The position numbers were made by a program, and so were the translations under genes. A stretch of DNA of 39,957 bases from an uncultured Pseudomonadota bacterium (GTDB lineage: Bacteria; Desulfobacterota; Binatia; Binatales; Binataceae): contig CALAOW010000129.1 of assembly GCA_937889395.1 (NCBI GenBank), positions 1 through 39,957 of the forward strand, read 5' to 3'. The notes beneath the pieces are model-generated. The model was not told the origin of the DNA. It saw nothing but the letters and a program-made list of their open reading frames with translations, and searched no databases. Of the stretch, positions 1 through 39,957 are shown one piece after another (position 1 is the stretch's first letter; each line of letters opens with the position of its first letter).

Positions 1-1141
1 CGCCGCCGCCGCTGGAACCACCGAAGCTCGCGCTACCGCCCATCCCGCCACCGCCGCCCATGCCGCCACCCATGCCGCCAAAGCCCGAGCTGCCGCCCAT
101 TCCGCCGCTGGCAGCGCTGTTAAAGCTGGAGCGGCCGAGCGAACCCTTGCCGGTGGTGGGCGACATGGTGGTCGGGCCGCCGCCGCCGTTGAGCAGGGTG
201 TTGAGCACCTGGACTATCTCGAGCGCCTGCGCGTTCTTGAGCCGATAGACGTGGATTCGCGAGGTGGCCAGCGGCGGATTAACGTCGAGCTTGGCGACTA
301 TTTCCTGGATCTCACGCATCTGAAGCGGCGGCGCCATGACGATAAGGCAATTGGTGCGTTCGTCGGGGATAACCTTGTAACCCGTCCCGCCGCCGCCGGT
401 GGCCGACGGCGCGACGCCGATCTGGGGCCGCATCCCCCCTTGAGGGCTTGCGCCGGCGCCTTGCATCTTGGCCGTCATGAGCGCATCGATCTCGAGCGCA
501 AGCTCAGTGGCAAACGCGAGCTTGAGCGGAATGACGACAATGGTCTGCTGTTCGCCGCGCACGTCGAGGCTGCCGATTATCTGGAGCAGTCGCTCGACGT
601 TGTAGGCGTCGTCGGTGACGATGACGGTGTTGTCGCTGGGAAACGCGGCGACCAGACCGTCGTGCGAGACCATCGGCTGGATCACGCCGATGACGGAAGC
701 GGCGTCGATATTCTTAAGCCGCACCATCCGGGTGACATACTCGTCGCCCTTGGTCTCGGCGGGGTTTTTCGATTCGGTAAGCGCGGCGGAGGAGCGCACG
801 TTGCGCGCGGGCACAATCTTGATGACCTTGCCGGCCTGAACGGTGGTAAAGCCTTTTACCTGGAGGACGGATTGAAAGATCGAGTAGGCCTGTTCGGGAG
901 TGACCTTGGTCGGCGAGATGATGGTGACCTTGCCGCGCACGGATTCGTCGATGATGAAGTTGCGGCCGGTGATCTCGCTGATGAACTTGGCAAGAACCGG
1001 AATATCCACGTTCTGGAAGTTCATTGTAATTGTATTATGTTCAGGCAGCCCCGTGGGATCGGCGCCAAACGCGGGGGAGCGAAGGTTGCCAACGAAAATC
1101 AGCAGTGCGGCGGCAAACGCCCCAGCCAAAAGACGGTTCAT
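1..1141 (-). CDS. gspD: Type II secretion system secretin GspD, N-terminal part (partial)
   Basis: Outer-membrane secretin that forms the exit pore of type II secretion. About 380 codons are present and the frame runs open off the left edge, so the C-terminal secretin barrel lies outside the window. The start is the ATG at 1141, preceded by GGAGG 8 bases upstream. A signal peptide of about 27 residues ends near AFGA. An N0 domain follows (NFQNVDIPVLAKFISEITGR, then a VTIISPTKVTPEQAY stretch). N1-type repeats carry the usual VIGVIQPMVS and NTVIVTDDAYNVERLL segments, and a further N-domain reads RIHVYRLKNAQALEIVQVL. The last ~50 residues in view are a Gly/Met/Ser-rich linker (GGMGGGMGGGGGMGG), as seen inside the N3 domain of some GspD proteins. 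PilQ is less likely because the N0-N1 order and sequence match GspD. It is divergent from lolC/E. Confidence 0.9.
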   Translation of the reverse strand, partial: MNRLLAGAFAAALLIFVGNLRSPAFGADPTGLPEHNTITMNFQNVDIPVLAKFISEITGRNFIIDESVRGKVTIISPTKVTPEQAYSIFQSVLQVKGFTTVQAGKVIKIVPARNVRSSAALTESKNPAETKGDEYVTRMVRLKNIDAASVIGVIQPMVSHDGLVAAFPSDNTVIVTDDAYNVERLLQIIGSLDVRGEQQTIVVIPLKLAFATELALEIDALMTAKMQGAGASPQGGMRPQIGVAPSATGGGGTGYKVIPDERTNCLIVMAPPLQMREIQEIVAKLDVNPPLATSRIHVYRLKNAQALEIVQVLNTLLNGGGGPTTMSPTTGKGSLGRSSFNSAASGGMGGSSGFGGMGGGMGGGGGMGGSASFGGSSGGG

Positions 1142-1210
1142 CCGAGCATCCTCCGCATTTCGGGTCAAAACGTCGTGAGCATATTTCACCGCCGCTGCGC
1201 AGCGCAACCC

Positions 1211-1228
1211 GGAATTGTTGGAATTGTT
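1211..1228. repeat. Tandem 9-bp repeat in gspD-lolC/E spacer
   Basis: GGAATTGTT occurs twice in direct succession in the 242-bp divergent spacer. It may be chance or a binding site for a regulator of gspD. No promoter hexamers could be assigned with confidence. Confidence 0.4.
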
Positions 1229-1315
1229 GCAATGGCTGCGGGGCTCGGCGACTATGACGATGACCGACCCGATTTGATTCAATCGAACACAAAAGAGGCG
1301 AGCCTGCCTTATTCC

Positions 1316-1340
1316 GTCATCCCGAGCGAAGCCGAGGGAC
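1316..1340 (+). repeat. Dispersed repeat GTCATCCCGAGCGAAG...CCGAGGGAC, copy 1
   Basis: A 25-bp intergenic sequence whose two ends recur in inverted orientation at 18448-18482. There the arms are the same but the centre is about 10 bases longer. It lies in the spacer just upstream of lolC/E. The arms are partly complementary (TCCCGAGCG/ CCGAGGGA), so it resembles a small REP-like or palindromic dispersed element. Confidence 0.55.
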
Positions 1341-1383
1341 ACCGATTCTTGCAGGCTCGACGACGGGCTGCGAAGGTGACGCG

Positions 1384-2664
1384 TTGCGCTACGAATTCCT
1401 GATTGGCCTGCGATATTTGCGCGCGCGGCGGCGCGAACGATTCGTGTCGCTGATCGCGATCATCTCGCTGGTCGGGATAACGTTTGGGACGTTCGCGTTG
1501 TCGCTGGCGCTATCGGTGATGAGCGGATTCGAGAAAAACCTGCGCAACCTATTGCTCACGTTTACGCCGCAGATAACCATCGAGCGCAGCGATGGCGGGG
1601 TGTGGAATCCGGCCGATCTCGAGAAGCAGATCGCCGCGTTACCGGGGATGGCGGCGGCGGCGCCATTCGTCACGTCGCAGGTGATGGCGGTCTCGAGCAC
1701 GGACTCGGGCGGCGCGGGGCTGGTGTCGGGCGGAATTATCCGCGGGGTCCAGCCGCACGACAATGCGGTGCTCAAGGAATTAAGCGACACGCTGGAGAAC
1801 GGGACGCTCGCGGACCTCGAGACGACGCATCCGGTGACGATTGTGGACAAGGGCGTCAAGCGCCGCGTCGAGCTGCCCGGTGCGATCATCGGCAAGTCGC
1901 TGGCGTTCGAGCTTGGGGTGAGGCCGGGCGACCCGGTAATACTGATTTCGCCGGCGAGCTTGGGAACAGGAATCGGGCCTCCGCGCCTCAAGCGATTCGT
2001 GGTGACGGGGTTCTTTCACTCGGGCATGTACGAGTTCGATTCGACGCTGATCTTCGTCGCGTTGAAGGACGGACGCGCGTTGCTGGCCGACGATGCGTCG
2101 CTCGAAAGCGGCCTCGAGTTGCGGCTGGTCAACATGTTTGACGCGCCGGCGATACGCGGCCGGATCGCGGCGATGGCGGGGCCTGACTTCGAAGTCTCGG
2201 ATTGGACGACGGCAAACGCGCCGCTGTTCTCCGCGCTCAAGCTGGAGAAGTTCACCTATTTCATGGTGCTGCTGCTGATCGTGCTGGTGGCGGCCTTTAA
2301 CATTATTGCGACGCAGGTGATGGTGGTGATGGAGCGGCGCAAAGAGATTGCGATCCTGCGCACGATGGGTGCGCGGGCGGCCTCGGTGGCGTCAATCTTT
2401 CTGTGCCAAGGCGCGGCGCTGGGTGTGATCGGCACGGTTTTGGGCGATGGCGCGGGATTCGTGACGGCGTACCTGATAGGCAGGTATCATTTGATTCATC
2501 TGCCGGCCGACATGTTCATGGTGAACGCGGTACCGGTGGAGTTGAATCCATGGAACTTCATCGCGGTCGCGGCGGCGACGATCGTGCTGTGCCTGCTTGC
2601 GTCGATCTACCCGGCATTGCAGGCGGCGAAGCTCTCGCCGGTCGAGGTGATTCGCTATGAGTGA
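1384..2664 (+). CDS. lolC: Lipoprotein-releasing ABC transporter permease, LolC/LolE family
   Basis: Inner-membrane permease that with LolD extracts mature lipoproteins from the inner membrane for delivery to LolA. The 426 residues match the family length. The N-terminus MRYEFLIGLRYLRARRRERF is the family signature, followed by a first membrane helix (about 22-50), a large periplasmic domain (about 50-280) and a C-terminal FtsX-like part. The latter starts at FTYFMVLLLIVLVAAFNII with the motif MERRKEIAILRTMGA and has two more helices. The start is TTG at 1384, supported by AAGGTGA a few bases upstream. Only one such permease gene is present, so it may act as a LolC/E homodimer; that is inferred. 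The stop overlaps the lolD start by 8 bases. Confidence 0.93.
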   Translation: MRYEFLIGLRYLRARRRERFVSLIAIISLVGITFGTFALSLALSVMSGFEKNLRNLLLTFTPQITIERSDGGVWNPADLEKQIAALPGMAAAAPFVTSQVMAVSSTDSGGAGLVSGGIIRGVQPHDNAVLKELSDTLENGTLADLETTHPVTIVDKGVKRRVELPGAIIGKSLAFELGVRPGDPVILISPASLGTGIGPPRLKRFVVTGFFHSGMYEFDSTLIFVALKDGRALLADDASLESGLELRLVNMFDAPAIRGRIAAMAGPDFEVSDWTTANAPLFSALKLEKFTYFMVLLLIVLVAAFNIIATQVMVVMERRKEIAILRTMGARAASVASIFLCQGAALGVIGTVLGDGAGFVTAYLIGRYHLIHLPADMFMVNAVPVELNPWNFIAVAAATIVLCLLASIYPALQAAKLSPVEVIRYE

Positions 2665-3415
2665 GGGGCGCGGCGCGGTGGCAACGAAAGCAAAACCAAA
2701 CCAGGCGAAGGGGCGCCTAATCGAGGTGCGCGGCCTCGACAAGACATTCTATGACGCTGATCGTGAGATTCGCGTGCTGCGCGGTCTCGATCTGACGGTC
2801 CAGGCGGGCGAGGAGATCGCGATCGTGGGGCAATCGGGAACCGGCAAGTCCACGCTGCTCCATATCATGGGGAGCCTGGAAGAGCCGACCGCGGGCAAGA
2901 TTTATTTCGAGGGCGAGGATTTGTTCGCGCTCGATCAGAAATCGCTGGCGGAGTTCCGCAACCTGAAGCTCGGCTTCGTTTTCCAGTTCCATTACCTGCT
3001 GGCGGACTTCACGGCGCTGGAAAACGTGATGATGCCGGCGTTGATCAGCCGCATCAGCGACGCCGAAGCGAGCCGGCGTGCGGCCGAGATGCTCGAGATC
3101 GTCGGGCTGGGCGACAAGCTGGGGCGCCGGCCAGCGGAACTGTCCGGCGGCGAACAGCAGCGCGTCGCGGTGGCGCGCGCGGTGGTGCTGCGGCCCAAGC
3201 TGCTGCTCGCGGACGAGCCGACGGGCAATCTCGATCCGGATACCGCCGAAGAAGTGCACGAGCTGTTTCACAAGCTCAATCGCGAGCTTGGGATCACGCT
3301 GGTGATCGCAACCCATAACGAGCAGTTGACGCGCAGCGTCGGGCGCGCGCTGCGGCTGCATGAAGGAAAGCTGGTGGACGAGCGCCGGCAGCAGTCAGCC
3401 CCTGCCCCCGAGTAA
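2657..3415 (+). CDS. lolD: Lipoprotein-releasing ABC transporter ATP-binding protein LolD
   Basis: ATPase that powers lipoprotein release by the LolC/E permease. The 252 residues contain a Walker A motif GQSGTGKST (about 58-66), the signature LSGGEQQR (about 162-169), a Walker B segment LLLADEPTGNLD (about 182-193) and the H-loop in ATHNEQL. The N-terminal ~20 residues are a basic extension before the conserved LIEVRGLDKTF. It starts 8 bases inside the permease gene, so the two are probably translationally coupled. MacB- and FtsE-type ATPases are related, but the adjacent LolC/E permease settles the assignment. Confidence 0.95.
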   Translation: MSEGRGAVATKAKPNQAKGRLIEVRGLDKTFYDADREIRVLRGLDLTVQAGEEIAIVGQSGTGKSTLLHIMGSLEEPTAGKIYFEGEDLFALDQKSLAEFRNLKLGFVFQFHYLLADFTALENVMMPALISRISDAEASRRAAEMLEIVGLGDKLGRRPAELSGGEQQRVAVARAVVLRPKLLLADEPTGNLDPDTAEEVHELFHKLNRELGITLVIATHNEQLTRSVGRALRLHEGKLVDERRQQSAPAPE

Positions 3416-3657
3416 GCAGAATCGGCGCCGCACAAATGTCCCTCACCCTAATCGCCTTGCCATGTGAGGCACCGGAACAATCGAGTTTAGCCGCTTCGGG
3501 GCATTCGGTTTACATGCGGGGAGCGATTGGCTAGTTTGGGCGGCGCTTTTGGTGTGTTTGAGTGACATCCGGAAAATTCAACGCGCGCCCGCCACGCGCG
3601 CCGTCATCTTTCGGGCTTCATCGCCCGCCCCGCGGGCTATTGCCGGCCGGCCGCGCA

Positions 3658-6039
3658 ATGCGGACGCCGGGCGGCGCGCTAATCCTGGTGGTGCTGGCGG
3701 CGTTCTCGTTTTCGTTTTCGTTTTCGTTGTTCGCCCCCGTCAGCGCGCGTGCGCAGGGCCCGGCGCCGATAATCTCCAAGGCTGAGATCGCCGGTAATCA
3801 ACGCGTCGAACAGGACGCGATTCTGATCCACATCACGCAGCAGGCGAACCAGCCGCTCGATCAGACGGCGGTCGACGCGGACATCAAGTCGATTTACAGG
3901 ATGGGGTTTTTCGAATCGGTGACCGCCCGCGTAGAGCAGCAGGGCGGCCGCAGCGTGCTGGTGTACCGGGTGAGGGAGCGCCCGCAAATTACCGACGTCA
4001 AGTTCTACGGGATGAAGGCGGTTCGGTCGAACGACGACAAGATAGTCGCGGCGGTGAAGATGCATCCGGGGTCGATCCTCGATCCGATCGCGGTAAAGGA
4101 GACGATCGCCGGCGTGACGCAGGTTTACGCGGACCAGGGCTACACGGACGCCAAAGTAGTCTTCAAGGCGATCCCACAGCCCGACAACACGGCGTTCGGC
4201 GAATTCGACGTGACCGAGGGATCGAAGGTCCAGATCACCAAGATCGTGTTCGAGGGCAACAAGGCGTTTTCATCGTCCACTTTGAGCGGCAATATGGAAA
4301 CGCGAACCTATAGCAAATTGCTGAGCTGGTTGACCGGATGGGGGGCGCTCGATCGGAAGAAAATGCAGGAGGACGTCGATCGGCTGACGGCGTTTTACTA
4401 CGACAACGGCTACCTGAACGTGCAGGTCGCGCAGCCGCAGGTGGTGCGCAGCGGCGCGCAGATTACGATCGTAATAACCATCGACGAGGGCACCCCGTAC
4501 CGCGTCGGCCGAATCAACATCGAAGGCAACCTGAAGTTTCCGCGCCGCGAACTGCGCAGGCTGCTGACGATGAAGAGCGGACAACTGTTCCGCGGCTCGG
4601 CGTTGCAGCGCCAGGTGCTCGCGCTGTCGGATTTCTACTCGAACCGGGGCTACGCGTACGTCAACATCGACCCGCGCACGCAACTGGTCCACACCACCAA
4701 GCGAGTCAACGTGGTGTTCGTGATCAATCCGGGTCACGAAGTGCTAATCGACCGCGTCAATATCAGCGGCAACACCAAGACCTCGGACAAGGTAATCCGC
4801 CGCGAGATCCAGATTCAGGAGCAGGAGCCGTACAGCGCCGAAGAGATCCGGGATTCCAAGGTGCGGCTGGACCGGCTGGGATTCTTCACCGACACGCGCA
4901 TCACGACCTCGCCGGCGGCGCAGCCCGACAAGATAAACCTCGACGTGAACGTGAGCGAGGCCAACACCGCGTCGTTCCAGGTGGCGGGCGGATTCGACAG
5001 CTATCAATCGCTGTTCGGCAACTTTACGCTGGGCAACACCAACCTGTTCGGCGGCGGCGAATCGCTGATCCTCAACGCGCAGGTCGGCTACCTGTTCCAG
5101 AACTACAGCGCCAGTTATACGGAGCCGTGGTTCCTGGACATGCCGCTCGGCGTGGGCCTGCAGTTGTTCGACAACAAAACTTACCTGCTGAGCTTCAACC
5201 AGTCGTCGGCAGGCTTCACCCTGACCACGACCTATCCGCTGACCGAGCTCGGCTTCAAGAAGCTGGGGCCGTTCTCTCTCAAGGACGTGCAGGCGGGACT
5301 GGGCTACTCGTTTCAGAGCGTAGGAATCACGGGGCTGAACCAGTATACGACTTACCAAATCGCGCGCTACAAGGGTTACACGCAGACCTCAGAAATTACG
5401 CCGACGATACGCCGCTTCACGGTGGATAATCCGATCGATCCGCGCACCGGCACCGTCGAGAGTCTCAGCATGCAGTTCGGCGGAGTCGGCGGCGGCAACG
5501 AATTCATCAAGGGCGTCGCGCATTTCCGGTATTTCTACCCGTTCCTGAAGAGCCAGTCGCTGGGAACGTTCGTGGTGTCACAGGGAATCACGTTCGGCAT
5601 CGGGACCAACCTGCAAAGCGGGACCGGCGGCGAGTTGCCACTGTTCGAGCGATTCTTCCCCGGCGGTGTCGGCGGTCCTGGCGACGTGCGCGGCTATCAG
5701 CTCTATTCGTTGGGACCGCAGGTGACGCTGTACAACCAGGGCGGCAGACCGCTGAGCGTTCAGGACGTCGGCGGCAGCAAGGAATTGTTGCTGAGCAACG
5801 AAATCACGTTCCCGATACTGTCGGGATTGGGAATCCGCGGAGTGGTATTCAGCGACGCAGGGCAATCGTTCCTGCTCAAGGATTCGATCGCGATCGACAA
5901 GCTGCAGGCGTCGTTTGGATTCGGCGTGCGCTGGAAATCACCATTCGGGCCGCTGGCGGTGGATATCGCTTTCCCGATTAACGCGCGGCCGGCCGATAAG
6001 AGCACCGTCTTCGAAATCGGGGCCGGCTCCCCGCTCTAG
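3658..6039 (+). CDS. bamA: Outer membrane protein assembly factor BamA
   Basis: Omp85-family core of the BAM complex, which folds and inserts beta-barrel proteins into the outer membrane. Five POTRA domains follow the signal peptide; visible POTRA cores include ISKAEIAGNQRV, ITDVKFYGMKAV, ITKIVFEGNKAF, YRVGRINIEGN and VLIDRVNISGN. The C-terminal ~380 residues form the barrel, with the conserved GGVGGPGDVRGYQ segment (the VRGF/Y motif of loop 6). The ATG at 3658 is preferred because a normal signal peptide (RTPGGALILVVLAAF ... ARAQ) starts there. A GTG at 3562 would add 32 Arg/Pro-rich residues. The signal peptide holds a TTTTCG hexanucleotide repeat encoding alternating Phe-Ser. The protein ends in GAGSPL rather than the usual aromatic residue. 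BamA precedes skp and the lipid A genes, a common order. Confidence 0.95.
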   Translation: MRTPGGALILVVLAAFSFSFSFSLFAPVSARAQGPAPIISKAEIAGNQRVEQDAILIHITQQANQPLDQTAVDADIKSIYRMGFFESVTARVEQQGGRSVLVYRVRERPQITDVKFYGMKAVRSNDDKIVAAVKMHPGSILDPIAVKETIAGVTQVYADQGYTDAKVVFKAIPQPDNTAFGEFDVTEGSKVQITKIVFEGNKAFSSSTLSGNMETRTYSKLLSWLTGWGALDRKKMQEDVDRLTAFYYDNGYLNVQVAQPQVVRSGAQITIVITIDEGTPYRVGRINIEGNLKFPRRELRRLLTMKSGQLFRGSALQRQVLALSDFYSNRGYAYVNIDPRTQLVHTTKRVNVVFVINPGHEVLIDRVNISGNTKTSDKVIRREIQIQEQEPYSAEEIRDSKVRLDRLGFFTDTRITTSPAAQPDKINLDVNVSEANTASFQVAGGFDSYQSLFGNFTLGNTNLFGGGESLILNAQVGYLFQNYSASYTEPWFLDMPLGVGLQLFDNKTYLLSFNQSSAGFTLTTTYPLTELGFKKLGPFSLKDVQAGLGYSFQSVGITGLNQYTTYQIARYKGYTQTSEITPTIRRFTVDNPIDPRTGTVESLSMQFGGVGGGNEFIKGVAHFRYFYPFLKSQSLGTFVVSQGITFGIGTNLQSGTGGELPLFERFFPGGVGGPGDVRGYQLYSLGPQVTLYNQGGRPLSVQDVGGSKELLLSNEITFPILSGLGIRGVVFSDAGQSFLLKDSIAIDKLQASFGFGVRWKSPFGPLAVDIAFPINARPADKSTVFEIGAGSPL
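3709..3731 (+). repeat. Hexanucleotide microsatellite in bamA signal peptide
   Basis: About four consecutive near-perfect copies of the unit TTTTCG encode the Phe-Ser run of the BamA signal peptide. Gain or loss of one unit would keep the frame and only change the length of the hydrophobic core. Confidence 0.7.
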
Positions 6040-6138
6040 CGTCGATCGATTTTTCGACATCGGGCGACGACCAGGGCGTGGGCAACTGGATTTGATGCTC
6101 GATGAAGTACTATTGTGTATATTTCCCAAGCAGGAGGG

Positions 6139-6201
6139 ATGCGCCGTGATGAGGACGCGTCCCAGGCAGGTAGTCAACAGGAGGCTTTCCAGGCTGTATG
6201 A
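6139..6201 (+). other. Possible 20-codon leader ORF overlapping the skp start
   Basis: An ATG directly after CAGGAGGG opens a frame of 20 codons (MRRDEDASQAGSQQEAFQAV). Its TGA overlaps the skp ATG in an ATGA junction. The spacing from GGAGG to the ATG is only about one base, which is poor. It may be chance, or a leader that couples translation into skp. Low confidence. Confidence 0.2.
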
Positions 6202-6839
6202 GGCAACGGTTGTTCATCGGTGCGTTGTTCGGTGCGTTCCTTGCGGTGACGTCCGCGGCGGTTCCCGCGCACGCCGACCTGAAGTTCGCGTATGTTGACG
6301 TGCAGCGAGCGCTCAATGAGTGCGACGCCGGCAAGCGGGCCAAGGCCGAATTCCAGGGCCGTGTCACATCGGTGGAGGGGCGCCTGCAGCGGCAGCAAAA
6401 TGAGGTCCAGTCCCTTAAGGACGAGATGGAGAAAAAGGGCATGCTGATGAACCAGGATCAGCGCCAGAGTCTGCAGGACCAGTACGTGGAAAAGCTCAAG
6501 AACTTCGAGCGCGACTACAAGGACTCGAAGGACGAGTTGCAGGCCAAGGACCAGGCGGTCACGGCGAAAATCGTGCATGACCTTGCGCAAGTCATCCGCA
6601 CGCTTGGAGAGCGTGACGGCTACACGATGGTGATGGAGAAGGGATCGATCCTGTGGGGTGCTCCGGGCATCGACGTTACCGACCAGCTAATCCGCAGTTA
6701 CAACGCGATGCACGTGACGATAGGCTCGGTCGGCGAAGGCGCCGGCGGCGGGGTATCGCGCGCGAGCGGGCAGGCCGGCGCGCCGGCTCCGTCGGATTTC
6801 GGCTCGGCGGCGGCCAAGCGGTCGACGATCTCGAAGTAG
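6198..6839 (+). CDS. skp: OmpH/Skp family periplasmic chaperone
   Basis: Periplasmic holdase that carries unfolded outer-membrane proteins to BAM. The 213 residues begin with a signal peptide (FIGALFGAFLAVTSAAVPAHA). The conserved LKFAYVDVQRALNECDAGKR strand-helix segment follows, then a long charged helical coiled-coil region (about 50-125) and a C-terminal strand region (GYTMVMEKGSILWGAPGIDVT). The last ~40 residues are a Gly/Ala/Ser-rich tail longer than in E. coli Skp. AGGAGG lies 13 bases before the ATG, and an in-frame TAG upstream rules out a longer protein. It sits directly after bamA, as in most Gram-negative genomes. lpxD, often found next, is absent here. Confidence 0.9.
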   Translation: MRQRLFIGALFGAFLAVTSAAVPAHADLKFAYVDVQRALNECDAGKRAKAEFQGRVTSVEGRLQRQQNEVQSLKDEMEKKGMLMNQDQRQSLQDQYVEKLKNFERDYKDSKDELQAKDQAVTAKIVHDLAQVIRTLGERDGYTMVMEKGSILWGAPGIDVTDQLIRSYNAMHVTIGSVGEGAGGGVSRASGQAGAPAPSDFGSAAAKRSTISK

Positions 6840-6873
6840 GCCGCTCGAAACAAGATGCGCGAAGTAATTCCCG

Positions 6874-7329
6874 GTGCCTGACGACGCAAAAGTCGCGGAG
6901 CTTGGGCGCGTGTTGGGGCTGCTGCCCCATCGCTATCCGTTTCTGCTGGTCGATCGCATCTTAGAACTCGTCAAGGGCCGCGTCGTAACCGTCAAGAACG
7001 TCAGCTTCAACGAACCGTACTTCGCGGGGCATTTTCCGGGTCATCCCGTGATGCCGGGGGTGTTGATCGTCGAGGCGCTGGCGCAGTCGGGGGCGATCCT
7101 GGCGCTCAATGAAGTGGGCGGGGACCCGGCGCGTCTGTTCATGTTGACAGGACTGGACAAAGTGCGCTTTCGCCGCCGCGTAATCCCGGGCGATCAGCTG
7201 CGGATGGAAGTAACAATTCTAAAATTTCATCGTCCGCTGTGGCGGATGCAGGCGGTGGCGCGCGTCGGCGACGAATTGGCGGCCCAGGCGGAATTGTCCG
7301 CGATGGAAGTCGAGGAGCGAGTCCGATAG
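6874..7329 (+). CDS. fabZ: 3-hydroxyacyl-[acyl-carrier-protein] dehydratase FabZ
   Basis: Dehydrates beta-hydroxyacyl-ACP in fatty acid synthesis and so competes with LpxA for the shared hydroxyacyl-ACP pool. The 151 residues form a hot-dog fold. [19 protein letters not shown] is the family N-terminus, and the active-site helix reads [19 protein letters not shown] with the catalytic His (HPVMPG) and Glu (VEALAQ). The start is taken as GTG at 6874, 34 bases after skp; no strong ribosome site is visible. The stop lies close to, or inside, the start region of lpxA, the usual fabZ-lpxA linkage. Confidence 0.95.
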
Positions 7330-8120
7330 CGGGCCGAATCCATTCCTCCGCGGTCATCGACAAGCGGGCCGAACTCGACACGAGCGTCGAAGTCGGTCCC
7401 GGCGCGGTGATCGGACCGAACGTCAAGATAGCAGCCGGCAGCGTGGTCGGGCCTTGCGCGATGATCGAGCGTAATACCACGATTGGCGAACGCAATCGCA
7501 TCTGGCAGTTCGCCGCCATCGGCGCGGAACCGCAAGACCTCAAATTCAAGGGCGAACCGTCAGTCGTCGAAATCGGCGACGACAACATGATTCGCGAGTT
7601 CGCGACCATTCACCGCGGCACCGAAGGCGGCGGGATGATCACAAAAATTGGCAGTCACACGCTGGTGATGACGTACGCGCACGTGGCGCACGACTGCATC
7701 ATCGGCGACCACGTGATCCTGGCGGCGTGCACGGGGCTGGCCGGCCACTGCGCGATCGAGGAATACGCGATTTGCGAGGGCCAGGTCGGTGTGCATCAGT
7801 TCACCCGCATCGGCACTCACGCGATCGTGGCGGCGGGCGCGAAGGTGGCGCAGGACGTGCCGCCGTACTCGATGGTGGCGGGAGCCGAGCGCGCGCGGCT
7901 GGCGGGCGTCAACGAAGTCGGCCTGCAGCGGCGCGGCTTCAAGCCCGAAACGATTGCGGCGCTCAAGTCCGCGATCCGCACGCTGTTCTTTTCGAAGATG
8001 CTGCGCGACGATGCCGTGAAGCAGGTCCTGGACGAGTACGGTACGGTTGCCGAAGTCGTGCGGCTGGTTGATTTCATAAACAACTCGAAGCGCGGAGTCG
8101 TCGGCCGCGAGCGTGAATAA
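7239..8120 (+). CDS. lpxA: UDP-N-acetylglucosamine O-acyltransferase LpxA
   Basis: First enzyme of lipid A synthesis: transfers a 3-hydroxyacyl chain from ACP to UDP-GlcNAc. Left-handed beta-helix of hexapeptide repeats, starting around IHSSAVIDKRAELDTSVEVG. The catalytic His lies in YAHVAHDCIIGDHVILA, and the substrate loop GAEPQDLKFKGE and C-terminal helical part are present. Homology begins only near 7341, just after the fabZ stop. The nearest standard start is GTG at 7239, which would overlap fabZ by 91 bases and add ~34 Arg/Gly-rich residues. A non-canonical ATA overlapping the fabZ TAG (ATAG at 7326-7329) would give the expected length. The true start is therefore uncertain, but the function is secure. 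Confidence 0.93.
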   Translation: MADAGGGARRRRIGGPGGIVRDGSRGASPIAGRIHSSAVIDKRAELDTSVEVGPGAVIGPNVKIAAGSVVGPCAMIERNTTIGERNRIWQFAAIGAEPQDLKFKGEPSVVEIGDDNMIREFATIHRGTEGGGMITKIGSHTLVMTYAHVAHDCIIGDHVILAACTGLAGHCAIEEYAICEGQVGVHQFTRIGTHAIVAAGAKVAQDVPPYSMVAGAERARLAGVNEVGLQRRGFKPETIAALKSAIRTLFFSKMLRDDAVKQVLDEYGTVAEVVRLVDFINNSKRGVVGRERE

Positions 8121-8928
8121 GCTCGGGCTCATCGCGGGCAACGGCGTCTTCCCGCTCGAAGTGGCGCGCGCCGCACGCGAGCGCGGAATAAAAATCATCG
8201 CCGTCGCGCACCTCAATGAAAGCGATCGCGCACTTGACTCGGTGGCCGACGAAGTAACCTGGATCAAAGTCGGCGAGCTGCAGAAAATAGTCGACGTTTT
8301 CAAAAATGCCGGAGTCTCGGAAGCCGCGATGGCCGGCGGCATCTCACGCGCGCGGCTGAAAGATTCTTTCGCGCCCGACGCGCGCGCGCTTAAGATGCTG
8401 GCGGGAATCGGACGCTTCAGCGACGACGCTGTGCTCCGCGGCGTCGCGCGTGAAGTCGAAACCGAAGGAATCAAAATGATCGATCCGATCCCGATGATCG
8501 AGCATTGGCTCGCGCGCGCCGGCGTCGGCGCCGGACCCGAGCCGACTCCCGCGCAAATCCGCGATCTCGAGCTCGCATTCGCGGTCGCGCGCCGGCTCGG
8601 CAGCTATGACATCGGCCAGACGGTCGCGGTCCGCGACGGGATGGTCGCTGCGGTGGAAGCGCTGGAAGGAACGGACGCCGCGCTGCGCCGCGCAGCCGGG
8701 CTGGTGGGCGCGGGCCTGGTGGTGGCCAAGGCGGCCAAACCGGGCCAGGACATGCGCTTCGATCGCCCCGCGATTGGCCCGGCTACGGTGCAATTGCTTG
8801 CCGAGATCGGCGCGGCGATGTTAGGCGTCGAAGCTGAGGTTGCGCTGATTCTCGAACGCGAGCGCACGCTCGAGCTCGCGTGCGCGAAAAACGTGACGTT
8901 ATACGGCTATGCGGAAACCAGTGGTTGA
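8113..8928 (+). CDS. lpxI: UDP-2,3-diacylglucosamine diphosphatase LpxI
   Basis: Hydrolyses UDP-2,3-diacylglucosamine to lipid X and UMP. It is the LpxI (DUF1009) alternative to LpxH, typical of alpha- and deltaproteobacteria. The 271 residues include the N-terminal KLGLIAGNGVFPLEVARAAR and a VAMAGGISRARL-like turn (EAAMAGGISRARL). The C-terminal domain contains GQTVAVRDGMVAAVEALEGT followed by an Asp/Arg-rich stretch and VVAKAAKPGQDMRFDRPAIG, the conserved catalytic region. It starts at a GTG inside the end of lpxA (8-base overlap) and overlaps the next gene by 20 bases, indicating tight coupling within the lipid A operon. Confidence 0.93.
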   Translation: MNKLGLIAGNGVFPLEVARAARERGIKIIAVAHLNESDRALDSVADEVTWIKVGELQKIVDVFKNAGVSEAAMAGGISRARLKDSFAPDARALKMLAGIGRFSDDAVLRGVAREVETEGIKMIDPIPMIEHWLARAGVGAGPEPTPAQIRDLELAFAVARRLGSYDIGQTVAVRDGMVAAVEALEGTDAALRRAAGLVGAGLVVAKAAKPGQDMRFDRPAIGPATVQLLAEIGAAMLGVEAEVALILERERTLELACAKNVTLYGYAETSG

Positions 8929-9871
8929 GCTGCGCGCCGCAGTGATTGGCGCGGGCCGCCTGGGCACCTTGCACGCGCGCAAGTACGCCGCCATTTCGGG
9001 AATCAAGCTCGTACACGTCGTCGATATCGACGCCGAGCGGGCGCGAGCCGTAGCGACGGAAGTGGGCGCGACGCCGCTGGCCGATTACCGGATGCTGGCG
9101 GGCAAGGTGGACCTCGTGACGGTCGCGTCGCCCGGCGTGACGCATCATGAGATCGCATCCGCGATGCTGAAATCGGGCATCGACGTGCTGCTGGAAAAGC
9201 CGATGGCCGAGACGCTGGTGCAGGCGCGTGAACTGGCCACGCTGGCGTCGACGAGCGGCCGCATTCTTCAGATAGGCCACCTCGAGCGGTTCAATCCGGC
9301 GGTCGTTCATCTGCATTCGATCGTGAAAAATCCCCGCTTCGTGGAATGCCATCGGCTCGCGCCGTTCACCGAGCGCGGCACCGACGTAGATGTGGTGCTC
9401 GATCTGATGGTGCACGACCTCGACGTGATCCTGTCGGTGGCGCCATCCGAAGTCGCGTCGCTCGAGGCGGTTGGGGTCGCGATCCTTACCGATCGAATCG
9501 ACCTCGCCAACGCGCGCATCCGCTTCCGGAGCGGTCTCATCGCAAATCTGGTCACCAGCCGCGTGTCGGCCCGGCGCGAACGCAAGATTCGCTTCTTCCA
9601 GCCCGACGCATACCTCTCGGTTGACTACGAGGCGCGCAGCATCCAGATGTATCGCAAAACTCCGCCGGCGCCGGGCGCTCAGTTCCCCACCATTTCGGCG
9701 GAGCAGATCGATTTCGGCGAAGGCGATCCGCTCGCCGACGAAGTCAATGCGTTCGTCGCGGCAGTTCGCAGCAGGTCCACACCGGCCGTCAGCGCCGAGG
9801 ACGGGCTTCGCGTGATGGAACTAACCGAGAGAATCAAGGAAGTGATGCTGACGGATTCGGTCGCGCCTTGA
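8909..9871 (+). CDS. Gfo/Idh/MocA-family NAD(P)-dependent oxidoreductase
   Basis: Predicted sugar or nucleotide-sugar dehydrogenase acting in envelope glycolipid synthesis. The 320 residues start with a Rossmann motif AVIGAGRLGTLHARKYA. The family motif LLEKPMAET provides the catalytic Lys, and the substrate domain contains GHLERFNPAV and VDVVLDLMVHDLDVILS, with a conserved HDLD. It overlaps lpxI by 20 bases, so it belongs to the lipid A operon. In some bacteria a Gfo/Idh enzyme (GnnA) oxidises UDP-GlcNAc at C3 for 2,3-diamino lipid A. That needs an aminotransferase (GnnB), which is not in the window, so the substrate is not assigned. The same gene order is familiar in deltaproteobacteria. 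Confidence 0.85.
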   Translation: MRKPVVELRAAVIGAGRLGTLHARKYAAISGIKLVHVVDIDAERARAVATEVGATPLADYRMLAGKVDLVTVASPGVTHHEIASAMLKSGIDVLLEKPMAETLVQARELATLASTSGRILQIGHLERFNPAVVHLHSIVKNPRFVECHRLAPFTERGTDVDVVLDLMVHDLDVILSVAPSEVASLEAVGVAILTDRIDLANARIRFRSGLIANLVTSRVSARRERKIRFFQPDAYLSVDYEARSIQMYRKTPPAPGAQFPTISAEQIDFGEGDPLADEVNAFVAAVRSRSTPAVSAEDGLRVMELTERIKEVMLTDSVAP

Positions 9872-9905
9872 CGCTTGCTGTCCGCTGCGACAGCATCGAT
9901 TTGTG

Positions 9906-10355
9906 ATGCGTCCGATCAGGCTCAAGATTCTCGGCGGTCTGGTGCTCGCAGCCGGCGCCGCCGCGTTTCTCATCTTCATCGCGACCTCAGATTGCACAAC
10001 CGTGACCGGCAGCGACGAAGTCGTTGTCAACGTGTCCGCGATGCGTCCCGGTAGCGCGCGGCTTTTCTCTTACACCGATGACGCAGGCAAGCGGCTGCGC
10101 TTCGTGCTCGCGCGCGGGGTCGATGGCAAGATGCGCTCGGTGTTCGACGCATGCCGCCAGTGCTTCGCGTTCCATCGCGGCTACCGGGTCGTTGGCGGCG
10201 AACTGATTTGCCGGGTGTGCGGGAATCACTACCCAATCGATCGGATGACTGAAGGCAAAGCGTCGTGCGTGCCCGTCAGCTTGCCGCACGAAGACGATTC
10301 CGGAATCGTACGCATCAAGACCGCAGACCTTAAAGCCGGAGATTCGCTCTTTTGA
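9906..10355 (+). CDS. DUF2318-like cysteine-rich membrane-anchored protein
   Basis: About 149 residues. An N-terminal hydrophobic anchor (LGGLVLAAGAAAFLIFIATS) is followed by a small extracytoplasmic domain. Two CxxC pairs, CRQC and CRVC (about residues 83-86 and 102-105), and a further Cys in KASCVPV match the DUF2318 (PF10080) pattern, annotated as a predicted Fe-S or metal-binding domain often linked to FTR1-type iron permeases. No permease domain is fused here. A GTG immediately precedes the chosen ATG and is an alternative start. It lies 34 bases after the Gfo/Idh gene and just before a SCO-type lipoprotein, which suggests a role in metal or thiol handling outside the cytoplasm. The exact function is unknown. 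Confidence 0.75.
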   Translation: MRPIRLKILGGLVLAAGAAAFLIFIATSDCTTVTGSDEVVVNVSAMRPGSARLFSYTDDAGKRLRFVLARGVDGKMRSVFDACRQCFAFHRGYRVVGGELICRVCGNHYPIDRMTEGKASCVPVSLPHEDDSGIVRIKTADLKAGDSLF

Positions 10356-10379
10356 CTATCTGAGTAGCTATAGCAAGAT
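10352..10379 (+). promoter_or_regulatory. Possible promoter for the SCO/PCYCGC pair
   Basis: TTGACT at 10352-10357 is followed after 16 bases by CAAGAT (10374-10379) in a conspicuously AT-rich patch compared with the GC-rich surroundings. The -35 overlaps the stop codon of the upstream gene. The -10 match is poor, so this is tentative. Confidence 0.3.
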
Positions 10380-10401
10380 CATTTACCAGTAGGGATATAG
10401 T

Positions 10402-10992
10402 ATGAGTATTCACCGTAATCTCATATCACTCACCATTGTCGTACTAATAATGTCGAGCCTGTTCGCGGCTGCTGGATGCCACCGCGACTCAACCGCGGCC
10501 GCCTCGAGCTGCCTCACCGACACCAAGCTCGTCGATCAGAATGGCAACCAGGTCTCGCTCGCGTCGCTCAAGGGCAAACCGCTGGTGGTGGATTTCATCT
10601 ATACTTCGTGCCCGGGGGAGTGCCGGATGGAGACGGCGAAGTTGGCAAACGTCGCGCTCCGGCTGGGGCCCGACCTCGGTTCGAAGGTCACGATCGTTTC
10701 GATCAGCGTCGATCCCGAGCATGACGGCCCCAAGCAGTTGCTCGATTACGCACGTCAGCAGGGGGCGGACGAGAAAGGATGGTATTTCCTGACCGGAAGT
10801 CCCGGAGACATCGATAAAGCGCTGGCGGGCTTCAAGCTCATCCGGCAAGTCATGCCGGACGGTTCGATCGGCCACCTGGTCGATATGATGCTGATCGGAC
10901 CGGATGGGCGGTTGGTGCGTGAATACAACGGCGAAATCGTAAAAGCCCAGGATATCGTCGATGACCTCAGAAAGACCCTGAACAAGGGTTGA
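10402..10992 (+). CDS. SCO1/SenC family lipoprotein (copper chaperone / thiol reductase)
   Basis: Thioredoxin-fold lipoprotein. SCO proteins deliver copper to, or reduce, the CuA site of cytochrome c oxidase. The 196 residues start with a lipoprotein signal ending LFAAAGC (lipidated Cys26). The copper-binding CxxxC is in YTSCPGECRMET (Cys70 and Cys74), and the third ligand His158 is in GSIGHLVDMMLIGPDG. The core strands KPLVVDFIYTSCPG and VTIVSISVDPEHDG are typical. Thus all three metal ligands are present. It is sandwiched between the DUF2318 gene and a PCYCGC-type gene, all within the lipid A operon. No oxidase subunit is nearby, so the client is unknown; peroxiredoxin-like roles are possible. 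Confidence 0.9.
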   Translation: MSIHRNLISLTIVVLIMSSLFAAAGCHRDSTAAASSCLTDTKLVDQNGNQVSLASLKGKPLVVDFIYTSCPGECRMETAKLANVALRLGPDLGSKVTIVSISVDPEHDGPKQLLDYARQQGADEKGWYFLTGSPGDIDKALAGFKLIRQVMPDGSIGHLVDMMLIGPDGRLVREYNGEIVKAQDIVDDLRKTLNKG

Positions 10993-11002
10993 GAGATGCA
11001 GC

Positions 11003-11467
11003 ATGAGACGAGCAATCATTTTCGGCTCCTCGGTTGCGGCGATTCTGGCGCTGGCATATCTGTGGCCGTCGTTCGGCGCTTCATCGGCGGAGAATGGCGG
11101 CGCGCGCGGGACGATGTGCATCGCGGGTCATTGCTGCTGCGCGGGGCGGGCGGAGGCACAGACCGTCGCGGCCAACGCGGCGCAGGGGCGTTTGACGCTC
11201 GATCCAAACCAGTTCATCGGTCCGGTAAAGCAAGCGTACAGAGTTGCGGAGAAACATCCCGCGCTACTGGCGGAACTGCATTGCTATTGCGGATGTGACA
11301 AGGCGGACGGTCATCAGAATCTGCTCGATTGTTATCGCGGCCGCCATGGCGCGACCTGCGAAATCTGCACCGAGGAGGCCTTGCTGGCGCAACGGATGTC
11401 GGAGCAGGGTTCACCGCTCGATCAGATACGCGACGCGATCCGCAGGCGGTTCGCTTCCGACAACTGA
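11003..11467 (+). CDS. PCYCGC-motif cysteine-rich exported protein
   Basis: 154 residues with an N-terminal export signal or anchor (AIIFGSSVAAILALAYLW). Ten cysteines lie in two clusters: MCIAGHCCC (Cys39, 44-46) and HCYCGCDKADGHQ (Cys94, 96, 98), then Cys110 and CEIC (Cys119, 122). The second cluster corresponds to the PCYCGC domain (PF13798, function unknown), with His replacing the leading Pro. The His and Cys density suggests binding of a soft metal such as copper. It starts 10 bases after the SCO gene, so the two are co-transcribed. Family members usually sit in exported or lipoprotein contexts. The role is inferred only from neighbours. Confidence 0.75.
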   Translation: MRRAIIFGSSVAAILALAYLWPSFGASSAENGGARGTMCIAGHCCCAGRAEAQTVAANAAQGRLTLDPNQFIGPVKQAYRVAEKHPALLAELHCYCGCDKADGHQNLLDCYRGRHGATCEICTEEALLAQRMSEQGSPLDQIRDAIRRRFASDN

Positions 11468-11521
11468 ATCGCACGGGCAGGGCTATTTGCGGCGCCGTGT
11501 TTTTCAATCACAATTCCTTCG

Positions 11522-12724
11522 ATGCCATTGAATGCCGAAGCGCCACCGCCGCTCGATGAACGCCTGAAAGAGACCGCACGCGGGCGCCGCATCATGATTG
11601 TTGCGGGCGAGGCGTCGGGCGACCTTCATGGCGGCGATTTGGCGCGGGAAATTCTCGCGCGCGATCCGTCGTGCGACCTGTTCGGAATTGCGGGCGAGAA
11701 GATGCGCGCGGCCGGGGTGCGGGCGATCGTCGCGACGGAGGACATCCACGGGCTGGGACTTTTGGAACTGGCTTCCACGATTGGGCGCACGATTGGTGCG
11801 TTTCGCGCACTGCGTCGAATCATCAGGCGGGACAAGCCGGACCTTGTGATCCTGATTGACTACGCGGAGTTCAACCTCATTCTCTCCGGCACGGCCAGGC
11901 GCGCCGGCGTGCCGGTGCTCTACTACATCACGCCGCAAGTCTGGGCGTGGCGGCGCGGCCGAATCGACAAGCTGGTGGATCGCGCGGGCCGCCTCGCGGT
12001 GGTGCTGCCGTTCGAGGCCGAACTATTCCATAGCGCGGGCGAGCGCGTTTCATTCGTAGGGCATCCGCTGCTCGATCGGGTCACCACGGTCCAGAGCCGG
12101 GAGGAGACGCTGAAGCGCCATGGATTCCCGCCGCGCGCGCGAATCATCTCGATCCTGCCAGGCAGCCGGCGCGCCGAAGTTCGCTACCTGCTGAATCCGA
12201 TGGTCAAGGCGGCGCGGATTGTCGCGCGCGATCACGGCCTTGAAATAGCGCTCGCGCTGGCGCCGACCCTGACCCAGGCCGAACTCGCCGAGGTTGGACG
12301 TACGGACCTGGCGGGAATCAGGATTGTCGAGAGCGACACATACAACGTTGTCGCGGCGAGCGAACTCGCGCTGGTCGCGTCGGGGACCGCCACGCTGGAG
12401 ACGGCGCTGCTCGGATGCCCCGAAGTAATCGCCTACAAAGCGTCGCCACTTACCTATATCCTAGGGCGAATGCTGGTCACGGGAGTGGATTTTATCGGGA
12501 TGCCGAATATCCTGGCGGGCCGGCAAATCGTGCCGGAACTGATCCAGGGCGATGTGACTGCGGAGAAGCTGGTACGAGCCGCCGAGCCGCTTTTGAGCGA
12601 CACGATACGCGTGGAAACGGTGGCCGCGCTGAAGGCATTGCGCGAGAAGCTCGGATCGCCGGGAGCCGCGGGACGAGTCGCGGCGATCGCGCTCGAGATG
12701 ATCGGATCGAAGATGACCGCATGA
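11522..12724 (+). CDS. lpxB: Lipid-A-disaccharide synthase LpxB
   Basis: GT19 glycosyltransferase that joins UDP-2,3-diacylglucosamine and lipid X to form the lipid A disaccharide. 400 residues. Conserved stretches are IMIVAGEASGDLHGGDLA, GLGLLEL, YYITPQVWAWRRGRI, SFVGHPLLDRV, ISILPGSRRAEVRYLLNPM, LVASGTATLETALLGCPEV and GMPNILAGRQIVPELIQ. The motif usually written DxPDFN reads DYAEFN here. The first ~20 residues before GRRIMIV are a non-conserved extension. The stop overlaps the msbA ATG by four bases (ATGA). Confidence 0.95.
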   Translation: MPLNAEAPPPLDERLKETARGRRIMIVAGEASGDLHGGDLAREILARDPSCDLFGIAGEKMRAAGVRAIVATEDIHGLGLLELASTIGRTIGAFRALRRIIRRDKPDLVILIDYAEFNLILSGTARRAGVPVLYYITPQVWAWRRGRIDKLVDRAGRLAVVLPFEAELFHSAGERVSFVGHPLLDRVTTVQSREETLKRHGFPPRARIISILPGSRRAEVRYLLNPMVKAARIVARDHGLEIALALAPTLTQAELAEVGRTDLAGIRIVESDTYNVVAASELALVASGTATLETALLGCPEVIAYKASPLTYILGRMLVTGVDFIGMPNILAGRQIVPELIQGDVTAEKLVRAAEPLLSDTIRVETVAALKALREKLGSPGAAGRVAAIALEMIGSKMTA

Positions 12725-14514
12725 GGCTGCTTACCCCAATGCAATGGCGCCTGCTGGCGTACCTCCGCAGATACCTGTTCCCGTACGTGCTGTTGCTGGG
12801 CGTGGCGATGGGCGTGTTGTCGCTGGCCAGCGCCGGAATCCCGTTCATCATGAAGTTGGTGGTCGATCTGGTCGCCAATCTCAAAGGCTCGAGCGCGATC
12901 GATTTGCGCACCGGTTACAAGCTGCGCGAGCTTTCATTAGCGCTGGCGGGGTTGTTCATGCTGCGCGCGTTCGCGAATTTTTCCGACGACTATTTGAGCG
13001 CATATATATCCCAGAAGCTGACGATGGATATCCGGGCCGATCTGAACGAGAGCCTGCAACGCCAATCGCTGAGTTTTTTCAACCGCACGCCGACCGGCGT
13101 GATGGTTGCACGAATCATCAGCGACGTCGGCTTGGTGGTTTCGAGTTTGAGCGGCGGCGTGTTTTCGATCTTCGGCGACGGCATGTCGCTGATCGCCTTG
13201 CTGGTGACGGCTTTCTGGCTCGACTGGCAGCTCGCGATCCTCGCCTTCATCGGTTTCCCGATCGTCGTTCTGCCGATCTCCAGTCTTTCGAAGATAGTTC
13301 GGCGCGAGACCAAGAATCAGCAAAAGCAATTGAGCGGCTTGCAGTCGCTGCTGTTTGAAACCTTCCAGGGAAATCGCGTCGTGAAAGCGTTCGGGATGGA
13401 AGATTACGAGCGCGCGCGCTTCAATCGGGAGCTCAAGCGGCTGTTCCGAATTTTCATGCGGGTGGCGCGGATCAAGGCGTTTACGGGGCCGCTGATCGAG
13501 GCGCTGGGCGCGATTGCGGTGGTCGCGGTGGTCTGGTGGGCGGTGGGATCGCTGCAGGCGGGCACGCGCACGCTGGGACAATTCGCCGGATTCTTTACGA
13601 CTATGATCCTCGTGTACCGGCCGTTTAAGGCGCTGGGCAAAACCAACAACAGTATTCAGCAGGGGCTGGCCGCGGCCGAACGCGTCTTCGAGATGATGGA
13701 TCATCCGAGCGAGGTGCCCGACGATCCCAATGGAATCGAGCTGCGGCCCGGCCCGCACAGCGTCGCGTTCGAGAACGTCAGTTTCACCTACAGCGACGAA
13801 TGGGTGCTACACGATATCAACCTGGAGATCGGGGTTGGCAAAGTCGTGGCGCTGGTCGGGATGAGCGGCGGCGGCAAATCCACCATGGCGGATTTGATTC
13901 CCCGCTTTTACGACGTACAGCAAGGACGCGTCATGGTTGACGGAATCGACATACGCAAGCTGCGGCTTAAGTCGCTGCGCGCGGAAATCGGTCTGGTCAC
14001 GCAGAGCACGTTTCTGTTCGACGACACCATTCGCGCCAATATCGCGTACGGCAGCAACGACAAGCATCTCGAGCGCGTAATCGCGGCCGCCAAGCTCGCC
14101 AACGCTCACGACTTCATCACGCGGCTGCCCAACGGTTACGACACGCTGGTGGGCGAACTGGGCGTGCGCGTGTCGGGCGGAGAGCGGCAGCGAATCGCGA
14201 TCGCGCGGGCGCTGCTCAAAGACGCGCCGATTCTGATCCTCGACGAGGCAACCTCCTCGCTGGACTCCGCCGCCGAGCGCTCGGTGCAGGAAGCGCTCGA
14301 GCATCTGATGGCAAACCGCACAACGCTGGTGATAGCGCATCGGCTGTCCACAGTGCGCCGGGCAGACCGGATCGTCGTAGTCGTTCACGGCCGGATAGTC
14401 GAAGATGGAACGCACGACGAATTGTTTGCGCGCGGGCAGGAGTACCGAAAGCTCTACGACCTTCAATTCATGTCCCCCGAAGATCTGGCCGGCAATGGCG
14501 GTCTCGTTAACTGA
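12721..14514 (+). CDS. msbA: Lipid A export ABC transporter MsbA (permease/ATP-binding)
   Basis: Half-transporter that flips lipid A-core across the inner membrane. 597 residues: a six-helix membrane domain (about 1-330, containing SFFNRTPTGVMVARIISDV) and an ATPase domain with Walker A GMSGGGKST (about 380-388), signature VSGGERQRIAIARA (about 484) and Walker B ILILDEATSSLD (about 503-514), then the switch IAHRLST. The ATG at 12721 is chosen because it forms an ATGA overlap with lpxB. A much longer open frame upstream would run 300 bases through lpxB out of frame and lacks homology. Position between lpxB and waaA supports lipid A as the substrate. Confidence 0.93.
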   Translation: MRLLTPMQWRLLAYLRRYLFPYVLLLGVAMGVLSLASAGIPFIMKLVVDLVANLKGSSAIDLRTGYKLRELSLALAGLFMLRAFANFSDDYLSAYISQKLTMDIRADLNESLQRQSLSFFNRTPTGVMVARIISDVGLVVSSLSGGVFSIFGDGMSLIALLVTAFWLDWQLAILAFIGFPIVVLPISSLSKIVRRETKNQQKQLSGLQSLLFETFQGNRVVKAFGMEDYERARFNRELKRLFRIFMRVARIKAFTGPLIEALGAIAVVAVVWWAVGSLQAGTRTLGQFAGFFTTMILVYRPFKALGKTNNSIQQGLAAAERVFEMMDHPSEVPDDPNGIELRPGPHSVAFENVSFTYSDEWVLHDINLEIGVGKVVALVGMSGGGKSTMADLIPRFYDVQQGRVMVDGIDIRKLRLKSLRAEIGLVTQSTFLFDDTIRANIAYGSNDKHLERVIAAAKLANAHDFITRLPNGYDTLVGELGVRVSGGERQRIAIARALLKDAPILILDEATSSLDSAAERSVQEALEHLMANRTTLVIAHRLSTVRRADRIVVVVHGRIVEDGTHDELFARGQEYRKLYDLQFMSPEDLAGNGGLVN

Positions 14515-14567
14515 TACTCACTGATCGTAAATTCGACTCGTCAGGTGTGTGGATCGACGAGGCTTCG

Positions 14568-15836
14568 ATGTTAAGCGCGCTGTATAATTTGTTGTGGTAT
14601 CCGGCGCTGCCGTTTGCGCTGCTGGCCGCGCATCCGGCGAACCTGCGGGACTATCGCGAGCGTATGGGGCACGGCGATTTTCCGGATACCGCGGGCGCAC
14701 CGCGAATCTGGATTCATGCGGCTTCGGTCGGGGAGATCGAAGCGATTCGGCCGGTCGCCAACGGCCTGCTCGAACACCATCCGGGCGCGGTCATGGCAAT
14801 CACCGCGATGACGGCGGCGGGACGTGAGGCGGCCAGGCGCCGAATCCCGGGTGCGGCGGCGTGGATGCTTGCGCCGCTGGACAATCGGCGCGCGGTGCGA
14901 TCCTTTCTGGAGCGCGTGCAGCCGAGCGTGGTGCTGATCACCGAGACTGAAATCTGGCCGAACTACTTCATCGAATCCGCGCGGACGGGCGCGACGATCG
15001 CGGTGGTCAACGGCCGGATGTCGGAACGATCGTTGCGTCGTTACCTGCGCGCGCGCGGCCTGTTTGAAGATGCGCTCGGCCGGGCAACCCTGATTCTGAC
15101 GCAGAGCCGCGAAGACGCGCGGCGTTACGCGAAGTTCGATCTCGCGGCAAAAGTGGTAGTCACCGGCAACACCAAAATCGAAGCGGCGCAGGCGGAAATG
15201 GCGAATGAAGAACCAATTCGTCCTGAGCTGATGGCGTTTGCACGCGGGCGGAAAATTTTTATCGCGGGATCGACGGCGGCGGGCGAGGACGCCGTGATTG
15301 CGGGCGCTTACCGTGAACTGCGCAAGAACTTTCCACAGCTCGCACTGACGATAGCGCCGCGCCATCTCGAGCGCACGCCGGAGATCGAAAAGGCGCTGCA
15401 TGCGGCCTCGCTCGATTACATGAAGGCGTCGGAACTCAATTCACCGGGCGCGGCGCGCGACGCGGACGTTTTGATCCTCGACACCATGGGCGAGCTGCGC
15501 AGCTTCTATCGCCGCGGATCGATCGCGTTCGTCGGCGGCAGCCTCGCGCCGGGACGTGGCGGCCAAAATCCGGCCGAGCCCGCGTTGGCCGATGTCCCGG
15601 TCCTGATCGGTCCGTATCACGAGAACCAGCAGCAGATAGTGGCGTCGCTGGTCAGTTCCGGCGGCGCACGAATCGTCAAAAACGCGCGCGACATAATCAG
15701 TGAAACTTCGCAATGGCTCGCCGACGATGCGGCGCGACAACAGGCAGGCCAACGCGCGCGCGCTGCGGTGAGCAGGTCGTCGGGCGGCGCGCGGTTCGCC
15801 TTGAAGCAGCTCGAAGGGCTCATTAATCTCGGCTGA
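14568..15836 (+). CDS. waaA: 3-deoxy-D-manno-octulosonic acid transferase WaaA
   Basis: GT30 enzyme that transfers Kdo from CMP-Kdo to lipid IVA. About 422 residues from the ATG at 14568, which has GAGG five bases upstream; a GTG at 14547 would add seven residues. N-terminal membrane anchor LSALYNLLWYPALPFALLA, then RIWIHAASVGEIEAI with the catalytic Glu region, VVLITETEIWPNY, NGRMSERSLRRY, TGNTKIE, FIAGSTAAGEDAVI, LTIAPRHLERTPEI and the nucleotide-binding FVGGSLAPGRGGQNPAEPA. Only one transferase is present, so it may be mono- or bifunctional; the adjacent Kdo/WaaP-type kinase would suit a mono-Kdo lipid A, but that is inference. Confidence 0.94.
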   Translation: MLSALYNLLWYPALPFALLAAHPANLRDYRERMGHGDFPDTAGAPRIWIHAASVGEIEAIRPVANGLLEHHPGAVMAITAMTAAGREAARRRIPGAAAWMLAPLDNRRAVRSFLERVQPSVVLITETEIWPNYFIESARTGATIAVVNGRMSERSLRRYLRARGLFEDALGRATLILTQSREDARRYAKFDLAAKVVVTGNTKIEAAQAEMANEEPIRPELMAFARGRKIFIAGSTAAGEDAVIAGAYRELRKNFPQLALTIAPRHLERTPEIEKALHAASLDYMKASELNSPGAARDADVLILDTMGELRSFYRRGSIAFVGGSLAPGRGGQNPAEPALADVPVLIGPYHENQQQIVASLVSSGGARIVKNARDIISETSQWLADDAARQQAGQRARAAVSRSSGGARFALKQLEGLINLG

Positions 15837-15839
15837 CCG

Positions 15840-16961
15840 ATGCCCTCAAGTGAGCCGAGTCCGAATCGCCCACGAATCGAGCGATTGTGGCAGCGGGATC
15901 TTCCCGCTCCATTTCTTCCAATTTGGTTCGGGCTCGCGGCGGCGGCGGGATTCTACCGAGCCGGCGTGGCCGCACGGCATCTGTACTGGCGGATGATGAA
16001 ACGGCGGGCGCCGGTGATGACGGTGAGCGTGGGCAATCTGACGGTCGGCGGAAACGGCAAGACGCCGTTCACGTTGTTTCTCGCCAAGCGCTTGCAGAGC
16101 CACGGGCTGCGCGTCGGAATCGTGAGCCGGGGCTACCAACGCGCGCGATCCAAAGCACGCGCCGAACTGGTGGCTGACGGCGGCAAGCTGAAAATCTCAC
16201 CGGAAGATGCGGGCGACGAACCGGCGATGATGGCGAAGTCGTTCACCGGTCCGATTGCGGTTGCGCGCCGGCGTATCGACGGCGTCGAGCTGCTAAGCAA
16301 GCTCGGTCCGCTCGACGCGGTGATCCTGGACGACGGCTTTCAGCACGTGCGCTTGAATCGCGACGCGGATCTGGTGCTGGTGAGCAATGAGCGCGGCTTC
16401 GGCAACGGCTGGATGATCCCGGCCGGACCGATGCGCGAGCCGATCCGCGCGGTCAGCCGCGCAGACGCGATCGTGGTGATGAACTTCGGAACCGGCGCGT
16501 CGGCAATTCGACCGTCGCAGATGAAGAAACTAACCGCGCGCAAAATACTTCACGCGTCGGTGCGGCCGCGCGCGTTGCTGGTCACCGAGGATGGGGTGTG
16601 GCGCGAAACTCCGCTGGGACTGGGCGGACGACGCGTGCTGGCGGTAAGCGGTCTGGCGGATTCAAGCGGGTTCTACGCGATGCTGCGCGAACTCGACGCG
16701 GACCTGGTCGGCGTCTTCGACTATCCGGACCATCACGCCTACACGCTCGCCGACTGGCAGGCTATGGTGAATGCGATGCGCGACACCGACCTGGTCGTCA
16801 CGACCGAGAAGGACCTGGTCAAGCTGGAGCGGTTTCCGTTCCCGCGCGATTCGCTATACGCTCTCAGGCTTGAAGTAACGATGGACGCGGCCGATGCGCG
16901 CGCGCTCGACGAGTTGATACTGGGCCGCATGAGCGCAGCAGCGACGGCGGCGGATGCATAG
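15840..16961 (+). CDS. lpxK: Tetraacyldisaccharide 4'-kinase LpxK
   Basis: Phosphorylates the 4' position of the lipid A disaccharide at the inner membrane. 373 residues. An N-terminal hydrophobic segment (PIWFGLAAAAGFYRAGVAA) is followed by the P-loop VSVGNLTVGGNGKTPFT, SRGYQR, DAGDEPAMMA, the catalytic ILDDGFQHVRLNRD, GNGWMIPAGPMREP and VFDYPDHHAYTLAD. The ATG follows the waaA stop by three bases. The LpxK, Trm112, kinase order downstream is typical for gammaproteobacteria-like and delta-like clusters. Confidence 0.95.
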   Translation: MPSSEPSPNRPRIERLWQRDLPAPFLPIWFGLAAAAGFYRAGVAARHLYWRMMKRRAPVMTVSVGNLTVGGNGKTPFTLFLAKRLQSHGLRVGIVSRGYQRARSKARAELVADGGKLKISPEDAGDEPAMMAKSFTGPIAVARRRIDGVELLSKLGPLDAVILDDGFQHVRLNRDADLVLVSNERGFGNGWMIPAGPMREPIRAVSRADAIVVMNFGTGASAIRPSQMKKLTARKILHASVRPRALLVTEDGVWRETPLGLGGRRVLAVSGLADSSGFYAMLRELDADLVGVFDYPDHHAYTLADWQAMVNAMRDTDLVVTTEKDLVKLERFPFPRDSLYALRLEVTMDAADARALDELILGRMSAAATAADA

Positions 16962-16994
16962 AAGACGAAAGAAAATGCCTGGAGGATTTCCGCG

Positions 16995-17165
16995 ATGGCG
17001 CTGAGTCAGGAATTGCTCGACATCCTGGCGTGCCCGAAATGCAAGGGCGACCTGCATCTCAACGAGAAGCAGGACGGCCTGGTCTGCAGCGCTTGCAGAC
17101 TCGAGTATCCGGTGCGCGATGACATTCCAATCATGCTGATCGAGGAAGCCAAACCGATCGCGTGA
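16995..17165 (+). CDS. Trm112-like zinc-ribbon small protein
   Basis: A 56-residue protein with ATG at 16995 and GGAGG nine bases upstream. Two Cys pairs, ACPKCKGDL and VCSACRLEYPV, form the zinc ribbon. The end, DDIPIMLIEEA, is the Trm112/YcaR family signature. Family members partner with methyltransferases in eukaryotes and archaea. In bacteria the small stand-alone form often follows lpxK and has no firm role. Its TGA overlaps the next gene's GTG by four bases (GTGA), implying coupling. Confidence 0.9.
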   Translation: MALSQELLDILACPKCKGDLHLNEKQDGLVCSACRLEYPVRDDIPIMLIEEAKPIA

Positions 17166-18043
17166 CCTCGCCGCGGCGCGCGGCCAGCCTGCTTTCCGCG
17201 AAGAAAACGATCGATTCCCCGCGCGCCCGCCGTGTTCGCGTTGTGGCTTCGAAGCGGGAGCGACAGCCGAAGACCGGACATGAGCCAGGCACCCCAAGCA
17301 TGAGACCGCCTTCGCAAATGAAGTTGCGCTCCGATCCGAACTTTGCGGCGTTCAGGATCGGACGCCGGGAGCTGGTGATTCATCGCGATATCGCCTCTCA
17401 CGGCGCGGAGATCGTGCAAAAGCTCGGCGAACTGGCGTCCGCATCGGAAGCGGGCGCGGGAAATCGCCGGAGCGCATTTCGGCTGAACCTCGCGGGCGGC
17501 CTCGAGCTGTTCGCGCGCCGGGGCCGTCGCGGCGGAATGATCGGATCGATCCTCAGCGACGTTTACGTGGGCATCGCGCCGCGCCCGTTGAATGAACTCG
17601 CGGTGACGGTTGAAGCGATCAGGCGCGGAATTCCAGCGGCGGAGCCGATGGGCGCAATGATCGAATGGATCGGTCCCGCTCTCTATCGAGGATTTTTTCT
17701 GACTCGTGCGGTGCGCGGGATGACGCTGTGGGAGTTCCTGAAGACCGACGACGATCCGCTCGTGCGCAGCCACGTTCTCGGGCAGGCGCGCGCGGCGATC
17801 GACACGATGCAGAACAAGGGGCTCTTTCACGCCGATCTGAATCTGCACAACCTGCTGGTGACACAAACGCGCGAGAGTTTCACCGTGATTATTATCGATC
17901 TGGACAAGGCGCGGCTCTTCGATGCGCCGTTGTCGGCTGCGATGCGCCGGGCGAACGCGGCGCGCCTGATGCGGTCAGCGCGCAAGCTCGATCCGTCCGG
18001 GCAATTTCTCGACGCAGCCGCGCTCGCGATTCTGCAGGGGTGA
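17162..18043 (+). CDS. Kdo/WaaP-family lipopolysaccharide kinase (KdkA-like)
   Basis: Predicted kinase of the LPS inner core, cytoplasmic face. 293 residues from a GTG overlapping trm112; an ATG at 17300 would drop 46 poorly conserved basic residues. A protein-kinase-like fold of the Kdo/WaaP family (PF06293) is indicated by the catalytic loop GLFHADLNLHNLLV (Asp225) and the metal-binding IIIDLDKARLF. The glycine-rich loop is degenerate (RRGRRGGMIGS). Its position directly after waaA-lpxK suits phosphorylation of Kdo (KdkA role) or of core heptose. A second family member lies at 24751-25635. It ends the lipid A operon and is followed by the repeat island. Confidence 0.8.
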   Translation: MTSPRRAASLLSAKKTIDSPRARRVRVVASKRERQPKTGHEPGTPSMRPPSQMKLRSDPNFAAFRIGRRELVIHRDIASHGAEIVQKLGELASASEAGAGNRRSAFRLNLAGGLELFARRGRRGGMIGSILSDVYVGIAPRPLNELAVTVEAIRRGIPAAEPMGAMIEWIGPALYRGFFLTRAVRGMTLWEFLKTDDDPLVRSHVLGQARAAIDTMQNKGLFHADLNLHNLLVTQTRESFTVIIIDLDKARLFDAPLSAAMRRANAARLMRSARKLDPSGQFLDAAALAILQG

Positions 18044-18055
18044 CCGCGCGCGACA

Positions 18056-18153
18056 GAAGAATCACCTGCGCGGTGGGCGGCAGGGGCTGCGGCCCCTGCA
18101 CCCGCAGCGACAAGACGCGAAAATCTGCGCAGCGCATCTTTTCGCGACTATGC
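18056..18153 (+). repeat. 98-bp dispersed repeat, copy A
   Basis: Matches 26776-26873 in direct orientation with only about five differences. Contains the palindrome CAGGGGC-TGCG-GCCCCTG (18081-18098) and an imperfect hairpin around AAAATCTGCGCAGCGCATCTTTT. No coding potential recognised. Confidence 0.85.
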
Positions 18154-18179
18154 GACGGCAGAGCCGCGGGCGCACGGTG

Positions 18180-18237
18180 TCTTAATAATGGCCTCCCGTG
18201 CCAACGGGTCTTAATACTGGCCAGCCGTGCCAACGGC
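18180..18237 (+). repeat. 29-bp tandem repeat, two units
   Basis: Two adjoining units, each with TCTTAATA, then a variable part, then CCGTGCCAACGG, at 18180-18208 and 18209-18237. The unit ends (CCGTTGGCACGG on the other strand) are themselves near-palindromic. Confidence 0.65.
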
Positions 18238-18272
18238 CAGGGGTGAGCCCTGCACCCAATGTTAAGACAAAA

Positions 18273-18296
18273 ATGCGGGCTTCGCCCTGTTAGAAG
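18273..18296 (+). repeat. 24-bp inverted repeat, left copy
   Basis: Starts ATGCGGGCTTCGCCC and ends TGTTAGAAG, with a GGGC-TTC-GCCC mini-hairpin inside. An exact reverse complement lies at 18514-18537. The two enclose 217 bases without a gene and without an obvious target-site duplication. Confidence 0.8.
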
Positions 18297-18447
18297 TATG
18301 AGTGAGGAGAGGAGCGCGCCGCATGAAATCTGCCGACGCTCGTTGCGCGGCGGGAAAGCGGCGCGATTATGGGGAGATCGCGGCAGGGCCGCGAAGACTT
18401 GGCCTGTTGTTTCCGCGCGCATCGGTCTTCACGGGATCAGATCCGGG

Positions 18448-18482
18448 GTCCCTCGGCTCCGGCAGCCTTCGCTCGGGATGAC
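18448..18482 (-). repeat. Dispersed repeat GTCATCCCGAGCGAAG...CCGAGGGAC, copy 2
   Basis: Reverse-strand copy of the element at 1316-1340, sharing both arms but with about ten extra central bases. It lies inside the repeat island. Confidence 0.55.
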
Positions 18483-18513
18483 ACAAAAGAAGCGCGGCCT
18501 TCCCCCCTACCCC

Positions 18514-18537
18514 CTTCTAACAGGGCGAAGCCCGCAT
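18514..18537 (-). repeat. 24-bp inverted repeat, right copy
   Basis: Perfect reverse complement of 18273-18296. Confidence 0.8.
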
Positions 18538-18554
18538 CTTCTCCTGACTCAGGT

Positions 18555-18572
18555 GCAGGGGCTGGCCCCTGC
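18555..18572. repeat. GC-rich palindrome GCAGGGGC-TG-GCCCCTGC
   Basis: 8-bp arms with a two-base centre. It is related to the palindrome in the 98-bp repeats (18081-18098 and 26801-26818). Confidence 0.65.
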
Positions 18573-18582
18573 CCAAGGAAGC

Positions 18583-18605
18583 GTGAAACCCACGGTGGGT
18601 TTCAC
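18583..18605 (-). terminator. Perfect 23-bp palindrome after ridA, possible terminator
   Basis: GTGAAACCCAC-G-GTGGGTTTCAC: 11-bp arms and a one-base centre. It lies 65 bases past the ridA stop on the minus strand. It lacks a T-run in either direction, so terminator function is uncertain. A near copy (GTGAAACCCGCGGTGGGTTT) occurs at 26719-26738, so it is also a dispersed repeat. Confidence 0.45.
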
Positions 18606-18669
18606 ATTCAATTAAGTTCTTCCCTTTGCTCTCCCGATCCGGGTGCAGGGGCGCGCGACGGGTGCGTGA

Positions 18670-19053
18670 CTACCAGCGTTTCAGCGCGATCGCGTCGATC
18701 TCGATTCGCGCGCCCAGCGGCAGCGCGGCCACCTGCACGGTCGAGCGGGCCGGATACGGCGGAACGAAATGCTCCCCGTACACGCGGTTGACGATTTTAA
18801 ACTCGGCGATATCGATCATGAAGATGGTGGTCTTGACTACATCGACGAAATCGAGGCCTGCGGCAGCAAGCACTTCGCCGAGGTTCTGGAGCACGCGCCG
18901 AGTCTCGAATTCGATCCCGCCTTCGACGAGAGCGCCCGACGCCGGGTCGAGACCGACCTGCCCGGAGCAGAAGACCAACCCGTGTTGCTCGACCGCCTGC
19001 GAATACGGACCGATCGCGGCCGGCGCTTGCCTGGTGTGAATGGAGGTTTTCAT
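18670..19053 (-). CDS. ridA: RidA family enamine/imine deaminase
   Basis: Hydrolyses reactive 2-aminoacrylate and related enamines made by PLP enzymes. 127 residues, full family length. Typical segments are PAAIGPYSQAVEQHGLVFCS, GQVGLDP, VVKTTIFMIDIAEF and the signature YPARSTVQVAALPLGARIEID, whose Arg contacts the substrate carboxylate. It lies 36 bases after relA/spoT in the same direction and is the last gene of the minus-strand operon. The spoT-ridA linkage is widespread among proteobacteria. Confidence 0.93.
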   Translation of the reverse strand: MKTSIHTRQAPAAIGPYSQAVEQHGLVFCSGQVGLDPASGALVEGGIEFETRRVLQNLGEVLAAAGLDFVDVVKTTIFMIDIAEFKIVNRVYGEHFVPPYPARSTVQVAALPLGARIEIDAIALKRW

Positions 19054-19089
19054 TTCAATATCCCGCGCAGTCGTTGCGCGCGCTCGAAA

Positions 19090-21303
19090 TCAATGGCGAT
19101 TGCCGTTTTGCTGGCCCAGGCGCGACACGCGCATGACGCCGTCGATCGCGCCGATCGAGTTCATCAGGTTGTTCAATTGACGGGCGCTGCTCACGCTGAC
19201 CTCGAAGACCGCCAGCGCGCGTCCGTCGGCGCCGTGAGTCTTCACTTCGGCGGTCGATATATTCACGCCCGCCGAGGCGATCGCCTTGGTCATCGCAGCG
19301 AGCAAGCCCGGCTGATCGGCGCATAGCACTTCGAGCCGAATCGGCCGCGGCGCTTCCTCGCCCTCCTTCCATACCACCGGCACGCGCCGATCCGGATCGG
19401 TGTTGAGCGCATGCGGGCATCCCGCGACGTGCACCGTGACGCCGCGTCCGCGCGTGATGAAGCCGGTGATCGCCTCGCCCGGGAGCGGATTGCAGCATCG
19501 CGCGAATCGCACCAGCATGTCGCCGACTCCAGAGACCACGACCGCACCGCTGGCGGATTTGCGCGCTTCCTTGGCGGCGCGCTCTCTTTGCGCGGGACCC
19601 AGCGGCGTCGGTAATTTCTCGGGACGATAGAGTTTCAGCTCGGCGGGCGTCAGCAGTTTCGCGAGCAACTGCGCAGCCGTGATTATTCCGTAGCCGACCG
19701 CGGCGAGCAGGCTTTCGACGTCGCGCTGCGAGAATTCCGCGAGAACTCCGTCGAGGCGCTTGCTCGATCTAAGCTGCGTGACGCTGAGCTTGACGGGTTC
19801 GAGCTCGCGATCGAGCAGCGATATTCCGAGATCGCGGGAGCGTTCTGCTTGTTGACTGCGCAGCCATTGACGGATGCGCGATTTCGCACGCGCGGTGGCT
19901 GCGTAGTTGGTCCAATCCTTGCCCGGCACCTGCTTTTCGGAGGTCAGCACCTCGACCGTATCGCCCGATCGAAGCCGGTAGCGCAGCGGCACCATGCGTC
20001 CGTTGACGCGCGCGCCGGCGAGATGGTTGCCGACCTGGGAGTGGATTCGGTAGGCGAAGTCGATCACGGTCGAGCCGAGCGGAAAATCGAAGACGTCGCC
20101 CTTGGGGGTGAAGACGAAAACTTCCTCGGGAAACAGATCGTCCTTGACGGTGGAGAGAAATTCCTGGGGGTCCTTGAGATTCTGCTGCCATTCGATCAGG
20201 CGCCGCAGCCATGCAAACCGCTCGGTGTCCTTGACCTCTTTGGAGTTGCCATCCTTGTAGCTCCAGTGCGCCGCGATTCCTTCCTCGGCCACCTTGTGCA
20301 TCTCGCGCGTACGAATCTGCACTTCCATCCGCTGGCCGCGCGGACCGATCACGGTGGTGTGCAGCGACTGATACATGTTGGCCTTGGGCAGCGCGATGTA
20401 ATCCTTGAAGCGGCCGGGGACCGGCTTCCAATTGGCGTGCACGACGCCGAGCGCCTCGTAACATTCGCGCAGCGTATTGACGATGATGCGGAACGCGACC
20501 AGGTCGTAGATTTCCTCGAAGCTGAGCCCCATCGCCTGCATCTTGGAGTGAATCGAAAAGAAATGTTTGGGGCGGCCGGTGACCTCAGCCGTGACCTCGC
20601 TGTCGGACAGGCGGCGCGACAGGATCTCGATGACGTTGGCGATGTACTCCTCGCGCTCTTTGCGTTTGGCCGCGACGAAGGTCTTCAGCGCCTGGTACGC
20701 AGTTGGATTCAGATAGCGAAACGCCAGGTCCTCGAGCTCCGACTTGAGCCAGTAGATTCCGAGGCGATGAGCGATCGGCGCGTAAATTTCCATCGTCTCG
20801 CGCGCGATCTCCTGCTGCTGGTCGGCGCTGAGATGGTCGAGCGTGCGCATATTGTGCAGACGGTCGGCGAGCTTGATCAGCACGACGCGGATGTCGTGGG
20901 CCATCGCGATGATCATCTTGCGGAAATTCTCGGCCTGCTTTTCCTCGCGGCTCTGGAACGTGATCTTCGAGACCTTGGTCACGCCGTCAACGAGCTGCGC
21001 GACCTCGGCGCCGAAATCCGTCTGCACCTCCGCGAGCGACGCCTCCGTATCCTCGACGACGTCGTGCAGCAAGCCGGTGACGATCGAAGGCACGTCGAGC
21101 TTGAGCTGCGCGATGATCATCGCGACGTTGAGAGGATGCGTAACGTAGGGCTCGCCCGATTCGCGCTTCTGATCGAGATGCATCCGCGCCGAGTAGTCGT
21201 ACGCGCGCCGGATCAGACCGATGTCGGCCTGTGGATTGTAGGTCTGCACCCGCCCGATGAGGCCGGCGAGTTGGTCGGGAGTGCTTTGCGCTAACTCTTC
21301 CAC
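19090..21303 (-). CDS. spoT: Bifunctional (p)ppGpp synthetase/hydrolase RelA/SpoT
   Basis: Makes and degrades the stringent-response alarmone. 737 residues with the full Rel architecture. An N-terminal HD hydrolase is intact (THPLNVAMI with His56; LLHDVVEDT with His80-Asp81; KLADRLHNMRTL). The synthetase domain has IYDLVAFRII and the RFKD motif (298-301), the RxKD form typical of bifunctional enzymes rather than the ExDD form of synthetase-only RelA. TGS follows (VFVFTPKGDVFDFPLGSTVIDF), then a zinc-finger-like CCNPLPG segment and a C-terminal ACT domain. The start ATG overlaps the gmk stop by 13 bases. rpoZ, often between gmk and spoT, is missing. Confidence 0.95.
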   Translation of the reverse strand: MEELAQSTPDQLAGLIGRVQTYNPQADIGLIRRAYDYSARMHLDQKRESGEPYVTHPLNVAMIIAQLKLDVPSIVTGLLHDVVEDTEASLAEVQTDFGAEVAQLVDGVTKVSKITFQSREEKQAENFRKMIIAMAHDIRVVLIKLADRLHNMRTLDHLSADQQQEIARETMEIYAPIAHRLGIYWLKSELEDLAFRYLNPTAYQALKTFVAAKRKEREEYIANVIEILSRRLSDSEVTAEVTGRPKHFFSIHSKMQAMGLSFEEIYDLVAFRIIVNTLRECYEALGVVHANWKPVPGRFKDYIALPKANMYQSLHTTVIGPRGQRMEVQIRTREMHKVAEEGIAAHWSYKDGNSKEVKDTERFAWLRRLIEWQQNLKDPQEFLSTVKDDLFPEEVFVFTPKGDVFDFPLGSTVIDFAYRIHSQVGNHLAGARVNGRMVPLRYRLRSGDTVEVLTSEKQVPGKDWTNYAATARAKSRIRQWLRSQQAERSRDLGISLLDRELEPVKLSVTQLRSSKRLDGVLAEFSQRDVESLLAAVGYGIITAAQLLAKLLTPAELKLYRPEKLPTPLGPAQRERAAKEARKSASGAVVVSGVGDMLVRFARCCNPLPGEAITGFITRGRGVTVHVAGCPHALNTDPDRRVPVVWKEGEEAPRPIRLEVLCADQPGLLAAMTKAIASAGVNISTAEVKTHGADGRALAVFEVSVSSARQLNNLMNSIGAIDGVMRVSRLGQQNGNRH

Positions 21304-21935
21304 GGCCCGAATTCGCCGCGCAGGCGGCCGACCTTGAGCCGCTCCGCGTTTACGATCGTTTCGAGCCGCGCGACGGATTCACGAAGCTGGGCGTTGACTA
21401 TCAGATAGTCGTATTCGGGATAGGCCTGGGCTTCGTCGCGCGCTTTGCGAAGCCGGTGCTGAATCTTCGATTCTTCCTCGGTGCCGCGGCCGCGCAGGCG
21501 CCCCTCGAGTTCGGCGAAGGTCGGTGGCAGAACAAAAATCGCGACCGCATCGCCGAGATACATTGCGCGAATCTGCCGCGCGCCCTGGATGTCGATGTCG
21601 AGCAGGATATCGCGGCCCGAAGCGATCGCGGCGTCCAGCGGCGCGCGCGGCGTGCCGTAGGAGGACTCGAACACACGCGCCCATTCGGCCAGTTCGCCGG
21701 ACGATTGCCTGCGTTTGAACTCTTCTTCGCTCACAAAGCTGTAATCGATTCCGTCCGCCTCGCCTGCTCGCGGCGCGCGCGTGGTCAAGGATACCGAAAA
21801 CTCCAGGCCCGCGATGGCCTTGAGCGACGCGCGCCAAATCGTGGTCTTGCCGGCCCCCGAAGGCGCCGAAAGGATGAAGATTATACCGCGTCTCGGCGGC
21901 AAAGAATCACGTGATTTCAACGGTATAGAAGCCAT
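21291..21935 (-). CDS. gmk: Guanylate kinase
   Basis: Phosphorylates GMP to GDP in nucleotide metabolism. 214 residues. The P-loop reads IFILSAPSGAGKTTIWRA. GMP-binding segments are SLTTRAPRAGEADGIDY and YGTPRAPLDAAI, with DILLDIDIQGARQIR and the lid RLRGRGTEEESKIQHRL. Located between yicC and spoT, a conserved arrangement; the spoT start lies inside its 3' end. No strong ribosome site could be singled out. Confidence 0.96.
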   Translation of the reverse strand: MASIPLKSRDSLPPRRGIIFILSAPSGAGKTTIWRASLKAIAGLEFSVSLTTRAPRAGEADGIDYSFVSEEEFKRRQSSGELAEWARVFESSYGTPRAPLDAAIASGRDILLDIDIQGARQIRAMYLGDAVAIFVLPPTFAELEGRLRGRGTEEESKIQHRLRKARDEAQAYPEYDYLIVNAQLRESVARLETIVNAERLKVGRLRGEFGPWKS

Positions 21936-21966
21936 TAACCGGGTGCAAAGGCCCCTTTACTATATC

Positions 21967-22842
21967 CTATTCGAGGTTCTGGACCTGCTCGCGCATCTTT
22001 TCCGCTTCCGCCTTTACTTCAACGGTTACTTGAGAAAGGGCCGCGTTCTGCGACTTCGAACCCATCGTATTTACTTCGCGGTTGATTTCCTGGAGCAGAA
22101 ATTCAATCGACTTCCCGACCTGGCCCTTGCGCTTGAGCAGCGCCTTGAGGCCGTCGAGATGCGTGCGCAGACGCGTGATCTCTTCGCTGATATCGCCGTG
22201 CTGCGAGGCGGACGACGCCTCCTCATAGAGACGTTTCTCGTTGACCGGCAAGTCTGCCAGGAGTTCGCGAATCCGCTTGTGAAAATTGTCCATTATTTCC
22301 GTGCGCGTCTGCTCGGCCAGCCGTTCAATTTTCGGGACCGCCGCTTCGATATTGCGAACCCGCGCGGCAAAATCGTTGTGCAGACTGCGGCCTTCGCGCA
22401 CCCGCTCGGCATCCAGCGCTTTCAACGCGCGAACCAAAGCCTTGTGGCCAAGCCTGAATGCCGCGGCCGAGTCGTGCTCCTCCTCGACGACGTGAAAGAT
22501 TTCAGGCCGGTTGAGGATCGATCCAATGTCCGGATTGCCGTTGAGATGAAGCTGCTTGCCGAGACGACGCAGCTCGGCGACGTACAAATTCGCCAGCCGG
22601 TCGTTCACCTCGAGCCGCACCGGCGGAGGTTTCAGCGCAACCGACTTGATAAAAATTTCGACCCGCCCGCGGGCCACGACATTTTGTACGGTTTTGCGAA
22701 TCTCGGCCTCATGCTCGCCCCATCCGCGCGGTACCGCCAGCTTGAGTTCGAAAAATCGCTGGTTCAGCGCGCGCACTTCGGCAATCACGCGAGTGCCGCC
22801 CTGCTCAGCGATAGCCCTGCCGAAGCCGGTCATACTTTTCAT
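21967..22842 (-). CDS. yicC: YicC family endoribonuclease
   Basis: Member of the YicC family, described as an endoribonuclease in E. coli. 291 residues from ATG at 22842, where the conserved N-terminus MKSMTGFGRA begins. The YicC_N domain includes RALNQRFFELKLAVP and the C-terminal DUF1732 domain includes LLQEINREVNTMGSKSQNA, the conserved acidic signature. Its ATG overlaps the TGA of the glycosyltransferase gene upstream by four bases. A longer frame to 22890 would overlap that gene by 52 bases and is rejected. gmk follows after 31 bases. Confidence 0.94.
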   Translation of the reverse strand: MKSMTGFGRAIAEQGGTRVIAEVRALNQRFFELKLAVPRGWGEHEAEIRKTVQNVVARGRVEIFIKSVALKPPPVRLEVNDRLANLYVAELRRLGKQLHLNGNPDIGSILNRPEIFHVVEEEHDSAAAFRLGHKALVRALKALDAERVREGRSLHNDFAARVRNIEAAVPKIERLAEQTRTEIMDNFHKRIRELLADLPVNEKRLYEEASSASQHGDISEEITRLRTHLDGLKALLKRKGQVGKSIEFLLQEINREVNTMGSKSQNAALSQVTVEVKAEAEKMREQVQNLE

Positions 22843-24059
22843 TTGACTCGGTCCTTTTCTTTCCCTTCTTCCTGCGTTTTTCTCACACACGCGCGATAGA
22901 GCACGAGTGTCCGCGCGGCCATCGTCGCCATCGAATAATTTTTCACGACGCGCGCCCGCGCCGCCGTGCCCATCTGCGATCTCAGCGCGGGCGATTGCGC
23001 CATCCGGCCGATCGCCGACGCAATTGCTTCAGGACGCGCCGGCGGCACGATGATTCCGGTGCGCTCATCTTCAACCACTTCGCGGAGGCCGCCAACGTCG
23101 CTCGCGATTACTGGGAGCGCGCTTGCCATGGCTTCCAGAGCGGCCACGCCGAGCCCTTCTTTCAGCGACGGCATCGCGAAGACCTCCGACGCCCACAGGA
23201 GTTCGCGCGGGTCGTCGATTCTGCCCAGCAGCTTGACGCTTTCAGCGCATCCCAGTTGCGCGATTGCGCGTTCGAGTTCTCCGCGAAGCGATCCCTGACC
23301 CGCGATGAAGCATTTCAGCTTGACGGACGATGCGGTCAGCGCGAGCTGCGCGATCGCTTCGATGAGATAGCGATGGCCCTTGCGCGGCTCGAGTGCGCCA
23401 ACCGCAGAAATCACGAACTCGCCATCGGATATCCCGAGCGCGCCGCGGGCATGGGCGCGTTGCGGAGGAGTGGGCGGGCGGAAGCGGTCGCAATCCACGC
23501 CGCTGGGAACGACGGTAGTACGCTGGCGATCGACGCCCGCGGCCGCGAGCGAATCGGCAACGCCGCCGGAGATCGCGACCACGCCATCGACCGCGCGATT
23601 GTACAGGTACGGCGCGAAGACGCGGTTGGGCCTGTAGTCCATCCGCCGCGTAACGAGCAGCGCAGGCGCGAAGCCGCGCGCAAACGGCGCCATCGAATGC
23701 GCGCGCGAGGTGTGGAAATGAACGACGTCATAGCGTTCACGTTTGAGAATCGCGCGCATCCGGATGCCGGCCGCCAGGTCGACAGCGTTACGGATGCGCA
23801 GCGCATGGCATCTTATACCCGCGGCGACAGCCCGCTCCCAGAGCCGTCCCGCGGGATCGCAAATCAACTCCGCGCGATGACCGGCGGCGGTCAGGGCAAT
23901 CGTCAAGCCAAGCACCTGCGTCTCGCCCCCGGCGAAGCCGAGTTCGGGATCGACGCCGGCGATGCTCAGCGCCGGGGCGTCAACCGTGTCGCTATTGGGA
24001 TGCACTTGGATGGCGTCGTCATGTTGAACTGTCTGCGTCATCTTACAGTTCGCTCGCAT
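22839..24059 (-). CDS. GT4-family glycosyltransferase
   Basis: Predicted retaining glycosyltransferase adding a sugar to the LPS core, cytoplasmic side. 406 residues from ATG at 24059. GT-B fold: acceptor half with GGETQVLGLTIALTAAGHR and VVHFHTSRAHSMAP, a linker VVPSGVDCDRF, and donor half with VGALEPRKGHRYLIEAI, LGRIDDPRELLWASEVF and the EX7E motif in SLKEGLGVAALEAMASALPV. The ATG overlaps the upstream GT2 stop by one base (TGATG), so the earlier in-frame starts within that gene are not used. The acceptor and sugar are not predictable from sequence alone. Confidence 0.88.
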   Translation of the reverse strand: MRANCKMTQTVQHDDAIQVHPNSDTVDAPALSIAGVDPELGFAGGETQVLGLTIALTAAGHRAELICDPAGRLWERAVAAGIRCHALRIRNAVDLAAGIRMRAILKRERYDVVHFHTSRAHSMAPFARGFAPALLVTRRMDYRPNRVFAPYLYNRAVDGVVAISGGVADSLAAAGVDRQRTTVVPSGVDCDRFRPPTPPQRAHARGALGISDGEFVISAVGALEPRKGHRYLIEAIAQLALTASSVKLKCFIAGQGSLRGELERAIAQLGCAESVKLLGRIDDPRELLWASEVFAMPSLKEGLGVAALEAMASALPVIASDVGGLREVVEDERTGIIVPPARPEAIASAIGRMAQSPALRSQMGTAARARVVKNYSMATMAARTLVLYRACVRKTQEEGKEKDRVK

Positions 24060-24751
24060 CAATCGAAAAATCTGTAATACAGGATTGCGCACACCGCGGT
24101 CAGCGCGTCGCGAATGCCGATCTTCTTGCCCTCTTCGTAGGTCCGTCCCGCGTACGACACCGGCACCTCGTAGATTCGCCATCGCGCGCGCGCCGCTTTG
24201 GCGGTGATCTCGGGCTCGAAGGTGAAGCGATTGGCGTTGAGCTTGAGCGTCATCAACTTCTCGCGCACGAATCCCTTCATGCCGGTCTCCATGTCGGTCA
24301 GATTGAGATCGCTTACCATGTCGGAGAGCAGCGTTACCCCGCGGTTCGCCACGTAATGCCAGAAGAACATGACGCGATGCGGCCCGGAGAGGAAGCGCGA
24401 GCCGTAAACCATGTCGGCACGGCCGTCGAGCAGCGGCCCAATCATTGCGGCGTAATCCCTGGGATCGTATTCGAGGTCGGCGTCCTGCACGAAGAGGTAA
24501 GGATTTTTCGCCGCCGCAAAGCCGAGCCGGAGCGCGGCGCCCTTGCCGCGATTGACGCTATGATAGAAACATTGAACGCGCGGATGGCTGAACTCGCGCA
24601 GAAACCTGGTAGTGCCGTCGGTCGAAGCGTCATCGACGACGATGACCTCGGGATCAAAGCCGCAATCGAGCACGCGCTCGATTACGCGGCCGATCGTGGC
24701 GACTTCGTTGTACACCGGAATCACCACAGAAATTCTGGTCCGCTCGGCCAT
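24059..24751 (-). CDS. GT2-family glycosyltransferase (dolichol-phosphate mannosyltransferase-like)
   Basis: Predicted inverting glycosyltransferase, 230 residues, without membrane helices. RISVVIPVYNEVATIGRVIE is the nucleotide-binding start, VIVVDDASTDGT follows, the DXD-type metal site is VQDADLEYDPRDY, and the C-terminal half has NLTDMETGMKGFVREKL. This is the DPM1/Alg5-like subgroup, which charges lipid-phosphate or core acceptors. The start at 24751 forms a TGATG junction with the kinase stop. A longer upstream reading runs through that kinase gene and is not supported by homology. Confidence 0.88.
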   Translation of the reverse strand: MAERTRISVVIPVYNEVATIGRVIERVLDCGFDPEVIVVDDASTDGTTRFLREFSHPRVQCFYHSVNRGKGAALRLGFAAAKNPYLFVQDADLEYDPRDYAAMIGPLLDGRADMVYGSRFLSGPHRVMFFWHYVANRGVTLLSDMVSDLNLTDMETGMKGFVREKLMTLKLNANRFTFEPEITAKAARARWRIYEVPVSYAGRTYEEGKKIGIRDALTAVCAILYYRFFD

Positions 24752-25635
24752 CAGCTTCCGCTCGCCTCCGGATGCGGCGCCACAGACGCCGATGCGCGGG
24801 CGGCGACCGCTGCGGCTTTGCCTTCCATTCCCATTCTGGCCGCAAGCATCGCGGCAACGCGGCGGCGTTCCGCGCGCCGGGGTTGCGCGGAAAACGCGGC
24901 GGCGTAGCCGCACCACACGCGCATCCGATCCGTATTCGTGACGCCGGCGAGTTCGAGATGCCCCAACTGAACCAGATTGCGCATCCGCGGCCGCTCGAAG
25001 CGGCTCAGAATCGTGCGCCGGGTGCGTTCATGATCGATGAAAACGAATTGCAGCGGCTCGAGTCTGGCGACGAAGATGTTATACGGCGTCAGGTCGCCGT
25101 GGATATATCCGGCGCGATGCAATCGCGCGACCTCCGCGCCGAGCGCGCGCAACACGACGCGCCTGGACGCGAGCGTCGCACGCTTGAAATGATGCACCAG
25201 ACTGAACCCGTCGATGCGCGCGGTTACTATGATCTCGCGGCCGCCACGGCGTTCGACGCCAAGCAGCAGAATTTCCGGGACTCGCACGGCGTCGGCCCGC
25301 AGATGCTCCGATATCGACGCAACATGCGCGGCGCGCCTACGCTTGAAGATCCACCTGATTCGATTCAGGCCGCGGATCGGGTCGAGCACCTTGAAATAGC
25401 CGCCTGGACCCCCGATATTACCGAAATGCTGGAACCACGTCTCGGCATGACGCGAGCGGCGTATGCGAGTCGCCAAGGTGCCGTCGATGGCGGCGAATGC
25501 GGAAGCGATCAGGCTGTCGCGAAGTGGCTCTGAAAATCGCGCGGCGGAGCCCAAGATGAAGAAGGTCCATCCTCCGCGCGTCAACGGCACCCCGTCAAAG
25601 CCCGTCATTTGCCAAGTCATCTTGCGCCAGGTCAT
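24751..25635 (-). CDS. WaaP-like lipopolysaccharide core kinase
   Basis: Predicted kinase of LPS core heptose, 294 residues. The kinase-like fold is shown by GYFKVLDPIRGLNRIRWIFK (nucleotide-binding region), the catalytic loop RAGYIHGDLTPYNIFV (His179, Asp181) and the metal-site FVFIDHERTRRT. The start is ATG at 25635, in an ATGA overlap with the heptosyltransferase gene. Two more in-frame ATGs follow closely. Lying between a GT9 heptosyltransferase and two glycosyltransferases, it most likely phosphorylates a core sugar. It is only distantly similar to the 17162-18043 kinase. The last 40 residues are Ala/Arg-rich. Confidence 0.78.
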   Translation of the reverse strand: MTWRKMTWQMTGFDGVPLTRGGWTFFILGSAARFSEPLRDSLIASAFAAIDGTLATRIRRSRHAETWFQHFGNIGGPGGYFKVLDPIRGLNRIRWIFKRRRAAHVASISEHLRADAVRVPEILLLGVERRGGREIIVTARIDGFSLVHHFKRATLASRRVVLRALGAEVARLHRAGYIHGDLTPYNIFVARLEPLQFVFIDHERTRRTILSRFERPRMRNLVQLGHLELAGVTNTDRMRVWCGYAAAFSAQPRRAERRRVAAMLAARMGMEGKAAAVAARASASVAPHPEASGS

Positions 25636-26702
25636 CCGGCCGCTCCACGCATCGCGAGCGCACGCCTTAAGTTGGCAGTGACTTCTTCGGGGGATATTCG
25701 CCGCATGCATTCGCGCCCGATAGGGCATTGACGAAGATAGCAGGGTTGACACGGGATCGCGCCGCTGATTGCGAGCTCGGCGAAGCCCCACGGCGCGGAG
25801 CGCTCGGCGGCGGTGGCGCCCCACAGCGATACGACAGGACATCCCACCGCGGCCGCGATATGCATCGGGCCGGAGTCGGGTCCGAACGCGACGGCGCATT
25901 CGGGAAAGATCGCGATCAGATCGCGGATCGAGGTGCGTCCGGCCAGATTGAGCGCGGGGACGCCGTCGAGATGGCGCATGACTTCGCCGGCGAGTTTGCT
26001 TTCGCCGGGACCGCCGAGCAACACGGGAAATAGCTTCGGGCTGCCGGCGTCGGGGCGCGCGAGCATCCGAATTACCGCGGCAGTCGATTCAGGAAAGTAG
26101 ATGCGGCTTGGCCACGACGAGCCAAGGATCACGGCCAGGATCGGACGCGGCGCATCGCGCAGCATCTCGAGCGCGCGGGCGCGTTCCTCGTCCGTCGCGG
26201 CGAGTCCGAATTCGATCGTCGATGGCGCAACGCCGAGCGCATCGCCGAACGCCTGGTATTGCAGGAGCTTCAGGCGCATGTTCGGCTGCGGCGCGATCCA
26301 ATGATTCGAAAAGAGGTGGTTGAACTCCTTGATGTTCGGCTTGGCGAAACCAAAACGAACTGCGGCGCCCGAGATTCGCGACGTGAGACCGCTTTTGAGA
26401 TGACGCTGAAGGTCTATCGCCAGATCGAAATGCCCGTTGCGAATTCGCCGCAGAAACCCAAAGAACGTCCACGGGCGCGTGCGATCGTACACGATCGCTT
26501 CGTCGAGCCATCGATGGTGGTCGAGTAACCCGCTGGACTTGGGTTCCACGGCCCACGCGATATGCGCGTCGGGCCACGCAATCCGAATGCGCCCGAGCAA
26601 AGGAAGCGCGCGAACCACGTCGCCGATCGCGCCGAGCAATACTATCAGCACACGACGCGGCGGCGGCGCGATTTGCGTAGCAATGGCTTCAGGGGAGGAC
26701 AT
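25632..26702 (-). CDS. GT9-family heptosyltransferase
   Basis: Predicted ADP-heptose:LPS heptosyltransferase (WaaC/WaaF/WaaQ class), 356 residues from ATG at 26702. N-terminal RVLIVLLGAIGDVVRALPLL is the family start. The mid region has FDLAIDLQRHLKSGLTS, and the donor half has AVILGSSWPSRIYFP, NLAGRTSIRDLIAIF and VAFGPDSGPMHIAAAVGCPVVSLWGAT, the ADP-heptose site. The C-terminal Cys cluster (CQPCYLRQCPIGRECM) is common in the family. It is the first gene of the minus-strand operon. An open frame extends upstream into the repeat patch but encodes only repeat sequence. Confidence 0.9.
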   Translation of the reverse strand: MSSPEAIATQIAPPPRRVLIVLLGAIGDVVRALPLLGRIRIAWPDAHIAWAVEPKSSGLLDHHRWLDEAIVYDRTRPWTFFGFLRRIRNGHFDLAIDLQRHLKSGLTSRISGAAVRFGFAKPNIKEFNHLFSNHWIAPQPNMRLKLLQYQAFGDALGVAPSTIEFGLAATDEERARALEMLRDAPRPILAVILGSSWPSRIYFPESTAAVIRMLARPDAGSPKLFPVLLGGPGESKLAGEVMRHLDGVPALNLAGRTSIRDLIAIFPECAVAFGPDSGPMHIAAAVGCPVVSLWGATAAERSAPWGFAELAISGAIPCQPCYLRQCPIGRECMRRISPEEVTANLRRALAMRGAAG

Positions 26703-26907
26703 GAGGAACCTAATTGTAGTGAAACCCGCGGTGGGTTTGCAGGGCCTGACCCCTGGCCGTGGCGACGGCATGAAGGAAGAATCACCTGCGCGGTGGGCGG
26801 CAGGGGCTGCGGCCCCTGCACCCGCATTGAGAAGACGCGAAAATCTGCGCAGCGCATCTTTTCACGACTACGCAATCCCAAGATACAAGGGGGATTTACC
26901 CGGCCGG
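26703..26907. repeat. Repeat patch between nuoD and heptosyltransferase genes
   Basis: About 205 bases holding a near copy of the GTGAAACCC-GGTGGGTTT palindrome (26719-26738), a degenerate GCAGGGCCTGACCCCTGG word, and the 98-bp repeat copy B. Nothing coding seen. Any promoter of the heptosyltransferase operon must lie here or further upstream. Confidence 0.75.
26776..26873 (+). repeat. 98-bp dispersed repeat, copy B
   Basis: Direct-orientation copy of 18056-18153, differing at about five positions. Includes CAGGGGCTGCGGCCCCTG and the AAAATCTGCGC...GCATCTTTT hairpin. It lies 35 bases past the nuoD stop. Confidence 0.85.
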
Positions 26908-28122
26908 CTAGCGATCGCACTCTCCGCCGATCATGTTGATCATCCCGAACGTCGCGATGATGTCCGGGATCATGCGGCCTATGAGCATCTTGTTGAGCGC
27001 GCCCATGCCGAGAAAACACGGCGGCCGCACGCGCACGCGATATGGCCGGCCGCTGCCGTCGCTCACGAGGTAAAAGCCCAACTCGCCGTTGGCGGCCTCG
27101 ACCGCCTGATAAACCTCGCCGGCGGGCACGTGGATGCCCTCCATGATCAGCTTGAAGTGGTTCATCAGGCCTTCGATCGAGTTGTACACCTTCTGCTTGT
27201 CGGGCAGCACGACCTTGGGATCGGTGATCGTGACGGGACCTTCAGGGATCGCCGCGAGCGCTTGCTCGATGATGCGCTTGGACTGATACATCTCCTGGAA
27301 GCGGACGTTGAAGCGATCGTAATTGTCGCCGCGGTCTCCGGTCGGGACCTCGAAGTCCATCCGGTCGTACACCAGGTACGGATGCGCCTTGCGAACGTCG
27401 TAAGGCACGCCGGCGGCGCGCAGGAGAGGACCGCTCAGCCCGTAGGAGATTGCCTCTTGCGTCGACAACTTCCCGACTCCCGCCATCCTGTCGATGAATA
27501 CGCGGTTGCGACTGAGCATCTTGTCGCAGTCGCTGAGAACCTGATCGAGGCGGGCGAACGAAGCTTTGATCCGATCGGTGAAGTCCGCGGGCAGGTCATG
27601 GGTCACGCCGCCGACGCGGCACCATGTCACGGTGACTCGCGCGCCGGTCACAGCCTCGATCAAGTCGTAGAGAAACTCGCGCGCCTCGACCATGTACATC
27701 CCGGCGGTCGACCCGCCGACCTCGTGCGCCGCCATCCCGAGGCAGGTCAGGTGGTCGGCGATGCGCGAAACTTCGCTCATGATCATGCGCACGTACTTGC
27801 ATCGCTCAGTCGTGTCGATGCCGAGCAGGCGCTCGACGGCGAGCGCGAAGCCGACGTTGTTGATGCAGGGCGAGGCGTAATTCAGGCGGTCGGTGTAAGG
27901 GAAGCATTGCGTCCAGGTTCCCTGCTCGCACATCTTTTCGAATCCGCGATGCAGGAATCCGACCTCGACGTCGCAATCGACGATCCGCTCGCCGTCGAGC
28001 TTGAGGTTGAACTTGATGGTGCCGTGGGCGGCGGGATGCGACGGCCCCATCTGCAGTTCCATGACTTCGTCGGAGGGGTCCGACGGTACGATTTTGTCCT
28101 TCCAGCGCGCCGGTAGTGCCAT
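26908..28122 (-). CDS. nuoD: NADH-quinone oxidoreductase subunit D (49 kDa)
   Basis: Quinone-site subunit of the complex I connecting arm. 404 residues. The family signature is visible: ELQMGPSHPAAHGTIKF, VGFLHRGFEKMCE, YTDRLNYASPCINNVGFALA, RVGGVTHDLP, and the C-terminal end DIIATFGMINMIGGECDR with the terminal Asp-Arg typical of NuoD. It follows nuoC by 21 bases. No nuoE, F or G follows; the gene is last in the operon before the repeat patch. Confidence 0.96.
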   Translation of the reverse strand: MALPARWKDKIVPSDPSDEVMELQMGPSHPAAHGTIKFNLKLDGERIVDCDVEVGFLHRGFEKMCEQGTWTQCFPYTDRLNYASPCINNVGFALAVERLLGIDTTERCKYVRMIMSEVSRIADHLTCLGMAAHEVGGSTAGMYMVEAREFLYDLIEAVTGARVTVTWCRVGGVTHDLPADFTDRIKASFARLDQVLSDCDKMLSRNRVFIDRMAGVGKLSTQEAISYGLSGPLLRAAGVPYDVRKAHPYLVYDRMDFEVPTGDRGDNYDRFNVRFQEMYQSKRIIEQALAAIPEGPVTITDPKVVLPDKQKVYNSIEGLMNHFKLIMEGIHVPAGEVYQAVEAANGELGFYLVSDGSGRPYRVRVRPPCFLGMGALNKMLIGRMIPDIIATFGMINMIGGECDR

Positions 28123-28143
28123 GGCTTGTATCGGGTCGTGTCT

Positions 28144-28644
28144 TCAGCGCGAGGAGCGAATCGGATTCACGACCGGGTCGATCTCCGGGACGATCGGTTG
28201 GCGTTTGTTGTAGGGGTAGTCCTTGCGCAGCGGATGACCCTCGAAGGAGTCGTACATCAGGATGCGGCGCAAATCGGGATGGCCCTTGAAGACGATTCCG
28301 AACATGTCGAAGCATTCGCGCTCGAGCCAGTCGGCGGCGCCCCAGACGCCCACGACGCTGGGGACCCACGGATCGGCGCCGTCCACGCCAATCTTGACGC
28401 GGATGCGATGGGCGAGGTTGAGCGAGTTCAGTTGATAGACGACCTCGAAGCGCGGTTTGCGCTCGGGCCAATCGACGGCGGTCACGTCGGTCAGGAAATT
28501 GAAATCGAAGTCAGGCTCGTCGCGCAGGGCGCGGAAAAAATCATAGGCGCGTTCGCGATCGATGGTGAAAGTTTCCTCGTCGCGTGCATTTTGCGCGTCG
28601 AGAATTTCCGCGCCGAAGCGTGCTTTTAGTTTTTCAATCAGCAT
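28144..28644 (-). CDS. nuoC: NADH-quinone oxidoreductase subunit C (30 kDa)
   Basis: Peripheral-arm subunit of complex I. 166 residues. Core motif: GAADWLERECFDMFGIVFKG, followed by HPDLRRILMYDSFEGHPLRK and DYPYNKRQPIVPE. The N-terminal half (EETFTIDRERAYDFFRALRD, FLTDVTAVDWPER) matches the 30 kDa family. It starts nine bases after the nuoA stop. nuoB, which normally separates these two genes, is absent. It is not fused to nuoD. Confidence 0.95.
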   Translation of the reverse strand: MLIEKLKARFGAEILDAQNARDEETFTIDRERAYDFFRALRDEPDFDFNFLTDVTAVDWPERKPRFEVVYQLNSLNLAHRIRVKIGVDGADPWVPSVVGVWGAADWLERECFDMFGIVFKGHPDLRRILMYDSFEGHPLRKDYPYNKRQPIVPEIDPVVNPIRSSR

Positions 28645-28653
28645 CGATCACTG

Positions 28654-29010
28654 CTAGTCCCAATCGAGCGCGCCGCGCTGCCAGGCGTAGAGCAGGCCGA
28701 CGCAGAGAATCGCGATGAAGATCAGCGCCTCGACGAAGCCGAACATTCCCAGATAGCGCAACTCGACCGCCCACGGATACAGAAAAATCACCTCGACGTC
28801 GAAGATCAGAAACAGGATCGCCGTCAGGTAGAAGCGCACCGAAAACCGCCCCCACGCCGAGCCGCTCGGCGGGTTGCCACATTCGAAAGCCTCGCTCTTG
28901 ACCGCAGCACCGGTACGCTTCGGACCGATCAGCATGTTGATCGTGCACATGACGCCGACGATCACGCCGGCGACAAACAGGGTCACAGCCACGGGATACC
29001 AGGTCGTCAT
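28654..29010 (-). CDS. nuoA: NADH-quinone oxidoreductase subunit A
   Basis: Small membrane subunit of complex I. 118 residues with three predicted helices: residues ~7-28, ~60-80 (FYLTAILFLIFDVEVIFLYP) and ~88-108 (GFVEALIFIAILCVGLLYAW). The conserved loop reads EAFECGNPPSGSAWGRFSVR with the Cys of the quinone-gating loop, and the end GALDWD is typical. First gene of a three-gene operon, divergent from the DUF1329 gene across 262 bases. Confidence 0.95.
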   Translation of the reverse strand: MTTWYPVAVTLFVAGVIVGVMCTINMLIGPKRTGAAVKSEAFECGNPPSGSAWGRFSVRFYLTAILFLIFDVEVIFLYPWAVELRYLGMFGFVEALIFIAILCVGLLYAWQRGALDWD

Positions 29011-29272
29011 TCTCGATCCGCCTACAAGGACTTCTTTATCTTGATATCAATACCCGATGAGCGGGTCTTTTGGAACGGTCGCCGATTTTTTAGCAGGCGT
29101 GACCGCGGCCGGCAAGCGCTAATCGGGCCATTAGACCCCCAACCGCTTGCGATCATTATTGCTATTGACGATTCAGAGCCGCAGGACTAATTAACCAGCG
29201 TAGAATATTAAGAGATTGTTGCGGGACCAAATTCCAAACCCCGGCAACCACTTGCCGAAAGAGGGAATCAGC

Positions 29273-30601
29273 ATGAATCGCGCAATCGGATGGGGAGCTT
29301 GGTGCAGCGGAGTTCTGACTGCTTTGATGCTGGTGGTCGGGATTAGCGACGCGCCCGTATCGGCCCAGGTAAAGCCCGGGGATCTCATCACCCCGGACAA
29401 CGCGTCCAAGGTCCAGGACCTGGTCCCACCAGGCACGTATATGCGCGTCCTGCACGGCATGTCGATCAAGGTCGAGCCTACAGAGCGCATAGACTGGCCT
29501 CAGCCGTACACCGAGGCGACCGAAAAGTACTCGAGCCAGACCAGGCTGACCCCTGACCATCGCAGCCTGGACGGATACGTCGCGGGTCAGCCGTTTCCTA
29601 TCATCGACGCTAACGATCCGCTGGCGGCCCAGAAGGTGATCTGGAACGAAGTGTTCCGGCCAATATCTACGGACGACTACGATCTGCGCTGGTTCGATTG
29701 CGACAGCGTGTACTGGGGCCGCAACAAGCCGTACTTCTCGATCACTGACATCGAGGTCGGCCACTATGCGGGCTACAACGAAGTCGGACGCACCGAAGTC
29801 CAACCGATACCGACCGATCCCGATTTCAAGACAACCGGACGCTTTTACGAGGCGCTGCTCTATCCGGTTCTCGCTCCGGCGCAAGGCCGCGGCACCGGGA
29901 TCCTCAAGTTCCGCTACGCCGATCCGAGACACGATGACGACAGTTGGAGCTGGACGCCCGGTACGCGCCGGCTCCGGCGTCTGAGCTACACGCTGAGTGA
30001 CGACTCAGGCGCCGGCGGCGCGCAGTCTTACGATCCCAACCACTACGAGGGCTGGAGCGGCAAGCCCGAGGACTACGATTTCAAGTTCCTCGGCGAAAAG
30101 ACCATGCTCGCCGCCATCGACATTCATCGCAGCCCCGATCCGCGCTGCCCAACCGACGGCGGCGCAAGCCATTGCCCGGACGCGTGGCAGCTCAGGCGGC
30201 TCTACATGATTGAGGCCAAGGCACGGCCGGGACGGTACGCCAGCGCCCTTTACAGCCGCGAAATTATCTACATCGACTCGGAGGCCGACTTCCCGATGTT
30301 CGTGGATATGTATGACAACCGGGGCCAGTTGTACTACAACTACACCACGTGGATGAACTATGCCGATCGGGCGCGCCCCGACTCGCGCATCGCGATTTAC
30401 CCGTTCAAGCGCGAGTTCCAGGTCGGATCCTCGACGGTCGATGTGCAAAGTGGGCTTTCCAGCGTTTGCTACCATCCGTCGATGAACGCCCCGTCACCGG
30501 AGGGCTGGTTCATCAACATGGGCGCCGTGGATCGCGAGTGGTTCACTCCCGAGGCGATGGCGCGCGCGGCGGAAGGAGGACACGGGATATCAGGCGACTG
30601 A
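29273..30601 (+). CDS. DUF1329 domain exported protein
   Basis: 442 residues, function not established. ATG at 29273 has GAGGG nine bases upstream. A signal peptide (CSGVLTALMLVVGISDAPVSA) precedes the conserved VKPGDLITPDNASKVQDLVPPG start of the DUF1329 family (PF07044). Other family-like stretches are RRLRRLSYTLSDDSG (compare the (R)KVRR-type motif), PDAWQLRRLYMIEA and YSREIIYIDSEADFPMF. Family members are outer-membrane-associated or periplasmic proteins, often encoded near RND/MMPL exporters and DUF1302 proteins. Neither is adjacent here. It is a single-gene unit closed by a strong terminator. Confidence 0.85.
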   Translation: MNRAIGWGAWCSGVLTALMLVVGISDAPVSAQVKPGDLITPDNASKVQDLVPPGTYMRVLHGMSIKVEPTERIDWPQPYTEATEKYSSQTRLTPDHRSLDGYVAGQPFPIIDANDPLAAQKVIWNEVFRPISTDDYDLRWFDCDSVYWGRNKPYFSITDIEVGHYAGYNEVGRTEVQPIPTDPDFKTTGRFYEALLYPVLAPAQGRGTGILKFRYADPRHDDDSWSWTPGTRRLRRLSYTLSDDSGAGGAQSYDPNHYEGWSGKPEDYDFKFLGEKTMLAAIDIHRSPDPRCPTDGGASHCPDAWQLRRLYMIEAKARPGRYASALYSREIIYIDSEADFPMFVDMYDNRGQLYYNYTTWMNYADRARPDSRIAIYPFKREFQVGSSTVDVQSGLSSVCYHPSMNAPSPEGWFINMGAVDREWFTPEAMARAAEGGHGISGD

Positions 30602-30648
30602 TGCCCGGCGTGATCGAGTAACAAAGTCGCGCGACTGATTGAGAAATA

Positions 30649-30684
30649 AACCGGCGCGGCCACCAACGGCCGCGCCGGTTTTTT
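30649..30684 (+). terminator. Rho-independent terminator
   Basis: A 13-bp perfect stem (AACCGGCGCGGCC / GGCCGCGCCGGTT) with loop ACCAAC and a run of six T. It sits about 50 bases after the DUF1329 stop and ends that transcript before amgK. Confidence 0.92.
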
Positions 30685-30751
30685 ACTTTTCACTTGTCAC
30701 TGGCGCTCCTGATACTCGCGCAAGCGCAATTCCGCCGCTAGAATCCATCAC

Positions 30752-31831
30752 GTGCAACACGACGACACGTTCGAAACATTTGCGGCAAAGGCGGTCGCGC
30801 GGCGATGGCCGCGCGCGCGCATCGACAAAATCGCTACTCTGCGCGGCGATCTCTCAACGCGCCGTTTCTGGCGCGTATCGATTGCGCAGCACAAGGAAAG
30901 CATCGCCTCGCAGGGCGAAACCGGCGCGCCTCCCACCGCTATCCTCGTCGATCTCGGCCCCGACGACTTTCCCCACTACGTTCGCGCGCTGAGTCTTATC
31001 CGTGGCCGCCGCTACGAGCCGCCGTGGATCGACGTGCATCGCGCGCTCGAGTCGATCGGCGCTCCGGTTCCCGCACTCTACGATGCGGACCTCGCCCGGC
31101 GCGCGATGCTGGTGGAAGATGTCGGCGAACTCTCCCTGCTCGACGCCGTCCGCCGTCCCGGCGCCGACGCCGCGGACCTGTTCCGGCTCGCCGCCTCCGA
31201 ACTGATTCGCATCCACGTTGACGGCACCGGTCAAATCGACCGTCGATGTGTCGCGCGGGAGATCGGCTACAGCGGCCGGCTGTTCGAATGGGAGATGAAG
31301 GAATTTGCGGAAGTTGGCCTCGCCGCCGTCGCACCGGGCGCCGACTTTTCACCCGTCGCACCCGAGCTGAAGCGGCTGGCCGCGCGGCTCGATCGCTTCC
31401 CACATGTGTTCTCGCATCGCGACTACCACGGCCACAACCTGTTCATCCAGGACGGTCCGCGAATTCGAATCATAGATTTTCAGGATGCGCTCATGGCGCC
31501 GGCCGCGCAGGACCTCGCCGTGCTCCTGACGACCCGCGACACCGATGAATTCATTACGCCGGCGATCGAGCGCCGCATCCTCGACTTCTACTGCGCGGGA
31601 CTCGTGCGGCGCGGCATCCCCACCACGCTCGACCCGGCGGAATTCATGAGCAGCTACCGCCTGTGCGTTTTGCAACACGCGCTCAAGATGATCGGACGCT
31701 TCGAGATGTTCGAGCGCGGCGGCAAGAGCGGATACCGTCCCTACATTCCGCATGCGCTGGCACAGGCGCGCCGGATGCTTGCTGAGATGCGCGCGGAGTT
31801 TCCTGAACTTTGCGCGGCGCTCAGCGCTTAG
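30752..31831 (+). CDS. amgK: Aminoglycoside-phosphotransferase-like sugar kinase, AmgK type
   Basis: Predicted anomeric N-acetylmuramate/N-acetylglucosamine kinase. 359 residues from a GTG at 30752. Kinase motifs: RRFWRV near the N-terminus, AMLVEDVGELSLLDAV as hinge, the catalytic loop FSHRDYHGHNLFI (His222, Asp224) and metal site IIDFQDALMAPAAQDLAVLL. The C-terminal helix has YRLCVLQHALKMIGRFEMF. Its tight pairing with a MurU-type nucleotidyltransferase 15 bases downstream is the diagnostic AmgK-MurU context. The pair converts recycled MurNAc to UDP-MurNAc and bypasses de novo synthesis. Activity is inferred. Confidence 0.85.
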   Translation: MQHDDTFETFAAKAVARRWPRARIDKIATLRGDLSTRRFWRVSIAQHKESIASQGETGAPPTAILVDLGPDDFPHYVRALSLIRGRRYEPPWIDVHRALESIGAPVPALYDADLARRAMLVEDVGELSLLDAVRRPGADAADLFRLAASELIRIHVDGTGQIDRRCVAREIGYSGRLFEWEMKEFAEVGLAAVAPGADFSPVAPELKRLAARLDRFPHVFSHRDYHGHNLFIQDGPRIRIIDFQDALMAPAAQDLAVLLTTRDTDEFITPAIERRILDFYCAGLVRRGIPTTLDPAEFMSSYRLCVLQHALKMIGRFEMFERGGKSGYRPYIPHALAQARRMLAEMRAEFPELCAALSA

Positions 31832-31846
31832 CAGGGCGTCTATTCA

Positions 31847-32632
31847 ATGAAGGCATTGGTACTGGCAGCCGGGATGGGCGAGCGGCTTCGGCCCCTGACC
31901 GACGTGACACCGAAACCGATGCTCGAACTCGGCGGCCGGCCGTTGATCCATTATCCGCTCGCGATGCTGCGGCGCGGCGGCGTCACCGAGGTCGCAATCA
32001 ACGTCCATCATCTGGAGTCGGCCGTTCGGCGCGGACTCGGCGACGGATCGGGGCTCGGACTGCGCATCACGTATGCGCCGGAGCCGGTTTTGCTCGGCAC
32101 CGGCGGCCCGCTCAATGGCCTCCGGGAGTTCCTGCGCGGCGCCGAAAACGAAAATACATTCGTAATCGCCAACAGCGACACGATCCTCGATCTCGACCTG
32201 CGCGCGATGCTCGCGTTCCATCGCGACCGCGCCGCACTCGCCACCATCGCGCTGTTCCACCCCGCCAATCTCGATTATTACAGCCGTCTCGAAATCGACG
32301 CCGGCCAAAAACTCCGCCGGATGCGCCTGCTAGCGCGCCGCGACCCGCTCCAATACGACGATTACCCGGCCGCCCTCGCCGCCGACGTGGCCGGATCGCT
32401 CTCGCCGTTCATGTATTGCGGCGTGATCGTCGCGGATCAGGCGGTGTTCGACCTGATGCCGCCGGGGCCGCCCTGGAGCCTGATGGCCGGCCTGTTCGCG
32501 CCGATGGTGGCAAACGGAATGCCGGTGTTCGGCTATGTCCATCGCGGCTACTTCCGCACGATCGACGATCTCAAGAGCTACAACGCGCTCAAAGCGGAGT
32601 TCGTGTCCTCGCCGCCACCGGGAGTCCTCTAA
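31847..32632 (+). CDS. murU: N-acetylmuramate-1-phosphate uridylyltransferase, MurU type
   Basis: Predicted nucleotidyltransferase that makes UDP-MurNAc from MurNAc-1-phosphate. 261 residues. Signature KALVLAAGMGERLRPLTDVT-PKPML binds the nucleotide. LIHYPLAMLRRGGVTEVAIN, the metal-site FVIANSDTILDLDLRAML and the end GYFRTIDDLKSYNAL are typical. It follows amgK by 15 bases. Generic sugar nucleotidyltransferases (RfbA/HddC) look similar, so the assignment leans on the partner gene. No ribosome site stands out before the ATG. Confidence 0.85.
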   Translation: MKALVLAAGMGERLRPLTDVTPKPMLELGGRPLIHYPLAMLRRGGVTEVAINVHHLESAVRRGLGDGSGLGLRITYAPEPVLLGTGGPLNGLREFLRGAENENTFVIANSDTILDLDLRAMLAFHRDRAALATIALFHPANLDYYSRLEIDAGQKLRRMRLLARRDPLQYDDYPAALAADVAGSLSPFMYCGVIVADQAVFDLMPPGPPWSLMAGLFAPMVANGMPVFGYVHRGYFRTIDDLKSYNALKAEFVSSPPPGVL

Positions 32633-32671
32633 TAGCCTCTTCCGCACCCCCTCCCGCGATTGCTCCCCTTC

Positions 32672-32774
32672 CCATGCCTGGATCAGCACCTTCGCTTCCT
32701 TGAGCCGCGCGATTTCCTCGGCGCTGTAGCCGAACAGCTCGGTCAGGATTTCAAGGGCTCGAAACGCGCCATCG
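32672..32774 (-). pseudogene. Remnant of a CaiB/BaiF-family CoA-transferase C-terminus
   Basis: On the minus strand just past the HAD stop, one frame reads FRALEILTELFGYSAEEIAR then LKEAKVL. This resembles the C-terminal end of class III CoA transferases (…LGYSxEEIAxLxxxGV). There is no start and no upstream domain, and the frame runs on into the murU antisense strand, so it is a truncated, non-functional tail. It could be chance; no domain search was possible. Confidence 0.4.
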
Positions 32775-33467
32775 CTACTCGAGCATTTCCGCTTTCAGAT
32801 TGTCGATGAGATCGATCAGCTCCGCCATCGAGCGGATCACGTAGTCGGGTTTGAAATAGGGATGGGTCTGCAGGTATTTGAACGACGCCGCGCCGGTGGC
32901 GACCGCGACCGACGCGCCGTAGCCCGCGCCGAGCGCGGCCATGATGTCGCGCGGCTCGTCGCCTACGTACATGCAGGCGTGGGGAAGTATCGCCGCCTTG
33001 AGCGCGGTCTGTTTGAGGCTCTCCGTCTTGTCGAGCGCGCGCAGCGAAGAGGTGGTCTGCGTCACGACCTGGTCCAGGTACGAGGCGAGCCCGACCATCG
33101 CGAGCTTCTCGACCAGCCGCCGCGAATCACCGGGGCGGCTGGTAATCACCCCGGTCGCATAGCCGCGCCGTTTGAGTTCGGCCAGGGTATCCTGCACGTG
33201 CGGCAGCACCTCGAGACGCTCGGTCTTGTCGATTTCAGCCAGGAAGTATGCGTACGCCAGCTTCACGTACTCAGGCCTGAGATGCTCCGGCACTCCGAGC
33301 CATACGTCATCGCTGGAAAGCGCTTCGCGATAGCGCTCATGGGTGAGCGGCGGATCGTGGCCGAGTTCGTCGAGCGCGCTTTTCGCGGCGATATACAACG
33401 GCCCGTGGATATCGACCAGCGTGCCGTCGAGATCGAAAAAGACCGCCTTGAATTTGCGCGATGCCAA
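32775..33467 (-). CDS. HAD-superfamily phosphatase (PGP/MupP-like candidate)
   Basis: Predicted phosphatase, 230 residues from TTG at 33467, with GAGG seven bases upstream; a TTG directly before it is equally possible. An ATG at 33632 would overlap the transglycosylase gene by 100 bases and adds unconserved residues. Motif I is AVFFDLDGTLVD (Asp12 nucleophile, Asp14), motif II VITSRPGD, motif III the Lys in DKTESLKQTALK, motif IV YVGDEPRDIMAALGAGYG. The small helical cap after motif I fits phosphoglycolate-phosphatase-like enzymes. Next to a lytic transglycosylase and amgK-murU, it could be the MurNAc-6-phosphate phosphatase (MupP role); the substrate is inferred, not shown. Confidence 0.8.
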   Translation of the reverse strand: MASRKFKAVFFDLDGTLVDIHGPLYIAAKSALDELGHDPPLTHERYREALSSDDVWLGVPEHLRPEYVKLAYAYFLAEIDKTERLEVLPHVQDTLAELKRRGYATGVITSRPGDSRRLVEKLAMVGLASYLDQVVTQTTSSLRALDKTESLKQTALKAAILPHACMYVGDEPRDIMAALGAGYGASVAVATGAASFKYLQTHPYFKPDYVIRSMAELIDLIDNLKAEMLE

Positions 33468-33532
33468 CAAAATTCCTCGAGCTTCCCAACCGGAGTGTGT
33501 AGAGATGCCCAGCAGGCTGTCAAGCGGCGCCG

Positions 33533-35650
33533 CTAAGGACTGCGCTGATACAGCAGCAGATACTCGCGCCGCCCTCCGATCACTTTCTTTACGTACTCGC
33601 GCGTCTCTTTGTACGCGATATTCTCGACCCACTCGTCATCGGCGCCGGAAAAATCGGCAACCCACTTCGAAACCGCGTGCTCGCCCGCATTATACGCCGC
33701 GACGGCCCGAAACGCGTTGCCGCCGAACATCTCGAACAGGTTTTTCAAATACGCCGTCCCCAGCTCGACGTTAACCGAGGGATCGTAGAGACGGATCGCC
33801 TCGCTATCCATGCCATGCTCGGACGCCATCTTCTTCGCCGTCGACGGAATCAACTGCATCAGGCCGCGCGCGTTCGATCTCGACGTGGCATTGGGGTTAA
33901 ACAAGCTTTCCTGCCGCGCCAACGCGAGCACCAGGTAAGGGTCCAGCGCGAGCCGGGTGGACGCGGACGCAAAGAGATCCCAGTACGCGCGCGGATAGCG
34001 CACCCGCTCGGCGACGGCGTGGCTCATCTGCCCGTTTTTTTCCATGTGCGTGGCAGCCACGATCGCGTCATACCACGCATCGGCGCTCGCGAATCCGGCC
34101 AGCACGAAACGCCGCATTTCGATTGTGCCGCCGGCATGTTCCTCGAGCGCCTTCAACTCGCCGGGTTCAAGTTCCTTGAGTCCCATCGCGCGGATCGTTT
34201 GAAGCCGCGCCATGTGATACTCGGCGACACCGGTGACGGCAGGCGCCGCGCCGTATTGCGGGTCCGGCGCCGACGCGGCCGGAAGATCGGGGCGGGCGGC
34301 CGCGACCCGCCGGCTGGCGAGCTCGGGATAGTAGTTGGTGTCGGTGCTGGCGGCGAGTTTTGCGAAAATCGCGCGAGCATCGGTGGAATCGCCCGCATTT
34401 TCCAGCGCACGCGCACGCCAGTACTCGCACATGTCAAGATTGGTCGCATCTTTCGCGCGGGCGCCGGCAAGCTTGAATCCCGCCGCCGCGATCCGGTAAT
34501 TGCGCGCCAGATACAACGTCCAGGGTATGCGAAACCGCGCGTCCTCGGCAGAATCGCTGCCGGGATAGCGCGCGGCCAGCCGTCGATATTGCGCACGGGC
34601 GGAATCAAGCCGGTGCTGTTCTTCGAAGATTCTGCCGACACGGAGCATCGCACCGGGCGCGAGCGCGCTGGCCGGAAAATTCGCGACGAGTCTGTTCAGC
34701 GTCGCGCGAGCGAGGTCGTCTTGATCGTCGTGCCAGTAGATAAGCGCCAGCGCTTCAAGCGCAGCCGGCGCGTCCGGTCCGCGCGGCGCGATTCGCAGAT
34801 AGTCGAGGATCGCGCGCCTGGCGCGGTCGGGCTCCGGCTTGAGCGCTCGCGCAGTCACCCAGACCAGTTCCGCGAGAACCGAATCCTCCGACGCCATCGC
34901 AAGTCCCGCGCGTGCCTGCTCTTCGGCTGCGGACAAATCGCCCTCGCGGAGCAGCAACTCGGATTCGTCGCGATGATAAGCGAGTGAAGCGGCGTCGGCG
35001 ATTTCGGGATTCGACGCGAGGAGCGAATGAACAATCGCGCGCGCTTCGCCGTCCGGGTCGGAACGCGGATACTTGTCTCGCAGTTCCATCAACTGCGCGT
35101 ATGCTGATTTTGGATTCCCGAGCGCGATGAGCGCGCGCCCTTCTGTGATGCGCGCGCGCTGCTCGATAGACGCTTCTGGCCCCCGCGCAATCAGCCGCGA
35201 CGCGACGGCGGAGGCCTCGGCGTTGCGGCCGAGCTTCAACAGATTATCCGCCAGCATAATCTCGCCGCGATCGATCATCACGCTATCCGGGTACGACCTG
35301 ACCAGCCGTTCGAGCGTGTCTGCCGAGGCGTTCAGATCGCCCTGGTCGTGCTGAGCGAGTGCAAGGTAGAAGAGCGCATAGTCGCCGAGCGCGGGAAAAT
35401 TGTCGGCCGCGAACGTGAGACGATCTATCGCGCGCGCATTGTCGTGGTTCTGGTCGGCGCGATAACCGTCGAGGAACGCCGCCTGTGCGTCGGACGGCGG
35501 CTTGTTGGGCGCGGCGACGGGAGCGGCAGGCAACGGCGCAACTTGCGAGGACGCGGCCGCTGAATCTGCCCGAGCGGGCGCCGCCGCGCATCCTGCCAGC
35601 GCCGCGCATAGAATCATCAGCGCGCCATCGCGCCACCATTTCGCTATCAT
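33533..35650 (-). CDS. Lipoprotein soluble-lytic-transglycosylase-type muramidase (Slt family)
   Basis: Cleaves peptidoglycan glycan strands to 1,6-anhydro-muropeptides. 705 residues from ATG at 35650. The signal ends at lipobox LAGC (Cys21), so it is predicted to be lipid-anchored in the outer membrane. A long superhelical part with tetratricopeptide-like repeats (about 60-540) precedes the catalytic SLT domain: LALARQESLFNPNATS with catalytic Glu581, ARGLMQLIPSTAKKMA, LGTAYLKNLF and AAYNAGE. The upstream reading to 35725 adds residues before the signal peptide and is not used. It is divergent from maf and precedes the HAD gene by 65 bases, likely one operon. Confidence 0.9.
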   Translation of the reverse strand: MIAKWWRDGALMILCAALAGCAAAPARADSAAASSQVAPLPAAPVAAPNKPPSDAQAAFLDGYRADQNHDNARAIDRLTFAADNFPALGDYALFYLALAQHDQGDLNASADTLERLVRSYPDSVMIDRGEIMLADNLLKLGRNAEASAVASRLIARGPEASIEQRARITEGRALIALGNPKSAYAQLMELRDKYPRSDPDGEARAIVHSLLASNPEIADAASLAYHRDESELLLREGDLSAAEEQARAGLAMASEDSVLAELVWVTARALKPEPDRARRAILDYLRIAPRGPDAPAALEALALIYWHDDQDDLARATLNRLVANFPASALAPGAMLRVGRIFEEQHRLDSARAQYRRLAARYPGSDSAEDARFRIPWTLYLARNYRIAAAGFKLAGARAKDATNLDMCEYWRARALENAGDSTDARAIFAKLAASTDTNYYPELASRRVAAARPDLPAASAPDPQYGAAPAVTGVAEYHMARLQTIRAMGLKELEPGELKALEEHAGGTIEMRRFVLAGFASADAWYDAIVAATHMEKNGQMSHAVAERVRYPRAYWDLFASASTRLALDPYLVLALARQESLFNPNATSRSNARGLMQLIPSTAKKMASEHGMDSEAIRLYDPSVNVELGTAYLKNLFEMFGGNAFRAVAAYNAGEHAVSKWVADFSGADDEWVENIAYKETREYVKKVIGGRREYLLLYQRSP

Positions 35651-35733
35651 CTGATCTTGGTTAGCGCATGGTGAGGGCGGCTTCAATTGGGCATCACCCG
35701 CCAAGACGGTTCCCCGGCGCGACATCGGAGCGC

Positions 35734-35771
35734 CGTCAGGCGACTGAAAAAACGTCAGGCAATTGAAAAAA
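35734..35771 (+). repeat. 19-bp tandem duplication before maf
   Basis: Two abutting units CGTCAGGCGACTGAAAAAA and CGTCAGGCAATTGAAAAAA (17 of 19 bases the same). The last A of the second unit is the first base of the maf ATG. It sets the distance between any upstream signal and the start codon. Confidence 0.75.
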
Positions 35772-36352
35772 TGGGCGATTCAAGCAAAGTGATTCTTGCC
35801 TCGGCGTCGCCGCGGCGCCATCAACTGTTGGCATCGGCGGGAATTGAGTTCGAGGCGATCGAAAGTTTGGTGCCAGAGCGGCACGTCGCGGGCGAGCCGG
35901 CGCGCGACTACGCGCTCAGGATGGCGCGGGAAAAGGCCGGCGCGATTTCATCGCAGTTCCCGCAAGCGATCGTGATCGGCGCCGACACAATTGTGGTGTG
36001 CGAGAATCAGATTCTGGAAAAGCCCGCCCATCCCGACGACGCGCGCCGGATGCTCGAGATGCTCTCCGGGCGGGTTCACACGGTCGTGACTGCGTACGCA
36101 TTGGCGCGGGGCGGAAAGATCCTGGAAAGTTCGCCGGTCGCAAGCCGGGTCACTTTTCGCAAACTGGGCGCGGCTGAAATCGACGACTACATTGCCACCG
36201 AGGAACCATTCGACAAGGCCGGGGCTTACGGAATCCAGGGCGTTGGCGGTGGATTTATTTCGCACGTCGAAGGATCGCGCGACAACGTGATGGGCCTGCC
36301 GACGGAGCAGGTCGTCGCGGCGCTCGCGCGATGGGGCGTGAAGGCGATCTAG
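35771..36352 (+). CDS. maf: Maf/YhdE nucleotide pyrophosphatase
   Basis: House-cleaning pyrophosphatase of non-canonical or methylated nucleoside triphosphates, linked to septum formation in Bacillus. 193 residues. The signature [20 protein letters not shown] opens the protein. The catalytic segment VIGADTIVV is followed by [15 protein letters not shown], and then the [19 protein letters not shown] region with the conserved Lys. The ATG at 35771 is the closest to the conserved start. yggS follows six bases downstream, in a maf-yggS-proC-yggT-yggU order. Confidence 0.93.
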
Positions 36353-36357
36353 CGGGA

Positions 36358-37071
36358 ATGCCGATCGACAACGAAATCGAGCGACGGCTGGAGATCGTGC
36401 GAGCGCGGATCGCCGCGGCGGCCCGGCGCGCAGGCCGCGATCCCGCCGCGATTCGGCTCGTGCTCGCGAGCAAGACCCAGCCGATCGAGGCGATTCGCGC
36501 CGCGGCGCGGGCGGGCGCGCGCGATTTCGGCGAAAACTACGTCAAGGAGGCAATCGCGAAGCGCGCCGAACTGGCGGACTTGACCGAAATTCGATGGCAT
36601 CTGATCGGCCATCTCCAAACCAACAAGGCAAGGGCGGCGGCGAGCGCATTCGCGCTCATCCACAGCGTCGATTCTGTCCGCCTGGCCGAGGCACTGGCGC
36701 GCGCGCAACCGTCGCCGCGCGTCCGCGCGCTCATCGAAGTGAATCTCGGCGCCGAGGCGAGCAAGACCGGAGTCGCGCCCGACGGCATCACCGCCATTTT
36801 GGATGCTGCCCATGGAAAAATCGAAATCGAAGGCCTGATGACGATTCCGCCGCCGGCCGCCGGCGCCGAGACGACGCGTCCCTACTTCGCGCGGCTGCGC
36901 GAGATGCGCGATCGCCTTGCAGTGCAATCGGGCCTTGCGCTAAGCGAACTCTCGATGGGCATGACCGACGACTTCGAAATCGCCATTGAGGAAGGCGCGA
37001 CGATCGTGCGGATCGGGCGCGCGGTCTTCGGCGAACGCACAGAGTGGAAAAGTGAAAAAGTGAAACCGTGA
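36358..37071 (+). CDS. yggS: YggS family PLP-binding homeostasis protein
   Basis: Pyridoxal-phosphate-binding TIM-barrel protein with no enzyme activity known, involved in PLP and amino acid homeostasis. 237 residues from ATG at 36358; the upstream ATG at 36331 would overlap maf by 22 bases. The PLP lysine lies in [17 protein letters not shown]. Other conserved segments are [77 protein letters not shown] and [10 protein letters not shown]. The gene ends five bases before proC. The 3' end has a run of GTGAAA-like units encoding KSEKVKP. Confidence 0.95.
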
Positions 37072-37075
37072 AAGA

Positions 37076-37915
37076 ATGAAAAAACTCGGATTCATCGGCG
37101 GCGGGAACATGGCCGAGGCGCTCGCGCACGGCCTTATCCAGCACAAGGTTTTCAAGCCGGGCGAAATTATTGTGTCCGACGTTGCGCCCGAGCGCCGGCG
37201 TAAACTCGCCCGCGCGCTCAAGATCGCGACGACAGCCGACAATGCCGAGGTCGTGCGCGAGGCCGGGGCCGTTCTGCTGGCTGTCAAGCCGCAGACGATC
37301 GACGCCGTGATGGCGGAACTCGCGGCAGAACTCGCAAGAGCGAGCGGGAAAGCGGCCGGCAGCGGCAAGCTGTTCATTTCGATTGCGGCCGGCGTGACGA
37401 TCGCGCGGCTGACGCGCGGGCTAGGCAAGCGCGCGCGAGTGATCCGCGTGATGCCGAATGCGCCCGCGATGGTGGGTCATGGGATGGCGGCGATGGTGCG
37501 TGCGCGTGGAGCGTCGGCGGCAGATGAAGCGTTCGCGATGCAAATATTCAGGGCGGTTGGCGACGCCGTCGCGCTCAAAGATGAGAAGCTCCTGGACGTG
37601 GTCACGGCGCTCTCGGGCAGCGGCCCCGCTTACGTTTACCTGTTCGCCAAGGCGATGGCGGATGCCGCAGTGAGCGAGGGCCTCCCGCGCGAACTGGCAA
37701 TCCGGATGGCGCTGAAGACGATTCGTGGCGCCGAACACCTGATGCGCGAGTCCAGGCGCGAGGTCGCCGATTTGATTGCGGCGGTCGCTTCACCGGGCGG
37801 CACCACCGAGGCCGCGCTGCGCCGGTTCGCCGAGCATGGTTTTTCTGATATCGTGGCCGCCGCATTGCACGCCGCCAGCGATCGCTCACGCGAACTTGGC
37901 CGCGGAATCAACTAG
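37076..37915 (+). CDS. proC: Pyrroline-5-carboxylate reductase ProC
   Basis: Last step of proline synthesis: NAD(P)H-dependent reduction of pyrroline-5-carboxylate. 279 residues. The Rossmann start [26 protein letters not shown]-type segment [17 protein letters not shown], and the substrate-binding [19 protein letters not shown] followed by [13 protein letters not shown] are all present. Its ATG lies four bases after the yggS stop. The yggS-proC-yggT order is widely conserved. Confidence 0.96.
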
Positions 37916-37930
37916 CGAGAGCGCTATCGC

Positions 37931-38233
37931 GTGTACGCCTGGACCAGCTTGATTGTCTTCATCGCGCAGACCCTCAACGGTTTGCTGACGCTCTATTTGT
38001 ATGTCGTGATCATTTCCGCGTTGATGACGTGGATCGAGCCGAATCCGTACAACCCGATCGTCCGCTTCATCTATTCGATCACGGAGCCGGTCTTCGATTG
38101 GTTCCGCGAGCATCTCCCGGTGGTCTTCGGCGGAATCGATTTTTCACCGCTGATCGTGATTGTCGTCATCCAGCTCATCCAGCAGGTCGTCATTCCGAGC
38201 GTGGTGCACCTGCTGATTCCCGCATCCGTGTGA
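37931..38233 (+). CDS. yggT: YggT family integral membrane protein
   Basis: Small membrane protein with two hydrophobic blocks (residues ~5-34 and ~68-95), 100 residues. The family core LLTLYLYVVIISALMTWIEP and the following NPYNPIVRFIYSITEPVFDW are clear. Function is not settled; in several bacteria it is linked to osmotic response or cell-shape/division loci. GTG start. Its TGA overlaps the GTG of the DUF167 gene by four bases. Confidence 0.92.
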   Translation: MYAWTSLIVFIAQTLNGLLTLYLYVVIISALMTWIEPNPYNPIVRFIYSITEPVFDWFREHLPVVFGGIDFSPLIVIVVIQLIQQVVIPSVVHLLIPASV

Positions 38234-38565
38234 ATCCGGGCGGCAATCCGCCGGCGGGATACACGCCCTGGATGCGAGTGGCTGGCGGCGAGGTAACGAT
38301 CGAGGTAACGGCGCGGCCGGGCGCCTCGCGCCGCGGCATAATTCGAGCGGACGGCGACCGCCTGGTGGTCGGCGTCCACTCGAGACCGGACAAGGGAAAA
38401 GCAAACGACGAACTGATCGAGTATCTCGCCGGTGAGCTGCGCGTACCGCGATCGGCGCTGCTGATCGTTCGTGGCGAAACCTCGCGCCGCAAGACGATCC
38501 GAATCGTGACGCATGAGCCGGCCAAGGCGGCTTCGCGGCTGCGACAAATCAGCAAACCAAAGTAG
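38230..38565 (+). CDS. DUF167/YggU family protein
   Basis: Small conserved protein of unknown function, 111 residues from a GTG that overlaps yggT (GTGA). The core VTIEVTARPGASRRGIIRADGDRLVVG, VHSRPDKGKANDELIEYLAG and LLIVRGETSRRKTIRI matches DUF167. The first ~18 residues (NPGGNPPAGYTPW) are unconserved, so the GTG at 38281-38283 region or an ATG at 38272 could also serve as start. Long-conserved neighbour of yggT. Confidence 0.88.
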   Translation: MNPGGNPPAGYTPWMRVAGGEVTIEVTARPGASRRGIIRADGDRLVVGVHSRPDKGKANDELIEYLAGELRVPRSALLIVRGETSRRKTIRIVTHEPAKAASRLRQISKPK

Positions 38566-38616
38566 CGTCTGCCAGCTCAAACCAGGCGAATCGAAAGCGA
38601 AATACCGGCGTTTCGC

Positions 38617-38645
38617 TTGACTGCGTTGGTTTTCGTGGTTATTAA
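38617..38645 (+). promoter_or_regulatory. Promoter of the FmdB-type gene
   Basis: TTGACT (38617-38622), a 17-base spacer, and TATTAA (38640-38645). An 8-bp hairpin, AAGCGAAA / TTTCGCTT, lies just upstream and overlaps the -35, and may act as operator or as the end of the previous transcript. Confidence 0.55.
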
Positions 38646-38690
38646 GGGGGGTGGAAGTGAGAGTTTTCGATTAGCAGTCCCGGTTTTGCG

Positions 38691-39080
38691 ATGCCAATTT
38701 ACGAGTACAAGTGCAACAAATGCGGCGTCTTCGAGGCGATGCAGGGGATCAAGGAAGGCCCGCTCAAGAAATGTCCCACCTGCAACAGCAAGGTGGAGCG
38801 GCAGATGTCGCGCGGCTCGTTCATCCTGAAGGGCAGCGGATGGTACGCGAGCGACTACGCCAAGAAGAGCACCCCGAGCAGCACGGACTCGGATTCAACC
38901 GCGGCGCAGGCCACGCCGGCGACCGACGGTAGTACGGCGTCGTCGAGCGATTCGTCGGCGAAGGCGGCCGGCGAGTCGAAGCCGGCGTCGGAATCCAAAT
39001 CGTCGTCATCGGAATCGAAGACGTCCTCGCGCTCGAAATCCTCGTCCGAAAAGTCCGTGTCGGCAAAAGCCGCCGACTGA
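38691..39080 (+). CDS. FmdB-family zinc-ribbon protein with long Ser-rich tail
   Basis: 129 residues. Residues 1-60 are the FmdB/CxxC_CXXC_SSSS regulatory-protein-like zinc ribbon: MPIYEYKCNKCG, then KKCPTCNSKVERQMSRGSF and ILKGSGWYASDY. The rest (about 65-129) is a low-complexity Ser/Ala/Lys tail without structure. The family was proposed as a regulator of formamidase (fmd) genes, but most members have no known role. It appears to be its own transcription unit with a promoter 46 bases upstream. Convergent with the toxin-antitoxin pair. Confidence 0.85.
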   Translation: MPIYEYKCNKCGVFEAMQGIKEGPLKKCPTCNSKVERQMSRGSFILKGSGWYASDYAKKSTPSSTDSDSTAAQATPATDGSTASSSDSSAKAAGESKPASESKSSSSESKTSSRSKSSSEKSVSAKAAD

Positions 39081-39101
39081 TCTTCCTTAGGTCGCGTGCC
39101 C

Positions 39102-39464
39102 CTAAGCGTGCGCGCGCACTTGTTTGCGCCGTGTTAGCTTGGGCAGAGAATCGTCTTCGGCGATGCCGGACAGTACGACTGGCGGGCGGTCGCGAAATTC
39201 GGCGACAAGGGAGAGCGCACCGCCCATCGCCTTGATCGTCTTGCGCAGCGTGGACAACAGAAGATCGCTGCGTTTTTCCAGGCGCGAAACGCTGTCCTGG
39301 GTGATCCCTAGCGCCTTGGCCATGCGGACCTGCGTGAGCTTGCGTGCGTGCCGCAGCTCGCGCAAGGTCATTTCCTCGGCAATCAGCTCGGCCGCGCGGG
39401 CCCCTACCTTCTTGCGCTGAGCCGGGTGCAGCTTCCTGATCTTGTCATTCACGTTCACAGCCAT
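39102..39464 (-). CDS. HigA-type antitoxin (XRE-family helix-turn-helix)
   Basis: 120 residues. HTH motif LTQVRMAKALGITQDSVSRL (about 44-63), followed by SDLLLSTLRKTIKAMGGALS, the typical HigA-like dimer region. It lies two bases after the toxin gene in the same direction, so the order is toxin-antitoxin (higBA type). Expected to neutralise the toxin and repress the shared promoter. The C-terminal ~25 residues are a basic tail. Confidence 0.87.
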   Translation of the reverse strand: MAVNVNDKIRKLHPAQRKKVGARAAELIAEEMTLRELRHARKLTQVRMAKALGITQDSVSRLEKRSDLLLSTLRKTIKAMGGALSLVAEFRDRPPVVLSGIAEDDSLPKLTRRKQVRAHA

Positions 39465-39466
39465 GG

Positions 39467-39829
39467 TTAGTTCCTTTTCCTTTTCAATCGGGCAAGATGG
39501 GCATCGAAACGGTCATCGGCCTTCCGAATCAACTCGCGGTAGAAGCGTTTTTCGCCGACGCCCGACTTATCGCCTGCCACCAGCACAGTCGCCTTGCGCT
39601 TCGGATCGAAGGCGAAGGCCACTCTCCATTCGCCGTCCGCCGCGCTGAAGCGCAGTTCTTTCATATTCGCATGGCGGGATCCGTTCAGAGTGTCAACGCG
39701 GGGCCGCCCCAATTGCGGTCCGAATTGCTGGAGCAGGCGCGACAAGGCCAGGATCTCGGTCTGCACATCCTGATGCAGCGCGTCGAACTCGGGTTCAAAC
39801 TCATCGCCAATCTCGACAACCCAGCTCAC
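39467..39829 (-). CDS. HigB/RelE-type toxin (Gp49-like, DUF891)
   Basis: 120 residues, predicted ribosome-dependent mRNA interferase of the RelE/ParE superfamily, phage-derived Gp49-like group. Conserved region: KELRFSAADGEWRVAFAFDP then KRKATVLVAGDKSGVGEKRF with the typical basic C-terminal end (FYRELIRKADDRF). GTG start at 39829. The linked XRE antitoxin supports a type II toxin-antitoxin system. Confidence 0.87.
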   Translation of the reverse strand: MSWVVEIGDEFEPEFDALHQDVQTEILALSRLLQQFGPQLGRPRVDTLNGSRHANMKELRFSAADGEWRVAFAFDPKRKATVLVAGDKSGVGEKRFYRELIRKADDRFDAHLARLKRKRN

Positions 39830-39847
39830 TCACCGCCTCACCGTTGC

Positions 39848-39876
39848 AATATGATATACACTCCATATGATGTCAA
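39848..39876 (-). promoter_or_regulatory. Promoter and operator of the HigBA-type operon
   Basis: Minus-strand TTGACA (39876-39871), a 17-base spacer and CATATT (39853-39848). An ATATG-N10-CATAT inverted repeat (39849-39868) overlaps the -10, as expected for an antitoxin operator. The whole is AT-rich in a GC-rich window. Confidence 0.6.
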
Positions 39877-39957
39877 GTCCATAGATCAATGAGCGCCATC
39901 ATCCGGAGAAACTCGCGCGGCTGGCTGAACTCGGACTCGAGACCGCCGAGGAATCTT

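Follow-up and report, generated by a model that had tools for sequence, protein, structure and literature searches.

The window, the whole stretch of 39,957 nucleotides that was analysed, comes from a 2.75 Mb MAG of Candidatus Binatus, a soil Binatota bacterium of the same genus as genome G158. At 9906-11467 on its + strand lie genes for three proteins: an FtrD-like/DUF2318 protein, a SCO lipoprotein and a ten-Cys CYCXC (PF13798) protein. LpxA, LpxI and a Gfo/Idh oxidoreductase are encoded upstream of the trio, and LpxB, an MsbA-type ABC transporter and KdtA downstream. The Gfo/Idh gene forms the 5' flank of the slot, and a Gfo/Idh flank is found at 8 of the 26 FtrD loci discussed below. Successive intergenic gaps from Gfo/Idh to LpxB are 31, 46, 10 and 54 bp, no promoter-like site was found between 9700 and 11700, and the three reading frames have the codon-position GC typical of coding DNA. 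Coordinates, strand and Pfam matches thus agree with the original prediction of three small exported Cys-rich proteins running in the same direction within the Gfo/Idh-lpxB gap (Table 1). We infer that the location among lipid A genes provides the trio with its expression and not its function.

Table 1. Features of the Gfo/Idh-lpxB slot and its flanks, in window coordinates.
Feature	Position	Strand	Basis
Gfo/Idh/MocA oxidoreductase, UDP-GlcNAc 3-dehydrogenase-like	8909..9871	+	PF01408 E 5e-27; NF040723 match below cut-off
FtrD-like/DUF2318 protein (149-150 aa)	9903..10355 (start 9903/9906)	+	PF10080 E 2e-18
Deletion junction, 46 bp	10356..10401	+	comparison with G404, gene maps, G166 scar
SCO1/SenC lipoprotein, SCO-B clade (196 aa)	10402..10992	+	PF02630 E 4e-25
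CYCXC/OS_HP4 exported protein (154 aa)	11003..11467	+	PF13798 E 2e-11; NF041379 115.1 bits
LpxB, 3' flank of slot	11522..12724	+	PF02684 E 1e-88; TIGR00215 294 bits

The FtrD-like protein comprises an N-terminal membrane helix followed by a domain with the arrangement C83xxC86-x15-C102xxC105-x15-C121. It has six Cys, five of which are invariant among 34 sequences. Membership of PF10080 was judged by a profile score above the cut-off (66.7 bits against 26.3) together with the Cys pattern published for DUF2318, CxxC-x(13)-CxxC-x(14,15)-C (PMC6083913); the window protein belongs to the family, with a first spacer two residues longer than in the published pattern. When its AF2 model (pLDDT 87) was compared with known structures using VIA-align, Rieske proteins made up all 50 of the 50 matches listed, with Z up to 9.7 over 102 residues. 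The domain is therefore predicted to adopt a Rieske-like fold with four Cys. Rieske [2Fe-2S] proteins use two Cys and two His ligands (CxH...CxxH), whereas the FtrD-like domain has CxxC...CxxC, with each His replaced by Cys. The first Cys of its two CxxC motifs are 19 residues apart, the same step as between C46 and C65 of CarAc. Homology to Rieske proteins at the level of sequence was rejected, as the hhalign comparison (4.9%) scored 22.7 while shuffles reached 23.9, and thus the link comes from the fold prediction alone. PDB sequence searches with FtrD gave no convincing match.

The SCO protein has a lipobox Cys at C26, a CxxxC motif formed by C70 and C74, and a distal His at H158; it belongs to SCO1/SenC by profile, CxxxC and distal His, and it does retain both the Cys and the His ligands, as had been proposed. 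The closest solved structure is that of Bacillus subtilis Sco1 (1xzo, E 6e-23).

The third protein scores 115.1 bits against the CYCXC/OS_HP4 model NF041379, for which the curated cut-off is 90, and carries the core of CxCxC, C and C/UxxC that we required in addition. It was first described as a PCYCGC-type protein with ten Cys. The count is right, while the motif reads HCYCGC, and six of the ten Cys make up the conserved core of the family. Of 59 distinct relatives, 24 have UGA at the position of C119, and no other core Cys is replaced in this way, in agreement with the UxxC of the published selenoprotein OS_HP4 (PMC13188914). There is no in-frame UGA at this motif in the window protein, which shares the six core Cys of the selenoprotein family but has Cys119 in place of Sec. 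The Binatus copy among the lipid A genes differs further from that family in an extra N-terminal CxxxxCCC segment.

The CYCXC domain is helical and CcmH-like over residues 65-152 of the AF2 model. Aligned with CcmH by hhalign it gave 91% and a score of 43.7; the highest of 60 column shuffles scored 20.7. The window protein has no match to the CcmH family PF03918 at E 0.1, Foldseek returned nothing at E<=0.001, PDB sequence searches gave no convincing match, and the CcmH chain 2kw0 was matched only in a second look with VIA-align, weakly (Z 4.7). From the profile comparison we take CYCXC to be a distant relative of CcmH. In one genome (G058 C29) a single ORF (L040 6557-8065) encodes a CcmH-like segment (PF03918 E 9.5e-5), then what we read as a DUF1573-like segment, and a CYCXC domain at the C-terminus. 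At another locus (L029 1781-12776) a CYCXC gene is flanked by an Rnf-like operon on one side and by cytochrome c maturation genes (ResB/CcsA/TlpA/CcdA-like) on the other, these families being recognised by eye with the exception of a TPR protein. Elsewhere CYCXC genes occur in cytochrome c maturation/Rnf and DedA contexts and not in a copper context, a point against a copper role for the trio. In the Binataceae MAG JOPF038 the CYCXC copy adjoining SCO (L046 2115-2570) looks degenerate: it has lost core Cys and contains in-frame stops.

The combination of these genes had been put forward as a candidate for an undescribed functional unit, to be sought as a conserved triplet across genomes. FtrD was matched in 26 of the 118 genomes of the class Binatia, PCYCGC was matched in 49 and SCO in 113. 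FtrD, SCO and CYCXC are found together only in the genus of the window, in four of its seven genomes (the window's own genome G000, G166, G174 and G404), and in G404 other genes separate FtrD from SCO-CYCXC. G158, of the same genus, has kept FtrD-SCO and deleted CYCXC, and thus CYCXC is not essential to the set. Two genomes, G238 and G259, both from one genus of a second Binatia family, have a Sec-type CYCXC gene within 5 kb of a gene for an FTR1-FtrD fusion. Over 297 genomes of the phylum, just one outside the class has an FtrD/PCYCGC neighbourhood, with the genes ~4.9 kb apart on opposite strands. No conserved triplet was therefore seen outside the window's genus in either scan, and a widespread three-gene module was rejected. 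Being confined to one genus and, as set out below, arising by deletion, the triplet fails as a unit of its own; the conserved unit is a larger copper cluster.

That cluster, found in Binataceae, comprises genes for an FtrD-like protein, a small ICHP/DPPPP protein, an OM-like protein, CopC and CopD, and often SCO. CopC and CopD are both present within 5 kb and on the same strand at 15 of 26 Binataceae loci with a small FtrD gene. By our own estimate a random gene would lie this close to FtrD in about 0.3% of genomes of this size. Near the same 26 loci we found SCO at 13, the OM-like protein at 15 and CYCXC at 4, and the ICHP family is the commonest neighbour (19 loci). In the CopC copies the N-terminal His and the D-x-H residues are retained, as expected for a Cu(II) site. 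The small exported ICHP family (L045 3863-4237 and 20 homologues) has a conserved D-ICHP motif and a C-terminal PDPPPPK; a Pfam search with the ICHP protein and the OM-like protein returned no named family. In most Binataceae genera the cluster is located away from the lipid A genes. In G403, G404, G405 and G258, representing Binatus and one neighbouring genus, a fuller version lies between Gfo/Idh and LpxB.

The genome of the window contains two SCO genes. The second, on contig C134, is part of a cluster (L173 2548-6036) with genes for a ZIP transporter, an ICHP protein, an OM-like protein bearing the motif CACGCGVF, and a TlpA-like protein. In several Binataceae a different SCO gene is found about 2-6 kb from PmoA (G196 C24, G202 C40, G214 C8, G226 C61 and G189 C17).

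Comparison of the slot between relatives points to how the trio was formed. At the 46-bp junction between FtrD and SCO in the window, relatives have SCO-A, the small ICHP protein, the OM-like protein, CopC and CopD. In the SCO tree, the SCO-A copies that lie beside FtrD in G403, G404, G405 and G258 are separate from SCO-B, a clade of copies beside CYCXC in G404 and L046, and the window SCO falls inside SCO-B with support of 100/99. As it groups with SCO-B and not with the FtrD-adjacent SCO-A, the window has lost SCO-A through CopD, a block of five genes whose removal left FtrD next to SCO-B-CYCXC. G166 retains a scar of this event, in which the FtrD stop codon is followed by the start-codon region of SCO-A and then by a switch to the SCO-B leader. 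A second event is seen in G158, where the ATG of CYCXC runs straight into the final few codons of the gene, leaving a 3' stub. CopC is present in G403-G405 and absent from G000, G158, G166 and G174, and the branching order of the lipid A protein tree matches the inferred order of loss. A CYCXC paralogue exists in G158, and also in the genome of the window. The Gfo/Idh-lpxB gap has accepted unrelated insertions as well, an epimerase in G258 (L144) and a 269-aa ORF in G166 (L044). The latter, at 8672-9481 between CYCXC and LpxB, is sulfotransferase-like by eye.

The history of the slot also sets the trio apart from the Cop/Pco system. The ancestral cluster of the relatives shares with Cop/Pco a CopC with its His and D-x-H residues, and CopD. 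The window does not belong to that system, because the CopC-CopD block is missing from the slot, with neither gene between FtrD and SCO, and CopC is absent from the genome. We conclude that the trio is the reduced remnant of a Binataceae copper cluster that moved into the Gfo/Idh-lpxB gap; taken together with the relay function proposed below, this explanation has a probability of about 0.55.

The trio might instead be an accessory of iron uptake: the FtrD-like protein would aid the transport of ferrous iron, as happens in FtrABCD or FetMP-FetABCDEF, and SCO and CYCXC would be thioredoxin-like partners that play the part of FetE/FetF. DUF2318 genes are reported to fall almost always within Fet-type iron clusters (PMC6083913), and the thioredoxin-like FetE and FetF belong to the Fet system (PMC10783030). 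Those systems have the same DUF2318 domain with two CxxC and a fifth Cys, and thiol-disulfide partners nearby, and the FTR1-FtrD fusion near a Sec-type CYCXC gene in the second Binatia family is also in keeping with such a role. The window FtrD is, however, small and stands alone, and genes of its kind are placed with CopC, CopD and SCO or with SCO and CYCXC. Membership of FtrABCD/Fet would be marked by an adjacent FTR1 or Fet FtsX-type permease. At none of the 26 Binataceae loci with a small FtrD gene was either of them matched nearby, FtsX searches reaching only a distant LolC-like gene; the neighbours are CopC and CopD instead. An iron role is therefore unlikely. The published generalisation tying DUF2318 to iron does not hold in Binataceae, and as the domain reportedly occurs almost always in iron-uptake clusters, its copper context is a new variant. 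It is still less likely that the CopCD cluster feeds CuMMO/pMMO with copper and that the trio persists where CuMMO has been lost. Within Binatus PmoA is present in the CopC-keeping G403 and G405 and not in the four genomes that have lost CopC, which suggested a link, but across the family PmoA is found in 5 of the 15 genomes that have the FtrD-CopCD cluster and in 5 of the 12 that lack it, and the link was rejected on this count.

Non-functional leftovers, decaying since the CopCD block was removed, would also explain the deletion of the block and of CYCXC in G158, and the degenerate CYCXC copy in L046. Values of dN/dS for FtrD, SCO and CYCXC are 0.29-0.54 among close relatives and 0.16-0.31 against G404, higher than those of the neighbouring lipid A genes (about 0.08-0.34). 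Yet dN/dS is below 1 in every comparison, and in G000, G166 and G174 all three reading frames are unbroken and no ligand residue has been lost. The trio is thus under purifying selection, more relaxed than that on its lipid A neighbours, and we regard decay as fairly unlikely. Least probable of all is a thiol relay needed for the maturation of proteins of lipid A transport or of the envelope. The trio does sit within the lipid A operon, co-oriented, with short gaps and no internal promoter-like site. Against this, most genera carry these genes away from the lipid A operon, unrelated genes have also been inserted into the slot, and G158 has lost CYCXC with its lipid A genes intact. The suggestion of a metal-handling or thiol-relay module tied to envelope assembly is thereby divided. 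Its metal/thiol part is supported by the CopC-CopD-SCO cluster of relatives and by redox/metal Cys motifs in all three proteins, whereas the tie to the envelope is not supported, because the cluster is elsewhere in most Binataceae genera and the gap also takes unrelated genes. The association with lipid synthesis probably reflects no more than where the genes happened to land.

The most likely function of the trio would be, by analogy, a periplasmic thiol/electron relay supporting the copper loading of CuA oxidases by SCO. The three remaining proteins would stay active in the periplasm. Electrons would be passed on by the FtrD-like protein, which is anchored in the membrane and has a predicted Rieske-like fold with four Cys, and CYCXC, as a CcmH-like thiol oxidoreductase, would keep cysteines reduced. 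SCO would take up copper and load the CuA site of heme-copper oxidases encoded elsewhere, in the manner of TlpA-ScoI in Bradyrhizobium, where TlpA reduces ScoI and COX II (PMC6696091). It had been remarked that no cytochrome oxidase gene is nearby. This is true locally and does not extend to the genome, where heme-copper oxidase genes are found on three other contigs; two of these, the COX1 contigs C195 and C137, encode the CuA-type motifs CAELCGFGH/CAEFCGLSH. The trio resembles the TlpA-ScoI and CcmG/CcmH relays in having a SCO lipoprotein (CxxxC and His) beside a predicted exported thiol oxidoreductase. It differs from them in that the partner is CYCXC instead of TlpA, with an FtrD-like protein in addition, and in having no oxidase gene in the cluster.

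A more specific form of this proposal is that the three proteins make up a redox relay for copper loading of a kind not described before, in which the four-Cys Rieske-fold protein gives electrons and the CcmH-like protein, selenocysteine-dependent in relatives, reduces cysteines of SCO or CuA. This is tentative, and we would rate it as doubtful at present. If true, such a relay would be the first activity for PF13798 and would explain the Fe-S character proposed for FtrD. The locus illustrates how genes left behind by an insertion and a later deletion can mimic a functional module belonging to the lipid A operon. It places the DUF2318 domain in a copper cluster, against its published near-universal context of iron uptake. 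It also provides testable predictions for two domains of unclear function, a four-Cys Rieske-like site in FtrD and, for PF13798, a thiol oxidoreductase resembling CcmH in which Sec takes the position of one defined Cys.
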